The notes under the pieces are model-generated. The model saw only the letters and a program-made list of their open reading frames with translations, was not told where the DNA came from and ran no database searches. From positions 2,356,001-2,420,000 of the forward strand of contig NZ_CP077077.1 of assembly GCF_019139675.1 (NCBI RefSeq): DNA of 64,000 nucleotides. Reading direction: 5' to 3'. The translations under genes and the position numbers were made by a program. Positions 1 through 64,000 of this stretch are shown piece by piece; the first letter of the stretch is position 1; the number at the start of each line of letters is the position of its first letter. This DNA is from Pseudomonas maumuensis. GTDB taxonomy: Bacteria > Pseudomonadota > Gammaproteobacteria > Pseudomonadales > Pseudomonadaceae.

Positions 1-3000
1 GCGGCAGCGGCAGTTGCGCGCATACCCGCTGCCAGTGGCCCTGGGCGCTGGCGGCGAACAACGTGCGCAGCACTGCGTGGCTGCGCATCAGCGCCTGCAG
101 CTCGTCGCGCAGGGCCGCTTCGTCGAACGGGCCACGCACGCGGCAGGACATGATGTCCAGGTAGGTGGCCGCCTGTTCGACCTGGGAATGGAACAGCATG
201 CCTTCCTGCAATGCGGTCAGCGGGTATCCATCCTGGTCGCCGGCCTGGCGCCCGAGCGCAGCGCGTTCGGGGTCGAGCAGGGCGAACGGCGCACTGCTGG
301 CGGCAGAGTGTGCCTGCCAGGGCGCCAGTTCGGCGGCGAGGGCCGCCAGGGTCGGGTGGCGGTACAGTTGGCGTGGGCTGAAGGTATAGCCCGCCGCGCG
401 CGCCAGGCGTTGGACATCGAGGATGCGCAGCGAGTCGCCGCCGCAGGCGAAGAAGTCGTCGTCGGCGCAGATCTGCGGCAGTTCCAGCACCTCGCGCCAG
501 ATCCCGGCAAGCAACGTTTCGCGCTCACCGGCCGGTGCCCGGCCTGGCTCGGCACGCTCCGCCGCCAGTGGCGCCAGGGCGCGCAGGGCGGCGATGTCGA
601 CCTTGCCGTTGGCCGTCAGCGGCAGGCGTTCGACCTGGCGCAGTTGCTGGGGCTGCATGTGCGCCGGCAGGTGTTCGCGCAGGTGGGCCTGGACGCTGGC
701 CAGGGGCAATGGCCGGGTGGCGCTGAACCAGGCCTGCAGCACGCCGCGGCGCGCGTCGTGGCGCACCACCGCGTCTTCGATCTCCGGCAGGCGCAGTAGC
801 GCGGCCTGGATATCGCCCAGTTCGATGCGGAAACCGCGCACTTTGACCTGGTGGTCGTTGCGCCCCTGGTACTCCAGCGTGCCGTCCTCCCGCCAGCGGC
901 CGAGGTCGCCGCTGCGGTATAGGCGCAGGCCATGCCGTTCGACAAAGGCACGGGCGCTGAGTGCCGGTTGATTGAGGTAGCCCCGCGCCAGCCCGGCGCC
1001 GGCGATGTGCAGCTCGCCGGTGACACCTGGCGGGCAGAGCTGGCCGTGGGCATCGAGTACCAGCACGGCGAGGTCGGACAGTGGCCGACCGATGCCGTTG
1101 CCGGCCAGCCCGTCGCGGCGCACCACGTCATGGGTGACGTGTACGGTGGTCTCGGTGATGCCGTACATGTTGCTAAGGCGCACCCGCTCGCCGTACTTGT
1201 CGAACCACGGCGCCAATGCCCCGGCCTGCAACGCCTCGCCGCCGAAGATCACCTGACGCAGGGGCAGGTGGCCGGGGTGGCGCAGGTCTTCGGCAAGCAA
1301 CCGGACGAACGCGCTCGGGGTCTGGTTGAGCACGGTCACGCCATGTTCCAGCAGCAGCGCGCGCAGCGCCTCGGGATCGCGACTGGCCGGCTGTGGCACG
1401 ATCACCAGGCGTGCGCCGTGCAGCAGCGCGCCCCAGATTTCCCATACCGAGAAGTCGAAGGCGTAGGAGTGGAACAGGCACCAGCTGTCGTGCTCGTCGA
1501 ACTCGAACAGCGCACGGCTGCTGGTGAACAAGCGCATCACGTTGTGATGGCTGAGCATCGCCCCCTTGGGTGTGCCCGTGGAACCGGAGGTATGGATCAC
1601 GTAGGCCAGTTGCGTCGGGGCGATGCGCGGGAGCGGCAGGTCGTCGTGCGCGTCGTCGTCCGTGTCGTCGAGCGACACCGCCGCTATGCCTCGCAGCCCA
1701 CTGCGCGCCAGGGCCGCGTCTTGGGCCACCAGCAAGCTCAGGGCGCTGTCCTGGCACACCGCGACCAGGCGCGCATGGGGGTAGTCCGGGTCCAACGGGA
1801 CATAGGCGGCTCCGGCCTTGAGAATACCCAGCATGCCCACCAGCAGTTCGATGCCACGGTCGGCGCAGAGGCCGACCAGGGTGTCGGCCGCCAGTGCCTG
1901 GCCGTGCAGTTGCCGGTAGCGTCGACGCAGGCGCCGGGCCAGACGGTCGCTGGCGCGGTGCAGCGCGGCGTAGCTCAGGCGCCGGTGAGCGTCCTCCAGC
2001 GCGATTCGCTTAGGCATGCGCCCAGCCACCTCGGCAAACGCCTCGACCAGCGAAGCGCTTGGCGTGCTTGCCAGCATCCGCGCGGGCTGCAACAACGCCT
2101 GGCGCTGTTCGGCGCGCAGCAGTTGCAGGTCGCGCAGTGGCACGTCGGTCTCCAGCAGTTGTTCCAGCAGGTACTGGTAATGCTCGCCCAGGCGGGCCAT
2201 GCGCGCGGCGGCGAAGCGCCCAGGGTCATACTCCAGGGTGGCGCGCAGCCCGCCGTGGTGGCGGCGCAACGACAGGAACAGCGGGTAGCGGGCGAGGCCG
2301 TCGTGAACCTCGACGAAGCGTGCCTGCACGTCGTCCAGCGCCAGGGTGTGCTGTTCGTTGGCGTTCTGCAGGGTAAAGACCGCCTGCATCCAGGGATGCA
2401 CGCGCCCGTCGCCGGCGACCTCGCCCATCGCTTCCAGCGGTACGCCCTGGCAGGCCTGGGCCTGGCGCGCGAGTTGGGTGACCTGGGCGAGCAACTGGCC
2501 GAAGCTGGCTTGCTCGTCGAGGCGCAGGCGCAGCGGCAGGGTGCTGGTGAACAGCCCGAGCAGCTGATCGTTGCCGGCGCCACGGTTGGCCGATGGCACG
2601 CTGATAACCAGGTCGCGGGTGTTGCAATAGCGGCCCAGCAATACTGCATAGGCGGCGTACAGCACGCAGAACAGTGACGTTCCGCGCGCCGTGCTGTGCC
2701 GTTCCAGGCGCGCGAGCAACGCTGGCGGCAGGTCGAAATGACAGTGGGCGCCGTCGTCGTCCCCGACCTGCTCCAGGCCACTGTCGCGGGGCAGGTCGAG
2801 GCCCTCGTAGCCGCTCAGCAGCTCGCGCCAGAAAGCCACCGCCCGCAGGCCATCGGCGCCGTCCAGCCAGGCCTGCTGCTCGGCGAGGGCCTCGGCGTAG
2901 TGCTGATCGACGGTAACGGCGGCCAGTGGCTGGCCGCGGCGGCGGGCGTTGTAGGCCTGGCTCAACTGCTGGCGCAACAGGTCGAACGACCAGCCGTCGG

Positions 3001-6000
3001 CCAGCAGGTGTGGCAGCTGCAGCAACAGGACGTGCTGCTGGGTACCCAGACGCAGCAGACGCAGGCGGTACAGCGGTGCGCGATCGAGCGGTAGCGGTGC
3101 ACGCAGGGCCCGGTGCAGCAGTTCGGGCAGTTGCTCGGGGGCCACGTCGACCGGCACCAGCGCTGGTGCGGCGACCGCGTCGTGGACCTGCCACAGCCCC
3201 TCGGCGTTGGCCTCGATGCGCATGTGCAGTTGGCGATGGCGTGCCGCGACCTGCTGCCAGGCCCATTGCAGGGCGGCGACATCCAGTGGCCCGTCGAGGT
3301 GCTGCACCACGCTCAGGTTGAACCGTTGCGGCCCACCTTCGTCGTAGCGGTCGCTGAAATACAGTTGGCGTTGCGTGGCGGACAGCGGCAAACGCTCGGC
3401 CACGCTAGTGGGTTTGGCCGCTACGGTGCGTTGCCCGGCGGTGTCCAGGTGAGCGGCCAGTTGCGCCACGCTGGTGTGACGCAGCAGGTCGGCCAGGCTC
3501 AGGCGTACGCCGAACTGCTGGTCGATGCTCACCAGCAGTTGCGCGGCCAGCAAGGAATGACCGCCGAGTTCGAAGAAGGATTGTTCGGCACCGACCTGCG
3601 GCAGCTCGAGCAGCGTCTGCCAGATCGCCGCCAGGCGTACCTGGGTTGGCCCCTGCGGCATCACCTGGGCCACCAGGTCGCTGCGTGGCGGGCGCTGCAG
3701 GGCCTGGCGATCGACCTTGCCGTTGAGCGAGCGCGGCAGACGCGCCAGGCATTCGAAACGCTGCGGCACCATGTAGGCGGGCAGCCGCTCCAGCAACGCC
3801 GCGCGCCATGCGGCCGGGTCGCCGTGGCCAGTGTCGCGGGGCACCACATGGGCGCTCAGTTCGGTCTGGCCGTCGCTGTCCCAGGCCAGCACCACGGCCT
3901 GGCGGATGCCGGGCAACTGGTGCAGCGCATGCTCGACCTCGCCCAGTTCGATGCGGTGGCCGCGCACCTTGACCTGGAAATCCAGGCGCCCGTGGTAGAC
4001 CAGTCGGCCATGGTCGTCCCAGCTCACCCGGTCGCCGGTGCGGTACAGGCGCGCCGGCTGGCCTTCCAGGCCAAGCGGGTCGAGCAGCGGGAAGCGTTCG
4101 GCGTCGAGCGCCGCGCGCCGGTGATAACCCTCGGCCAGGCCGGCGCCGCCGATGTACAGTTCGCCACTGGCGCCCCAGGGCAGCGCCTGCCCGTGGTCAT
4201 CGAGCACATAGCAGCGGGTGGCGCCGACCGGGCGGCCGATCAGGGCATGCTGGCCAGCGTCGGTGAGGCGCTGGCGCGTCGACCAGATGGTGGTTTCGGT
4301 GGGCCCGTAGACTTGCACCACGTGGGGCGCGCAACCGAGCAGGTAAGCGGCCAGATTGCCCGACAGCGCCTCGCCGCCGCACAGCAGGCGTACCCGTTCG
4401 GGGGCGGCGGGACGCCAGCCGGCCAGGGCCAGCAGCGACCAGAACGAGGGCGTGCCCTGCAACAACGTGGGGCGCAGTTCATCGAGGGTGTGGGCCAGGG
4501 TCGCCGGTTCGCGCAGTTGCTCGTCGATCAGTTGCAGGCGGGCGCCGCAGGTCAGCGCGCCGAAGAGTTCCAGGGCGAAGATGTCGAAGCCGATCGCGGT
4601 GGCCCCAAGAACCCGGTCCTGGGCGTCCAGGCCCAGGTCGGCGACGAAATCGGCGACCAGGTTGCCCAGGGCGCCATGGGCGATGCGCACGCCCTTGGGC
4701 TTGCCGGTGGAGCCGGAGGTGTAGATCAGGTACGCCAGCTGTTCGGCCCTGGGCGCCTGCAAGGTCACCGGGTGGGGCGTGGCGCGGGCGGGCTGGGGCG
4801 AGTGGCACAGCTGGCGCACGTCGATGGGCAGCGCCTGATCGGTGATCAGCAGGTCCATGGCGCTGTCGGCGACGATCTCGCGCAGACGCTCCAGGGGCAT
4901 GTCCGGGTCGATCGGCACGTAGGCGGCGCTCTTGCCCAGTACCGCGAGCATGGCGATCACGGCCTGGTCCTTGCGCCGCAGGTGGACGCCGATGCATGCC
5001 GCCGTGGCTTGCTCGCCAAGGCGCTCGGCCAGGGCCGAGGCGGCGCTGGCCAACTGGCGATAGCCGAGGGTGACCTGACCGTATTGCAGGGCCGGAGCTT
5101 CGGGTTGGCGCTGCACCTGGTCGAGGAAGCGCTGCATCACACCGTCCTGGCCAATGGCGTGGCTGCCGGATTCGCCGGCGAAGCCCTGCAGCCGCGTGGC
5201 CATGGTCGGGGGCAACAGCCAGCGCGCGTCGAGTGGCGCCTCGGGGTGCTCCAGGGCCTGTGCCAGCAGGTGCGCCAGGCTCGCACCCAGGCGCTCGACG
5301 AAGGCTGTGCTGAAGCGCTCGAGTGGGTAGTCCAGGCGCAGGCGGATACGCTGCGCCTCGACTTGATAAGCGACCACCAGGTCGCCGACCACCTGGCGCC
5401 GCCCCAGGCCATGGGGCGTCAGGATCGCCTCGCCAAGAAGCAGTTGGTCGTCGCCGAAGTAGGCCTCGACCAGGCTGACATTGAATGGCCGCTCGACGCT
5501 CAGGCCCTGCGCGCGCAGATGTCGCATCACCTCGGTGAGGGTGAAGCGGGCGTGACCACGCGCGGCCTTGCGCTCGTCACGCAGTGCGCCGACCAGGGTC
5601 TGCAGACTGTCGCCAGGGTTGATCTCGACCGGCAACGGGTAGTTGTTGATGTGGCAGCCGAGCACCCGGCGGGTGCCGGCACGACGTTCATCCACCGGAT
5701 AGTTCAGTACCAGCGAACGGGCGCCACTGTAGCCATGCAGCACTTCGGCCAGTGCTGCGGCGAGCACCACGAACGGCGTGGCGCCCTGGCTGCGGGCATA
5801 ACGGCGCAGGGTACGGGTCAGCGTTTCATCCAGGTCGAAGTAGTGCGAGGCGCCGAGCCCGTGCGCTACCCCTTGGGCGTCGCGCTGGCGCGGCAGCTCG
5901 ACGTTCAGTGCCCGGCCGGCCAGGCGCGCGCACCAGTGGCCGACATCGGCGTCGTCATTGGCGCTGGCGTCCAGCGGCCTGGCCAGGGGTTCCGGCAGTG

Positions 6001-6478
6001 GCAGTGGCCGGTCTTCGCGCTGGCACTGGTAGCTGTCGGCCAGCACCTGGACGAACTGCAGGGCCGAAGTGGCGTCGGCGATGATGTGGTGAAAGTTCAG
6101 CACCAGGCGCTGTTGGCCGCCCTGGCGCAGCAGTTCGAAGCGAAACAGCGGGCCTGCCTGCAGATCGAACGCATGGGCCAGGACTTGGTCGATGGCCGTG
6201 TCCAGGGCCTGGTCGCTGGCCACCTCACGTACCGCGAGGACGTCGGTCAGGGGCTGCCCGGGCATTTGCCAGAGCGTCTCGCCGCGCAGTTCGAAACGTC
6301 CCAGGCAGGCGCTGTAGTAATGGTTGACGAAGTGCGCCAGGGCCGTGTTCAGCGCCGGCAGATCGAGCTCGCCGGCGATCCGGTAGACCAGCGGGGTGTT
6401 GTACAGGGTGCTGTCGGGGGCCAGTTGCCACTCGAGGAAGAACCGGCGTTGGTACGGATTGGCGCGGACCTCAATCAT
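1..6478 (-). CDS. Nonribosomal peptide synthetase, 5' part (C-A-T-C-A-T-C...), runs off the left edge
   Basis: At least 2159 codons are open without a stop and continue beyond base 1. Domains in order: condensation C1 (about residues 1-440; HHIIADA at 130-136), adenylation A1 (about 450-920; YTSGSTGKPKG near 586), carrier T1 (GGHS, Ser975), C2 (PHLLADG at 1156-1162), A2 (about 1475-1940), carrier T2 (GGDS, Ser2016), and the start of C3 (YPLTALQEGML). Specificity residues read by eye are D-I-L-Q-L-G-V-I-W for A1 (glycine-like) and D-F-W-N-I-G-M-V-H for A2, which matches the published threonine code. The ATG overlaps the P450 stop by 8 bp, so the genes are co-transcribed and probably translationally coupled. 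No thioesterase is visible, so later modules must lie to the left. The final product is not identifiable from this part. Family certain; substrate calls are inference. Confidence 0.95.
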   Translation of the reverse strand, partial: MIEVRANPYQRRFFLEWQLAPDSTLYNTPLVYRIAGELDLPALNTALAHFVNHYYSACLGRFELRGETLWQMPGQPLTDVLAVREVASDQALDTAIDQVLAHAFDLQAGPLFRFELLRQGGQQRLVLNFHHIIADATSALQFVQVLADSYQCQREDRPLPLPEPLARPLDASANDDADVGHWCARLAGRALNVELPRQRDAQGVAHGLGASHYFDLDETLTRTLRRYARSQGATPFVVLAAALAEVLHGYSGARSLVLNYPVDERRAGTRRVLGCHINNYPLPVEINPGDSLQTLVGALRDERKAARGHARFTLTEVMRHLRAQGLSVERPFNVSLVEAYFGDDQLLLGEAILTPHGLGRRQVVGDLVVAYQVEAQRIRLRLDYPLERFSTAFVERLGASLAHLLAQALEHPEAPLDARWLLPPTMATRLQGFAGESGSHAIGQDGVMQRFLDQVQRQPEAPALQYGQVTLGYRQLASAASALAERLGEQATAACIGVHLRRKDQAVIAMLAVLGKSAAYVPIDPDMPLERLREIVADSAMDLLITDQALPIDVRQLCHSPQPARATPHPVTLQAPRAEQLAYLIYTSGSTGKPKGVRIAHGALGNLVADFVADLGLDAQDRVLGATAIGFDIFALELFGALTCGARLQLIDEQLREPATLAHTLDELRPTLLQGTPSFWSLLALAGWRPAAPERVRLLCGGEALSGNLAAYLLGCAPHVVQVYGPTETTIWSTRQRLTDAGQHALIGRPVGATRCYVLDDHGQALPWGASGELYIGGAGLAEGYHRRAALDAERFPLLDPLGLEGQPARLYRTGDRVSWDDHGRLVYHGRLDFQVKVRGHRIELGEVEHALHQLPGIRQAVVLAWDSDGQTELSAHVVPRDTGHGDPAAWRAALLERLPAYMVPQRFECLARLPRSLNGKVDRQALQRPPRSDLVAQVMPQGPTQVRLAAIWQTLLELPQVGAEQSFFELGGHSLLAAQLLVSIDQQFGVRLSLADLLRHTSVAQLAAHLDTAGQRTVAAKPTSVAERLPLSATQRQLYFSDRYDEGGPQRFNLSVVQHLDGPLDVAALQWAWQQVAARHRQLHMRIEANAEGLWQVHDAVAAPALVPVDVAPEQLPELLHRALRAPLPLDRAPLYRLRLLRLGTQQHVLLLQLPHLLADGWSFDLLRQQLSQAYNARRRGQPLAAVTVDQHYAEALAEQQAWLDGADGLRAVAFWRELLSGYEGLDLPRDSGLEQVGDDDGAHCHFDLPPALLARLERHSTARGTSLFCVLYAAYAVLLGRYCNTRDLVISVPSANRGAGNDQLLGLFTSTLPLRLRLDEQASFGQLLAQVTQLARQAQACQGVPLEAMGEVAGDGRVHPWMQAVFTLQNANEQHTLALDDVQARFVEVHDGLARYPLFLSLRRHHGGLRATLEYDPGRFAAARMARLGEHYQYLLEQLLETDVPLRDLQLLRAEQRQALLQPARMLASTPSASLVEAFAEVAGRMPKRIALEDAHRRLSYAALHRASDRLARRLRRRYRQLHGQALAADTLVGLCADRGIELLVGMLGILKAGAAYVPLDPDYPHARLVAVCQDSALSLLVAQDAALARSGLRGIAAVSLDDTDDDAHDDLPLPRIAPTQLAYVIHTSGSTGTPKGAMLSHHNVMRLFTSSRALFEFDEHDSWCLFHSYAFDFSVWEIWGALLHGARLVIVPQPASRDPEALRALLLEHGVTVLNQTPSAFVRLLAEDLRHPGHLPLRQVIFGGEALQAGALAPWFDKYGERVRLSNMYGITETTVHVTHDVVRRDGLAGNGIGRPLSDLAVLVLDAHGQLCPPGVTGELHIAGAGLARGYLNQPALSARAFVERHGLRLYRSGDLGRWREDGTLEYQGRNDHQVKVRGFRIELGDIQAALLRLPEIEDAVVRHDARRGVLQAWFSATRPLPLASVQAHLREHLPAHMQPQQLRQVERLPLTANGKVDIAALRALAPLAAERAEPGRAPAGERETLLAGIWREVLELPQICADDDFFACGGDSLRILDVQRLARAAGYTFSPRQLYRHPTLAALAAELAPWQAHSAASSAPFALLDPERAALGRQAGDQDGYPLTALQEGMLFHSQVEQAATYLDIMSCRVRGPFDEAALRDELQALMRSHAVLRTLFAASAQGHWQRVCAQLPLP

Positions 6479-7880
6479 GGTGCCTCTCCTTCAGACGGAT
6501 CCGCACCGGACGGTTCATGGCCAGGGCGAAGTGGAAGTGGTGTTCGAGGGGCTCGTCGCTGACTTCCCAATCGCCGGCGCGTACCAGTTCGGCCAGCAGC
6601 ACCTTGAGCGAGTAGCGCGAGAACATCTGCCCGGTGCAGTTGTTGGGTCCGCTGGAATAGGCCAGGAACGGTTGGCGATAACGCTCCGGGTCTTCCTGGA
6701 AGCGCTCGGGGCGGAAACGTGCGGCGTCCTCGCCCCACAGCTCGGGCAGGCGCAGCACGTGGTAGATGTCGGCCACCAGCTCGCTGCCCTGGCGAATGAA
6801 ATGGCCGTTGAGCAGCAGGTCGCGGCTGGCCGCGCGGAACAGGAACGGCTGCGCCGGGTGCAGGCGCAGCACTTCGTGGACACAGGCGTGGAGCAGGGTG
6901 TCGTCGCGGCGAATATACGCGCTGTAGTCCTGGCCTTGCGTTTGCAGCTCCTCGCGCAGGGCCTGTCGGTAGTGGCGATGGCGGCCCAGCTCGTCGACCA
7001 GGGCGAGGAACGACGGGAACGGCGCGACATAGCCGGCGAGCACCGCGCCATTGAGGCCGGTGGCGAACGCCTCGTCCTGCTGCGACTGGTAATGCTGGTC
7101 GATGTAGGCGTTGAGGCGGTGCGTGTAGTCGGTGCTGTTGAGCAGCCCCGGGTCGTTGCCGATGCGCGCCACCAGCTGGCGCTTGAGTTCGTCGAAACGG
7201 CGGTTGAAGTGCGCCGGCTTGTGGTAGGCGAACGCTTGGCCGAGCAGGTCGACTTGCTCCTCGAGCATGCGCCCCACGCCCTCCACCGGGCCTTGCAGGT
7301 CCATCACCGAGCGCAGGTACACCTCGGCCGTGAACTCGCTCAGCTCGGGGTTCACCAGCAGGATCGGAGCGCCTTCCCACCAGCCCCGCACTCGCTGCTC
7401 GCTGAGGCTGCGCATGGTCTGGATGAAGCGTTCGGGGCCGCTGACCAGGTGGGCGATGATGTTGCGCTTCTGCTTGGCGTCCTGGCGTTCCTTGCTCAGG
7501 CGCATACGCCCCAGGGCGTCGGCGATCACCAGAAATTGCCGACCGTCGCCGACCAGCTCGCCTTGACCCATCCGCGGGTGATGCATCAGCCCGCGGATCT
7601 CCGCGACGCCGATCAGTACGTGGTAATCGCCGGCGAAGGTCGGCAGGCGCAGGTAGCGCCGCCAACTGCCATCGGCGCGGCGCGCCAGTTGGCCGATGTA
7701 GTGATAGGGGCGGGTGCGGTCGCGCAGCACCCGCGAGTTGCGCCAGCGCCGCGGCAGCAGCCAGGGCGCGGCGAGCACGTCGAGCACACGGTGCAGGCGG
7801 CTTTGCAGGGGCGTGGCGGCGACCAGGGTGAAGGGATGGCCGGCGTGGTTGTGCAGTGAACGGTTGTCGAGCGCTTCCAT
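6471..7880 (-). CDS. Cytochrome P450 of the NRPS operon
   Basis: 469 aa. The K-helix ExxR motif is present (EVLR, E336-R339), as is a heme-thiolate loop (YSSGPNNCTG) with the axial Cys at 415, so an intact P450 fold is expected. No N-terminal membrane anchor is seen, as usual for soluble bacterial P450s. It needs ferredoxin or flavodoxin partners encoded elsewhere. The gene lies 37 bp downstream of the amidase and overlaps the NRPS start by 8 bp (ATGATTGA), so it very likely acts in the same pathway, oxidising a free precursor, a carrier-bound residue or the released peptide. The loop differs from the common FGxGxHxCxG form, suggesting a divergent family. Substrate unknown. The start has only a weak ribosome-binding site (CAGG). 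Confidence 0.9.
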   Translation of the reverse strand: MEALDNRSLHNHAGHPFTLVAATPLQSRLHRVLDVLAAPWLLPRRWRNSRVLRDRTRPYHYIGQLARRADGSWRRYLRLPTFAGDYHVLIGVAEIRGLMHHPRMGQGELVGDGRQFLVIADALGRMRLSKERQDAKQKRNIIAHLVSGPERFIQTMRSLSEQRVRGWWEGAPILLVNPELSEFTAEVYLRSVMDLQGPVEGVGRMLEEQVDLLGQAFAYHKPAHFNRRFDELKRQLVARIGNDPGLLNSTDYTHRLNAYIDQHYQSQQDEAFATGLNGAVLAGYVAPFPSFLALVDELGRHRHYRQALREELQTQGQDYSAYIRRDDTLLHACVHEVLRLHPAQPFLFRAASRDLLLNGHFIRQGSELVADIYHVLRLPELWGEDAARFRPERFQEDPERYRQPFLAYSSGPNNCTGQMFSRYSLKVLLAELVRAGDWEVSDEPLEHHFHFALAMNRPVRIRLKERHHD

Positions 7881-7917
7881 GGCATACCTGCTGATTCGTG
7901 GGGGAGGGGACGGGCGC

Positions 7918-9318
7918 TCAGGCGCCCTGGGCCAGGTCCGGCAGACGCCAGCCCGCCAGCTGCTCCAGATGGGCGGCCACCTGCAAGGCGAGGTCTTCGC
8001 GCCAGGGCCGGGCGATCACCTGGACGCCGATCGGCAGGCCGTCGCGGGACTGGCCCACGGGCACCACCGCCACCGGCCAGTTGACCAGGCTGTAGCAGAT
8101 CGAGTAGCTGAAATCGCCGACCTCGGCGTAGGAGCGACCGTGGTGCTTGGCCACCGTCGCGGCCACGGGGCAGACGATCACGTCGTAGTCGTCGAGAAAC
8201 CGCAGCATTGCCTGGCGGCAACGGTCGAACTGCATCCAGATACCGCGCAGTTGGGTGACCGTGAGGCGGCTGCGACGGGTCAGGGCGTGGTATTCGCGCA
8301 GCAGCGGCGAGACTTCGCGCAGGTTCAGTTGCTGGATCAGGTCGGTGAGCCATTGGCCCTCGTCGCCGCCGAGCAGGATGCTGTCGGCCAGCAGTTCCTG
8401 GATCTGTCCGAGCATCTCGGGGCGCCGTTCGTCGAGCCGCGCCACGTTGCCTCGCAGGGCGTCGGCGGCGCGGCCAAGCGCCTGGCGTACGTCCGCTTCG
8501 GGAGTAGCGATGCCGTCGTCGGCATACCAGGCCACTCGCAGGCTCGACAGCGCTTGCGCCGGTGCGGTCTGCCAGGGGACTGGGGCGACATGCGGGTCGC
8601 GGCCATCGGGGCCGGCCAGCAGCGGCGCGGCCAGGTGCAGGTCGGCGATGCTTCGGGCCATGGGCCCGAAGCTGATGAATGGGCTGAACATGCCCATGCA
8701 GTCGAGCGGGAAGTGCCCGGTCAATGGCACGCGGCCCTGGGTCAGGCGCAAGGTGCAAATGCCGCTGTTGTGCGCGGGCACGCGCAGGCTGCCGCTGGCG
8801 TCGGAGCCGATGCCCAGCAGCGAGCCGCCGGCGGCAATCAGCGCGGCTTCGCCGCCGCTGCTGCCGCCGGGGCTGCGGCTCAGGTCATGGGGGTTGCGGG
8901 TTTGCCCATAGAGCAGGTTATCGGTCTCGTAGCCGATGCTCAGCTCCGGGGTATTGGTCAAACCCAGCATCAGCGCGCCTTCGCCGCGCAAGCGCGCCAC
9001 CACGGTGGCATCGGTCTCGCTGGGCTGGCCGGCGAGGCCGGCGCAGCCCTTGTCTGGGCTGTAGCCCAGGGCGTGGCAGGTGTTCTTGACGCTGAAGGGA
9101 ACGCCAAGCAGGCGTTTGTGCTGCAGTCGGGGCAGGTTGCGCTCGATCCAGGCCGCCTGCTCGTAGGCCATTTCCCGGTTGCTCTGGATCAGCGCGTTGA
9201 TCTGCGGGTTGACCTTGTCGATCTGTTGGAAGTAGGTGTCCAGCACCTGTGCCGAGCTGATCGCACCGCGTCTGATCGCTTCCGACAGGGTGCTGGCATC
9301 GCAACCGAGTATGTCCAC
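7918..9318 (-). CDS. Amidase-signature-family hydrolase, first gene of the NRPS operon
   Basis: 466 aa from a GTG start at 9318. That start was chosen because GGAGAG sits six bases upstream and the first residues (VDILGCDAST) begin the conserved domain; an ATG 87 bp further up has no ribosome-binding site. The Ser-cisSer-Lys triad of the family (GatA, fatty-acid amide hydrolase) is visible: Lys78 in SVKN, Ser153/154 in PGGSSGG, and Ser177 in DASGS. One glycine of the usual DxGGS is replaced by Ser. Such enzymes hydrolyse or transfer amide bonds, and no GatB/C partners are nearby, so it is not the tRNA amidotransferase subunit. As the promoter-proximal gene it is probably a tailoring, offloading or self-resistance enzyme; which of these cannot be told. 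Confidence 0.87.
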   Translation of the reverse strand: MDILGCDASTLSEAIRRGAISSAQVLDTYFQQIDKVNPQINALIQSNREMAYEQAAWIERNLPRLQHKRLLGVPFSVKNTCHALGYSPDKGCAGLAGQPSETDATVVARLRGEGALMLGLTNTPELSIGYETDNLLYGQTRNPHDLSRSPGGSSGGEAALIAAGGSLLGIGSDASGSLRVPAHNSGICTLRLTQGRVPLTGHFPLDCMGMFSPFISFGPMARSIADLHLAAPLLAGPDGRDPHVAPVPWQTAPAQALSSLRVAWYADDGIATPEADVRQALGRAADALRGNVARLDERRPEMLGQIQELLADSILLGGDEGQWLTDLIQQLNLREVSPLLREYHALTRRSRLTVTQLRGIWMQFDRCRQAMLRFLDDYDVIVCPVAATVAKHHGRSYAEVGDFSYSICYSLVNWPVAVVPVGQSRDGLPIGVQVIARPWREDLALQVAAHLEQLAGWRLPDLAQGA

Positions 9319-9533
9319 GTATCGCTCTCCATCGCTCGTCGACAGGACAGACGCCGCGGGACCAGTCGTCGGTACCCGGGGCGGGGCTGCGATGCAGAGT
9401 GCCAACGGGAAGAAGGAGCGTATATGTGCAATTCATCACGGTTTGCCCAGGTCGGGGCACCGCGCTTGTCGGCTAAGAGGGGGGAGGGGGCATTGCGGAC
9501 CCAGGGCGCTGTTCGTTTCGGCAGGCGCCCAAT

Positions 9534-9563
9534 AAAAAACCCGCCACGAGGGCGGGTTTTTTT
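9534..9563. terminator. Bidirectional intrinsic terminator between csp and the NRPS operon
   Basis: A CCCGCC/GGCGGG stem with a 5-base loop is flanked by AAAAAA on the left and TTTTTTT on the right, so it can end transcription in either direction. It lies 16 bp past the stop of the cold-shock gene. The stretch 9319-9533 upstream of the amidase must hold the promoter of the NRPS operon; no clear operator was recognised there. Confidence 0.85.
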
Positions 9564-9578
9564 GCAGCTATCCGAAAA

Positions 9579-9791
9579 TTACTCCGGACGAACCTGCGCA
9601 GCCTGCATGCCCTTCTGGCCTTTTTCGGCTACGAAGGAAACAGTTTGGCCTTCTTTCAGGCTTTTGAAACCGTCGGTTTCGATGGCCTTGAAGTGTACGA
9701 ACAGGTCGTCGCCGCCGCCTTGAGGAGTGATGAAGCCGAAGCCTTTTTCATCGTTGAACCACTTGACGGTGCCGGTTTGGCGATTGGACAT
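9579..9791 (-). CDS. CspA-family cold-shock protein
   Basis: 70 aa, the usual length for the family. A single cold-shock domain has both RNA-binding motifs: RNP1 (KGFGFI) and RNP2 (DLFVHF). It is expected to bind single-stranded RNA/DNA in the cytoplasm as an RNA chaperone. The start is the ATG at 9791 ([12 protein letters not shown]), preceded by GGAG at a spacing of nine; an upstream in-frame ATG would add seven unconserved residues. The roughly 160-bp leader up to 9954 is long for a 70-codon gene, in keeping with the structured leaders of csp mRNAs, and contains no other gene. Several paralogues usually exist in Pseudomonas, so no specific letter is assigned. Confidence 0.95.
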
Positions 9792-9954
9792 GGGGTGAAT
9801 CTCCAGAAACATGATTTTTTATCGGGGTGCAGTGTCGCCTAAGCTTCAGTGGCACCGACGACACTATAGTCTAATTCTTCGCATCTAGCGCCTATTACCT
9901 TCGCAGGATGTTGATCCAAGGCAAAAGATGCGACGGACCGCCGGAAAATCCGGC

Positions 9955-10257
9955 CTATTTTGGCTTGCAGCTGGCCTGGACCACCTGCTGGGCCTTCTGC
10001 ATCAGCTTGGCGTCTACGCCGTCCTGGCTGTCGAGGTCTTCGATCTCCTTGTCGTTGAAATTCTTCTTGATGGCTTGGGCACCACACTCGCAGTGCTTCT
10101 TGGCTGTCGCCGCATCCACGCCTTGGCCGCTCGCCACTTGTTGGCACTGTGCCATGTAGGATGCTTCCTTGCCGGCGGGGAAATTGCCTGCGTTGGCAGC
10201 CAGGGGCAGCAGCAGGGCGCTCGCGGCGCAGGCAGCCAGAAGGGACTGAAGTCGCAT
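9955..10257 (-). CDS. Small secreted protein, function unknown
   Basis: 100 aa. The start at MRLQSLLAAC follows AAGGAG. A Sec signal peptide (hydrophobic LLAACAASALLLPLAANA, cleavage after ANA) leaves about 77 residues, with four Cys (in QCQQ, HCECG and SCKPK), so a disulfide-bonded periplasmic protein is likely. The mature part is helical and charged. It is a single gene with its own upstream region. I recognise the general pattern of small conserved Pseudomonas periplasmic proteins but no named family. Confidence 0.75.
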   Translation of the reverse strand: MRLQSLLAACAASALLLPLAANAGNFPAGKEASYMAQCQQVASGQGVDAATAKKHCECGAQAIKKNFNDKEIEDLDSQDGVDAKLMQKAQQVVQASCKPK

Positions 10258-10462
10258 AACCGGACACTCCTTGGTTAATGGTCTCATCAAGAGTAGGTTG
10301 CTTCAGAAAGTCTGATAGGAAATTTTCCGTAAGAGTTCACCTCCCAAGGCATAATTTCCAAATATTTCTGTGTACCCCACAACCCGCGTGCTAGCATGCC
10401 CGGCTTGCAGCTCGCCCCTTGCGGCTTGCAGCTTTTACCTTCCAGTCACTCTGGTTCGTCCC

Positions 10463-10571
10463 TGGCAGGCCGAAAGGTCTCTGCCACTGTGAGGCAGGCT
10501 TTCCCGCGGGAAAGGCAGGGCGGATCTTGTACTGGCTCATCCCAACCCACGTGACCTTTGGTAGGGGTCAC
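10463..10571 (+). promoter_or_regulatory. Palindrome-rich leader of thrS
   Basis: Three inverted repeats lie just before thrS: GGCAG/CTGCC around 10463-10485, the perfect palindrome TTTCCCGCGGGAAA at 10500-10513, and GTGACC/GGTCAC at 10551-10571, the last ending ten bases before the AGGAGAGGAGG ribosome-binding site. In E. coli, thrS is controlled by leader RNA that mimics tRNA-Thr and binds the synthetase. Whether this leader does the same is not known. Confidence 0.4.
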
Positions 10572-10590
10572 CACTAGGAGAGGAGGCGCC

Positions 10591-12513
10591 ATGCCCGTTA
10601 TTACTCTTCCCGATGGCAGTCAACGCACGTTCGACCAGCCGGTATCCGTAGCCGAAGTCGCCGCCTCGATCGGCGCTGGCCTGGCCAAGGCCACCTTGGC
10701 CGGCAAGGTCGACGGCAAGCTCGTCGATGCCTGCGACAAGATCGACCACGACGCCACCCTGCAGATCATCACCCCTAAAGATGAAGAGGGACTGGAGATC
10801 ATCCGTCACTCGTGCGCCCACCTGATCGGCCACGCAGTGAAACAGCTGTACCCGACCGCCCGCATGGTGATCGGCCCGGTGATCGACGAAGGCTTCTATT
10901 ACGACATCGCCTACGAGCGTCCTTTCACCCCCGAGGACCTCGCCGCCATCGAAAAGCGCATGCAGCAGCTGATCGAGAAGGACTACGACGTCGTCAAGAA
11001 GATGACCCCGCGCGCCGAAGTCATCGACGTGTTCACCCAGCGTGGCGAAGACTACAAGCTGCGCCTGGTCGAGGACATGCCCGATGAACAGGCCATGGGC
11101 CTGTACTACCACGAAGAGTACGTCGACATGTGCCGCGGTCCGCACGTGCCGAACACCCGCTTCCTCAAAGCCTTCAAGCTGACCAAGCTGAGCGGCGCCT
11201 ACTGGCGCGGCGATGCCAAGAACGAGCAACTGCAGCGTGTCTACGGCACCGCCTGGGCTGACAAGAAACAGCTGGCTGCATACATCCAGCGCATCGAAGA
11301 AGCCGAGAAACGCGACCACCGCAAAATCGGCAAGCAGCTCGACCTGTTCCACCTGCAGGAAGAAGCACCGGGCATGGTGTTCTGGCACGCCAATGGCTGG
11401 ACCGTGTACCAGGTGCTCGAGCAGTACATGCGTAAAGTGCAGCGCGAGAACGGCTACCAAGAGATCAAGACCCCGCAGGTGGTCGATCGTATTCTCTGGG
11501 AGCGTTCCGGCCACTGGACCAACTACGCCGAGAACATGTTCACCACCGCCTCGGAAAGCCGCGACTACGCGGTTAAGCCGATGAACTGCCCGTGCCACGT
11601 ACAGGTGTTCAACCAGGGTCTGAAGTCCTACCGCGACCTGCCGCTGCGCCTGGCCGAATTCGGTGCCTGCCACCGCAACGAGCCATCCGGCGCCCTGCAT
11701 GGCATCATGCGCGTGCGTGGCTTCGTGCAGGACGATGCGCACATCTTCTGCACTGAAGACCAGGTCAAGAAGGAAGCCGCCGACTTCATCAAGCTGACCC
11801 TGGACGTCTACAAGGACTTCGGTTTCACCGACGTCGCCATGAAGCTGTCGACCCGTCCGGCCAAGCGCGTGGGTTCCGAAGAGCTGTGGGATCGCGCCGA
11901 AGGTGCCCTGGCCGACGCCCTAAACGACTCGGGCCTGGAGTGGGAGTACCAGCCGGGCGAGGGTGCGTTCTATGGTCCGAAGATCGAGTTCACCCTGCGC
12001 GACTGCCTCGGCCGTAACTGGCAGTGCGGTACCTTGCAGTACGATCCGAACCTTCCAGAGCGTCTGGATGCCAGCTATATCGCCGAAGATAACAGTCGAG
12101 TTCGCCCGGTAATGCTGCACCGCGCCATCCTCGGTTCGTTCGAACGCTTCATCGGTATGCTCATTGAACACTACGCTGGTGTGTTCCCTGCCTGGCTTGC
12201 GCCGACTCAGGCCGTGATCATGAACATCACCGACAAGCAGGCCGATTTCGCTCTCGAGGTGGAAAAAGCCCTGAACGGTAGCGGATTCCGTGCCAAGTCG
12301 GACTTGAGAAATGAGAAGATCGGCTTTAAAATCCGCGAGCATACGTTGCTGCGGGTCCCTTACCTTTTGGTTATAGGGGATCGCGAAGTCGAAACGCAAA
12401 CCGTCGCTGTGCGCACCCGTGAAGGCGCAGACCTGGGCTCGATGCCCGTCGCGCAATTCACTGAACTGCTGTCGCAAGCGGTTTCCCGGCGTGGTCGCCA
12501 AGAATCGGAGTAA
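10591..12513 (+). CDS. thrS: Threonyl-tRNA synthetase
   Basis: 640 aa (E. coli 642). An N-terminal TGS domain (residues 1-61) is followed by the editing domain with HSCAH, then the class II catalytic core including the zinc-site stretch MNCPCH (about 331-336), and a C-terminal anticodon-binding domain ending near residue 640. It charges tRNA-Thr in the cytoplasm. The ATG at 10591 is preceded by a strong AGGAGAGGAGG; an in-frame ATG 33 bp earlier lacks one. First gene of the conserved translation block; the infC start follows its stop by two bases, so translational coupling is likely. Confidence 0.98.
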
Positions 12514-12515
12514 AG

Positions 12516-13064
12516 ATTATTAAGCGTGAAATGAGAAACGATAAACGAACTGCACCGAAAGCCCCGATCAACGAGAATATCTCGGCACGCGAGGTTCGGT
12601 TAATTGGTGCTGACGGCGAGCAGATTGGCATCGTCTCGATTGATGAAGCGCTGCGTATCGCTGATGAAGCGAAGCTGGATCTGGTGGAAATCTCTGCAGA
12701 CGCGCAACCGCCCGTCTGCAAGGTGATGGACTACGGTAAGCACCTCTTCGAGAAGAAGAAGCAGGCCAACGAAGCCAAGAAGAACCAGAAGCAGATCCAG
12801 ATCAAAGAAATCAAGTTTCGTCCAGGGACGGAAGAAGGGGATTACCAGGTAAAACTACGCAACCTGGTACGTTTCCTTAGCGATGGGGACAAGGCCAAGA
12901 TCTCTCTGAGATTCCGCGGCCGTGAGATGGCCCACCAGGAGCTGGGCATGGAGCTGTTGAAGCGGGTCGAAGCGGACCTCGTGGAATATGGCACCGTTGA
13001 GCAGCATCCGAAGATGGAAGGACGCCAGCTTATGATGGTCATCGCCCCCAAAAAGAAGAAGTAA
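12516..13064 (+). CDS. infC: Translation initiation factor IF-3, ATT start
   Basis: 182 aa from ATT at 12516, two bases after the thrS stop. IF3 binds the 30S subunit and rejects non-canonical start codons. GGAG lies five bases before this ATT. The next ATG (12531) would cut off five residues and has no clear ribosome-binding site of its own, whereas infC starting at AUU and repressed by IF3 itself is well known in E. coli and related bacteria. A second ATT directly follows (12519), so either could be used. The N-domain, the lysine-rich linker ([15 protein letters not shown]) and the C-domain with GREMAHQ are all present. The ATT choice is inference from spacing and family knowledge. Confidence 0.95.
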
Positions 13065-13127
13065 TCTCCCGGGCACGGCAGGCCTGATGATTATTGTGTA
13101 ATTTTTATTCGAATGCGGAGTTCCAAC

Positions 13128-13322
13128 ATGCCAAAAATGAAAACCAAGAGCGGTGCTGCGAAGCGCTTCCTGAAGACGGCTTCCGGCTTCAAGCACAAGC
13201 ACGCTTTCAAGAGCCACATCCTGACCAAAATGTCGACCAAGCGTAAGCGTCAACTGCGCGGTGCCAGCTTGCTGCACCCGTCTGACGTGGCAAAAGTCGA
13301 GCGCATGCTGCGCGTTCGTTAA
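13128..13322 (+). CDS. rpmI: Ribosomal protein bL35
   Basis: 64 aa, the normal length. The basic sequence starting [14 protein letters not shown] is characteristic of bL35 of the large subunit. The start at 13128 lies after CGGAG; an ATG 15 bp upstream would add five unconserved residues. It sits between infC and rplT, the standard bacterial order. In E. coli, L20 represses this pair through the rpmI leader; no pseudoknot was analysed here. Confidence 0.97.
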
Positions 13323-13349
13323 TTCTGGTTAAGATAGAGGAAGTTACTC

Positions 13350-13706
13350 ATGGCTCGTGTTAAGCGCGGCGTTATCGCTCGTAAGCGTCACAAAAAAATT
13401 CTGAAACTGGCTAAAGGTTACTACGGTGCACGTTCGCGCGTATTCCGTGTAGCCAAGCAAGCGGTCATCAAGGCAGGCCAATACGCCTACCGCGACCGTC
13501 GCCAGAAGAAGCGTCAGTTCCGCGCACTGTGGATCGCTCGTATCAACGCCGGTGCCCGCACCAACGGTCTGTCGTACAGCCGTCTGATTGCTGGCCTGAA
13601 AAAAGCGTCGATCGAAATCGACCGTAAGGTTCTGGCTGATCTGGCAGTGAACGAAAAAGCGGCGTTTGCTGCGATTGTCGAGAAGGCTAAAGCCGTACTG
13701 GCTTAA
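13350..13706 (+). CDS. rplT: Ribosomal protein bL20
   Basis: 118 aa, full family length ([16 protein letters not shown] at the N-terminus). The long basic N-terminal helix binds 23S rRNA and is needed for early 50S assembly. In E. coli this protein also represses its own operon. An AGAGGAAG ribosome-binding site precedes the ATG, and the gene lies 27 bp after rpmI. A strong hairpin follows at 13763. Confidence 0.98.
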
Positions 13707-13762
13707 GTACCCACGACAATCATCCGGCGGCGCCTGCGCCGTCGGGTGTAAAACGTCATCGG

Positions 13763-14834
<1,072 letters not shown>

Positions 14835-14865
14835 GCCCAATCGACGCAACTTTCAGGAGAACAGC

Positions 14866-17247
14866 ATGAAATTCAGTGAACAGTGGCTGCGCGGTTGGGT
14901 AAACCCGCAAGTCTCCCGTGACGAACTGGTCGCCCGCCTGTCCATGGCCGGCCTTGAAGTCGACAGCGTTACCCCCGCTGCCGGCCAGTTCAGCGGCATC
15001 GTGGTGGGCGAGATCCTCACCACCGAACAACACCCGGACGCCGACAAGCTGCGCGTGTGCCAGGTAAGCAACGGCGCAGAGACCTTCCAGGTGGTCTGCG
15101 GCGCCCCGAATGCCCGCCCAGGCATCAAGATCCCGTTCGCCATGATCGGCGCCGAACTGCCGGGCGACTTCAAGATCAAGAAGGCCAAGCTGCGCGGCGT
15201 CGAATCCTTCGGCATGCTCTGCTCGGCTGCCGAGCTGCAGATCAGCGAAGAGAACGACGGCCTGCTGGAGCTGGCGGCAGACGCCCCGGTTGGTCAGGAC
15301 ATCCGTCAGTACCTGAACCTGGACGACGCCAGCATCGAGATCGGCCTGACCCCGAACCGCGGCGACTGCCTGTCCATCGCCGGCCTGGCCCGTGACGTCA
15401 GCGCCCTGTACGACGTGCCGGTCACCCGCCCGGTGGTGCCAGCCGTACCGGCTGCCCACGACGAAGTGCGCTCGGTCGAAGTCAGCGCCCCGGCCGCCTG
15501 CCCGCGCTACCTGGGCCGCGTGATCCGCAACGTCGACCTGAGCAAGCCGACTCCGCTGTGGATGGTCGAGCGCCTGCGCCGCAGCGATGTGCGCAGCATC
15601 GACGCCGCCGTCGACATCACCAACTACGTGATGCTCGAACTCGGCCAGCCGATGCACGCCTTCGACCTCGCCGAAATCAACGGCGGCATCCGCGTGCGCA
15701 TGGCCGAGGAGGGCGAGAAACTCGTCCTGCTGGACGGCCAGGAAGTTGCCCTGCGCGCCGACACCCTGGTAATCGCCGACCACACCCGCGCGCTGGCCAT
15801 TGCCGGCGTGATGGGGGGCGAGCACAGCGGCGTCAACACCGAGAAGACCCGCGACCTGTTCCTCGAGAGCGCCTTCTTCGAGCCGATTTCCGTCGCCGGC
15901 AAGGCCCGTTCCTACGGCCTGCACACCGACGCCTCGCACCGCTACGAGCGCGGCGTGGACTCGCAACTGGCCCGTGAAGCCATGGAGCGCGCCACCGCCC
16001 TGGTGCTGGAGATCGTCGGCGGCGAGGCTGGCCCGATCGTCGAAGCCGTGAGCGAGCAGCACCTGCCGAACATCGCGCCGATCACCCTGCGCGACGAGCG
16101 CATCACCCAGATGCTTGGCATGCAAATGCAAGCCGCCCAGGTCGAGCAACTGCTCAACGCCCTGGAGCTGAACACCAGCGCCAACGGAGCAGGGGAGTGG
16201 ACCGTTACGGTCCCAAGTCACCGCTTCGACGTCAGCCTGGAAGTCGACCTGATCGAAGAGCTGGCCCGTCTGTACGGCTACAACAACCTGCCGGTCCGTT
16301 ACCCGCAGGCCCGCCTGGCCCCGCAAGCCCGCCCGGAAACCCGTGGCGAGCTGCCGAACCTGCGCCGCCTGCTGGTTGCCCGCGGCTACCAGGAAGCCAT
16401 CACCTACAGCTTCATCGACCCGAAACTGTTCGAGCTGTTCACCCCAGGCGTCGAGCCGCTGCTGCTGGCCAACCCGATCTCCAACGACATGGCCGCCATG
16501 CGCGCCTCGTTGTGGCCGGGCCTGGTCAAGGCCATGCAGCACAACCTCAACCGCCAGCAAGACCGCGTGCGCCTGTTCGAAAGCGGCCTGCGCTTCGTCG
16601 GCCAGCTCGGTGACCTCAAGCAGCAACCGATGATCGCCGGCGTCGTCACCGGCAGCCGCCTGCCGGAAGGCTGGGCCAACGGCCGCGACAGCATCGACTT
16701 CTTCGACGTCAAAGCCGACGTGGAAGCCCTGCTGGGTTACTCCGGTGCCCTGAGCGACTTCACCTTCGCTGCCGGCAAGCACCCGGCCCTGCACCCCGGC
16801 CAGACCGCCCGCATCGAGCGCGACGGCAAGGAAGTCGGCTACCTCGGCGCCATCCACCCCGAGCTGGCCAAGACCCTCGGCCTCGACCGCCCGGTGTTCG
16901 TCTTCGAGCTGGTGCTCGGCGATGTAGTCGAAGGCCGCCTGCCGAAGTTCAGCGAACTGTCCAAGTTCCCGGAAACCCGTCGTGACCTGGCTTTGATCGC
17001 AGGACGTGATGTAGCTTCTAGCTCGGTGCTTGAAGTAATTCGTGACAATGCGGGCGAATGGCTCACAGACCTCAGGCTGTTTGACGTCTACCAGGGTAAA
17101 GGCATTGATCCTGATAGAAAAAGCCTGGCGGTCGGCTTGACCTGGCAACATCCATCGCGCACTCTTAACGACGATGAGGTGAATGAAACCCTGCAAACCA
17201 TCCTCACCTCGCTTGAACAAAGGTTGAACACCACGTTAAGGAAATAA
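14866..17247 (+). CDS. pheT: Phenylalanyl-tRNA synthetase beta subunit
   Basis: 793 aa (E. coli 795). An N-terminal EMAP-like tRNA-binding domain is followed by the B3/B4 editing module, the B5 domain, the catalytic-like core and a C-terminal ferredoxin-fold anticodon-binding domain. It starts [14 protein letters not shown] at 14866 with CAGGAG upstream; the more upstream in-frame ATG at 14770 lies inside pheS and was rejected. ihfA follows four bases after the stop, the usual arrangement in gamma-proteobacteria. Confidence 0.98.
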
Positions 17248-17251
17248 CGGC

Positions 17252-17554
17252 ATGGGTGCTCTGACGAAAGCTGAGATGGCCGAAAGGCTGTACGAGGAGC
17301 TGGGGCTTAACAAGCGTGAGGCCAAGGAGCTGGTCGAGCTGTTTTTCGAAGAAATTCGGCACGCGCTTGAAGACAACGAGCAGGTCAAGTTGTCCGGTTT
17401 CGGCAACTTCGACCTTCGCGACAAACGCCAGCGGCCGGGCCGCAACCCTAAAACAGGGGAAGAGATCCCGATCACCGCGCGCCGCGTCGTCACCTTTCGT
17501 CCAGGGCAGAAGCTGAAAGCCCGGGTAGAGGCCTATGCTGGAACCAAGCCATAA
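17252..17554 (+). CDS. ihfA: Integration host factor alpha subunit
   Basis: 100 aa, full family length. An HU/IHF fold with the DNA-intercalating arm ([10 protein letters not shown]) and the conserved [12 protein letters not shown] segment. With IhfB it bends DNA at specific sites and helps promoters, recombination and replication. It begins four bases after pheT and its 3' end overlaps the downstream MerR gene by 20 bp, so the three are co-transcribed. Confidence 0.98.
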
Positions 17555-17891
17555 CGACGAGCTGCCCCCCATCCCGGGCAAACGCTACTTCACCATCGGT
17601 GAAGTCAGCGAGCTCTGTGCGGTAAAACCGCACGTGCTGCGCTACTGGGAGCAGGAATTCACGCAGCTCAACCCGGTGAAGCGCCGTGGCAACCGGCGGT
17701 ATTATCAGCGCCAGGACGTGCTGATGATCCGCCAGATCCGCGCTTTGCTGTATGACCAGGGCTTTACCATTGGCGGAGCGCGGTTACGGCTCTCCAGTGA
17801 TGAGGTCAAGGATGAGTCCAGCCAGTACAAGCAGCTGATTCGGCAGATGATTGCGGAGTTGGAGGATGTGTTGGTGGTGCTCAAGAAGTGA
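17535..17891 (+). CDS. MerR-family regulator linked to ihfA
   Basis: 118 aa. An N-terminal winged helix-turn-helix ([21 protein letters not shown]) is followed by a coiled dimerisation helix. No C-terminal metal- or drug-binding domain or cysteine cluster is present, so it is a minimal MerR of the type regularly found beside ihfA in Pseudomonas. The start overlaps the end of ihfA by 20 bp in another frame; CGGGTAGAGG lies upstream. Target genes unknown. Confidence 0.92.
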
Positions 17892-17990
17892 CCTGGTTGG
17901 CGACGAGTGGAAATTTTTGAAAAAAAGCTTCCATTATTCAAAAGGTTAGGTTAAATTCTTCAACGTTCTCAGCAGTATCGAGAATGATGT

Positions 17991-18067
17991 CGGGGCGTAG
18001 CGCAGCCCGGTAGCGCACTTGCATGGGGTGCAAGGGGTCGAGTGTTCGAATCACTCCGTCCCGACCA
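17991..18067 (+). tRNA. tRNA-Pro(GGG)
   Basis: 77 nt with CCA encoded. The acceptor stem CGGGGCG pairs with CGTCCCG (one G-T pair), the anticodon stem CTTGC/GCAAG holds loop ATGGGGT giving anticodon GGG, and the T arm is GAGTG TTCGAAT CACTC. It reads Pro codons CCC/CCT. The gene is complete and lies beside an integrase pseudogene, consistent with use as an integration site. Confidence 0.98.
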
Positions 18068-18080
18068 AAATACTCCAAGA

Positions 18081-18112
18081 AAACCAGTCACTTAGCGGTG
18101 GCTGGTTTTTTT
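18081..18112 (+). terminator. Intrinsic terminator of tRNA-Pro
   Basis: AACCAGTCAC and GTGGCTGGTT form a 10-bp stem (one G-T pair) followed by seven Ts, 14 bases after the tRNA CCA end. Confidence 0.88.
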
Positions 18113-18143
18113 ATGGAGTTACCTGCGCAAAATGGGCGCAAAA

Positions 18144-18481
18144 CTATCCGGCGATTTCGCCGATATCCAGGTCAGTCCCGACCTTAGACCACGCCACATC
18201 CTCGTGTCCTTTCTAGTATTTCCTGGTCATGTCTTCAGTGGCATGTCCGGTAATCTCTGGCTGTCTTTTCCTGCGCGCTTGTACAGGTTAAGGGAAAGAG
18301 CGAGCACCTTATGAGACCCTGGCATCTCTTCCTCTTTGAGGTCGCGATAACAACCAGTGGAACGCACCAAGTAAAGAGACAAAGTGTCATCCTGGCACCT
18401 GGAGAGAACTTCGCTCAGTCGGTCTGTGACCTTTAACTTCAGCCAACCTGAGTCGGACGATTTATCCGTCTTGTTTTGCAC
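18144..18481 (-). pseudogene. Decayed phage-type tyrosine-recombinase (integrase), C-terminal remnant
   Basis: The upper part (18227-18481) reads like the core of a phage integrase (LKLKVTDRLSEVLSRC). A change of frame then gives the textbook C-terminus GHATEDMTRKY containing the catalytic tyrosine. Directly after Tyr comes TAG where a CAG codon would let the reading continue through KGHEDVAWSKVGTDLDIGEI to a stop at 18144. So there is at least one frameshift and one nonsense change, and the segment that should carry HEIR appears shortened. Its position next to a tRNA gene fits an integrase left from an excised or eroded island. Confidence 0.75.
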
Positions 18482-18566
18482 GACGTGTAGGTAGACGCTG
18501 GCGGGCAGAGCCGCGCAGTGATTCTTGCTGGTATGCTTCGCCGCTTACCAAACAAGGAGAGTGGTA

Positions 18567-18764
18567 ATGGGGTTGCGGGAGAGGCATAAGGCTTTGCTGG
18601 GGTGGCTCACTCCAAGGCGCCGTCGGCGCACTGGGGTAACTCTGATCGTCGCCTGGATCGCTGCGACGGCAGTTTGGCCAAGCATCAACTGGGCTTGGAT
18701 AGGTGGGCCAGGCGTGTACATGTTCTTCAGCGCTTGGCCGCCGGAGCTTCATGGCAAACGTTGA
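18567..18764 (+). CDS. Small membrane protein, function unknown
   Basis: 65 aa from ATG 18567, preceded by AAGGAG. It has a basic N-terminus (TPRRRRR) and then one or two hydrophobic segments (TLIVAWIAATAVW; WAWIGGPGVYMFF). No family recognised. It lies in the decayed island downstream of tRNA-Pro, between copies 1 and 2 of the dispersed repeat, with the stop codon inside copy 2. The good ribosome-binding site suggests it may still be translated. Confidence 0.5.
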   Translation: MGLRERHKALLGWLTPRRRRRTGVTLIVAWIAATAVWPSINWAWIGGPGVYMFFSAWPPELHGKR

Positions 18765-18846
18765 GGCGCTGGCGGGCAGCGCGCTATGAGTGGTTTACAC
18801 AAGCGGGTGGTAAGCTTAGCCGCTTCATGAGCAGGGAAAGCTGGTA

Positions 18847-19080
18847 ATGGCCAAAGTATTTTCGAAAACACGGTTCTGGAGTGGCATCGCTATCAGTGTG
18901 GGATGCTTTGTCATGGCTTATTTGACATCTTCGCCATGGAATTGGTTGTTCATTGCGGCTTCCTTTGCCGGGCTTCGTGTTTGGAGTAAGAGCTGGGATA
19001 ACTACCTGAACTGCGACCAGGGTTGCCACTCTCAGCAGGAGCATGAGAAGTACTGCCATAGGTCTGAGTCTTCAGGCTAG
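18847..19080 (+). CDS. Small membrane protein, function unknown
   Basis: 77 aa. Two hydrophobic stretches near the N-terminus (FWSGIAISVGCFVMAYL; WNWLFIAASFAGL) are followed by a polar Cys/His-containing tail (NCDQGCHSQQEHEKYCH) that could bind metal. GCAGGGAAAG lies upstream of the ATG at a loose spacing. The stop is directly followed by copy 3 of the dispersed repeat. The size and topology resemble the preceding small ORF, but sequence identity is low. Foreign accessory DNA; role unknown. Confidence 0.5.
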   Translation: MAKVFSKTRFWSGIAISVGCFVMAYLTSSPWNWLFIAASFAGLRVWSKSWDNYLNCDQGCHSQQEHEKYCHRSESSG

Positions 19081-19104
19081 GCTTGAGGTGCTGGCGGGCA
19101 GCGC

Positions 19105-19505
19105 CGGAGTGGCAGGCGGCTGCAGAGCCGTGTTAACAGCCTTTTCTACGACTCCAACAGCTGCTGCTGTACCTTTGAACTGTGTCCAAGCGTTGAGCAG
19201 TACGATGAAGTGGGGCGCGAAATCCTAGTCGCTGCCCTAGCCACGATTGGGCAATTCGAGTGGTTCGGTTACATCGAGCATGGGGCGCCGCTCGAAGCTG
19301 ATTTGGAAGAATGACTTCAACCCCCCGGATCCGCTGAATCATGTGCGTGCTTCTCCGGTCGAAGGCCACGGCCATGCGCTTGTGGATAGCCTCATTGTGC
19401 TCGCGGTCCGCTTTGAGCTCGGCGGCGTCCATGTTCTTGCGAGGATACTCGGTGATCGCTGTCACGCTGTTGGTCTGGATGCCTGCCACCAGGTTCGGCT
19501 AGCCG
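19105..19505. other. Gene-remnant stretch without a complete gene
   Basis: Two protein-like but startless pieces are visible. On the plus strand, a frame open from about 19107 ends at the TGA at 19312-19314 and reads SVEQYDEVGREILVAALATI near its middle. On the minus strand, a frame from about 19489 down to 19325 reads EYPRKNMDAAELKADREHNE. Neither has a convincing start and ribosome-binding site or a family I recognise. Both look like fragments of genes from the decayed island. Only one of the two overlapping readings needs to be real. Confidence 0.3.
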
Positions 19506-19895
19506 TTATGGCGCCAGGTTCACCCCGTTACAACGGCCCTTAGAGGAAAAATCATTGATCTGCCGCGCCTTGTTCACCGACATCAGGATCGTGCAGCCGC
19601 CAGGATGGGCCACGTCATCCCAGTAGTTGGTATGGACCATCACGTTGCCTTGCATCTCGGCGGTGCTGCCGACCACCTCCTTTTGCACGTAGGTGGTATC
19701 GCGGTACCAGCCCAACTGCACCCCACCGCCGTCGGGCAGTGGCTCCATGCGCATGGGCGGGCCGAAGAAGTCGATGGCCTGCTTGGCGTCGCGGCCTTGC
19801 CATTGGTTGCCCGCCATCAGCTCCGGCAGGGTCGGGATGCAGCCGGCCAACGTCGGCAGCAACAGGCCAAGGATCAACAGCGGGCGCGTGTTCAT
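19506..19895 (-). CDS. Putative outer-membrane lipoprotein
   Basis: 129 aa. A lipoprotein signal peptide with lipobox (PTLAGC, Cys at residue 19) marks it for lipid attachment. The mature part has FFGPPMR and a C-terminal region with two Cys (GGCTIL, GRCNG), and is otherwise unfamiliar. The start overlaps the stop of the upstream secreted-protein gene by ATGA, so the two are translationally coupled and probably act together at the envelope. Function unknown. Confidence 0.8.
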
Positions 19896-20455
19896 CGTGG
19901 CGTGTTCGCCAGCATGTCGTCCAGCTCCTGTACCGCCTGGCTGTTGGCCTGCACGCCAATCAACTGGATGAACATGGCCTGGATGGTGGCGACCATCTTC
20001 GCCGCCGGCATCTTGCCTATCGACAGCATCTGGTTGCGCGCGCGGTTGTCGGGGGCGCAGACGAAGGCGAAGGTGCGCTGCAACCAGTAGTCCTTCGGTG
20101 CGACCCAGCCGTGGACGTTGGTTTTCACATCCCTCACGGCGCCGTCGAAGCGACGTATTGCCCGGGCGCTGTCCAGGCGGATCTGGCGCTGTTTGCATTT
20201 GACCTGCACCTCGTAGGCGGCGAGGGTCGGGAAGGCCGGGTCTTCGAACAGCTGCATGACCTGGGCCGATTGCACACCGTCGGGCTTCTGCAGGATGCCG
20301 GCGGCATCAGCGACGTACACCTCGTTGTGCAGGCGTTCGCCTTTGCCGTAGATGATCCAGTAGTCACCCGAGGCGGGTGCGGCCAGGGCCGGGGTGCTGC
20401 AGATGAGGGCCAGGATGGCCAGCCATTGGCAGAGGAATGGAAGTTTGCGACCCAT
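19892..20455 (-). CDS. Secreted/periplasmic protein, function unknown
   Basis: 187 aa. A Sec signal peptide ([20 protein letters not shown], cleavage after ALA near residue 25) is followed by a domain containing [15 protein letters not shown], two Cys (VKCKQR, FVCAPD) and a C-terminal helical part. AGGAAAGGACTCC precedes the start. It forms a two-gene operon with the lipoprotein downstream. A periplasmic location and a helper role for the lipoprotein are inferred; no named family recognised. Confidence 0.75.
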
Positions 20456-20636
20456 GGAGTCCTTTCCTGGTTTTTGTAATTCAGGAGGACTATACGAGGC
20501 CTGGGGGATCAGGGTCGATTAGGGCGCTTGTGCTAATGGCCAGAGGCCTGTAGCACGTAGACTTACACGAAAAGTGAGTGGGGCCATGCTTCATCGCCAC
20601 TGCCCCAGGATGAAAATCTTATTCAGGGCGCGGGCA

Positions 20637-20909
20637 TTATAGGAGGCCGCAGCGCGTTAATGTTTTTTTGATTTCTGAACTCAATGCCTCTTGATCCAAT
20701 TCATAGTCTTTTTTGTCAGCATCGGATGTGTAGCGTTCGGCAAAATCGAATAGTTCATTTAGGCAGTCTTTGATTTCCTGGGAGTCCTGTGCCAGAAGAC
20801 CTGACGTTCCCTCTTGGTACCAGATTTCAAAAAACTGCGCCTCGAAGGTGTCTGCAGTGATTTCCGATCGGATGAACGACTTGGCCAAATCTATTAAGAC
20901 CATGCTCAT
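20637..20909 (-). CDS. Colicin-D-type immunity protein (orphan)
   Basis: 90 aa, acidic. From memory it resembles the colicin D immunity protein ImmD (87 aa): a MxxIDLAKxF start, then ELFxxAER, a DADxxxYE/DxD stretch and a helical C-terminus all line up. ImmD-type proteins neutralise the tRNA-Arg-cleaving toxin domain by mimicking tRNA charge. Start at MSMVLI (20909) or two codons later; the ribosome-binding site is weak. No toxin gene is adjacent, and base composition is more AT-rich than the neighbours, so it looks acquired. It may protect against bacteriocins of other strains. Similarity judged by eye. Confidence 0.65.
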   Translation of the reverse strand: MSMVLIDLAKSFIRSEITADTFEAQFFEIWYQEGTSGLLAQDSQEIKDCLNELFDFAERYTSDADKKDYELDQEALSSEIKKTLTRCGLL

Positions 20910-21325
20910 TTCAGTACGCCTGTGCTGATATAGGTTTCGTCTGCAAAGTGTATATGCCGCGGTAAATGCCTACGTCTGGAAAGCGCTTAAAGAAGCCTCG
21001 GAAATCTCACCCGTTCAGAGTGAAACTGCGTGTTCCGTAATGACGAAAAGGCGGTGCTGTGTTGGCCCTTCTTCGGGCCTGGGCGCAAGCGAGTCGTGAG
21101 CGTGGCGATCCGCTCGAAGGTTGAGATGTGCAGTCAGGGACGATGAGGGTAGTCAACGACTGAGCGCTGCTTGGCTGTCCGCTTTCTCTCGGTCGTTTCG
21201 ACGCGATGATTGTCGAAGCTTGCGGTCATGGCCAAGCATGGAAAAGATGCCAAGCGGGTTGCCAAATTCCTCGACGAGCTCAAGGGGCAGGGTGCTGCCC
21301 CTCTTCGATGAAGCCAATCGGCCTC
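20910..21325. other. Gene-poor spacer with possible coding remnants
   Basis: No complete gene is seen. Directly upstream of the immunity gene, a minus-strand frame closes at the TGA around 20926-20928 and reads RGFFKRFPDVGIYRGIYTLQ, interrupted by another TGA about 20 codons in. It could be the tail of a lost toxin gene. A plus-strand mini-ORF starting at the ATG near 21228 encodes MAKHGKDAKRVAKFLDELKG plus eight more residues. Neither is assigned a function. Confidence 0.35.
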
Positions 21326-22270
21326 TCAGTTCAAGGGTGTCAGCTCGCGTTCGAACGGCAGTACCGGCCCAGACCGTGAACAGGTAATCGCTGCAGCACG
21401 GATTGCGTAACTCAGTACTGCGTCGATCATTGTGCGATCGAGCGTTGCCAACGCTGCTGGGTTGTCCTTGCCCAGCCGCGACAGGCAGGCAAGCACCGCC
21501 GCCTGGAAAGTATCACCAGCACCCACTGTGTCGCTAACCGGCAACGAAGTATCCGCCGGCCGCTGCCATGACCCATGGGCGCAATGCACGCTGGCACCGT
21601 GAGCACCATGGGTGATGAACACCAGCCTGCAGCGTTCGTTCAACCAGCCTCGGGCCACGTCACGCGTCTCTCGACCTGGATAGAGGATGTCGATGTCTTC
21701 CTCACTGGCCTTGATCACATGCGCATGCCCGGCAAAGGCTTCCACCTGGCGCCGCCACAGCGCCACATCCGGCTGCGGATTGAGCCGCACATTCGGATCA
21801 AGGCTGATCAAGCGCCGGTCCCGCTCGCGCTCCACCAGCGCCATCAGCGTATCGGCCACGGGCTCCACCACAAGGGTGTAAGAGCCCACATGCAACCCCC
21901 GCACACGCTCATCCAGCTCGGGTAGATGCTCCAGTTTCACCTGCCGATCCGCACACCCTTCACCGCGAAACTGATACTGCGCCGAGCCATTGGCATCCAG
22001 CCCGACCATGGCCAGGGTGGTCGGCGCAGCGCTGGTCACCACATAGCGGCAGTCCACCCGTTCCTCTTCCAGCACCCGCCGCAATCGGGCACCGAGGTAG
22101 TCGCTGGACAACCCGCCGAACAACGCCGATTCCACGCCCAGCCGGCGCAGGCCGACGGCGACGTTGAACGGCGACCCGCCGGCAATCGCGGTAAACCCCA
22201 GCTCGCTGCTGCGGTTGCTGTTTTCCAGGCTGAAGACATCGAACAGGGCCTCGCCACACACCAGGTACAT
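21326..22270 (-). CDS. mtlZ: Fructokinase of the mannitol operon (PfkB family)
   Basis: 314 aa. A ribokinase/PfkB fold starting YLVCGEALFDVFS, with the N-terminal sugar-binding GG motif (AIAGGSPFNVAVGL) and the C-terminal signature DTVGAGDTF whose Asp is the catalytic base. It phosphorylates the fructose produced from mannitol by MtlD. GGAG lies six bases before the ATG. It is the last gene of the minus-strand mtl operon, 41 bp after mtlY, as in P. fluorescens. The assignment to fructose comes from operon position; the family also includes other sugar kinases. Confidence 0.92.
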   Translation of the reverse strand: MYLVCGEALFDVFSLENSNRSSELGFTAIAGGSPFNVAVGLRRLGVESALFGGLSSDYLGARLRRVLEEERVDCRYVVTSAAPTTLAMVGLDANGSAQYQFRGEGCADRQVKLEHLPELDERVRGLHVGSYTLVVEPVADTLMALVERERDRRLISLDPNVRLNPQPDVALWRRQVEAFAGHAHVIKASEEDIDILYPGRETRDVARGWLNERCRLVFITHGAHGASVHCAHGSWQRPADTSLPVSDTVGAGDTFQAAVLACLSRLGKDNPAALATLDRTMIDAVLSYAIRAAAITCSRSGPVLPFERELTPLN

Positions 22271-22311
22271 GCAGTTCTCCAAAACGAAAGACAAGGGAAG
22301 GATACCTGCGC

Positions 22312-23802
22312 TCAGCGCACAGGCAGTTGATCCCGGTAGCGTTGATAGGCGACCTCGTACTCGGCCTGTTGCGCCGGGCGGGGCAGGGTGCGGGTGCTTT
22401 CGTCGAGGGCGACGCAGCGGTGGCACAAGGTTTCGAGGCTGTCGCCCTGGCCCAGCTGGCGACCGAGGCTCCAGGCGGCCTGGATTGCGGCGCCGAGGGC
22501 GGCGGCTTCGGTTTGTTGGGGGCATACCACCGGCAGGCCGAGCAGGTCGGCCAGTACCTGCCGCCACAACGGGCTTTTCGCCGCGCCGCCGACCAGGCGG
22601 ATTTCGCTGCCTTGCAGGCCGCTGGCGCGCAGCAGATCGAGGCCGTAACGCAGGCTGAAGCAGGTGCCTTCGAGCACGGCGCGGCACAGGTTGGCGCGGG
22701 TCAGGTTGGCGCTGGTCATGCCGTGCAGGCTGGCGGTGGCTGCGGGCAGCGCGGGTACACGTTCGCCGTCGAAAAATGGCAGCATCAGCAGGCCGTCGGC
22801 GCCAACCGGAGCTTGGGCAGCGAGGGCGGTGAATTGGTCGAGGTCGAGTTCCAGGAGGTAGCGAACCAAGGTATTGGCGCTGGTCAGGTTCATGGTGCAG
22901 ATCAACGGCAACCAGCCGCCGCTGGAGGCGCAGAAAGTCGCCACTTCGCCCTGGGCGCTGACGTGGGGCTGGTCGGCATGGGCGGCCAGGGTGCCGGAGG
23001 TGCCGAGGCTCAGGGTGATCATGCCGGGGGCGATATTGCCGGTGCCGATGGCGCCGAGCATGTTGTCGCCGCCACCGCTGGCCACCCATGTCTGCGAGCT
23101 CAGGCCGAGCGTGCTGGCAGCTTGTTCGCGCAAGGAGCCGATGCAGTCGCCAGATTCGACCAGCTCAGGAAGCGCAGCCAAAAGACGCTCGCCCGGCTCG
23201 ATGTGCTGAAGCACATCAGGCGCCCAGGTCCGTCGGCGCACATCGTAGTAGCCGGTGCCGGAAGCATCGCCGGGCTCAGTGCAGACGCGACCGGTCAGCC
23301 AGTAATTCAGGTAGTCGTGGGGCAGCAGAATATGGGCGAGACGGGCGAACAGCTCAGGGTGATGGCGCTTGGTCCACAGTAACTTGGACACTGTATAGCC
23401 CGGTGCGATCACCAGCCCGAGGCGTTCGAGCGAGCCTTGGGCGCCACCCAGTGCATCTAGCAGAACCTCGTTCTCGGGCGCGCTCTCGGTGTCGCACCAG
23501 AGCTTGGCTGGGCGCAGCACCTGGCCCTGGGCGTCGAGCATTACCAGGCCGTGTTGCTGGCCGGACACCGCCAGTGCGCGAATGGCCCGGCCATCCACAC
23601 CGGCTTCGCGCAAGGCAGCGGACACCGCCGCACGCAGGGCTTGCAGCCAGTCGACCGGATCCTGCTCGCGCCGGCCATCCCGGCCTTGGGGCGGCGCATG
23701 GGCGGCGCTGCCCAGGCCCAGCACCTGGCCGCTGCTGGCGTCCAGCACCAGGGCCTTGGTGCCCTGGGTGCCGCAGTCGATGCCGAGGAACAGTCCGTCC
23801 AT
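22312..23802 (-). CDS. mtlY: Xylulokinase (FGGY family) of the mannitol/arabitol operon
   Basis: 496 aa. The N-terminal ATPase fold begins LFLGIDCGTQGTKALV. The catalytic Asp is expected in the region around REQDPVDW, and SGGGDNMLGAIG lies in the C-terminal half. FGGY kinases of this length phosphorylate D-xylulose, which MtlD forms from arabitol, so the operon handles several polyols. GGAGG precedes the ATG at 23802; an earlier in-frame start would overlap mtlD. Equivalent to xylB in other genomes. Confidence 0.92.
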   Translation of the reverse strand: MDGLFLGIDCGTQGTKALVLDASSGQVLGLGSAAHAPPQGRDGRREQDPVDWLQALRAAVSAALREAGVDGRAIRALAVSGQQHGLVMLDAQGQVLRPAKLWCDTESAPENEVLLDALGGAQGSLERLGLVIAPGYTVSKLLWTKRHHPELFARLAHILLPHDYLNYWLTGRVCTEPGDASGTGYYDVRRRTWAPDVLQHIEPGERLLAALPELVESGDCIGSLREQAASTLGLSSQTWVASGGGDNMLGAIGTGNIAPGMITLSLGTSGTLAAHADQPHVSAQGEVATFCASSGGWLPLICTMNLTSANTLVRYLLELDLDQFTALAAQAPVGADGLLMLPFFDGERVPALPAATASLHGMTSANLTRANLCRAVLEGTCFSLRYGLDLLRASGLQGSEIRLVGGAAKSPLWRQVLADLLGLPVVCPQQTEAAALGAAIQAAWSLGRQLGQGDSLETLCHRCVALDESTRTLPRPAQQAEYEVAYQRYRDQLPVR

Positions 23803-23818
23803 TTCGAAAGCCTCCGTG

Positions 23819-25294
23819 TCAGTCGCCGAGGACCTGGCGCAGGGTTTCACTCACGCCAACTTCGCGCAAGCTGTCGTAAAGGCGCTCGAAGGCGCTGACG
23901 AAAGCCTTGGACGCGGGGATCGTGCTGCCGAAGATCGTCTCGTCGCCGAGCACCCGGGTGGCCAGGCCGTCGCGCTGCGCCACCCGGGCCTGGCAGTCGG
24001 CGGCGCGGGGGTCGGGGATGTTGTAGCGCGTGCCCCGTTCATCCTCGCCGCGCAGGTACAAGGCCCAGGCGGCTACCACCAGGGCCACGCGCTCCACGGG
24101 CTTGCGGTCGGCGATCAGGCGGTTGGCGGTGGGCACGATGAACTTGGGGAATTTCGACGAGCCGTCGGAGCACACGCGCTCCAGCTGGTCGGCGATGGCG
24201 CGGTTGGCGAAACGCTCGGTGAGGCTGTGCTTGTAGCGCGTCAGGTCGATGCCCGGAACCGGGGCCAGTTGCGGGGTTACGTCCTGGTCCATGAAGGTAC
24301 GCATGTAGCGCTGCAGCAGCGGGTCGGCGAGGGTTTCGTGGACGAAGCGGTAGCCTTGCAGAAAGCCCAGGTAGGTGAGGGCCAGGTGGCTGCCGTTGAG
24401 CAGCTTGATCTTCATTTCTTCATAGGGCGTGACGTCGTCGGTGAACTGCACGCCGACCTGTTCCCAGGCCGGGCGGCCGGCGACGAACTTGTCTTCCACC
24501 ACCCATTGCAAAAACGGCTCGCACACCACCGGCCAGGAATCGTCGACGCCGTGGCGCTCGAGCAACTGCTGACGGTGGGCGGGGCTGGTCATCGGGGTGA
24601 TGCGGTCGACCATGGCATTGGGGAAGCTGACGTGGCCGTCGATCCAGCGGGCCAGGTCGTGGTTCTGCAGGTGGGCGAAGGCCAGCAGGGCCTTGCGGGC
24701 GACGTCGCCGTTGTGCGGGAGGTTGTCGCAGGACATCACGGTGAAGGGGCCGCTGCCGGCCTCGCGGCGGCGGCGCAGGGCTTCGCAGAGGAAGCCGAAC
24801 ACGCTCTGCGGGGCTTGCGGGTTGGCCAGGTCGTGCTGGATCTGCGGCAGGTCGGCGCGGAATTCGCCGGTGCTGTCGTCGATGCAGTAGCCGCCTTCGG
24901 TGATGGTCAGCGAGACGATGCGGATGCCGGGTTCGGCGAGCTTGGCCAGCAGCATTTCGGCGCCGTCCTCGGCCAGCAGCATGCCGTTGATCGCGGCGAT
25001 CACGCGGACCTGGGTGTCGGGCTGGTCGCCCAGTTCGAACAGGGTGTAGAGGTGGTCTTGCGCGGCCAGGGCATCGCGCATGGCGCGGTCTTCGCGGCGC
25101 AGGCCGGCGCCGCAGATTGCCCAGTCGAGGCCTTCGCCGAGGTTCATCAGGGCGTCGGTGTAAGCGGCCTGGTGGGCGCGGTGGAAGCCGCCGACGCCGA
25201 TATGCACGATGCCCTGGCGCAATTGGCTTGGGTCGTAGCTGGGGCGGGCGACGGTGGGGGGGAGGTGGTCTAGGTTGGGCTTGTTCAGTTTCAT
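23819..25294 (-). CDS. mtlD: Mannitol 2-dehydrogenase
   Basis: 491 aa, a long-chain polyol dehydrogenase that oxidises D-mannitol to fructose and D-arabitol to xylulose with NAD. A Rossmann motif (VHIGVGGFHRAHQ) lies near residue 50. The catalytic set Lys295-Asn300-His303 is in KIKLLNGSH, and these numbers match those I recall for the P. fluorescens enzyme. The start at 25294 (MKLNKPNLDHL) follows AAGGA; a frame extension upstream runs into the repeat region and is not coding. A large palindrome separates it from mtlK. Confidence 0.96.
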   Translation of the reverse strand: MKLNKPNLDHLPPTVARPSYDPSQLRQGIVHIGVGGFHRAHQAAYTDALMNLGEGLDWAICGAGLRREDRAMRDALAAQDHLYTLFELGDQPDTQVRVIAAINGMLLAEDGAEMLLAKLAEPGIRIVSLTITEGGYCIDDSTGEFRADLPQIQHDLANPQAPQSVFGFLCEALRRRREAGSGPFTVMSCDNLPHNGDVARKALLAFAHLQNHDLARWIDGHVSFPNAMVDRITPMTSPAHRQQLLERHGVDDSWPVVCEPFLQWVVEDKFVAGRPAWEQVGVQFTDDVTPYEEMKIKLLNGSHLALTYLGFLQGYRFVHETLADPLLQRYMRTFMDQDVTPQLAPVPGIDLTRYKHSLTERFANRAIADQLERVCSDGSSKFPKFIVPTANRLIADRKPVERVALVVAAWALYLRGEDERGTRYNIPDPRAADCQARVAQRDGLATRVLGDETIFGSTIPASKAFVSAFERLYDSLREVGVSETLRQVLGD

Positions 25295-25387
25295 GCTGGG
25301 GGCATTCCTTTCGAGGTCGTAGGCCGTTGAGGCTGTTGATCGCGTGATGGCGGCGAGGTGCTTGGCGGTAGTTTTGTAGCGCTCTCG

Positions 25388-25640
25388 AGATCGAGCGCCG
25401 CCCGCGCGGCGCATCGCTGGCAAGCCAGCTCCCACATTTGTTTCGGGCCAGTTACTTCTGGTCCATCTCCACTGTCCGCCTTGTTTGTACGACGCGGTTT
25501 CAGCATTGGCGCTGATGCCGCACCACCAGACTTGAGACATGCACCAAGGCGGACAGTGGAGACCTCACAGGATTGACTGGCCCGAAACAAATGTGGGAGC
25601 CGGCTTGCCGGCGATGCGCCGCGCGGGCGGCGCTCGATCT
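25388..25640. repeat. 253-bp nested inverted repeat (REP-type) inside the mtl operon
   Basis: The outer arms, 25388-25452 and 25576-25640, are 65 bp each and complementary except at two paired-repeat positions (CTGGCAAGCCAG against CCGGCAAGCCGG). A second pair inside (25466-25482 with 25546-25562) is 17 bp and perfect. The centre (about 25483-25545) has a short TCAGC/GCTGA hairpin. The arms contain the REP core GGCTCCCACA. It fills the gap between mtlK and mtlD, so it lies in the transcribed operon and could fold into a very stable RNA stem. Confidence 0.9.
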
Positions 25641-25671
25641 CATAGGCGCCACAACCCTCCCGCCGAACACC

Positions 25672-26784
<1,113 letters not shown>

Positions 26785-26847
26785 GGCTAGTCACCTCTGT
26801 GGTGGCCGGTTGATTGAATGAGGGGCTGTGGGGATCACTGGCTGGCA

Positions 26848-26895
26848 AAGGGGCCGCTTTGCGGCCCATCGCTGGCAAGCCAGCTCCCACAAGGG
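26848..26895. repeat. REP-type unit between mtlG and mtlK
   Basis: A GGGGCCGC/GCGGCCC hairpin is followed by GCTGGCAAGCCAGCTCCCAC, the same core as the other REP units of the window. It occupies most of the 126-bp gap between mtlG and mtlK. Confidence 0.8.
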
Positions 26896-26910
26896 AATTG
26901 CGAAGCCAGG

Positions 26911-27744
26911 TCATTTCACGGCACCGAAGGAGAGCCCGCGCACCAGCTGCTTCTGGCTGATCCAGCCAAAGATCAGGATCGGCGCGCAGGCCAGGGTCGA
27001 GACGGCCGAGAGCTTGGCCCAGAACAGTCCTTCGGGGCTCGAGTAGGAGGCCACCAGCGCGGTCAGCGGGGCGGCGGCGGACGAGGTCAGGTTGAGCGAC
27101 CAGAACGCCTCGTTCCAGCACAGGATCAACGACAGCAGTAGGGTCGAGGCCAGCCCGCCGCGGGCGATCGGCAGCAGCACGCGGACGATCTCCTGCCAGG
27201 TGCCGGCGCCGTCCAGGCGCGCGGCTTCGAGGATGTCCACGGGGATGTCCTTGAAGTAGGTGTACACCATCCACACCACGATCGGCAGGTTGATCAGGGT
27301 GTAGACGATGATCAGCGCCAGGCGCGAATCGAGCAGGCCGAACTGCTTGGCCAGCAGGTAGATCGGCATCAGCACGCCCACCGGCGGTAGCATCTTGGTC
27401 GACAGCATCCACAGCAGCGTGCGCTTGGTGTGGCGGGTTTCGAAGAAGGCCATCGAATACGCCGCTGGCACGGCGATGAGCATGCACAGCAGGGTCGCCG
27501 AGAAGGAGATCAGCACCGAGTTCCAGGCGTAGGCGAAGTAGTCGCTGCGCTCGTTGATGTGCAGATAGTTCTCCAGCGTCGGCGCGAAGATGAACTGCGG
27601 CGGCGTGGCGAAGGCGTCCAGCTCGGTCTTGAAGCTGGTCAGCAGCATCCAGAAAATCGGGAAGAAGATCACCAGGGCGATGGCCCAGCACAGCAGGCCG
27701 AGCAGGGCGTTCTTCAGGGTGCGGGTTTGCTTGAGTGTCAGCAT
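26911..27744 (-). CDS. mtlG: Mannitol/polyol ABC transporter permease
   Basis: 277 aa. Six membrane segments of the MalG type and the EAA coupling motif (EAARLDGAGTWQEIVRVLLP) that contacts the ATPase. Together with MtlF it forms the pore in the inner membrane for mannitol and related polyols delivered by MtlE. It starts ten bases after the mtlF stop. Confidence 0.94.
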   Translation of the reverse strand: MLTLKQTRTLKNALLGLLCWAIALVIFFPIFWMLLTSFKTELDAFATPPQFIFAPTLENYLHINERSDYFAYAWNSVLISFSATLLCMLIAVPAAYSMAFFETRHTKRTLLWMLSTKMLPPVGVLMPIYLLAKQFGLLDSRLALIIVYTLINLPIVVWMVYTYFKDIPVDILEAARLDGAGTWQEIVRVLLPIARGGLASTLLLSLILCWNEAFWSLNLTSSAAAPLTALVASYSSPEGLFWAKLSAVSTLACAPILIFGWISQKQLVRGLSFGAVK

Positions 27745-27754
27745 GGCGGGCTCC

Positions 27755-28678
27755 TCAGCTGCGCGCGGTGAGGTTCTTGCCGATCATGCGAACCAGCACG
27801 ATGGCGGCGATATTGGCGATCAGCACGGCGATCAGGCCACCGGCCGAGGCCATGCCGACGTCGAACTGCAGCAGCGCCTGGTTGTAGATCAGGTAGGCGA
27901 GGTTGGTGGACTCGTATCCGGGACCGCCGCTGGTGGTGGTGAAGATCTCGGCGAACACCGACAGCAGGAAGATGGTCTCGATCATCACCACCACGGCGAT
28001 GGGCCGCGCCAGGTGCGGCAGGGTCAGGTGCCAGAAGATCGCCAAGGGGCCTGCGCCATCCAGGCGCGCGGCTTCCTTCTGTTCCAGATCCTGCGACTGC
28101 ATGGCGGTCATCAGGATCAGGATGGCGAACGGCAGCCATTGCCAGGAGACGATCAGGATGATCGACAGCAGCGGGTAGTGCGCCAGCCAGTCCACCGGTT
28201 GCGCGCCGAACAGGCGCCACACGGCGGCGAGGATGCCCGACACCGGGTGGAAGATCAGGTTCTTCCACAGCAGCGCGCTGACCGTGGGCATGATGAAGAA
28301 CGGCGAGATCAGCAGCACCCGCACCACGCCGCGGCCCCAGAACTCGCCGGCCTCCAGCAGCGCGGCAATCAGCACGCCGAGCACCACGCTGATCGCCAGT
28401 ACACTGCCGACCAAGGTCAGGGTATTCAGGGCGCCGGGCATGAAGCCGGCGTCGGTGACGAAGAAGGCGAAGTTCTCCAGGCCCACGAACTGGTTTTCGC
28501 CGGGGTACAGCAGGTTGTAGCGGATCAGCGAGAAATACAGGGTCATGCCCAGGGGCACGATCATCCACAACAGCAGCAGCGCCACCGAAGGGCTGACCAG
28601 GAACCAGCCGGGGCCGACGCGGCGTTTGCCGGGGCGCGCGGTGGCGAGGCTCGGGGTGTCGAGGGCCGATGTGTTCAT
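27755..28678 (-). CDS. mtlF: Mannitol/polyol ABC transporter permease
   Basis: 307 aa. A MalF-type inner-membrane permease with a short cytoplasmic N-terminus (about 25 residues), then hydrophobic segments starting GWFLVSPSVALLLLWM and a coupling motif (KEAARLDGAGPLAIFWHLTLP). It is the partner of MtlG. mtlE lies 71 bp upstream. The start MNTSALDTPSL has GGAGTC six bases before it. Confidence 0.94.
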   Translation of the reverse strand: MNTSALDTPSLATARPGKRRVGPGWFLVSPSVALLLLWMIVPLGMTLYFSLIRYNLLYPGENQFVGLENFAFFVTDAGFMPGALNTLTLVGSVLAISVVLGVLIAALLEAGEFWGRGVVRVLLISPFFIMPTVSALLWKNLIFHPVSGILAAVWRLFGAQPVDWLAHYPLLSIILIVSWQWLPFAILILMTAMQSQDLEQKEAARLDGAGPLAIFWHLTLPHLARPIAVVVMIETIFLLSVFAEIFTTTSGGPGYESTNLAYLIYNQALLQFDVGMASAGGLIAVLIANIAAIVLVRMIGKNLTARS

Positions 28679-28749
28679 GGCGACTCCGTGTGCGGCAAAA
28701 AGGGGCGGTCACCGCGCCGGGGTTCGGCGCGGTCGGGGGGCGCTGCGGG

Positions 28750-30060
28750 TTACTTGGGGTAACCGGCGCGCTTCATCTCGCGTTCGGTGGATTGCTGGGC
28801 CGAGGCCAGCACCTGGTCCACTTTCATCTGCCCGGTGAGGGCGGCGGCGAACAGCTTGCCGACCTGGGTGCCGATGGCCTGGAACTCGGGGATGGTCACC
28901 AGCTGGATACCGACGTAGGGCACGGGCTTGAGGGTGGGGTGGTTGGGGTCGACGCGCTTGAGTGATTCGAGGGTGACCTTGGCGAATGGCGCGGCGGCCA
29001 GGTACGCGTCGTTGTAGGTCGAGGCGCGGGTGCCGGGCGGCACGTTGGCCACGCCTTCTTTCTCGGCCACCAGCTTGCCGTAGGCCTCGGAGGTGGCCCA
29101 GGTGGCGAACGTCCTGGCGGTGTCCTTGGATTTGGAACTGGTGGGGATTGCCAGCGCCCAGGAATACAGCCAGGTGGCGCCCTTGTCGGTGACTTCCTTG
29201 GGCGCGAAGGTGAAGCCGACCTGGTCGGCGACCTTGCTCTGGGTCTTGTCGGTGACGAACGAGCCGGCGACGCTGGCGTCGACCCACATCGCGCACTTGC
29301 CGCTGTTGAACAGCGCGAGGTTTTCGTTGAAGCCGTTGCTGGAGGCGCCGGGCGGGCCGTATTGCTTGAGGGTGTTCACATAGAAATTCAGCGCGTTCTT
29401 CCATTCGCTGCCGCTGAATTCGGGTTGCCATTGCTCATCGAACCAGCGTGCGCCGAAGGCATTGGCCACGGTGCCGATCAGCGCCATGTTCTCGCCCCAG
29501 CCGGCCTTGCCGCGCAGGCAGATGCCGTACTGGCCCTGATCGGGGTGGTTGAGCTTGGCGGCGAACTCGCCGAGCTGGGTCCACGTGGGTTGCTCGGGCA
29601 TGCTCAGCCCGGCTTGCTCGAACAGGTCCTTGCGGTAGTAGGTGATCGAGGCTTCGGCATAGAAGGGCAGGGCGTACAGCGTGCCGTTGGCCGACAGGCC
29701 GTTGCGTACCGAGGGAAACACGTCGTCGAGGTTGTAGTCGGCGGGCAGGTCGGTCATCGGCGCCAGCCAGCCCTTGGCACCCCACAGCGCGGCTTCGTAC
29801 ATGCCGATGGTCAGCACGTCGAACTGGCCGCCCTGGGTGGCGATATCGGTGGTCAGGCGCTGGCGCAGCACGTTCTCTTCAAGCACCACCCACTTGAGCT
29901 GGATGTCCGGGTGCTGCTGCTCGAACACCTTGGCCAGGCGTTGCATGCGGATCATGTCGTTGTTGTTGACCGTGGCGATGGTCAGGGTGTCGGCGGCCTG
30001 GGCATGCAGCGGCAGGCTAAGGCAGGCGGCGGCCAGGCAGGCCTTGATCGAGTCGTTCAT
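28750..30060 (-). CDS. mtlE: Mannitol/polyol ABC transporter substrate-binding protein
   Basis: 436 aa. A Sec signal peptide (CLAAACLSLPLHAQAA, cleavage near residue 22) is followed by a family-1 extracellular solute-binding fold (TLTIATVNNNDMIRM; aromatic ligand-binding residues such as WGAKGW). It captures mannitol, sorbitol or arabitol in the periplasm for MtlFGK. First structural gene of the operon. GGGAGTTCACTG lies before the ATG, and a REP pair sits between it and mtlR. Confidence 0.94.
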   Translation of the reverse strand: MNDSIKACLAAACLSLPLHAQAADTLTIATVNNNDMIRMQRLAKVFEQQHPDIQLKWVVLEENVLRQRLTTDIATQGGQFDVLTIGMYEAALWGAKGWLAPMTDLPADYNLDDVFPSVRNGLSANGTLYALPFYAEASITYYRKDLFEQAGLSMPEQPTWTQLGEFAAKLNHPDQGQYGICLRGKAGWGENMALIGTVANAFGARWFDEQWQPEFSGSEWKNALNFYVNTLKQYGPPGASSNGFNENLALFNSGKCAMWVDASVAGSFVTDKTQSKVADQVGFTFAPKEVTDKGATWLYSWALAIPTSSKSKDTARTFATWATSEAYGKLVAEKEGVANVPPGTRASTYNDAYLAAAPFAKVTLESLKRVDPNHPTLKPVPYVGIQLVTIPEFQAIGTQVGKLFAAALTGQMKVDQVLASAQQSTEREMKRAGYPK

Positions 30061-30173
30061 CAGTGAACTCCCTTATTGTTTTTGTATCGCTCGGCGCTGA
30101 TTACACCCGTGCAGGGCGATGACGACAAAGCCTCGCCTGCACCTTGGCTGATACTTTTTTGCAGTGCTTGAAC

Positions 30174-30292
30174 AGGGGCCGCTGCGCGCCCCATCGCCGG
30201 CAAGCCGGCTCCCACAGGGATGGCGCTGGCTTGAAGGCGCTGCGGTAGGGGTGGGAGCCGGCTTGCCGGCGATGGGCTGCAACGCAGCCCCA
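30174..30292. repeat. Inverted REP pair between mtlR and mtlE
   Basis: The left unit carries CATCGCCGGCAAGCCGGCTCCCAC. The right unit, about 45 bp away, carries the inverse (GTGGGAGCCGGCTTGCCGGCGATG). Each is bordered by its own GC hairpin (GGGGC...GCCCC; GGGCTGCAACGCAGCCC). It fills the mtlR-mtlE gap; the mtlE promoter should lie between the pair and mtlE. Confidence 0.88.
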
Positions 30293-30296
30293 AGGC

Positions 30297-31202
30297 TCAG
30301 GCGCGGTTCTGCTCGGTCAGCCGCTGGGTCACCAGGCTGCGGTAGTCGGAAGGGGTCATGCCCTTGAGTTGCAGGAAGCGTCGGTTGAAGTTCGACAGGT
30401 TGCTGAAGCCCGATTCGAAGCACACTTCGGTCACCGGGAGCTCGCCCTTGGCCAGCAGCTCGCACGACTTGCTCACCCGCAGCCGGTTGACGAACTCGAC
30501 GAAGCCACGCCCAGCCGCCTGCTTGAAGAAGCGCGAAAAGTAGGTGGGGGTCATCCCAAGATGCTCGGCGACATCGTTCTGGCTCAAGTCCTGGGCGTAG
30601 TGCTGGAAGATGTAGTCCACCGCCCGGTTGATGCGTTCGACGTTGTGCTCGTCGGCCAGCTGCGAGGAGGTGACGGTTGACAGTAACTGGTAGTCGTCAC
30701 AGCTGGCCAGCTGCTCCATAAGGATAAAAAAGTATCCCAGGCGGCTCATGCCGCGGCTATCGGCGATGCGTTGCAGCAGTTGGCGGCTCTCCTTGATCAG
30801 CGCTGGGTCGCGGAACTCGACACCATAGCGTGCCCGGGCCAGCAGCGGGGCGAGCTGGGTGAGCTCGGCGAACACCTGGCAGCCCTCTTCAAGCACCTCG
30901 TCGGTGAAGTTGACCAGCATGTCGCGCTTGCCGACTACTTCGTCGGGGCCGACCTGGCTGATCCAGTTGTGCGGCAGGTTGGGGCCGGTGAGGAACAGCG
31001 TGTCGGGGGCGAAGTTGCCGATGTAGTCGCCGATGAACACCTTGCCGGCGCTGGCGACGATCAGGTGCAGTTCGTACTCCTTGTGGAAGTGCCAGCGCAC
31101 CAGCGGGCTGGGAAAGCCGTGCTGGCGGTAGATCAGCGAGGCACCTTCGTGGTCGTCCATCAACTCGTAGGATGGATCGGTGACTTTGCTCGTTCTGGGC
31201 AT
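30297..31202 (-). CDS. mtlR: AraC-family activator of the mannitol operon
   Basis: 301 aa. An N-terminal cupin-like sensor domain (WHFHKEYELHLI) is followed by a C-terminal AraC domain with two helix-turn-helices (NDVAEHLGMTPTYFSRFFKQ; VTEVCFESGFSNLSNFNRRF). In P. fluorescens, MtlR activates mtlEFGKDYZ in the presence of mannitol, sorbitol or arabitol. It lies upstream of mtlE in the same direction, the known arrangement. Confidence 0.93.
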   Translation of the reverse strand: MPRTSKVTDPSYELMDDHEGASLIYRQHGFPSPLVRWHFHKEYELHLIVASAGKVFIGDYIGNFAPDTLFLTGPNLPHNWISQVGPDEVVGKRDMLVNFTDEVLEEGCQVFAELTQLAPLLARARYGVEFRDPALIKESRQLLQRIADSRGMSRLGYFFILMEQLASCDDYQLLSTVTSSQLADEHNVERINRAVDYIFQHYAQDLSQNDVAEHLGMTPTYFSRFFKQAAGRGFVEFVNRLRVSKSCELLAKGELPVTEVCFESGFSNLSNFNRRFLQLKGMTPSDYRSLVTQRLTEQNRA

Positions 31203-31307
31203 GGCGGTGGCTGGGCCTGGGGGCGAGATGTCATCCTAGCCTGAAGCGGCGGCGTAGGGCAGAGGCGCTATGCAGGTACGGCAACCTCTTCAGGATATGA
31301 AAAATGC

Positions 31308-31373
31308 TGTAGGAGGGCCCCTTGCGGTGGGCCTATGCAGGCATTCGCTAAGGCAAATTCCGTGGCTCCTACA
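31308..31373. repeat. REP-like hairpin downstream of the mtlR promoter region
   Basis: TGTAGGAG and CTCCTACA close a roughly 66-base imperfect palindrome whose inner part pairs GGCCC with GGGCC. Nothing else is evident between mtlR and the small gene at 31601, apart from a T-rich stretch and the putative promoter just before it. Confidence 0.6.
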
Positions 31374-31600
31374 ACTTTTATTCCTTTGTTTGCGTAGTCC
31401 TTTTCCCAAAGGTGGCTTTTCCAACCGCCCAGCCGTTGTAGCGCGTAGATCGGCCCTTTAGTCTCGCCCTGCTCGTCGTGTTTCACCGTTTGGGGTTGGC
31501 TGGGCTTTTGGGCAGAGCGCCGCACAAGGATCGTGCGGTTTGGCCCGCTGGCCTTGGACGGTAAGACGCGGCGGGCTCTTTCTTTTTTTGGGGAGGGACA

Positions 31601-31897
31601 ATGGACAAGGATGAGCAAGCAAAGGACAACGGCGAAGCCAAAATCGTCAGCCTGGCCGGGCGCGCTCGGCAGCGTTCGATACGTGACTGGGTGCAGGCGG
31701 TACCGGGGTTGTCGACGGCGCAAGTGCTGCAAGAAACGTCGATCATCCTGGGTTGTATCACCGGGCTGACGCACCAGGCGTTGAGCCAGCCGAAAGAGGC
31801 GCAGACGCTGATGCGCGCGACGTATTACCTCAGCGGGTTGGCCAAGGCGATGATCGATGGGCAGTTGCCGGTACACAAAGGGCAAGGCGACGGTTGA
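31601..31897 (+). CDS. DUF3077-like small protein
   Basis: 98 aa. The second half has the pattern of a Pseudomonas family annotated DUF3077: VPGLSTAQVLQETSIIL, then a helical stretch and YYLSGLAKAMID. These are small soluble helical proteins without a known function. GGGAGG lies five bases before the ATG, and a strong terminator follows 19 bp after the stop, so it is a monocistronic, probably expressed gene. The family match is by eye. Confidence 0.7.
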   Translation: MDKDEQAKDNGEAKIVSLAGRARQRSIRDWVQAVPGLSTAQVLQETSIILGCITGLTHQALSQPKEAQTLMRATYYLSGLAKAMIDGQLPVHKGQGDG

Positions 31898-31916
31898 GCA
31901 TCGCAGCCAGTACAAG

Positions 31917-31949
31917 AGCCGCTTTCGAGTAGTCGAAAGCGGCTTTTTG
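31917..31949 (+). terminator. Intrinsic terminator of the DUF3077-like gene
   Basis: A 12-bp perfect stem (AGCCGCTTTCGA/TCGAAAGCGGCT) with a 4-base loop and five Ts. It ends about 30 bp before the converging decarboxylase gene. Confidence 0.9.
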
Positions 31950-31979
31950 TTTGGCGGCAGGTGCCGATCACTCGAGCAA

Positions 31980-33659
31980 TCAACTCACCCCAGCCAACCG
32001 CTTGATCTGCTCGGCAAAATCCTTCTCGGCAATCTTCACCTCCACCAGTACCGGCCGCTGCACCACCATCAGCAACTGTGGCAGCAGCCGCTCCAACTCC
32101 TCCACCGTCTCCACTCGATACCCCAGCGCGCCGTAACCTGTTGCCAGCGCCGTATAGTCCAGCGCGGGCAGGGTATCGAACGGCGCGAATTCACCGTCGG
32201 GCGTAAACGCGTCAGGGTCGACGAAGGCTTGCTCGATCGCATACACCTGGTTGCTCATCACGAACACCACGGCATTGATCTTGTTGCGCGCCAGCGCCGC
32301 CAGGGACTGGCTGACCATCATGAACCCGCCATCGCCGGCCACCACTACCGGGCGTCGGCCGCTACCCAGCGCCACGCCCAGGGCGCAGCCGGTCTCATGG
32401 CCGAGCGAGCCCCAGATGGCATCGGAGATGAAACTGCCGCGGGGCATGCCATTGATGTTGCTGGCCACGTACAGCGACGAGCTTTCGCCGAGGATCAGCG
32501 TGCTGGTCTGCCACAGACGATGCTCCTGGGCAAAACTCACCAGGCTGTCGAAGAAGCTTGCATAGCTCAGTGCGCTGGGCACCGCGCCACTGCCCAGCAG
32601 CGGGCGCGAGGCGGCCAGGGCGGTACTCGGTCGGGGGAACTGGGTGTCCACCTTCAGGGCCTTGAGCAGGGCCTCGACATAGTCGGGCAGGCGCACGTTG
32701 GGGTAGTAGTCGGCGCCGGCGCGTGCCAGCTCGCAGTTCACCTGGACGATTTCGCCATAGCGGGCCTTGAGCAGGTCGAGGTAGTCGTCGGTGAAGATCA
32801 CGCCGATGGCCAGGATGCAGTCGCAGGCATCCACCCGCGCCGAGGTTTCCGGGCGCGAGGCGGGGCCGGCGTAGGTGCCGATGAACGGCGCCTGGCTTTC
32901 GTCGAGCACGGTCTTGGCGTCGAGGGTGGTGGAGAAGGGCAGGCCACAGCTGTCGATCAGGCGTTGCACGGCGTCCTGCAAACCGTAGCGGATGATCTCC
33001 ACGCCCAGCAGTACCAAAGGCTGGCGCGCCGTGGCCAGGCGTTGCACGGTGGCCTCGACCAGGCTTTGCAAGGCTTGGGGGTTGGACGGGCGCGGCGCCG
33101 GGGTCAGTTGGCCGTGGGGGCGGCTGACTTCGGCGCCCCAGATGTCCTGGTAGGCCTCCAGATAAATGGGCTGGCGGTGGGTGAGGGCGGCGATCAGCGC
33201 ATTGTCGATCTGCCAGGGCGCGCGGTGCGGGTCGGACAGAATCTCGCAGGCCACGGTCACCTGCTCCAGCACGTTGCGGTCGGCCTCGAAATTGCCGGTG
33301 GAATGGTGGAACAGCACGTTCTGGGCATTGGCCTTGAGGCGGTCGCTGGTCGAGGGGCTGGCGGAGATCACCACCACCGGGTTGCGCTCCACGTACGCAC
33401 CGGCGATGGCGTTCACCGCGCTGAAGGTGCCCACGCCGTACTGCAGCGACACCGCGCCCAGGCCATGTACCCGGGCATAGCCATCAGCGCTGTAGGCGGC
33501 GCCCATCTCGTAGACTTCGCCCACGGCGTCGATACCGTCGAAGGCGTCCAGGGCACTCATGAATTTGGAGCAGTAATCCCCCGGCACCTGGAACACCTTG
33601 TCCAGGCCCAGTTCCTTGAGCCGGGTCAGCAGGTAGTCGGCCACGGTAAAAGTGCTCAT
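31980..33659 (-). CDS. TPP-dependent 2-oxo-acid decarboxylase (pyruvate/indolepyruvate decarboxylase type)
   Basis: 559 aa. Three domains of the PDC family are visible. The N-terminal pyrimidine-binding domain has the activating glutamate (E51 in VYEMGAA) and the His pair typical of true decarboxylases (H118-H119 in LFHHSTG). The C-terminal domain has the GDGG-start TPP/Mg motif. Such enzymes turn a 2-oxo acid into the aldehyde one carbon shorter. The ATG overlaps the oxidase stop by ATGA, so its substrate is most likely the 2-oxo acid made by that oxidase. The length equals that of the 2-ketoarginine decarboxylase AruI as I recall it, but indolepyruvate or phenylpyruvate are also possible. 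Confidence 0.88.
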   Translation of the reverse strand: MSTFTVADYLLTRLKELGLDKVFQVPGDYCSKFMSALDAFDGIDAVGEVYEMGAAYSADGYARVHGLGAVSLQYGVGTFSAVNAIAGAYVERNPVVVISASPSTSDRLKANAQNVLFHHSTGNFEADRNVLEQVTVACEILSDPHRAPWQIDNALIAALTHRQPIYLEAYQDIWGAEVSRPHGQLTPAPRPSNPQALQSLVEATVQRLATARQPLVLLGVEIIRYGLQDAVQRLIDSCGLPFSTTLDAKTVLDESQAPFIGTYAGPASRPETSARVDACDCILAIGVIFTDDYLDLLKARYGEIVQVNCELARAGADYYPNVRLPDYVEALLKALKVDTQFPRPSTALAASRPLLGSGAVPSALSYASFFDSLVSFAQEHRLWQTSTLILGESSSLYVASNINGMPRGSFISDAIWGSLGHETGCALGVALGSGRRPVVVAGDGGFMMVSQSLAALARNKINAVVFVMSNQVYAIEQAFVDPDAFTPDGEFAPFDTLPALDYTALATGYGALGYRVETVEELERLLPQLLMVVQRPVLVEVKIAEKDFAEQIKRLAGVS

Positions 33660-35410
33660 GGCTTGATCCCCGCGCAGATGGCCTGGGTGATGTCGTCGAG
33701 CACCTGCGGCGCATGGCTGGGCATGGGCGGGGTGGCGTAGTCGATCTCTTCCGGTGCCGGGGTCGGCAGCAGCTGGTAGCTGGCCGGCAGCCAGTTGGGG
33801 CGCGGCAGTTCGAAGAACTCCTGCAAGGCGGACTCGGCGGTGGTCAGCGCGCCTTCGACCCAACCCTGGCCATAGGAATACGCTTCGCCGACGATGAACA
33901 CCTGCTGGTCTTTCACCGGATGGCGCATCTTCTGGATGATCAGGTCCAGGCGGTAGTTGGCCTTCCACTCGTGCCAGCCGCCACCATACGGGTCGGCGTC
34001 CCAGGCGTGGTACACGGCGCTGTAGGGCGCCGGCAGTTCGACCTGGGCGTGCAGTTGGGTGACCTGGCGCTGGGCAATGCGCACCATTTCGTCGCTTATC
34101 TGGAATTGCGTGCGCGGCACCACCGCATCGTTGGCGATGCGCCCTTCGAGGCTGCGCGGGGTGTAGCCGATGAATTCGGGGCCGTCTTCCAGGCCTTTCC
34201 AGAACGGCACGGTGCCGATGTCGTTGTAGGAGGCCATCAGCAGCGAGTTGAAGGTGTTCTCGCCACCGGCTTGATCGCACTCCGTGCCCATGTAGTAGCA
34301 CTGGCGGATGGGCAGGTCGGTGACCGAGCGCCCGGCCACCAGGCCCAGGTTGCGCCACCAGGGTTGCTCATAGGCCAGGAACAGCTTGAACGCCGACTGC
34401 ACCAGCACCGAGCCGAGGTTGTCCTTGAGCCACGGGTCGTCGAACAGCGGCGAGTCGATCAGCTCCAGCGCGCGGCGCGGCAGGGCGAGGATGACCTGGC
34501 GGGCGTGGATGATGTCCTCGCCTTCGAGGTCGTGGGTCTTGCCGTTGACGGTTTCGGTGTGGCGCAGGTGCAGGCGGTAGGGGTACTCGGTGTCGTCGCT
34601 GTAGCTCAGGGCGGCCAGGCGACGGTTCATCTGGATACGCTGATCGGCGGGCACCAGGCCGCCGGCCTGTTCGCTGAAACGCTGAGCCAGGGTCAGCGGC
34701 AGGCTCTGGAAACCATCCTTGAGCGTGCGGAACACGGTGGCGTCGCTGTACTCGGTGGCGGGCAGCTGGGTCACGGCGCTGGCGTTGGCGACGTTGGCCT
34801 CGTAGCCGCCGGCGTCCTTCATGAACTGGTAGCCCTCGTTGCTCAGCACGCGGTAGAGCAAGTCCCAGAAGCCGTAGCGCCAGATCGGTTTGCCGAACAC
34901 TTGCACCTGCATCTGCTCGGCCAGGCTCAGCTTGTCGAAACCGGGGTAGATGCTGTTCATCACGTTGACCTGGAGGTCTTCGGGGTTGTAGCCGCGCTCG
35001 GTCCAGCCCAGGTCGTAGGGAACCTTGTGCGGCGCCTCGACGAAGTCGCGGAAACGGAAGCGCTGGCCACGCAGGTAGAACAGGTTGTCCTGGGCGCCGA
35101 TGGGCGCGTCCTTGGGCAGTTCGTTGCCCATGGGGAAGTCCTTGCTCGGCAGGCCCAGGTGCTGCACCAGGGTGTCGACCATCACATGGCCGTCGGCGCC
35201 GGGCATGTAGCGCATGCCGCCCACCTCGGCGACCACGTTGGGCAGGCCGGGCAACTTGACGCTGAACAGCCGCCCGCCGATGCGGTCGCCGTATTCGAAC
35301 AACTGGATACGCATGCTGTCGCCGTGGGCCTGTTGCAGGCGCCAGGCGCTGTAGGTACCGGAGACACCGCCGCCGATGATGGCGACGTCCAAGGGTTGGG
35401 GCTGGCTCAT
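33656..35410 (-). CDS. FAD-dependent amine oxidase family, probable L-amino-acid oxidase
   Basis: 584 aa from ATG 35410. The dinucleotide-binding motif IIGGGVSGTYSAW sits at residues 11-23, GGRLFS follows in the usual place, and the C-terminal FAD-contacting segment with WVEGAL is present. No signal peptide is seen. The family (monoamine oxidase, L-amino-acid oxidases, tryptophan 2-monooxygenase) oxidises an alpha-amino group to an imine or 2-oxo acid. It is coupled to the decarboxylase by an ATGA overlap, giving a two-step amino acid to aldehyde route. Arginine is an attractive substrate because an arginine oxidase/2-ketoarginine pathway has been described in P. putida, but this is inference. 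The 272-bp gap to 35682 holds the divergent promoters. Confidence 0.85.
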   Translation of the reverse strand: MSQPQPLDVAIIGGGVSGTYSAWRLQQAHGDSMRIQLFEYGDRIGGRLFSVKLPGLPNVVAEVGGMRYMPGADGHVMVDTLVQHLGLPSKDFPMGNELPKDAPIGAQDNLFYLRGQRFRFRDFVEAPHKVPYDLGWTERGYNPEDLQVNVMNSIYPGFDKLSLAEQMQVQVFGKPIWRYGFWDLLYRVLSNEGYQFMKDAGGYEANVANASAVTQLPATEYSDATVFRTLKDGFQSLPLTLAQRFSEQAGGLVPADQRIQMNRRLAALSYSDDTEYPYRLHLRHTETVNGKTHDLEGEDIIHARQVILALPRRALELIDSPLFDDPWLKDNLGSVLVQSAFKLFLAYEQPWWRNLGLVAGRSVTDLPIRQCYYMGTECDQAGGENTFNSLLMASYNDIGTVPFWKGLEDGPEFIGYTPRSLEGRIANDAVVPRTQFQISDEMVRIAQRQVTQLHAQVELPAPYSAVYHAWDADPYGGGWHEWKANYRLDLIIQKMRHPVKDQQVFIVGEAYSYGQGWVEGALTTAESALQEFFELPRPNWLPASYQLLPTPAPEEIDYATPPMPSHAPQVLDDITQAICAGIKP

Positions 35411-35682
35411 CGCAAATTCCCTTTTGTTGTGTGTGGGCAAGGAATCCATGTGACGAGCCAGTATTGTCGAGGTTTGGCGGAATGCCAGTTTGCCACTATC
35501 AAATAGTGGGGATTGCTCCAGCCCCTTTGGATACCCTGCGCGAGCGGTCCAATCAGGGGGCTCTGGCGGGCCTCGGCTAATGCGTGCCAGCTGATCCCGA
35601 CGCGCCAACCCAGGGTACTGCTGGTGGCAATTTGCCTGTAATCTGTCGTTTTTCGTAACACTCAGGCAAGGATTGCGTAGGC

Positions 35683-38600
35683 ATGTTCTCGTTCACCCAG
35701 GAAAAAAGTCTGGTCGTCGACTTGGAAGTCAACCCCGCCAAACCGGGCAAACCGGAACAGATCTTCAAAGTGGGGGCGCTGCGCAAGGATCTCGAGGTCG
35801 AGCTCGAGTGCAATGTGGACAAGGACCTGCCCCAGGTGCTGGCCAAGGTGGATGACATGGTCGAGGGTGCCGACTGCCTGCTGGGCCACAACCTTATCCA
35901 GCATGACCTGCGAATCCTGCGCCAGCAGGCGTCCACCCTGGCGCTGCATGAGCTGCCAGCCATCGATACCTTGCATCTGTCCCCTCTGGCATTCCCACGC
36001 AATCCTTATCACCGCCTGGTGAAAGACTACAAACTGGTACGCGACACCCTCAACTCGCCGTTGGCCGATTGCCACCTGACACTCACCCTGTTCCAAGACC
36101 AGCGTGAGGCGTTCGCGCAGTTGTATCAGACAGAGCCTGCAGAGTTGTTGTGCTACCAGGCCTTGCTGGCGCCGACTTCGGCGCAGGATGCCGGTTTGTT
36201 CGCATCGCTCACGGGGCGTGCATCGGTTGGCGTGGATGAGATCAGGCCGCTGATCCTGCAGCAGCTGGCGGACACCGACAGCCAGGCCAAGCGCGACCTC
36301 AAGGTATGCCGCGAGCGGTTGGAAAAGTTGCTCGACGAGGACTTGCTTGACAGCAGTCAGCACCTGTCGCTGGCGTATGCGCTGGCGTGGTTGCGCGTAT
36401 CGGGAGGCAACTCGGTACTGGCGCCCTGGGTCAGGCACCAGTTCCCCAGGGTAGGCGAGTTGATTGCCCAGTTGCGCGACGTTCCTTGTGCCCGCGAGGA
36501 TTGCCAGTACTGCCTCACCACCCATGATCCTCATCACGAGCTCAAGCGCTATTTCGGCCACCCGGACTTTCGGCGTGACGCGAACGGCCAAAGCCTGCAG
36601 CGCGACATCACCCTGGCCGGCATGCGTGGCAAGCATGTGCTGGCGGTTATGGCTACCGGCGGGGGCAAGTCGATTGCCTACCAGGTGCCGGCGCTCAACC
36701 GATTCCATCGCAATGGCAGCCTGACCATCATCGTCTCGCCACTGCAATCGCTGATGAAGGACCAGGTTGATGGCATGAGGGACAAGGGTATCCAGTGTGC
36801 CGAAATGTTCAATGGCCAGCTCAGCATGCTGGAGCGGGCGGAGGTACTGGAGAAGGTTCGGCTGGGCGATATCGGCATTCTGCTGGTGTCACCCGAGCAG
36901 TTTCGCAACAAGGCGTTCCGCAGTGCCATCGAGCAGCGCCAGGTGGGTGGCTGGATCTTCGATGAGGCCCATTGTCTTTCGAAGTGGGGCAATGACTTGC
37001 GCCCAGACTACCTCTACGCCGCCCGCTACATCGCACAGTACAGCGGTGGCAGGAAGCCAGCGCCCATCGGTTGTTTCACCGCCACGGCAAAACCGGAGGT
37101 GCTGGCGGACATCCGCAGTCATTTCAAGGAGACTCTGCGGGTCAAGTTCGAGGAATTCCTCGGCAGCCATGAGCGTACCAACCTTAACCTCGAGGTGATG
37201 GCCTGCAACCGTGCCGAGAAGTGGCCACGGGTGCTGCGCTTGCTGGAGGACTACCTGGGCGACCAGCCGGGCGGCGCGGTGGTTTTCGTCGCCAGTCGCA
37301 AGGCGGCTGAGGACCTGGCTCGTTTCCTGAGCGACCAGGGGCTGGCCTGTCGGCACTTCCACGCAGGGCTGTCGTCGTCGAGCAAGCAGACGATCCAGAA
37401 CGATTTCATGGATGGCAAGGTCAAGACGATCATTGCCACCAACGCCTTTGGCATGGGGATCGACAAGCAGGATGTCCGTCTGGTGGTGCATGTAGACATT
37501 CCCGGGTCGCTGGAGAACTACCTGCAGGAGGCAGGTCGGGCCGGGCGCGACAATGTCACAGCACACTGTGTGCTGCTGTATGACCCGCAGGACATCGAGA
37601 CACAGTTCGGGCTCTGTGAGCGGGGTTGTGTAAGTCAGCGCGATATCCAGCAAATCCTCGATAAGCTGCGTAAGGACTATGAGAACCGTCAAGGCCGGGA
37701 CCTGGTCATCACTGCCGGTGAGATCCTGATGGATGGCAACGTTCACACGTCCTTCGATGCCGATGCCGCCGATGCCGAGACGAAGGTGGTGACCGCCATC
37801 GCCTGGCTGGATCGCGGTGACTATCTCAAGCGGGAGGAAAATCACACGCAGATCTTTCCTGCCAAACCCGCGGTATCTCTCGAAAAGGCGCAGGAGCGCT
37901 TGCGGGACGCGAAATTGTCCGAGCGCCGCCGTGCCGAATACATGGCGATTCTGCGCTACCTCCATGAGGCCACGCCCGACGAACGTGTCGACACCACCAA
38001 CCTGGGCAAATTGACCGGCCTTGAGCCGGAAGAGGTGGCCCAGACGCTCAAGGCCCTGGAAAAGCAGGGGCTGCTGGCCAACGATGCACGTTTCACCGTG
38101 ATGCTCGCCTATGGTGTGGCCAATCCCTCGCTGCAGCGTCTGCAGCAGTTGCGCAGCCTGGAGCAAGCGCTGCTCGCGACGCTGGCCGAGCAGGCGCCGG
38201 ACGCCGTCAACGCTGGCTGGAAGGACATCAACGTCACGGCGCTGACCGCCGCCCTGAAGGATCGCCTGCAACGCAAGGAATTGCTGCCTCTGCATGTCCT
38301 GCGCCTGTTGCGTGGGTTGGCGCCCGATCGCGATGGTCCTGCCAATCGAACCAGCAGTTTCGAGCTCAGGCAACTGAGCCATGACTACATCAGCGTGCAA
38401 ATCATTCACAAGCACGGTTGGCAGGGGCTTGTGCAGGACAGTGAAACACGTGGGCTGATCGCCGGCACGTTGCTGACCCACCTGCTCAAGCGTGTGAGCA
38501 CGCGTGGTAAGCGAATCATGATCGAGGCCACGTTCGGCGAGTTGGTCAAGCTGATCGAGGATGACCTGGAGCTTGGCCTGCGCGTGAGCAAGCACCGTGA

Positions 38601-40833
38601 CAAGTACATCGAGCGTGTGCTGTTGTTCCTCCATCGTCAGGAGGTGTTCACCCTCAACCAGGGTATGACCGTGATGCGCCGGGCGATGACCATCAAGGCC
38701 GTGGCGGGGCGCAACAAGTACCTCAACGAAGACTATCAGCGCCTCGACGAGCACTACCGCGAAAAGCGCATCCAGGTGCATGTGATGCGCGAATACGCCG
38801 AGCTGGCGTTGCATGAACCTAAACAGGCGCGGCAACTGCTTGCCGACTACTTCACGCTGACCAAGGAGCAGTTCCTGCGCGACTACTTCGCCGGCCGCGA
38901 AAACGTGCTCAGGTATGCGACCAGCGAGGCGTCGTGGCAGATGATCGTCGAGGCGTTGAGCCCGCCCCAGCGCGATATCGTCACCGATGAGCAAGACAGC
39001 AACACCCTGGTGCTTGCCGGGCCAGGCTCTGGCAAGACGCGGGTGATCGTACACCGCATCGCTTATCTGCTGCGAGTCAGGCGCGTGCCGCCGCGGGCCG
39101 TGGTGGCATTGACCTTCAACCGCCATGCCGCCAACGAAATCCGCAAGCGCTTGCTGGCGCTAGTGGGGGCCGATGCCCATGGGGTCAGCGTGATGACCTA
39201 CCACAGCCTGGCTATGCGCTTGACGGGCACACGCTTCCAGCGCGGCGAGCAGGTGGACGAGAAGGTGCTCAAAGGCTTGATGGCCGACGCGGTGTCGCTG
39301 CTCGAGGGGCCGTCAGTGGTCGAAGAGGAGGATGCCTTGAGCGACCGGGATGACGATCGCGAGGAGCATGACAACCTGCGTGCGTTGTTGCTGCGCGGCT
39401 ATCGCTACATCCTGGTGGACGAGTATCAGGACATCGACGAACTCCAGTACCGCCTGGTCAGCGCCCTGGCCGAGCGAGGCTCCACCGAGGAAGGCCGACC
39501 CTGCATCATGGCCGTGGGTGACGACGACCAGAACATCTATGCGTGGCGCGCCACCAACAACCAGTACATCGAGGACTTCCTCACGGACTACCACGCCGAC
39601 AACGCATACCTGGTGGAAAATTATCGTTCGAGCGGATACATCATCGCGGCCGCCAATCATTTGATTGGTTGCAATTCGCAGCGCCTCAAGCAACTGCGGC
39701 CCATCACCATCGACGCACGACGCCTGGGGGAAGCCCCCGGTGGTCAGTGGGAGGCGTTGGACCCGCAGCGCCGTGGGCAGGTGTTGCGCCTGTCCATCGA
39801 CCCCGGCGACCGTGACATCGGCAACCGCCAGGCGCAGGCCGCCATGCTCGAGTTGAAGCGGCTGCTGGAGCTGGAGCAGGGCGCGTGGGACGGTTGCGCG
39901 GTGTTGTCACGCACCCACCAGTTCCTCTGGCCAGTCCAGGCATGGTGCGAGCAGGCCGGCATCCCCTATCAGCTGGCGTCGGACAAGGACGGCGGCGTGC
40001 AGTTGAGTCGGCAGCGGGCCTTCGTCGCGGTGGTGGATCTGCTTGGATCGCACCAGCAGAACCTGACCGCCCGCCAGGCGCTCGAGCAGGCGCGATCAGT
40101 GCTCGATGTGTACTGGAGCGAGTTTTTCGAGGAGGCCTTCGAGCAGCTCGAAATGGAGTCGGGCGATGGCGAGTTGCCGAGTGGGAAAATTGTCGACTGG
40201 CTATACGACTACGCCCGGGAGATGCGTCAGCAGCGGTGCAAAGGGCTATACCTGGGAACGGTCCACTCGGCGAAAGGCCTGGAGTTCCGCCATGTCGTCC
40301 TGCTCGATGGCGGCTGGAACACCCAGGCCAAGACGCTCGACGATGAGCGGCGGCTTTACTACGTGGGCATGACGCGCGCCGAGCAGACACTGACGCTGTG
40401 CGAGTTCAACGCCAGCAACCCCTTCAGTGGATGCCTGCCGGCGAACGTGCCGCGCCAGGCGGTTAGCGCCCCTCATCGACCGGCGCTGGATACCCGGTAC
40501 CAGCAGTTGAGCCTCAAGGACATCGACATTGACCACCCCGGGCGCAAACCGGGCCAGCATGAGATGCATGCAGCCCTGCGCGAGATCAGGCCGGGTGCGC
40601 GCTTGCGCTTCCAGCACGACGGTGTGCGCTACCTGATGCTGGACGAGGCGGGACGAGAAGTGGGCAGGACCGCGCAAGCCTTCAAGCCTGGTTTCGCGGT
40701 CGAACAGTGCGAGGTCGCCGATATCGTGGTCCGCTACGATGAGGACAGCAAGGAGGAGTATCGCAAGCGGCTCAGGTGTGAACGTTGGGAACTGGTGGTG
40801 CCGCGAATCAGCGGCGTACCGCTGCAGGATTGA
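35683..40833 (+). CDS. Exonuclease-RecQ-UvrD multidomain helicase
   Basis: 1716 aa. Residues 1-140 look like a DEDD 3'-5' exonuclease: D13/E15 in VVDLEVNP, GHNLIQHD with D75, and D129 in the PLADCH segment. A cysteine cluster (CAREDCQYC, about 273-281) precedes a RecQ-type SF2 helicase with Walker A GGGKS (about 326) and DEAH at 427-430, then a winged-helix-like middle. The last third is a UvrD/Rep SF1 helicase with AGPGSGKT at 1112-1119, DEYQD near 1246, and a conserved end including GTVHSAKGLEF. It probably unwinds and trims DNA in repair or defence; this is inferred from domains. Single gene; GGCAAGGA lies upstream. No partner gene is evident. The exonuclease call is less certain than the two helicases. 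Confidence 0.9.
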   Translation: MFSFTQEKSLVVDLEVNPAKPGKPEQIFKVGALRKDLEVELECNVDKDLPQVLAKVDDMVEGADCLLGHNLIQHDLRILRQQASTLALHELPAIDTLHLSPLAFPRNPYHRLVKDYKLVRDTLNSPLADCHLTLTLFQDQREAFAQLYQTEPAELLCYQALLAPTSAQDAGLFASLTGRASVGVDEIRPLILQQLADTDSQAKRDLKVCRERLEKLLDEDLLDSSQHLSLAYALAWLRVSGGNSVLAPWVRHQFPRVGELIAQLRDVPCAREDCQYCLTTHDPHHELKRYFGHPDFRRDANGQSLQRDITLAGMRGKHVLAVMATGGGKSIAYQVPALNRFHRNGSLTIIVSPLQSLMKDQVDGMRDKGIQCAEMFNGQLSMLERAEVLEKVRLGDIGILLVSPEQFRNKAFRSAIEQRQVGGWIFDEAHCLSKWGNDLRPDYLYAARYIAQYSGGRKPAPIGCFTATAKPEVLADIRSHFKETLRVKFEEFLGSHERTNLNLEVMACNRAEKWPRVLRLLEDYLGDQPGGAVVFVASRKAAEDLARFLSDQGLACRHFHAGLSSSSKQTIQNDFMDGKVKTIIATNAFGMGIDKQDVRLVVHVDIPGSLENYLQEAGRAGRDNVTAHCVLLYDPQDIETQFGLCERGCVSQRDIQQILDKLRKDYENRQGRDLVITAGEILMDGNVHTSFDADAADAETKVVTAIAWLDRGDYLKREENHTQIFPAKPAVSLEKAQERLRDAKLSERRRAEYMAILRYLHEATPDERVDTTNLGKLTGLEPEEVAQTLKALEKQGLLANDARFTVMLAYGVANPSLQRLQQLRSLEQALLATLAEQAPDAVNAGWKDINVTALTAALKDRLQRKELLPLHVLRLLRGLAPDRDGPANRTSSFELRQLSHDYISVQIIHKHGWQGLVQDSETRGLIAGTLLTHLLKRVSTRGKRIMIEATFGELVKLIEDDLELGLRVSKHRDKYIERVLLFLHRQEVFTLNQGMTVMRRAMTIKAVAGRNKYLNEDYQRLDEHYREKRIQVHVMREYAELALHEPKQARQLLADYFTLTKEQFLRDYFAGRENVLRYATSEASWQMIVEALSPPQRDIVTDEQDSNTLVLAGPGSGKTRVIVHRIAYLLRVRRVPPRAVVALTFNRHAANEIRKRLLALVGADAHGVSVMTYHSLAMRLTGTRFQRGEQVDEKVLKGLMADAVSLLEGPSVVEEEDALSDRDDDREEHDNLRALLLRGYRYILVDEYQDIDELQYRLVSALAERGSTEEGRPCIMAVGDDDQNIYAWRATNNQYIEDFLTDYHADNAYLVENYRSSGYIIAAANHLIGCNSQRLKQLRPITIDARRLGEAPGGQWEALDPQRRGQVLRLSIDPGDRDIGNRQAQAAMLELKRLLELEQGAWDGCAVLSRTHQFLWPVQAWCEQAGIPYQLASDKDGGVQLSRQRAFVAVVDLLGSHQQNLTARQALEQARSVLDVYWSEFFEEAFEQLEMESGDGELPSGKIVDWLYDYAREMRQQRCKGLYLGTVHSAKGLEFRHVVLLDGGWNTQAKTLDDERRLYYVGMTRAEQTLTLCEFNASNPFSGCLPANVPRQAVSAPHRPALDTRYQQLSLKDIDIDHPGRKPGQHEMHAALREIRPGARLRFQHDGVRYLMLDEAGREVGRTAQAFKPGFAVEQCEVADIVVRYDEDSKEEYRKRLRCERWELVVPRISGVPLQD

Positions 40834-40871
40834 CCGTGGCGGCGTTGATCCGTGCGTCTGTTCGGGCAGGC

Positions 40872-41645
40872 TCAACCTGCCCGGAAGCGACGCAGGATCG
40901 ACGCCAGCGCCAGGGTCAACGCGACTGCCAACCCCATGGCCAGGCTGATGGTCAGGGCAACCCCTAGGCGCTCGAGCAGCGCGGCCATCGCCAGGTAGAA
41001 CGCAATCACCCCCACCGCGCCGATGGCATTGCCCCGCACCATCGCCGCCATTCCGGCGCGTCCGCCCTGCACGTGGGCGAACACCACCAACGGCCAGGCG
41101 ATCACCGGGATCGGCGCCAGCATGCCGCTGGTCGCCGGCCCCAGCCAACTGGCCAGACTGGTGGTGAGCATCAGCAGCGCGGTGGCTGACACCATGCGCA
41201 AAGGAATCTCCCAATACCGATGTTTGGGGCGGGCGAGGGTATCGGGCCTGGGTTCGCGGCCACTGGCGCGGATCAGCACGCCGATCAGCAGCAGTGCCAC
41301 GCCGATCGAAAGGTACAGCCCGCCCCAGTGCGTGAAGGCATAGGCTGCAAGGCCATAGAACAGGATCGCCAGCGATACCGCAGCAGCGATGCCGAGCTTG
41401 CGCGTGGCGAACAGGTAGAAGGTGTAGGTGGCTTGTACCGCCGCCAGGCCGCCCAGTGCTCCCGGCACCGCACCCAGGGCAAAGGCGCTGCCTTGTTCCA
41501 GGCACAGGAAGGTCATCACCAGCGCCGAGGTGATCGGCAGGCCGGACAGCAAGCCGCCGAGCAGGCCGCCCCAGCGTCGCGAGGCAAGGGAGATGGCCCA
41601 CATCAGCAGCGGGGTGACGAGGAGTTTCAGGTAGAAGAGGGTCAT
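40872..41645 (-). CDS. Integral membrane protein, function unknown
   Basis: 257 aa with about eight hydrophobic segments distributed over the whole length (for example LLVTPLLMWAISLAS; AAVSLAILFYGLAAYAF) and a basic C-terminus (SILRRFRAG). No transporter signature was recognised. Start at MTLFYLKLLV (41645) with a weak ribosome-binding site. It lies 64 bp downstream of the sulfhydrylase gene on the same strand and converges with the helicase gene; a small GC hairpin (40863-40883) sits at the convergence. Confidence 0.75.
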   Translation of the reverse strand: MTLFYLKLLVTPLLMWAISLASRRWGGLLGGLLSGLPITSALVMTFLCLEQGSAFALGAVPGALGGLAAVQATYTFYLFATRKLGIAAAVSLAILFYGLAAYAFTHWGGLYLSIGVALLLIGVLIRASGREPRPDTLARPKHRYWEIPLRMVSATALLMLTTSLASWLGPATSGMLAPIPVIAWPLVVFAHVQGGRAGMAAMVRGNAIGAVGVIAFYLAMAALLERLGVALTISLAMGLAVALTLALASILRRFRAG

Positions 41646-41709
41646 TGCACGCAGTTCCGGTTCTGCAAGGGATGCGCCCGCCGTCGGCATTGGGTGGGGC
41701 GCGAGTGGA

Positions 41710-42987
41710 TCAGCCGCGGCTGGCTTCCAGGGCCTGGGCAAGGTCGGCGATGATGTCGTCGCTGTGCTCGATACCAATCGACAGGCGCACCATGTCCCGC
41801 GGCACGCCGGCCTTTTCCAGCTCTTCGTCGTTGAGTTGGCGGTGGGTGGTGGAGGCGGGGTGGCAGGCCAGCGACTTGGCATCGCCGATGTTCACCAGGC
41901 GCACCACCAGTTGCAGCGCATCGATGAAGCGCGCCCCGGCGGCCTGGCCGCCCTTGATGCCGAACGACAGGATCGACGCCGGTTTGCCGCCGGTGTAGCG
42001 CCGGGCCAGGTCATGTTCGGGGTGGTCGGGCAGGCCGGCGTACTTCACCCAGGCCACTTGGTCGTGCTCCTGCAGGTAGCGGGCGACCTTGAACGCGTTT
42101 TCGGTATGTCTCTCCATCCGCAGGGCCAATGTCTCCAGACCTTGCAGGATCAGGAAGGCGTTGAACGGCGACAGCGCGGCACCGGTGTTGCGCAGCGGCA
42201 CCACGCGGCAGCGGCCGATGAAGGCGGCGGGGCCGAAGGCCTCGGTGTAGGTGACGCCGTGGTATGACGGGTCGGGGGTATTGAGCAGGGCGAAACGTTG
42301 CTTGTGGTCGGCCCAGGGGAATTTGCCCGAGTCGATGACGATGCCGCCGATGCTGGTGCCGTGGCCGCCGATGTACTTGGTCAGCGAATGCACGACGATA
42401 TCGGCGCCGTGCTCGAACGGGCGGCAGAGGATCGGCGTGGCCACGGTGTTGTCGACGATCAGCGGCACGCCGTGGCGGTGGGCGGCTGCGGCCAGCGCGG
42501 CGATATCGACGATGTTGCCGGCAGGGTTGCCGATGGACTCGCAGAACACCGCCTTGGTACGTTCGTCGATCAGCGCCTCGAGGGCGGCGATGTCGTCGTG
42601 GGCGGCGAAGCGCGTGGTGATGCCCTGGCGCGGCAGGGTGTGGGCCAGCAGGTTGTAGGTGCCGCCGTACAGTTTGGCCACCGAGACGATGTTGTCGCCG
42701 GCCTCGGCGACGGTCTGGATGGCGTAGGTGATGGCGGCCATGCCCGAAGCCACTGCAAGCGCGCCAACCCCGCCCTCGAGGGCGGCCATGCGCTGCTCGA
42801 GCACATCGTTGGTGGGGTTCATGATGCGCGAATAGATGTTGCCGGCCACCTTGAGGTCGAACAGGTCGGCGCCATGCTGGGTGTCGTCGAAGGCGAACGA
42901 GGTGGTCTGGTAGATCGGCACGGCCACCGCCTTGGTGGTCGGATCGGGGCTGAAGCCCGCGTGGATGGCGAGTGTTTCCAGCTTCAT
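41710..42987 (-). CDS. metY: O-acetylhomoserine sulfhydrylase
   Basis: 425 aa, a Cys/Met-metabolism PLP enzyme. The PLP lysine is in HSLTKYIGGHG, and YSRIMNPTNDVLE and SGMAAI are typical for the O-acetylhomoserine sulfhydrylase branch (longer than MetB/MetC). It makes homocysteine from O-acetylhomoserine and sulfide, or uses methanethiol to give methionine directly. AAGGAAT lies before the ATG at 42987. The neighbouring membrane protein may share its transcript. Confidence 0.93.
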   Translation of the reverse strand: MKLETLAIHAGFSPDPTTKAVAVPIYQTTSFAFDDTQHGADLFDLKVAGNIYSRIMNPTNDVLEQRMAALEGGVGALAVASGMAAITYAIQTVAEAGDNIVSVAKLYGGTYNLLAHTLPRQGITTRFAAHDDIAALEALIDERTKAVFCESIGNPAGNIVDIAALAAAAHRHGVPLIVDNTVATPILCRPFEHGADIVVHSLTKYIGGHGTSIGGIVIDSGKFPWADHKQRFALLNTPDPSYHGVTYTEAFGPAAFIGRCRVVPLRNTGAALSPFNAFLILQGLETLALRMERHTENAFKVARYLQEHDQVAWVKYAGLPDHPEHDLARRYTGGKPASILSFGIKGGQAAGARFIDALQLVVRLVNIGDAKSLACHPASTTHRQLNDEELEKAGVPRDMVRLSIGIEHSDDIIADLAQALEASRG

Positions 42988-43061
42988 GCGGTCATTCCTT
43001 GAGCGTGGGGTGGAAGCGCTCGAGCATGGGGCGCCGCACGCCTGGCGGTCAAGGCCGAGGT

Positions 43062-44030
43062 TCAACGTTGGGCCGGGGGGGCCTGGCGTCGTTGCGTCTC
43101 TTCTTCCAGATAGCCGAGCAACGCTGCCACTTCGGTTTCGCCCAGGCGCATGTTGGGCATCGCCAGTTGGTTGTACTGCGCGTACAGCAACATCGCCAGG
43201 GGATCCCGCTCCGCCAGCATCCTGTCGGGCTCCATCAGCCAACGCTTGAGCCAGGCCTCGTCACGCTGCTGGGTCACGCCGAGCAGCTCAGGGCCGATGC
43301 CGTGGGTGGCGCCTGGCTCCGCATCGCCCACGGTGTGGCACGAAGAGCAGCGGGTCCTGAACAGTTGCTCGCCTTTGCTGGGCGGGCGGATGTCGGGGGC
43401 CTGGGTGTAATCGCGACGCTGCACGTTGGCGGTTTTCCAGTTGTGCAGGCTGTTGGCCAGGCGGTCGGCGAGGATGTACGGGCTTTCGAAGGGCGAGGCT
43501 TTCATCCAGCGGCCGGTGGCCTGGTTGCCGATGATCAGGCTGAGGTTGTGGTCCTTGCTGCGGCCGTTCTCCAGGCCTTCGATGTACAGCCCGAGGCTGC
43601 GGCGCAGTTGCTCGATATCGGCGGCCTCGCCGGTGAGCAGGGTCCAACCGGGGCCGATGGCGAACTTTTCCGCGTAGCGCTTGAGGGTGGCGGGGGTGTC
43701 GTTGTAGGGATCGATGCTGATCGAGTAGATGAAGATGTCCTGGCCGACGCGTTCGCCCAGCAGCTTCTGGACCTGGCGCAGGCGCGCGGTCTCCACCGGG
43801 CAGGAGTCGCCGCAGCCGGTGAAGATGAAATTGATGGCCACCACCTTGTCCTTGATCAGGTCGTCGAAGAAGCGCACCTGTTGGCCGTCCTGGGTGAGCA
43901 GCGGGATATTGGGGAAGTAATCGGCGCCCCAGGGGGTGTCGGGGTCAGCGCTGGCGCTGGTCGGGGGCAGGGCGCAAGGCAGGCTGAGGATGATCAGCAG
44001 GGGGAGCAGCAGGCGCCAGGTGTGGGGCAT
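43062..44030 (-). CDS. SCO1/SenC copper protein fused to cytochrome c
   Basis: 322 aa. A signal peptide (LLLPLLIILSLPCALPP) leads to a thioredoxin-fold SCO domain with copper ligands C73 and C77 (TGCGDSCP) and H161 (SKDHN). Residues about 215-322 form a class I cytochrome c with the heme site CSSCH (228-232). SCO proteins deliver or reduce copper for copper oxidases, and the fused heme could pass electrons. The next gene upstream is a multicopper oxidase, separated by REP repeats, so a role in loading or reducing that oxidase is plausible. Confidence 0.92.
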   Translation of the reverse strand: MPHTWRLLLPLLIILSLPCALPPTSASADPDTPWGADYFPNIPLLTQDGQQVRFFDDLIKDKVVAINFIFTGCGDSCPVETARLRQVQKLLGERVGQDIFIYSISIDPYNDTPATLKRYAEKFAIGPGWTLLTGEAADIEQLRRSLGLYIEGLENGRSKDHNLSLIIGNQATGRWMKASPFESPYILADRLANSLHNWKTANVQRRDYTQAPDIRPPSKGEQLFRTRCSSCHTVGDAEPGATHGIGPELLGVTQQRDEAWLKRWLMEPDRMLAERDPLAMLLYAQYNQLAMPNMRLGETEVAALLGYLEEETQRRQAPPAQR

Positions 44031-44065
44031 GGTCTTAGCCTCTTGGATATCTGATGGGGCCTGCG

Positions 44066-44150
44066 ATGCAGGCCATCGCTGGCAAGCAGCTCCCACATGT
44101 ACAGCGCCGATCACAAGGCATGCGCAATACCTGTGGGAGCCGGCTTGCCG
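44066..44150. repeat. REP-type repeats between the SCO-cytochrome and multicopper oxidase genes
   Basis: Two oppositely oriented units: the left carries GGCAAGCAGCTCCCACA, the right TGTGGGAGCCGGCTTGCCG, with a GCCTGCGATGCAGGC hairpin beside the left one. They fill most of the gap of about 170 bp. Confidence 0.8.
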
Positions 44151-44198
44151 TGACGACGAACCGCGGCGAAAGGGGCGCAGCGCGCCCCCGGCCTTCTT

Positions 44199-47594
<3,396 letters not shown>

Positions 47595-47837
47595 TGCCGT
47601 ATGCCCCGTGTTGTACCGACTGGCATCTGTTGCCACCGATGGGTGGCGATGTGCCTTGCACAGGGCCTCAGCAACGGCTGTGCCAAGCGGTAAATGGCCA
47701 AACGCCAGTTGTTTCAAGATGTTGCGGGGTTGCGAACGATTACGCTCAGGTCCTGGCCGCAAACCTGGGGCTGGACACCCATTGCTGGGTGGGGAATGCT
47801 CCCCAGCCAATGTCACCGTTCATTGCCGGGAGCCCGT

Positions 47838-48584
47838 ATGGATCCGCTCTACCTCATCGCCCTTGGCGCCATCGTTGCGGGATTCGTGCAGGGCCTGTCG
47901 GGCTTCGCTTTCGGCATGGTCGCGATGTCGTTCTGGGCCTGGGGGCTGGAGCCGCGGGTGGCGGCGGTGCTCACTGTGTTCGGCAGCCTCACTGGCCAGC
48001 TGATCGCCGTGTTCAGCGTAAGGCGAGGCTTCAGCTGGGCGCTGTTGTGGCCTTTCGTGCTCGGTGGCCTGGCCGGCGTACCCTTAGGGGTGTGGGTGCT
48101 GCCTTACTTGGACATGCTGTGGTTCAAGGCGGTGTTCGGCACGCTGCTGGTGGTGTGGTGCCCGTTGATGCTGGTGGCGCCGCGTTTACCACGGGTGCGG
48201 GCAGGGCGCCTGGCCGATGGCGCGGTGGGCATGGTGGGCGGGGTGTTGGGCGGTATCGGCGGTTTCACCGGCACGGTGCCTACGCTCTGGTGTACCTTGC
48301 GTGGCTTCGAGCGCGACACCCAACGGGCGGTGATCCAGAACTTCAACCTGTCGATGCTGGCGGTGACTTTGCTGACCTACGTGGGCAGCGGGCTGGTGAC
48401 CGCGGTGCTGCTGCCGTCGTTCGCGGTGGTGGCATTGGCGATGGCGCTGCCGACGGTGTTGGGCACGCGATTGTACCTGGGGATCAGTGAACTGGCGTTC
48501 CGCCGGATCGTGCTGGGGCTGCTGACGCTGTCCGGGGTGGCGATGCTGGTGGTGGCGGTGCCGGGGTTGCTGGCGCGGGGGTGA
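47838..48584 (+). CDS. TSUP (TauE/SafE) family membrane transporter
   Basis: 248 aa with about eight hydrophobic segments. The glycine-rich ends of both halves are typical of the family (GAIVAGFVQGLSGFAFGMV; GGVLGGIGGFTG). TSUP proteins export or import sulfur-containing anions or organic acids such as sulfite, sulfoacetate or taurine. CGGGAG lies five bases before the ATG at 47838. It is divergent from the multicopper oxidase, with 243 bp between; no functional link is evident. Confidence 0.88.
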   Translation: MDPLYLIALGAIVAGFVQGLSGFAFGMVAMSFWAWGLEPRVAAVLTVFGSLTGQLIAVFSVRRGFSWALLWPFVLGGLAGVPLGVWVLPYLDMLWFKAVFGTLLVVWCPLMLVAPRLPRVRAGRLADGAVGMVGGVLGGIGGFTGTVPTLWCTLRGFERDTQRAVIQNFNLSMLAVTLLTYVGSGLVTAVLLPSFAVVALAMALPTVLGTRLYLGISELAFRRIVLGLLTLSGVAMLVVAVPGLLARG

Positions 48585-48754
48585 CGAAGCCGAGCGCACT
48601 GGGATACATGAGCATTCCGAGCCCCATTTCAACGCAGTATGGGTGAGTGCAGACACATTTCGTACAGAGCCTAAGCCCTTGCCCGAAACCGGTGTTCTTG
48701 GCACCCTTGCCTGCCTTGCGTCTCGTCACGCCCGTCAAACAAGGAACCTTCAAG

Positions 48755-49495
48755 GTGAGTTGGGAAAAAGTCGGTAAATCCCTGGTGGGCCTGCTGGCCC
48801 TGGTCGCCGTCGCCGCCACGCTGTATGTGGCGTTGCGAGAGGACGACCGGCTGCAGGCGCGCCTGACGTACGCCCATCTCACCTATCCGGGCCAGTTCAG
48901 CGAGCGCATCAGCCAGGCCAATGACCTGCTCAAGTACGAACGACTTCACACGCAGATCAGCGAGATAAGCGCTGGCGCCCTCAGCCATTCACAGATCGAC
49001 AAGTTGGTGGATCTGGCCCAGGCCCCGTACCTGCAACTGTTTGCCAGGCCCTTCGAGGCCGGCCTGGTGGATCACCGCACCGGTCTGCTGATCGAGCTGT
49101 CCAACCCCGCCCGTGTGCCGCTCAAGGCCGTACACATCCGCCTGCCGGCCAAGGGGCTGGTGCAGGTGCGCGATGCGGCCGGCAACGACACGCTGGTGCC
49201 GACACCGACCAGCAGCATCGACCTGCCGGCCATCGATGGGGTGAGCGAGAGCAAGGTCTGGGTGTACTTCGATGCTGACTATTCGCAGATCCGCCAGGGT
49301 GGGATCAGTATTCGCGATGCCGATGGCAGTGCCGACATCCAGGTGGTTCGTGAAGTGACGGGGTTCCCGGCGCTGCTGGCGCGTTACAGCCAGGTGGTGG
49401 TGGCGGTGTTCGCCGCGCTGGGGCTGGGGTTGCTGGCGCTGGCGTATGCCTGGTTGGGGCGGGCGCGGGCGGTGAGGGTGTCGCATAGCCTGTAG
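48755..49495 (+). CDS. Inner-membrane protein with large periplasmic domain, function unknown
   Basis: 246 aa from a GTG at 48755, chosen for the upstream AAGGA and because the first hydrophobic segment follows at once (SLVGLLALVAVAATLYVAL). A roughly 180-residue polar domain with beta-strand character (LLIELSNPARVPLKAVHIRLP) comes next, and a second membrane span near the C-terminus (VVVAVFAALGLGLLALAYAW). Topology: two spans enclosing a periplasmic domain. No family recognised. An upstream GTG (48647) is in frame but has no ribosome-binding site. Confidence 0.65.
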   Translation: MSWEKVGKSLVGLLALVAVAATLYVALREDDRLQARLTYAHLTYPGQFSERISQANDLLKYERLHTQISEISAGALSHSQIDKLVDLAQAPYLQLFARPFEAGLVDHRTGLLIELSNPARVPLKAVHIRLPAKGLVQVRDAAGNDTLVPTPTSSIDLPAIDGVSESKVWVYFDADYSQIRQGGISIRDADGSADIQVVREVTGFPALLARYSQVVVAVFAALGLGLLALAYAWLGRARAVRVSHSL

Positions 49496-49556
49496 GCGGT
49501 GAACCGCGAACCTGGCAAGCCTACCGCTCGGCAGCTGATCGGCTACAGGATTGCAG

Positions 49557-50474
49557 CTAGATCACAGGCGTGGCGGCCGACAGCAAGGCCTCGATGAACA
49601 GGCTTTCCGCTCGGCTCATGCGTTGGTCCTTGTTCCACAACAGGTGTATATCGACGTCGGCAATGCCCTCCTGCGGCGGCAGTTTCCACAACAACCCTGC
49701 ATCCACATCCGGCGCCACCACATGCTCGGGCAGGCAGCCGATGCCGAAGCCGGCGATCACCAGGCGGCGCACCTCTTCCAGGCTCGGTGACGAGGCGACG
49801 ATGCGCCCGGCGAAGCCCTGCTGGTCGCGGAAGATGGTCAGCGGTGAGAGCATGCCGCCAATCTGGTCGCTGGTGAAACTGACGAAATTCTCCCGCTGCA
49901 GGTCGCCTTCGGCCTGGCCGAACAGCGCGTGGTGCTTGCCGCAGAAGAATGCGTAACGCTGGCGCAGGAACAACCGCTGCTCCAGCCGTGGCTGGGGCCG
50001 GCGGTTGAGGCTGAGGCCGGCGGTGGCGGTTTTTTCCTGCAGGGCGGCGACGATGTCGGAGCTGCGCATCACGTCGATCTCCAGCTCCACCCGCGGGTGC
50101 TGGCGATGGAAGTCGGCGAGGAAGTCGTCGAAGCGTTCGCTGACGATACGGCTGATCATCAACAGGCGCACCTTGCCCACCAGTTCGTCCGCCGGTTGCT
50201 CCAGCAGGCCGCCGATCTGCGACATCTGCCCGTACACCTCGCCGGCCAGCTGGAACAACTGCTCGCCCACCTCGGTCAGCACGAAGCGCGGCCCACGGCG
50301 GGCGATGAGCTGGCGCCCGAGTTGCTCCTCGAGGCGCTTGAGCGCCTGGCTCACGGCGGGCTGGGTAAGGTGCAGGCGGGCAGCGGCGCGGCTGATCGAC
50401 AGTTCCTGGCCGATGACGCGGAAGGTGCGCAGCAGGTTCCAGTCGAGGCGGTCGTTGAGCAGGCGGTCGGGCAT
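49557..50474 (-). CDS. LysR-family transcriptional regulator
   Basis: 305 aa. An N-terminal winged helix-turn-helix (LSISRAAARLHLTQPAVSQALKRLE) and a LysR effector-binding domain. It is divergent from the MHS transporter gene with 184 bp between, the usual arrangement for control of the transporter-amidohydrolase-deacetylase operon at 50659-54246; an AT-rich segment around 50495-50535 probably holds the operator. The inducer is unknown. Confidence 0.93.
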   Translation of the reverse strand: MPDRLLNDRLDWNLLRTFRVIGQELSISRAAARLHLTQPAVSQALKRLEEQLGRQLIARRGPRFVLTEVGEQLFQLAGEVYGQMSQIGGLLEQPADELVGKVRLLMISRIVSERFDDFLADFHRQHPRVELEIDVMRSSDIVAALQEKTATAGLSLNRRPQPRLEQRLFLRQRYAFFCGKHHALFGQAEGDLQRENFVSFTSDQIGGMLSPLTIFRDQQGFAGRIVASSPSLEEVRRLVIAGFGIGCLPEHVVAPDVDAGLLWKLPPQEGIADVDIHLLWNKDQRMSRAESLFIEALLSAATPVI

Positions 50475-50658
50475 GGTCGGGCTCGATGATAAGCGTAGTT
50501 AATAGTTCGAATAATAAATAGAAAATTGAATTATAGGCGCCCGCGATGAATGATCTCCAGCAGTGCGGGCCTCTTCGCGGAGCCCGACCCAGGCGCCGCC
50601 AGAGCGCCACCGTGACCCGAACCACTCCTGCCAGAAAAACAACCAAAGGAGCCACCCC

Positions 50659-51963
50659 ATGAAGCCCGCCGCTTCGCCCCAACCGCGCCGTGCCGCCGCC
50701 GCCGCGTTCATCGGCACCATGATCGAGTGGTACGACTTCTACATCTACGCCACCGCCGCCGCGCTGGTGTTCGGTGCCTTGTTCTTCCCCTCCGACAACA
50801 GCCTGTTCAGCACCATGGCTGCCTTCGGCACCTTCGCCGTGGGCTTCTTTGCCCGGCCCTTGGGCGGCATCATCTTCGGCCATATCGGCGACCGTATCGG
50901 GCGCAAGAAATCGCTGATCATCACCTTGCTGATGATGGGCGTGGTCACCGTCGCCATCGGCCTGCTGCCGACCTACGCGCAGATCGGCGCCAGTGCGCCG
51001 GTGCTGTTGATCCTGTTGCGCGTGGTCCAGGGCATCGCCGTGGGTGGCGAGTGGGGTGGGGCGGTGCTGATGGCCGGGGAGCATGCGCCCAAGGGCCGGC
51101 GCAACTTCTTCGCCTCGTTCGCCCAGCTGGGTAGCCCGGCAGGCCTGATCCTGTCGCTGCTGGCGTTCAGCGCGGTCACCCGCCTGCCGGAAGACGACCT
51201 GATGAGCTGGGGCTGGCGCCTGCCGTTCCTGGCCAGCGCGCTGTTGCTGCTGGTGGGCCTGGCAATCCGCCTGGGGGTCAACGAGTCGCCCGAGTTCCTC
51301 GCCAGCCGCGAGCAGGCCGAGCAGACCCGGCGCAAGGAGCAGGCACCGGTACTGGAAGTGCTGCGCAGCGCCTGGCGGCCGCTGCTGCTGTGCATCGGCG
51401 CCAACACCCTGGGCATCGCCGGGGTCTATTTCACCAACACCTTCATGATCAGCTACACCACCCAGCAGTTGCACCTGGAGCGCTCGCTGATCCTCGAATG
51501 CCTGTTCTTCGTGGCGATCATCCAGTTCTGCGTGCAGCCGTTGGCGGCATGGCTGTCGGAGCGGCTTGGCGCCACGCGCTTCCTGGTCCTGATGGCGCTG
51601 CTGGCGATGGCCTCGCCGTACCCGATGTTCGTGCTGGTGAGCAGCGGCGAAGGCCCGCTGATCGTGCTCGGCATCGCCCTGGCGGCGGCGTGCATGGCCT
51701 CGTTCTACGCAGTGATCGCAGGCTACGTCAGCGGCATGTTCGCCACCCGCGTGCGCTACACCGCCATCTCCCTTGCCTATCAGGTGTGTGGCGCCATCGC
51801 CGGTGGCTTGACCCCGCTCATCGGCACCTGGTTGGCCCACAGTTTCAGCGGCCAATGGTGGCCGATGGCGGTCTTCTACAGCCTGATCGCCTGCACTTCC
51901 CTGGTCTGCGTGCTGGCGCTGGCGCGCCGCTACGCCCTTGGCCGGCAGCTCGAGCTGGCCTGA
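50659..51963 (+). CDS. MFS transporter of the metabolite:H+ symporter (MHS) family
   Basis: 434 aa, twelve predicted membrane segments. MHS features: MIEWYDFYIYATAAALVF in the first helix, RPLGGIIFGHIGDRIGRKKS in the second-third loop, and RVVQGIAVGGEWGGAVL in helix five. These carry organic acids or zwitterions (for example citrate, proline/betaine, shikimate). The start at 50659 follows AAAGGAG. It precedes the amidohydrolase gene by 16 bp and is likely the uptake system for that pathway. Confidence 0.92.
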   Translation: MKPAASPQPRRAAAAAFIGTMIEWYDFYIYATAAALVFGALFFPSDNSLFSTMAAFGTFAVGFFARPLGGIIFGHIGDRIGRKKSLIITLLMMGVVTVAIGLLPTYAQIGASAPVLLILLRVVQGIAVGGEWGGAVLMAGEHAPKGRRNFFASFAQLGSPAGLILSLLAFSAVTRLPEDDLMSWGWRLPFLASALLLLVGLAIRLGVNESPEFLASREQAEQTRRKEQAPVLEVLRSAWRPLLLCIGANTLGIAGVYFTNTFMISYTTQQLHLERSLILECLFFVAIIQFCVQPLAAWLSERLGATRFLVLMALLAMASPYPMFVLVSSGEGPLIVLGIALAAACMASFYAVIAGYVSGMFATRVRYTAISLAYQVCGAIAGGLTPLIGTWLAHSFSGQWWPMAVFYSLIACTSLVCVLALARRYALGRQLELA

Positions 51964-51979
51964 ATCTGGAGTATCCGCA

Positions 51980-53221
51980 ATGTTGAAAAGCAATGGCGAT
52001 CGCCTGTGGGCGAGCCTGATGGCCATGGCCGAGATCGGCGCCACCGCCCGCGGCGGCAGCTGCCGCCTGGCGCTGAGCGACGAGGACAAGGCCGGGCGTG
52101 AACTGTTCGGCCGCTGGTGCCGCGAGGCCGGGCTGAGCCTGAGCGTGGATGCCATCGGCAACCTGTTCGCCCGCCGCGAAGGCAGCGACCCGCACGCCGC
52201 GCCGGTGATGATGGGCAGCCACCTCGACACCCAGCCCGAGGGCGGTCGTTTCGACGGCGTCTACGGCGTGCTGGCCGGGCTGGAAGTGGTGCGCCGCCTG
52301 AACGACCTGGGTATCCGTACCCGCAAGCCGCTGGAAATCGCGGTGTGGACCAACGAGGAGGGCGCCCGCTTCACCCCGGCCATGTTCGGTTCGGCGGTGT
52401 TCACCGGCACCTTGCCGCTGGCCCAGGCCCTGGCGATCCGCGATGCCGACGGCATCAGCGTCGCCGATGAACTGGCGCGCACCGGTTATGCCGGCCAACG
52501 CCCGCTGGGCGGCAAGGTGGACGCCTATTTCGAGGCGCATATCGAGCAGGGCCCGATCCTCGAGGACAACGCCAGGAGCATCGGTGTGGTCAGCGGCGGC
52601 CAGGCGATCCGCTGGCTCGACGTGACCGTCGAGGGCATGGCCGCGCATGCCGGCACCACGCCGATGAAGCTGCGCAAAGACGCCTTGTACGGCGTGGCAC
52701 GGATGATCCAGGCCATCGAACAGCTGGCCAGCGACTTCGCCCCCGAGGGCCTGACCACGGTCGGTGAGCTGAGCATCGCCAAGTCGTCGCGCAACACCAT
52801 TCCCGGCCTGGTGCGCTTCACCCTTGACCTGCGCCATCACCGCGACGAGGCCATCGACGCCATGGAGCGCGATATCAGCCTGCAGTTGCAGGCCATCGCC
52901 GGCCAGCGTGGCCTGGCGGTGCGCATCGAGCGCCACTGGGTCAGCCCGGCCACCCCGTTCGACGCCGACTGCGTGGCCGCCGTGCAACAGGCGGTGGATG
53001 GCCTGGGCTACAGCCAGCAGTCCATCGTCAGTGGCGCAGGTCATGATGCGATCCTGCTGGCGCGCTACTGCCCCACGGCGATGGTGTTCATCCCCTGCGT
53101 CGGTGGGCTGAGCCACAACGAGGCCGAGGATGTGCTGCCCGACGATGCCCGCCAGGGCGCTGACGTATTGCTCAACGCCGTGCTGGCCCGTGCCGGCCAG
53201 GTTGCCGAAGGAGAAGCCTGA
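51980..53221 (+). CDS. Zn-dependent M20-type amidohydrolase (N-carbamoyl-amino-acid hydrolase/allantoate amidohydrolase family)
   Basis: 413 aa. A peptidase-M20 fold with metal ligands in MGSHLDTQPEGG and TNEEGARF, and EAHIEQGP and SGAGHDA in the positions typical of the hydantoinase/carbamoylase (HyuC/AllC) family. It hydrolyses N-carbamoyl or ureido groups. GGAG lies before the ATG, and the stop overlaps the deacetylase start by one base (TGATG). Neighbours suggest a pathway for an N-substituted amino compound rather than purine breakdown, since no allantoin genes are present. Confidence 0.88.
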   Translation: MLKSNGDRLWASLMAMAEIGATARGGSCRLALSDEDKAGRELFGRWCREAGLSLSVDAIGNLFARREGSDPHAAPVMMGSHLDTQPEGGRFDGVYGVLAGLEVVRRLNDLGIRTRKPLEIAVWTNEEGARFTPAMFGSAVFTGTLPLAQALAIRDADGISVADELARTGYAGQRPLGGKVDAYFEAHIEQGPILEDNARSIGVVSGGQAIRWLDVTVEGMAAHAGTTPMKLRKDALYGVARMIQAIEQLASDFAPEGLTTVGELSIAKSSRNTIPGLVRFTLDLRHHRDEAIDAMERDISLQLQAIAGQRGLAVRIERHWVSPATPFDADCVAAVQQAVDGLGYSQQSIVSGAGHDAILLARYCPTAMVFIPCVGGLSHNEAEDVLPDDARQGADVLLNAVLARAGQVAEGEA

Positions 53222-54246
53222 TGCGCTGCTATTTCCACCCTGAACAATTGCTCCACCACCCGCGCAGCTACTATTCGCGCGGCGCCATGCGCACCCCGCA
53301 GGAAGTCCCCGAGCGCGCCCAGCGCCTGTTGCAGGCCGCCAAGGACCTTGGCTTCGATATCCGCAAACCCGAGGATGCCGGCCTGGCACCGCTCAAGGCG
53401 GTGCATGGCGAGGCCTACCTGGCGTTCCTCGAAGAAGCCCATGCGCGTTGGAAAGAAGTGCCGGAGGACTGGGGCGACGAGGTGATGTCCAACATCTTCG
53501 TCCGTGAACCCAACGCCCTACGCGGCATCCTTGCCCAGGCCGGGCGCTATTTGGCCGATGGCAGTTGCCCGGTGGGCGAGCATACTTGGCGCTCCGCCTA
53601 CTGGTCGGCACAGAGCGCCGTCGCCGCGGCCCAGGCCATCCTTGACGGCGAACCCGCCGCCTATGCCCTGTGCCGTCCGCCGGGGCACCATGCCCGGTAC
53701 GACGCTGCCGGTGGCTTCTGTTATCTGAACAACGCCGCCGTCGCGGCCCAGGTGTTGCGCGGCCGCTATCAGCGCGTGGCGATCCTGGATACCGACATGC
53801 ACCACGGACAGGGCATCCAGGAGATTTTCTACGAGCGGGACGACGTGCTGTACGTCTCGGTGCATGGTGACCCGACCAATTTCTACCCAGGAGTGGCGGG
53901 CTTTGCCGACGAGCGCGGCAGCGGAGTAGGCGAGGGCTGCAATCTCAACCTGCCGGTGGCGCACGGGGCGAGTGAAGCGGACTTCATGGCGCAGCTGGAG
54001 GTTGCGTTGCAAGCGGTGAAGGACTTCGGCGCCGAGGTGCTGGTGCTTTCGCTGGGCTTCGATATCTACGAGTTGGACCCGCAGAGCAAAGTGGCGGTGA
54101 CTACCGAAGGGTTCACCCGGCTGGGTGAACAGATTCGTGGGTTGCGTTTGCCGTGCCTGATCGTGCAGGAAGGCGGGTACCACCTGGAGAGCCTTGAGGC
54201 GAATGCGCGGGCGTTTTTTACTCGATGTCGCTGGACCACAGAGTAG
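53221..54246 (+). CDS. Histone-deacetylase-family amidohydrolase (acetylpolyamine amidohydrolase type)
   Basis: 341 aa. Catalytic and zinc motifs of the arginase/deacetylase fold: RPPGHHA, AILDTDMHHGQG and LSLGFDIYELDP. This bacterial branch (AphA, AphB in P. aeruginosa) removes acetyl groups from acetylputrescine or acetylcadaverine. It is translationally coupled to the amidohydrolase upstream by TGATG. Transporter, amidohydrolase and deacylase together point to use of an N-acylated diamine or amino acid as nutrient; the exact substrate is not known. Confidence 0.9.
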   Translation: MRCYFHPEQLLHHPRSYYSRGAMRTPQEVPERAQRLLQAAKDLGFDIRKPEDAGLAPLKAVHGEAYLAFLEEAHARWKEVPEDWGDEVMSNIFVREPNALRGILAQAGRYLADGSCPVGEHTWRSAYWSAQSAVAAAQAILDGEPAAYALCRPPGHHARYDAAGGFCYLNNAAVAAQVLRGRYQRVAILDTDMHHGQGIQEIFYERDDVLYVSVHGDPTNFYPGVAGFADERGSGVGEGCNLNLPVAHGASEADFMAQLEVALQAVKDFGAEVLVLSLGFDIYELDPQSKVAVTTEGFTRLGEQIRGLRLPCLIVQEGGYHLESLEANARAFFTRCRWTTE

Positions 54247-54730
54247 TGCCAATAAGGGTATGTGCCAACGCTGCTTCACGTCGAGTCAACACAGTTGGCC
54301 CGTGCGCGCAGAACGCTGTCCGGTGCCATAGATTCATTGCACTTACGATTGGCAAGTAGAGATTTGGCTGCGGTTTCAGACAGCCCTTCAATACTCTCTG
54401 GAATGTCTGGGATGCATTGTCAGTGGCCTCACTTACAGGCTCTAGACGAATTTTGTTGGCACATTCCTATAGTCCTGCATGTCCCTCCACGATCAATGGA
54501 GGGATCTATCTCCCGAAAGCGACTGCTATTTTTTGCATTCTTGCGTCATGATCTCTTTAATCGAATGGGATCGGGAGGTGCTTTGCCCACGTCTCATGTG
54601 ACGGCAAGCTCGACTGCCGGATGTCGTGCAAGCATGACTCCACCGCGTCAGGGTATCGAAGTACCAGCGTGGTGCGAGCCCCCTGGAGGGGCGCCGAAGG
54701 GATGGAGCAGATGGACTTATGGAGCAGCGA
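54247..54730. other. Gene-free spacer, AT-richer
   Basis: No complete gene is supported. A minus-strand frame ending at the TGA near 54280 reads LLANRKCNESMAPDSVLR and could be the tail of a lost gene; it has no start. A short hairpin (CTCCACGATCAATGGAG) lies near 54485. The lower GC content continues into the DUF900 gene, suggesting one acquired segment. Confidence 0.4.
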
Positions 54731-55933
54731 ATGGCGTGTAGGTTGTTCAAAATAGGGGTGGCCGTGATCTGGTCAGTGAGCTTGATCGGTTGCCAAACAC
54801 TCGTAAAGGACCAAGGAGTCCTGAGGGTCGATTCATCACAGGGTATCCACTCTATTTTGTCTCAAACCCTTCTTTCTGCAGGTGGTCAGAAAAATGGTGC
54901 CCTCTATACCGCCGGCGCTATGGCAGGGTTTGCAAAAAGTTTCCAGCCAGCAAAATACAAGGTGGTCCGGGTGCGCTACGCTACCGACAGGCGGGCGGTC
55001 GAATCTAACTCTGATGAGGTATTTGGCGGGGAACCAGGCACCATGAGCTACGGCTCCTGCCATGTAAGTATTCCTTCTGTCCACCGAATTGGCGAGATAG
55101 AGTCCCCCTCTTTATTGAAGTGGGAGTTCACTGAAGACCCCAAGAAACACGTGGTTGTGTTGCGCACAGAACTTGAGCCGGCAGCCTCTTTTTTTGAGGG
55201 TATCGCTAGTGACATCAGTGCCACGCCTGAACAGTCTGCGTTGATTTTCGTACACGGCTACAATGTGTCCTTCGTGGACGCGGCCAGGCGTACAGCGCAA
55301 ATGGCGGACGATTTGCAATTCTCTGGCGTCCCGGTGTTCTTCAGTTGGCCCTCCAGAGCCAAGTATCAGTCGTACACCGTGGATGAGAGGAATATCGAGT
55401 GGGCGGAGCTCGATATCAAAGACTTCCTTAGAGACTTCATGGAGAAAACGAAAGCTACGCATGTTTACCTGGTCGCGCACAGCATGGGGACTCGGGGGCT
55501 GACCCGCGCACTTGCGGCGTTGAGCACTGAGCGTCCTGAGCTCCTGGAAAAGATCAAAGGTCTTATTTTGGCTGCACCGGATATCGACGCAGAGGTTTTT
55601 AGACGTGATATTGCACCGAAGCTGGTTTCGCAAGGGCGGAGCTTTACTCTTTATGCGTCATCAAATGACAAGGCGCTTCGTGCGTCAAAGATGATTCATG
55701 GATATTCACGAGCGGGCGAGTCAGGCAAGGGTATTGTTGTTGTGGATGGCATGGATACGATTGATGCGTCCAAGGTGGATACAGATTTGGTAGGTCATTC
55801 ATATTTTGGTAGTACAAGAACAATCATCACGGATATGCACTATCTTTTTCGTGGGGCTCCCCCTCCGGATAAAAGATCCGGTCTGGAATCGATTGGCGTG
55901 CCGCCGGATAAATACTGGTATATCAAACCTTGA
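54731..55933 (+). CDS. DUF900 alpha/beta-hydrolase lipoprotein
   Basis: 400 aa. An N-terminal lipoprotein signal (VIWSVSLIGC, Cys near residue 21) is followed by a DUF900-type alpha/beta hydrolase: RYATDRR early, the oxyanion region FVHGYNVSF, FSWPSRAKYQSY, the nucleophile elbow AHSMG, and a late Asp/His pair (LVGHSYFG). Likely an envelope-anchored esterase or lipase-like enzyme. GGAG lies six bases before ATG 54731; an earlier ATG (54719) lacks this. Isolated gene with AT-richer codons than its neighbours, so probably acquired. Substrate unknown. Confidence 0.85.
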   Translation: MACRLFKIGVAVIWSVSLIGCQTLVKDQGVLRVDSSQGIHSILSQTLLSAGGQKNGALYTAGAMAGFAKSFQPAKYKVVRVRYATDRRAVESNSDEVFGGEPGTMSYGSCHVSIPSVHRIGEIESPSLLKWEFTEDPKKHVVVLRTELEPAASFFEGIASDISATPEQSALIFVHGYNVSFVDAARRTAQMADDLQFSGVPVFFSWPSRAKYQSYTVDERNIEWAELDIKDFLRDFMEKTKATHVYLVAHSMGTRGLTRALAALSTERPELLEKIKGLILAAPDIDAEVFRRDIAPKLVSQGRSFTLYASSNDKALRASKMIHGYSRAGESGKGIVVVDGMDTIDASKVDTDLVGHSYFGSTRTIITDMHYLFRGAPPPDKRSGLESIGVPPDKYWYIKP

Positions 55934-56101
55934 TGGTAGACACGGCCAGGCTGGCTAAGCCTCTCGCTTTTTCAACGGCGTGAGGCTCCAAACATGTGTG
56001 GGTGCCACTGACCAGGCCAATCACAACGGGGTGGAATCCGTATAGCGTTCAACATGATTGTGCTGCAAGGAACGGTCAAATCTCTACATGCGTGACTTGC
56101 C

Positions 56102-57526
56102 TTAAGTTGCGCCCCGGCGTACATGCTTCACCAACACCTTCTCCAGCAACTCCCACATCGCAGGGTCGGTACTGAACGCCACGTTGAAGCGCATCCACCC
56201 GGTAGCCTTGGCATCGACCATGAACAACTGCCCCGGCCCGAGCATGATGCCTTTCTCCATGGCATCGTCCAGCAGCGCGGCGCTGTCGGGGATGGCCGGA
56301 TGCCGGGTCCAGATGTACATCCCCTCATCCGATTCGATGAACAGCTCGAAACCCAGCCGATGCAGGTGCCGGCCCACTTCCTGGTGCGCCTCGGCCAGGC
56401 GCTGGCGCAGGCGCTTGAGGTGCTTGCGCCAGCGGCCGTCGATGATCGCGGCGTACACCACGCGCTCCATCACCTGCGAGGTGGTCAGGCCCGAGCGCAT
56501 CTTCAGGTGCAGCAGTTGCTGGGTCAGTTCGGGGTTGGCCAGCAGGTAGCCGACGCGCACGTTGGGCGAGATGCTTTTCGAATAACTGCCCACGTACACC
56601 ACCTGCTGCAGGTGATCGAGGCTCGCCAGGCAGGGCAGCGGGTCGGCGATCATGTCGGCGTAGAGGTTGTTCTCCACCAGGCGGAAGCCATGCTGGCTGG
56701 CCAGCTGCAGCAGGCGGTGCAGCTGCGCCAGCGGGGTGCGCGAGCAGGTCGGGCTGTGCAGGTGCGGCTGGGTGAAGAAGGCCGTGGGGCGGTGGTGGGC
56801 CAGGAGGCGCTCGAGCTGGTCGAGGTCATAGCCGGCCGGGGTGCGCGGCACGCCCACCAGGGTGGCGCCCTGGGTGCGCAGGATGCTCATCAGGTTGGGG
56901 TAGCCGGGGTCGTCCACCAGCACCACGTCGCCGGGGCGCACCAGGGTACGCACGGCCAGGTCCAGGGCCTGGCTGGCACCGTGGGTGAGCATGAGTTGCG
57001 CCGGGTTGGCGACGATCGACAGTTCCTGCTGCAGGTTCTGCGCAGTCAATGCGCGCAATTCCGGCAGGCCCATGGGGTCGCCGTAGCCGGACAGCTCCAG
57101 CGGGCTACCGGCGACCTGGCGCAGGCCTCGGCGCAAGCCTTCCTCGTACATCCAATCGTTGGGCAGCCAGCCGCAACCCGGTTTGAACGGCAGCTGGCGG
57201 ATCTCGAAGATCTGCTGCAGGTACCACTCAGAGTTGAAGGTGGGGCGGCTGGTATCGGCCTCGACGCTGTGCTTGTCCAGCAGCTCGTTCGCCGCACGAT
57301 TGACGAAGAAGCCCGCATTGCCCTTGCTCACCAGCAACCCCTGGGCCACCAGGCGGTCGTAGGCCTCGACCACGGTGAAGGTGCTCACCGAGTAGGTCGA
57401 GGCGAACGCCCGGATCGACGGGACCTTCGCCCCGGGCTTGAGGGTCTGGTCGTCGATCAGCGCGCGCAAGCCGTCGATGATCTGGTTGACCAGCGGGGTG
57501 GAGGAGTCCGGATGTAGCTGGAGCAT
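56102..57526 (-). CDS. MocR/PdxR-type GntR regulator with aminotransferase domain
   Basis: 474 aa. An N-terminal GntR winged helix (KVPSIRAFASTYSVSTFTVV) is joined by a linker to a fold-type I aminotransferase domain with the PLP lysine in SYSKSISP. Such regulators sense PLP adducts of amino compounds. It is divergent from the amino-acid permease gene (57965), which it probably controls. The start at 57526 was chosen because the domain begins there; longer in-frame starts add an arginine-rich, unconserved stretch. Confidence 0.93.
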   Translation of the reverse strand: MLQLHPDSSTPLVNQIIDGLRALIDDQTLKPGAKVPSIRAFASTYSVSTFTVVEAYDRLVAQGLLVSKGNAGFFVNRAANELLDKHSVEADTSRPTFNSEWYLQQIFEIRQLPFKPGCGWLPNDWMYEEGLRRGLRQVAGSPLELSGYGDPMGLPELRALTAQNLQQELSIVANPAQLMLTHGASQALDLAVRTLVRPGDVVLVDDPGYPNLMSILRTQGATLVGVPRTPAGYDLDQLERLLAHHRPTAFFTQPHLHSPTCSRTPLAQLHRLLQLASQHGFRLVENNLYADMIADPLPCLASLDHLQQVVYVGSYSKSISPNVRVGYLLANPELTQQLLHLKMRSGLTTSQVMERVVYAAIIDGRWRKHLKRLRQRLAEAHQEVGRHLHRLGFELFIESDEGMYIWTRHPAIPDSAALLDDAMEKGIMLGPGQLFMVDAKATGWMRFNVAFSTDPAMWELLEKVLVKHVRRGAT

Positions 57527-57964
57527 TCGGGGGCCTTCAGGTGTGCGGGACGCCAGGCGCCTGCGGGGCACAGCGGGTGTATTGCATCGGCGGCCTGTAC
57601 AGTGCAGTGCGTTTTTCATGCCGCTGTGCATGGCTCAATGTGTTCGACATTTTTACATTACGTGTCAGATATAGCCAACACAGCACATGACAGCGCCATG
57701 AATAATCACAACATCGCTGCTTTACCGTCGAGGTCCGCCTCGCACCTTCTTCCCGCGTGGCCGGACGCTGCTCGTCCGTCCCCAGCATGGTTCAGTTCGT
57801 CCAGAGGGTCGCCTCTGGCCGCGTAAGCAGGCCGCCACGGATGGCCTGCGTGTGCTCGCGCACACCTCCCTGCCCGCAGTAGCACTGATGTACAGGTGAG
57901 ACCGATAACCATCGGGGTTTCACAGTTTTTCCTTGGATAAAAAGAAGCACGGGGTAAATAACTG
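57527..57964. promoter_or_regulatory. Divergent promoter region, MocR regulator and permease
   Basis: 438 bp without a supported gene. An AT-rich stretch (about 57640-57720) with TTTTTACATTACG is the most promoter-like part. No direct repeats typical of MocR operators were firmly identified. Confidence 0.35.
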
Positions 57965-59374
57965 ATGGACGCAACATCCACATCCACCACCGCGAAGGAT
58001 GGGCACGAGAGCAAGCTCAGTGCCTCGCTCAAGTCGCGCCACCTGACGATGATGTCCATCGCCGGGGTGATCGGCGGCGCCTTGTTCGTCGGTTCCGGCA
58101 GCGTGATCCACAGCGCCGGCCCGGCTGCTGTCCTGGCTTACCTGGCCGGCGGCATCCTGGTGGTGCTGATCATGCGCATGCTGGGTGAAATGGCGACTTC
58201 CTCGCCGGACACCGGCTCGTTCTCCACCTACGCCGACCGCGCTATCGGCCGCTGGGCCGGTTTCACCATCGGTTGGCTGTACTGGTGGTACTGGGTGATC
58301 CTCATGGCCTGGGAGGCCTATGTGGCGGGCAAGATCCTGCACGGCTTCTTCCCCGACGTGAGCGTCAACGTGTTCGTGCTGGCCACGACCCTGCTGCTGA
58401 TCACCGTCAACTTCTTCAACGTCAAGCACTACGGCGAGTTCGAGTTCTGGTTCGCGCTGATCAAGGTGGTGGCGATCGTCTGCTTCCTGGTGGTGTGCAC
58501 CGCTGCGGTGATGAACGTCTGGCAGTTCGGCGAGGTGCGCGGCATCAGCCACCTGACCGCCGAAGGCTTCATGCCCAACGGCATCACCACGGTGATCGGC
58601 GCCTTGCTGGGGGTGATGTTCGCCTTCCTCGGCGCCGAAATCGTCACCATCGCCGCCTCCGAAGCGAAGGACCCGGCCACCCAGATCGTCAAGGCGACCA
58701 ACTCGGTGGTCTGGCGGGTGTGCCTGTTCTATGTCGGCTCGATCTTCCTGATCGTCTGCCTGGTGCCGTGGAACGACCCGCACCTGGGCGTCTCCGGTTA
58801 TGGCGCCTACCGCCGCACCCTGGAGCTGCTGGGCGTGCCCTATGCCGAGCTGCTGATGAACTTCGTGGTGCTGACCTCGGTGAGCAGCTGCCTGATCTCC
58901 GGCCACTACACCGCCTCGCGCATGCTGTTCTCCCTGGCCCAGCGTGGCGACGCGCCGCGCCTGTTCAAGTTCACCCGCACCGGCACCGGCGTGCCGGTGA
59001 ACGCGATCATCGGCTCGTGCCTGGTGGCGGTGTTCTGCGCGCTGATCAACTTCAGCGACACCCTGCGCCCGAAAGACGTGCTGGAAACCCTGATGAACAC
59101 CACCGGCATGATCGCCCTGCTGGTGTACCTGGTGATTGCCTTCTCGCAGTTGCGCATGCGTCGCAAGCTGGTGGCCGAGGGCAAGGAAGTGCGCCTGAAG
59201 ATGTGGCTGTTCCCGTGGCTGACCTACCTGGTGATCGTGTTCATCGTGGCGGCGCTGGTGACCATGGCCTTCATGCCTGACTACCAGATCCTGGTGATCT
59301 CCACCGGTATCGCCGCGGCCATCGTGGTGGCCATGGGTGTGGTGCATCAGATGCGTACCGCCAAGCGTCACTGA
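57965..59374 (+). CDS. Amino-acid permease of the APC family (GabP/AnsP-like)
   Basis: 469 aa with about twelve membrane helices. The N-terminal consensus of amino-acid/H+ symporters is clear (KSRHLTMMSIAGVIGGALFV), as are GEMATSSPDTGSF and FAFLGAEIVTIAASEAKDP. It imports an amino acid or gamma-aminobutyrate; which one is unknown. It is divergent from a MocR regulator, a common pairing for GABA or taurine-type uptake. Ends before a strong terminator. Confidence 0.92.
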   Translation: MDATSTSTTAKDGHESKLSASLKSRHLTMMSIAGVIGGALFVGSGSVIHSAGPAAVLAYLAGGILVVLIMRMLGEMATSSPDTGSFSTYADRAIGRWAGFTIGWLYWWYWVILMAWEAYVAGKILHGFFPDVSVNVFVLATTLLLITVNFFNVKHYGEFEFWFALIKVVAIVCFLVVCTAAVMNVWQFGEVRGISHLTAEGFMPNGITTVIGALLGVMFAFLGAEIVTIAASEAKDPATQIVKATNSVVWRVCLFYVGSIFLIVCLVPWNDPHLGVSGYGAYRRTLELLGVPYAELLMNFVVLTSVSSCLISGHYTASRMLFSLAQRGDAPRLFKFTRTGTGVPVNAIIGSCLVAVFCALINFSDTLRPKDVLETLMNTTGMIALLVYLVIAFSQLRMRRKLVAEGKEVRLKMWLFPWLTYLVIVFIVAALVTMAFMPDYQILVISTGIAAAIVVAMGVVHQMRTAKRH

Positions 59375-59394
59375 CTGCGGTAGCACCTCGCGCA

Positions 59395-59428
59395 ACGGCC
59401 GGTCTCCGTCAAGGGACCGGCCGTTTTC
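59395..59428 (+). terminator. Intrinsic terminator of the permease gene
   Basis: A ten-base stem (ACGGCCGGTC/GACCGGCCGT) with a 10-base loop is followed by TTTTCATTTT, 20 bases after the permease stop. Confidence 0.88.
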
Positions 59429-59518
59429 ATTTTCGCCTCCGCCAATCGGATCATCCCTACGTTGCGTGGTGCCGACATGGCTTATGCTGCACGCAATTGC
59501 CCTACAAGGAGTCGTCCC

Positions 59519-60295
59519 ATGTCCTGGTCCGCCACCCAGTATTCGCTGTTCGAAGACGAACGCACTCGCGCCGTACGTGACCTGCTTGCCGCCGTGCTGA
59601 CGCGCCCGGTGCGCCATGCCACCGACCTTGGCTGCGGTCCGGGCAACTCCACCGAAGTGTTGCTGCAACGTTGCCCCGATGCGCAGGTCGTCGCCCTGGA
59701 CAGCGATCCGGACATGGTCGACAAGGCCCGGCAGCGGCCACGGTTGAGCATTCCACGGGTGCGTTGCGAGATTGGCGAGATCGCCGGCTGGGCGGCCCAG
59801 GTGCCCCAGGACCTGATTCTCGCCAACGCGTCGCTGCAGTGGGTGCCGGACCATGCCAGCCTCTATCCGCATCTGGTGCGGCAGCTGAACGAGGGTGCGA
59901 GCCTGGCCGTGCAGACGCCGGACAACCTCGACGAGCCGGCCCATCGCCGCTTGCGCGAGATTGCCAGCCAAGGACCTTGGGCCGACAAGTTCGCTGACTT
60001 CAGCCTGCCGCCGCGGCACAACGCGGGTTTCTATTACGATTTGCTCAGCCCTTTGTGCGCGCGGGTGGATGTGTGGCGCACCACTTATCACCACCCCTTG
60101 GTCGGTGGCGCCGAGGCGGTGGTGGAGTGGTTCAAGGGGTCTGCGTTGCGGCCTTACCTGGCGCGGCTGGATGAGCAGGAGCAGGCGGGTTTTCTACAGT
60201 TGTATCTGCAGGCCATGCAGCAGGATTATCCGGCAGCCACTGACGGTAAGGTGTTGTTGCCGTTTCCGCGGCTATTTGTGGTGGCTACGCGTTAG
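59519..60295 (+). CDS. tam: Trans-aconitate 2-methyltransferase
   Basis: 258 aa. A class I SAM-dependent methyltransferase with motif I DLGCGPGNST and the Tam-type start MSWSATQYSLFEDERTR. It methylates trans-aconitate, an inhibitor formed from the TCA intermediate cis-aconitate. AAGGAG lies seven bases before the ATG. Its 3' end overlaps the convergent DUF2784 gene by 24 bp. Confidence 0.92.
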   Translation: MSWSATQYSLFEDERTRAVRDLLAAVLTRPVRHATDLGCGPGNSTEVLLQRCPDAQVVALDSDPDMVDKARQRPRLSIPRVRCEIGEIAGWAAQVPQDLILANASLQWVPDHASLYPHLVRQLNEGASLAVQTPDNLDEPAHRRLREIASQGPWADKFADFSLPPRHNAGFYYDLLSPLCARVDVWRTTYHHPLVGGAEAVVEWFKGSALRPYLARLDEQEQAGFLQLYLQAMQQDYPAATDGKVLLPFPRLFVVATR

Positions 60296-60646
60296 GCGCC
60301 AGAGCACGTAGGTGTAGATGCCGAGGTTGAGTGCCAGCACGATGGTACCCAGCCATAGCTGGATCTGTGGGGTCAGGCCGGCGGGGTAGATCACGGGCCA
60401 GATGTAGTGTTCGACGAAACCGCCGGGGTAGCCGGCGTCGCCGGCGGCTTTACGCAGGTGATTTTCCCAGTCGGTCAGGGGGCATTCCAGGTGCAGGCCT
60501 TCCACCGCCAGGCCCCAGGCTAGGGCGGGAAGGTGGATCAGCAGGGCGCGGCGGCGCCAGAGCACCAGCAGGCCGCCGAACAGGACGAGCAGGATGAACG
60601 AGAGGTGGAACAGGACCAGGGTGTCGGCGGCCAGGCGGTGGAACAT
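60272..60646 (-). CDS. DUF2784 membrane protein
   Basis: 124 aa with three or four hydrophobic segments (LFHLSFILLVLFGGLLVLW; WLGTIVLALNLGIYTYVLW) and the DUF2784 features ECPLTDWE and GGFVEHYIWP. Inner-membrane protein of unknown function. The 3' end overlaps tam on the other strand. Its promoter side, within 50-90 bp of the start, contains the GGTTTTTC tandem repeat. Confidence 0.88.
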   Translation of the reverse strand: MFHRLAADTLVLFHLSFILLVLFGGLLVLWRRRALLIHLPALAWGLAVEGLHLECPLTDWENHLRKAAGDAGYPGGFVEHYIWPVIYPAGLTPQIQLWLGTIVLALNLGIYTYVLWRLTRSHHK

Positions 60647-60688
60647 GGTGGGTGGGGCCTTGCTGGGGGAGATGGGTTAGTTTGTCAT

Positions 60689-60738
60689 GGTTTTTTTCGG
60701 TTTTTCGGTTTTTCGGTTTTTCGGTTTTTCGGTTTTTC
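60689..60738. repeat. GGTTTTTC octamer tandem repeat
   Basis: Five perfect GGTTTTTC units (60699-60738) are preceded by one with seven Ts (60689-60698). The array lies 43-92 bp upstream of the DUF2784 start. Short-unit arrays of this kind can gain or lose copies by slippage. Confidence 0.92.
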
Positions 60739-61093
60739 GTTCTTGAGTTTGGGGTGATTGTTTTGATAGTTGTATGCGCATTCATTTGCTATGTCGACGC
60801 TTATTCACCTTTCCGCCCTTACGGCGGCTTACTTTGGTCTTGGCCAAAGTAAGCAAAGCCGTTGCGCTCCATTCATCCGGCCCTCCGCTTCGCTCCGGGT
60901 TCCCTCACTCCGGCCTTGCTCCCGGGAGGACCGCGCTGAACGCCCCATCCTGGGGCGCAGCGCTTGACGGGCATCCATGCCCGTCACCTCCCTCCGCAAG
61001 ACCTCCGTGCGGCCTCCTGAAGTCGCGAAGTTACGGGCGGCGCCTGCACTAACGCAGCTAGTCGCTAGTTGCCATCGCGGGAACTCTAGATCA

Positions 61094-61169
61094 CCATCGC
61101 GGGTCAAGCCCGCTCCCACGTTAAATGAAATAGTTAAACTATCGTGGGAGCGGGCTTGACCCGCGATGG
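61094..61169. repeat. Perfect inverted REP pair in the centre of the large inverted repeat
   Basis: 27-bp arms (61094-61120 and 61143-61169), exactly complementary, carrying GCGGGTCAAGCCCGCTCCCA, separated by a 22-bp AT-rich loop. A different REP class from the CCGGCAAGCCGG units in the mtl region. Confidence 0.93.
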
Positions 61170-61454
61170 CGTAATGAAGAACAACACTTCATCCACTAAT
61201 AAACCAAAATTTCTGCTCTTGATCTTGCTTCTAAGCGCGCGATAGTTCAGGCGCCACAAATTGCGACTTCAGGAGGCCGAGCGGAGTTCTTGCGAAGGGA
61301 GGTGACGGCCATGGATGGCCGTCAAGCGCTGCGCCCCAGGATGGGGCGTTCAGCGCGGTACTCCCGGGAGCAAGAACGGAGCGAGGGAACCCCGGAGCGA
61401 AGCGCAGGGGGCCGTATGAACGGAGCCGAACGGTTTTGCCTACTTTGGCCAAGA

Positions 61455-62714
61455 TGTATGGACTTGAGACATCGCTGACACATGTGCGGGGACATGGTGG
61501 ACACATTATCGCTTACCGTCGGGGTTGTTGAAGTCGATGGTTCGCAGCTTGTGCTGGCAGAAGTAAACATCAAAATGGTCAGGCCCTTGATCGCTGCGGC
61601 GGAGCGCCAACACATAGCCTGCTAGCGCCTTGGCTATCCGAAATGAGCGTTTCTTGAAGCGGAACTGACTGCTGTAGGGTTTCACCAAAATATCATCGGG
61701 ACCGTATTCAACGGGCGGTAGACGGCTTGGGAAAGCCCGCCTGCTCATCTGGTAGCGATCTGCCGGTACTTTGTAGCCCAACTGCTGATGAGGACGCTTG
61801 TAGTTGTAAATGCCCCGCCAGAGGTCGAAAGCTTCTTGCGCTTCTCGCAGATCCCGAAAACTGCGCCCGGTTAGTACCTCGGCCTTGAGCGTCCGGTGGA
61901 ATCGCTCATCCTTGCCATTGGTTTGTGGGTGGCCTGGCCTGCTGAAAGTCAGTCGAATTCCCAGACGAACCAGCCAGATACCTAGCGGTGTGAGTTCTCC
62001 GGGATTTCTTGGCGCCCCCAGGGCGAGCCATTATCCGCGTTGATCTGCACGGGCAGTCCATACCGGCTGAACAGATCGGTCAGGTGCTCCATGACCAACC
62101 CTGTGCGCTGATGTGTGCAGGCCTGTATCACAAGGTTAAAGCGTGAGTGGTCATCAATCAGCGTCAGCGGATAACAAGGTCCCTGAGCCGTTTGGAAGAA
62201 ACCTTTAAAATCGATCTGCCACAGATCATTCGGGGCTTCGCGCTCAAAGCGTGTCCATGGTTTAGCCGCCTCGGAGGCCTCCGCGGTGATCAATCCATGC
62301 CGATGCAGGACATTGGTTACGGTACTGGCACAGATGCGCTGATCAAGCAGGTGACTGATCTTTCGGCCACCCCACGTGGAGTGCTCCTTACGGATGGCAA
62401 TCACTTCCTCTTCTAGCCCAGGCTGAGTCTTGCGAGGGCTGACGGCTGGCTTTCGAGAGCGCTCCTTCAAGCCGAGCAAGCCCTCCTGTCGAAATCGATT
62501 GAGCCATTTGTAACCCGTCTGAGGGCTAATGCCGAACCGGCGGCATAGCTCCCTCATATTGGCGCCCGGGTGATTGGCCAGGCTAACGAACTCTTCTCTT
62601 AAGCTCATGGCATCTCTCGCGTTCCAAGGCATGGTCGTATTCCCGGCAGATTGCTTGCCGAAAAGTGTCAACCATGTCTCCGCACACGTGTCCACCATGT
62701 GTCCGGTCCATACA
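61455..62714 (-). mobile_element. IS481-family insertion sequence, 1260 bp
   Basis: The ends are imperfect inverted repeats of about 50 bp starting TGTATGGAC and including TGTGCGG and GACATGGT. A 6-bp direct repeat CCAAGA flanks it (61449-61454 and 62715-62720), as expected for target duplication. Removing the element and one repeat restores ACTTTGGTCTTGGCCAAAGT on the complementary strand, the same hairpin as in the left arm of the large inverted repeat (60831-60850), which confirms the borders. Confidence 0.93.
61506..62632 (-). pseudogene. IS481-family transposase, split by a one-base frameshift
   Basis: The first frame, from ATG 62632, encodes a helix-turn-helix (LCRRFGISPQTGYKWLNRF) and two acidic residues of the DDE catalytic site (LWQIDFKG; LTLIDDHSRF), and stops at 61982. 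The remaining part (LVRLGIRLTFSRPGHPQTNG, then KDERFHR with the catalytic Glu, and the C-terminus ending NNPDGKR at 61506) is in the -1 frame. The switch lies at a run of five Gs near 62027, where six would give a continuous protein of about 375 aa. It is either a decayed copy or made by -1 frameshifting; IS481 members usually have one ORF, so decay is more likely. Confidence 0.88.
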
Positions 62715-62812
62715 CCAAGACCAAAGTAGGCCGCCGTAAGGGCGGAAAGGTGACTAAAAGTCGACATCACCTACGAATGTGCATACAAAAACCAAAACAA
62801 TAACCAAAGAAC

Positions 62813-63676
62813 CTACTCCAAAACCATCTCCAAAAACGTAGCCACCACCCGCCGCATCCGCTGTTCCTGCAAACACACCAACGTCTCCGTCAAATGCCGC
62901 TGACAATCCACAATCGGCAAAGCACAAACCCTCGCATCGGCCCCGAATTCAGCCGCGGACACCACCCCCACGCCAATCCCCACCACCACAGCCTCCCGCG
63001 CCGCCTCCCGCCCTTCGACCTGGATCGCCGACCGAATCCGCAACCCCGCCCGCTGCATTTCCTCCTCCAGCGTCTGCCGCGTCACCGACCCCGGCTCACG
63101 CAGCACCAGCGGCGTATCGTCCAGGTCCGCCAGACTGATCTGCCCCCGGCTGGCCCAAGGATGCTGGTGCGAAACGAACGCCACCATCGGGTCACGCCGC
63201 ATCGGCACGCAGAACAGCCGCTCGTCATCGACATCGCGCCCGAGCAGGGCCAGGTCGGCCTGGTAGCTGAACAGCCGCGCCAGCGACTCATCGGTGTTGC
63301 CGGTCTCGATCCTCACCTGGATCCCCGGATAGCGCTGGCAGAACCGCGCGATCTGCGGCAGCACATGCACCGGCGCGTCCACCGCCAGGGTCAGGCTGCC
63401 GGTGTGCAGGGCGCGTGAGTCCTGCAGCAGCTCCAGGGCCTCGGCCTCGCAGGCGAACAGACGCTGGGTGACGCCGAGCAGGCGCTCGCCCAAGTCGGTC
63501 AACTGCACCGAGCGCTTGTTGCGGTGAAAAAGCAGCACGCCAAAGCGCTCCTCGAGCTTGCGCACCTGGTCGGACACCGCCGGCTGGGTAAGAAACAGCT
63601 TCTGCGCCGCGCGGGTGAAGCTGCCCTGTTCGGCCACCGCGTGGAAGGCCTTGAGTTGAGCATGGGAGACCGACAT
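62813..63676 (-). CDS. LysR-family transcriptional regulator
   Basis: 287 aa. The winged helix-turn-helix (GSFTRAAQKLFLTQPAVSDQVRKLE) is followed by a LysR effector domain. GGAG lies six bases before ATG 63676. It is divergent from the MFS transporter beginning at 63923; the 246-bp gap contains an AT-rich stretch with TTTATTTATCA near 63728, a likely operator/promoter. The pairing suggests control of that transporter and genes further right; ligand unknown. Confidence 0.92.
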   Translation of the reverse strand: MSVSHAQLKAFHAVAEQGSFTRAAQKLFLTQPAVSDQVRKLEERFGVLLFHRNKRSVQLTDLGERLLGVTQRLFACEAEALELLQDSRALHTGSLTLAVDAPVHVLPQIARFCQRYPGIQVRIETGNTDESLARLFSYQADLALLGRDVDDERLFCVPMRRDPMVAFVSHQHPWASRGQISLADLDDTPLVLREPGSVTRQTLEEEMQRAGLRIRSAIQVEGREAAREAVVVGIGVGVVSAAEFGADARVCALPIVDCQRHLTETLVCLQEQRMRRVVATFLEMVLE

Positions 63677-63922
63677 CGAACACTCCACTTAAAAGCTGGG
63701 CTTATGTGTGAAATACGATAAATCGATTTTATTTATCAGTCAGCAGCTGTTTCCATGTGTTTCAACCCGACGCCTCTGCCACGAGCAGCGGCATGTCGGC
63801 CATGGCGGCACCACCGCCATCTGACCAGGTGACGTCCCTCCGTCACGCAGTGCGCAACACAACAACAAGACAGGCGTTTCTTCACATTCTGCCGGCACAC
63901 TCAAACAAGAGGTCAGAGTCAA

Positions 63923-64000
63923 ATGAACCAATCCCTGGGCGCCATCAAGCGCTGGCGCGTGCAGATCTTCGCGATCACCTGGCTGGCCTACGCCGCCTTC
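63923..64000 (+). CDS. MFS transporter, N-terminal 26 codons (cut by window end)
   Basis: ATG at 63923 with AAGAGG upstream. The visible residues MNQSLGAIKRWRVQIFAITW and LAYAAF match the first helix of organophosphate:phosphate antiporter-type MFS proteins (GlpT/UhpC/PgtP-like), in which YAAFYFTRK would follow. The substrate cannot be told from this fragment. Confidence 0.6.
   Translation, partial: MNQSLGAIKRWRVQIFAITWLAYAAF

Follow-up and report, generated by a model that had tools for sequence, protein, structure and literature searches.

The window, the whole 64,000-nucleotide stretch of Pseudomonas maumuensis DNA that was analysed, carries one intact reading frame with an ATG start (35683..40833, plus strand) whose 1716-aa product joins, in order, a DEDD exonuclease-like domain, a segment with four cysteines, a RecQ motor, a winged-helix-like bridge, a UvrD motor and a C-terminal tail. 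This layout is that of a coherent family and not a one-off fusion. The role that we tentatively favour for the protein is that of a stand-alone, horizontally moving helicase-nuclease of genome defence. Its patchy occurrence, its mobility, its constitution as a coherent unit, the defence genes beside some copies, the conserved catalytic residues and the lack of a recurrent partner speak for this reading; the failure of control regions to separate from the test loci, the absence of the DEDDh histidine and the many metabolic contexts speak against it.

Architecture and conservation of the fusion protein

Residue counts refer to the query and 69 full-length relatives (70 aligned proteins). These derive from 80 fetched loci, 11 of which were dropped as shorter than 1670 aa, that is, broken or cut by a contig end. 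The features of the gene, with the evidence that defines them, are as follows.

35683..40833, plus strand: whole gene, 1716 aa (ORF call, Pfam, NCBIfam, alignment)
35683..36282, plus strand: predicted DEDD (DnaQ-superfamily) exonuclease domain, residues 1-200 (conservation, AlphaFold2, fold matches)
36001..36024, plus strand: NPYHRLVK loop, residues 107-114 (alignment)
36052..36054, plus strand: N124, at the position of the DEDDh catalytic histidine, H149 of Staphylococcus aureus DinG (SaDinG) (alignment, mapping onto SaDinG)
36307..36513, plus strand: cluster of C209, C269, C274 and C277 (alignment, database sets)
36541..37602, plus strand: RecQ SF2 motor, residues 287-640 (Pfam, NCBIfam, conservation)
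37603..38937, plus strand: bridge between the motors, residues 641-1085, with winged-helix-like units (structure prediction)
38938..40422, plus strand: UvrD/Rep SF1 motor, residues 1086-1580 (Pfam, NCBIfam, conservation)
40423..40830, plus strand: C-terminal tail, residues 1581-1716 (alignment)

The initial annotation had described a single 1716-aa frame with a DEDD-like N-terminus (D13, E15, D75, D129), a cysteine cluster, a RecQ motor (GGGKS, DEAH at 427) and a UvrD motor (AGPGSGKT at 1112, DEYQD near 1246), and the frame itself, the profile matches, the predicted fold and the near-invariant motifs bear this description out. Both motors score above curated cut-offs. More specifically, the RecQ motor is matched by TIGR00614 (recQ_fam) at 282.4 bits against a cut-off of 219.8 and by the Pfam models DEAD (85 against 26) and Helicase_C (83.8 against 23.5). 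Its Walker A motif occupies residues 325-330 (GGGKS at 326-330, with K329 in 70/70 and S330 in 65/70), DEAH at 427-430 is identical in all 70 proteins, and AGRAGRD lies at 617-623. The second motor has everything looked for in a UvrD/Rep helicase of SF1A, namely N- and C-terminal motor domains (UvrD-helicase PF00580 at 145.4 bits against 23; UvrD_C PF13361 at 53.5 against 25.6) together with Walker A and B motifs: AGPGSGKT at 1112-1119, in which K1118 is invariant, and DEYQD at 1246-1250, in which D1246, E1247, Q1249 and D1250 are found in 70/70 and Y1248 in 69/70.

The four cysteines ahead of the RecQ motor are each identical in 70/70 proteins and present in 120/120 and 118-119/119 proteins of two database sets, and may form a putative Fe-S or Zn site. 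Behind the RecQ motor, Pfam gave no match up to E 0.1 for a RecQ-C zinc-binding domain, of which a diverged form is possible, nor for RQC or HRDC domains, though winged-helix-like units are predicted within residues 641-1085. For this bridge, a sequence search of the PDB up to E 1 was likewise empty and no confident PDB relative emerged, and the winged-helix reading comes from the predicted structure with middling Z scores (best 8.6).

Compared with the copy of P. mosselii, which is 95% identical, dN/dS is 0.13 for the whole gene, 0.04 for the cysteine segment and 0.41 for the C-terminal tail, the least constrained part. Because the key nuclease, cysteine and motor residues are near-invariant in 70 proteins, the chain is one conserved machine and no chance fusion; the recurrence of the layout across phyla and the low whole-gene dN/dS also argue against a chance origin. 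A nuclease fold and two complete motors of different superfamilies in one chain are unusual, yet they are conserved here in a large family. The GC3 of the gene (0.80) lies below that of six neighbouring genes (0.84-0.90), and scans for promoters and terminators at the gene gave counts at chance level.

The genome of P. maumuensis, a single contig, holds one full copy of the fusion gene. Its chromosome also has separate frames matching the RecQ part and, at more than one position, the UvrD part; we read these as RecQ, UvrD and Rep genes. Since such separate RecQ-like and UvrD/Rep-like frames exist, the fusion gene is not the housekeeping copy.

The predicted exonuclease domain and its relatives

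The acidic ligands D13, E15, D75 and D129 are each identical in 70/70 aligned proteins. Among 239 database proteins they were found in 225, 227, 238 and 239, respectively, the remainder being mostly gaps; in the 119 shorter proteins of these sets D13 is substituted in three and E15 in one. H69 is the histidine of the HN motif of the DEDD-like domain, and this histidine is present in 238/239. The Pfam model RNase_T remained under threshold (15.2 bits against a cut-off of 24, E 0.033). The DEDD fold is nevertheless supported, because AlphaFold2 models residues 1-290 as a confident DEDD fold (pLDDT 89.8).

The DEDDh subtype is defined by this fold, four acidic ligands and a histidine five residues before the last aspartate; the fold and ligands are present and the histidine is absent. 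The corresponding column, that of N124, contains asparagine in 64, serine in four and alanine in two of the 70 proteins, and asparagine in 220, serine in 18 and alanine in one of the 239, and never histidine. The position of the DEDDy tyrosine, four residues before D129 (column 125), is occupied by S, D, N or K in the 70 proteins and by S, D or N in the 239, and never by tyrosine. Any nuclease activity of the putative domain would thus have to rely on a different general base from the customary histidine, with H110 as a candidate. This residue belongs to the NPYHRLVK loop, where P108, Y109, H110, L112 and K114 are invariant and N107 is found in 65/70, and the invariant PYHxLxK pattern may be the replacement for the missing DEDDh histidine. 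Model confidence falls below pLDDT 50 at residues 114-118, at the end of this loop. Under either a defence or a repair role, the loop raises the question of DEDD catalysis in the absence of the usual histidine or tyrosine.

The same residues bear on an alternative in which the exonuclease fold, inactive or only weakly active in catalysis, acts as a sensor of DNA ends or 3' termini, while the double motor strips invading strands, R-loops or RecA filaments. The replacement of the DEDDh histidine in every protein of both sets and the missing DEDDy tyrosine are what such a sensor would show; however, the acidic ligands are fully conserved in the alignment and nearly so in the database sets, the HN-motif histidine is kept, and an invariant Y-H loop is available. 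We consider a sensor of this kind unlikely.

Fold matches to residues 3-290 (Foldseek, VIA-align) were led, among those listed, by S. aureus DinG, followed by DnaQ, Orn and PolC. WRN is outside the matches listed, which is no proof against a likeness, and in one listing the highest RNase D stands at rank 12. Like the fusion protein, S. aureus DinG (PDB 9ii8, 8zef) places an N-terminal DEDD-superfamily exonuclease before an SF2 motor, and in our mapping its residues D10, E12, D95, D154 and H90 correspond to D13, E15, D75, D129 and H69, with its H149 falling on N124. The motor of DinG is XPD-like, and we know of no second SF1 motor in DinG. The fusion protein, unlike DinG, has a cysteine cluster before its motor. 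The DinG motor runs 5'-3' (PMC12345164).

The initial annotation had likened the protein to human WRN. The order of exonuclease and then RecQ is indeed shared, and the RecQ cores can be aligned (E 7e-42). The exonuclease of WRN is of the DEDDy type, and RQC and HRDC domains follow its motor; the fusion protein differs in having no DEDDy tyrosine, no RQC or HRDC match in Pfam and a UvrD motor after RecQ. Because the DEDDy tyrosine is absent, the likeness is one of domain order only, and the suggestion of a WRN-type nuclease does not hold, the listed fold matches being led by DinG, DnaQ and Orn.

Two bacterial proteins resemble the fusion in being single-chain combinations of helicase and nuclease parts. 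Bad is a DNA2-like enzyme with a DNA2-type nuclease and a single motor. It shares with the fusion the single-chain layout and four cysteines, which in the fusion form a putative metal site. The four cysteines of Bad are ascribed to an Fe-S cluster in a single-chain helicase-nuclease (PMC7430649). Hna is reported to be a single-protein anti-phage 3'-5' ssDNA exonuclease that is inhibited by ATP, has a C-terminal PD-(D/E)XK nuclease domain and was not seen to unwind DNA (PMC13381803). Like the fusion protein, Hna unites SF2 helicase motifs and a DNA nuclease in one chain; the fusion differs in its N-terminal DEDD fold and its extra UvrD motor, and Pfam gave no match to a PD-(D/E)XK nuclease in it up to E 0.1. 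By analogy, Hna offers an earlier case, in phage defence, of a helicase-like nuclease that consists of one protein. No description of an exonuclease-RecQ-UvrD fusion appeared among the papers listed in literature searches; as far as those searches go the family is undescribed, and it is of the known helicase-nuclease kind.

Distribution, mobility and insertion site

With residues 1-290 as query, 3995 proteins were found at E <= 0.001 among 6663 candidates. The N-terminal domain occurs largely in proteins of full size, 117 of the 120 listed matches being 1680-1751 aa long, and named database relatives are labelled 'RecQ family ATP-dependent DNA helicase' or similar. When shorter forms were sought (742 of 4716, 120 of them listed), the listed entries were largely fragments, many marked 'partial', and gave no clear split or two-gene form. 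Counting its own genome, the fusion gene was found in 10 of 298 Pseudomonas genomes, in 12 of 390 genomes of the order and in 8 of 369 of the class; matches in genomes G476 (the lineage of locus L010), G878 and G997 were left out of locus retrieval. In E. coli, a comparison in distant mode gave no DNA match to the gene. A quick tree of 70 rows from seven phyla contains 15 changes of phylum label where the minimum possible is six, which suggests horizontal transfer and only suggests it, because some of the rows are metagenome bins.

This distribution weighs on the main rival to the defence reading, namely accessory DNA repair, in which a mobile helicase-nuclease would act on crosslinks, collapsed forks or double-strand ends, a job comparable to that of exonuclease-type DinG. 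The gene is present in about 3% of the Pseudomonas genomes surveyed, it has no fixed genomic context, and the genome already possesses RecQ-like and UvrD/Rep-like genes. Accessory repair is possible and somewhat doubtful. If it were true, the family would be a bacterial exonuclease-RecQ machine with the domain order of WRN and a different nuclease.

The flanks of the gene in the window, named by reading, are as follows.

33656..35410, minus strand: FAD amine-oxidase-like gene
40872..41645, minus strand: 257-aa membrane-protein-like gene, found elsewhere in relative L128
41710..42987, minus strand: O-acetylhomoserine-sulfhydrylase-like gene, bordering the empty site at its opposite end

In two relatives, L128 and L133, the amine-oxidase-like and sulfhydrylase-like genes are adjacent and the fusion gene is missing. 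L128 has 36 bp in place of window positions 35496-41674, and L133 has 156 bp between the flanking matches; the 10 Pseudomonas carriers do not include their genomes, G025 and G009. Because the 257-aa membrane gene stands elsewhere in L128, this was not a clean single-gene insertion. With an empty site in two relatives and copies on plasmids, the fusion gene is likely to be mobile. The initial annotation had placed a lone gene in an accessory-looking stretch; the gene does stand alone, with no recurring partner, while the surroundings look like ordinary metabolic genes (names by reading) rather than an accessory island, although the stretch is absent in the two relatives.

Several further features of the window were observed. 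Positions 30175-30291 and 44074-44150 match more than one place in L128 and L133 in both orientations and are possibly REP/BIME-like repeats. At 17.5-18.1 kb (17535-18067) lie a MerR-like gene and a tRNA-Pro (ggg), and a near-same MerR-like gene in P. guineae (L006:23824-24180) borders a stretch of BREX genes, the fusion gene and Mokosh genes. Because a similar MerR-like gene borders the L006 defence stretch, integration may favour the tRNA-Pro as a hotspot in both genomes; no defence gene was recognised beside the tRNA-Pro in the window. A truncated-looking transposase-like ORF of 262 aa (by reading) is found at 61982-62770, within a region of lower GC (60.6-62.8 kb).

Among 72,556 plasmid records, 17 contain a relative, and in 16 of these the match covers 80% or more of the query; one of the 17 is typed conjugative and six mobilizable. 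These records raise the alternative that the gene serves mobile elements, as plasmid or prophage cargo that suppresses competitors or aids replication or transfer. Consistent with such a service, one plasmid copy has a DNA topoisomerase gene and rnhA no more than about 2 kb away, and one copy (L172) stands at a contig end with Mu-like early genes (by reading). Against it, no relaxase, mating-pair or replication-initiator gene was found in the six annotated plasmid stretches (two more carry no annotation), and there is no full-length copy in 50,697 phage records and two in a scan of viral contigs. We regard service to mobile elements as quite improbable. A phage origin was considered separately and rejected, there being no place that covers 80% of the query in the phage records. 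In the L172 contig, from a viral collection, the fusion gene at the left end is followed by repressor-like, Ner-like, MuA-like (716 aa) and MuB-like (245 aa) genes, named by reading (L172:327-13468); this copy may be cargo at the end of a Mu-like prophage or host DNA beside a prophage.

Gene neighbourhoods and the proposed defence role

Neighbouring proteins were compared with PADLOC models. The test loci supplied two sets, one of 388 proteins (73 loci) and one of 105 (14 loci); the controls likewise formed two, of 134 proteins (20 regions) and 135 (18 of 19 fetched regions). The best 25 families were listed in test and control sets alike. The scan omitted L001, whose context is that of the window, and L138, which is the L008 contig again. 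Neighbour clusters contain no recurrent partner gene; the largest are signalling, ABC-transporter and dehydrogenase families (by reading).

Matches listed for the 388-protein set include Mokosh, BREX, Gabija, SIR2-HerA, Wadjet, PD-Lambda-1, PD-Lambda-2 and AbiEi. In L006, MkoA lies 10 nt downstream of the fusion gene with MkoB behind it, and BrxA lies 2.3 kb to the other side; BrxB matches one of 148 proteins, placed beside BrxA by reading. L015 has a GajA at 1087 bits over model positions 1-749 of 752, a model that also matches in 10 of 14 control genomes, and a GajB (one of 148 proteins, nearly the whole of the best model) placed in this locus by reading. Near other copies are SIR2 and HerA (L045), JetA/B/C (L075), AbiEi (L063), a downstream PDC-S36 (L008), AbiLi (L030), a NERD-UvrD protein (L050), PDC-M41A at 3.4 kb (L010) and Cas4 at 9 kb (L017). 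On plasmids, type I R-M genes lie 0.9 kb from the fusion gene in pALVIN01, and in pTfr153 the distance to type I-D CRISPR genes is about 4 kb. Of 30 neighbour candidates scanned one by one, 11 matched nothing within the limits set.

The 105-protein set matched PDC-M09B, PDC-S11, PDC-S05, a type IV restriction enzyme, a methyltransferase and others. In the viral-collection contig L173, an AbiEi-like gene, 43% identical in protein to the L063 stretch, overlaps the start of the fusion gene by 4 nt according to the gene call, and a large downstream pair reads as a restriction enzyme and a methyltransferase. A stretch with no gene call just upstream of the Stutzerimonas copy (L008:8453-9379) has 26% identity to this methyltransferase-like protein.

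In the first control set, ZorD/DpdE, PD-T4-6 and mad were among the best 25 of 62 families and were read as generic SNF2 and kinase matches; the second gave Druantia DruE and HmaB/PDC-M05. The DruE region, L158, is not a fully independent control, because the contig with DruE also carries a copy of the fusion gene, 36 kb away. At least two genes of one named system were found beside four of the 73 loci (L006, L015, L045 and L075). This is suggestive only and not clearly above background, and no enrichment in defence islands is claimed. The survey of homologue neighbours, proposed with the initial annotation as a check on an anti-phage or anti-plasmid role, thus places defence genes beside some copies and does not establish enrichment over controls; many copies, that of the window included, lie among housekeeping- or metabolic-looking genes.

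As for the protein itself, the best 25 of 88 matching PADLOC-DB 2.0 families each cover at most one motor and never the entire chain. The Gabija GajB model matches the UvrD motor alone and the DpdF and PsyrT models the RecQ motor alone, and no GajA, Dpd protein or PsyrA was recognised, in names given by reading, beside the fusion gene of the window.

As a defence enzyme, the protein would separate the strands of foreign DNA that has ends or branches and shorten it at the 3' termini. RecQ-family and UvrD-family motors move 3'-5', and both motors of the fusion would presumably translocate in this direction. If one such motor ran on the leading-strand template of a replication fork, it would open the parental duplex; the second, running on the lagging-strand template, would displace the nascent lagging strand. 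Placed on opposite template strands the two would move apart, and the exposed 3' end of the leading strand would be digested by a 3'-5' exonuclease. One protein could in this way dismantle replicating phage or plasmid DNA. A more far-reaching reading, which we advance as speculative, is that the family forms a large class of single-protein immune enzymes in which a third DEDD subtype, neither DEDDh nor DEDDy, would draw its base from the PYHxLxK loop, followed by the four-cysteine segment and the winged-helix bridge, with two 3'-5' motors parting the strands of an invading fork and the 3' end being eaten. Should an immune role prove true, a widespread single-gene system whose parts resemble housekeeping repair has been overlooked.

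Minor observations concern the surroundings of individual copies. A RhuM-like protein stands beside the fusion gene in L009 (PADLOC PDC-S23), L032 (PDC-S05) and probably L149, the first two checked singly and the third by reading, and chance is a possible explanation. In a Myxococcales bin, an ordinary-looking RecQ-like gene of 642 aa (L033:520-2445) overlaps the start of the fusion frame. Upstream of the copy in L079 (1905-5340) lie genes read as a Tn7-type TnsA, a TnsB-related protein and TnsC, and the right flank of this locus is common to L013.
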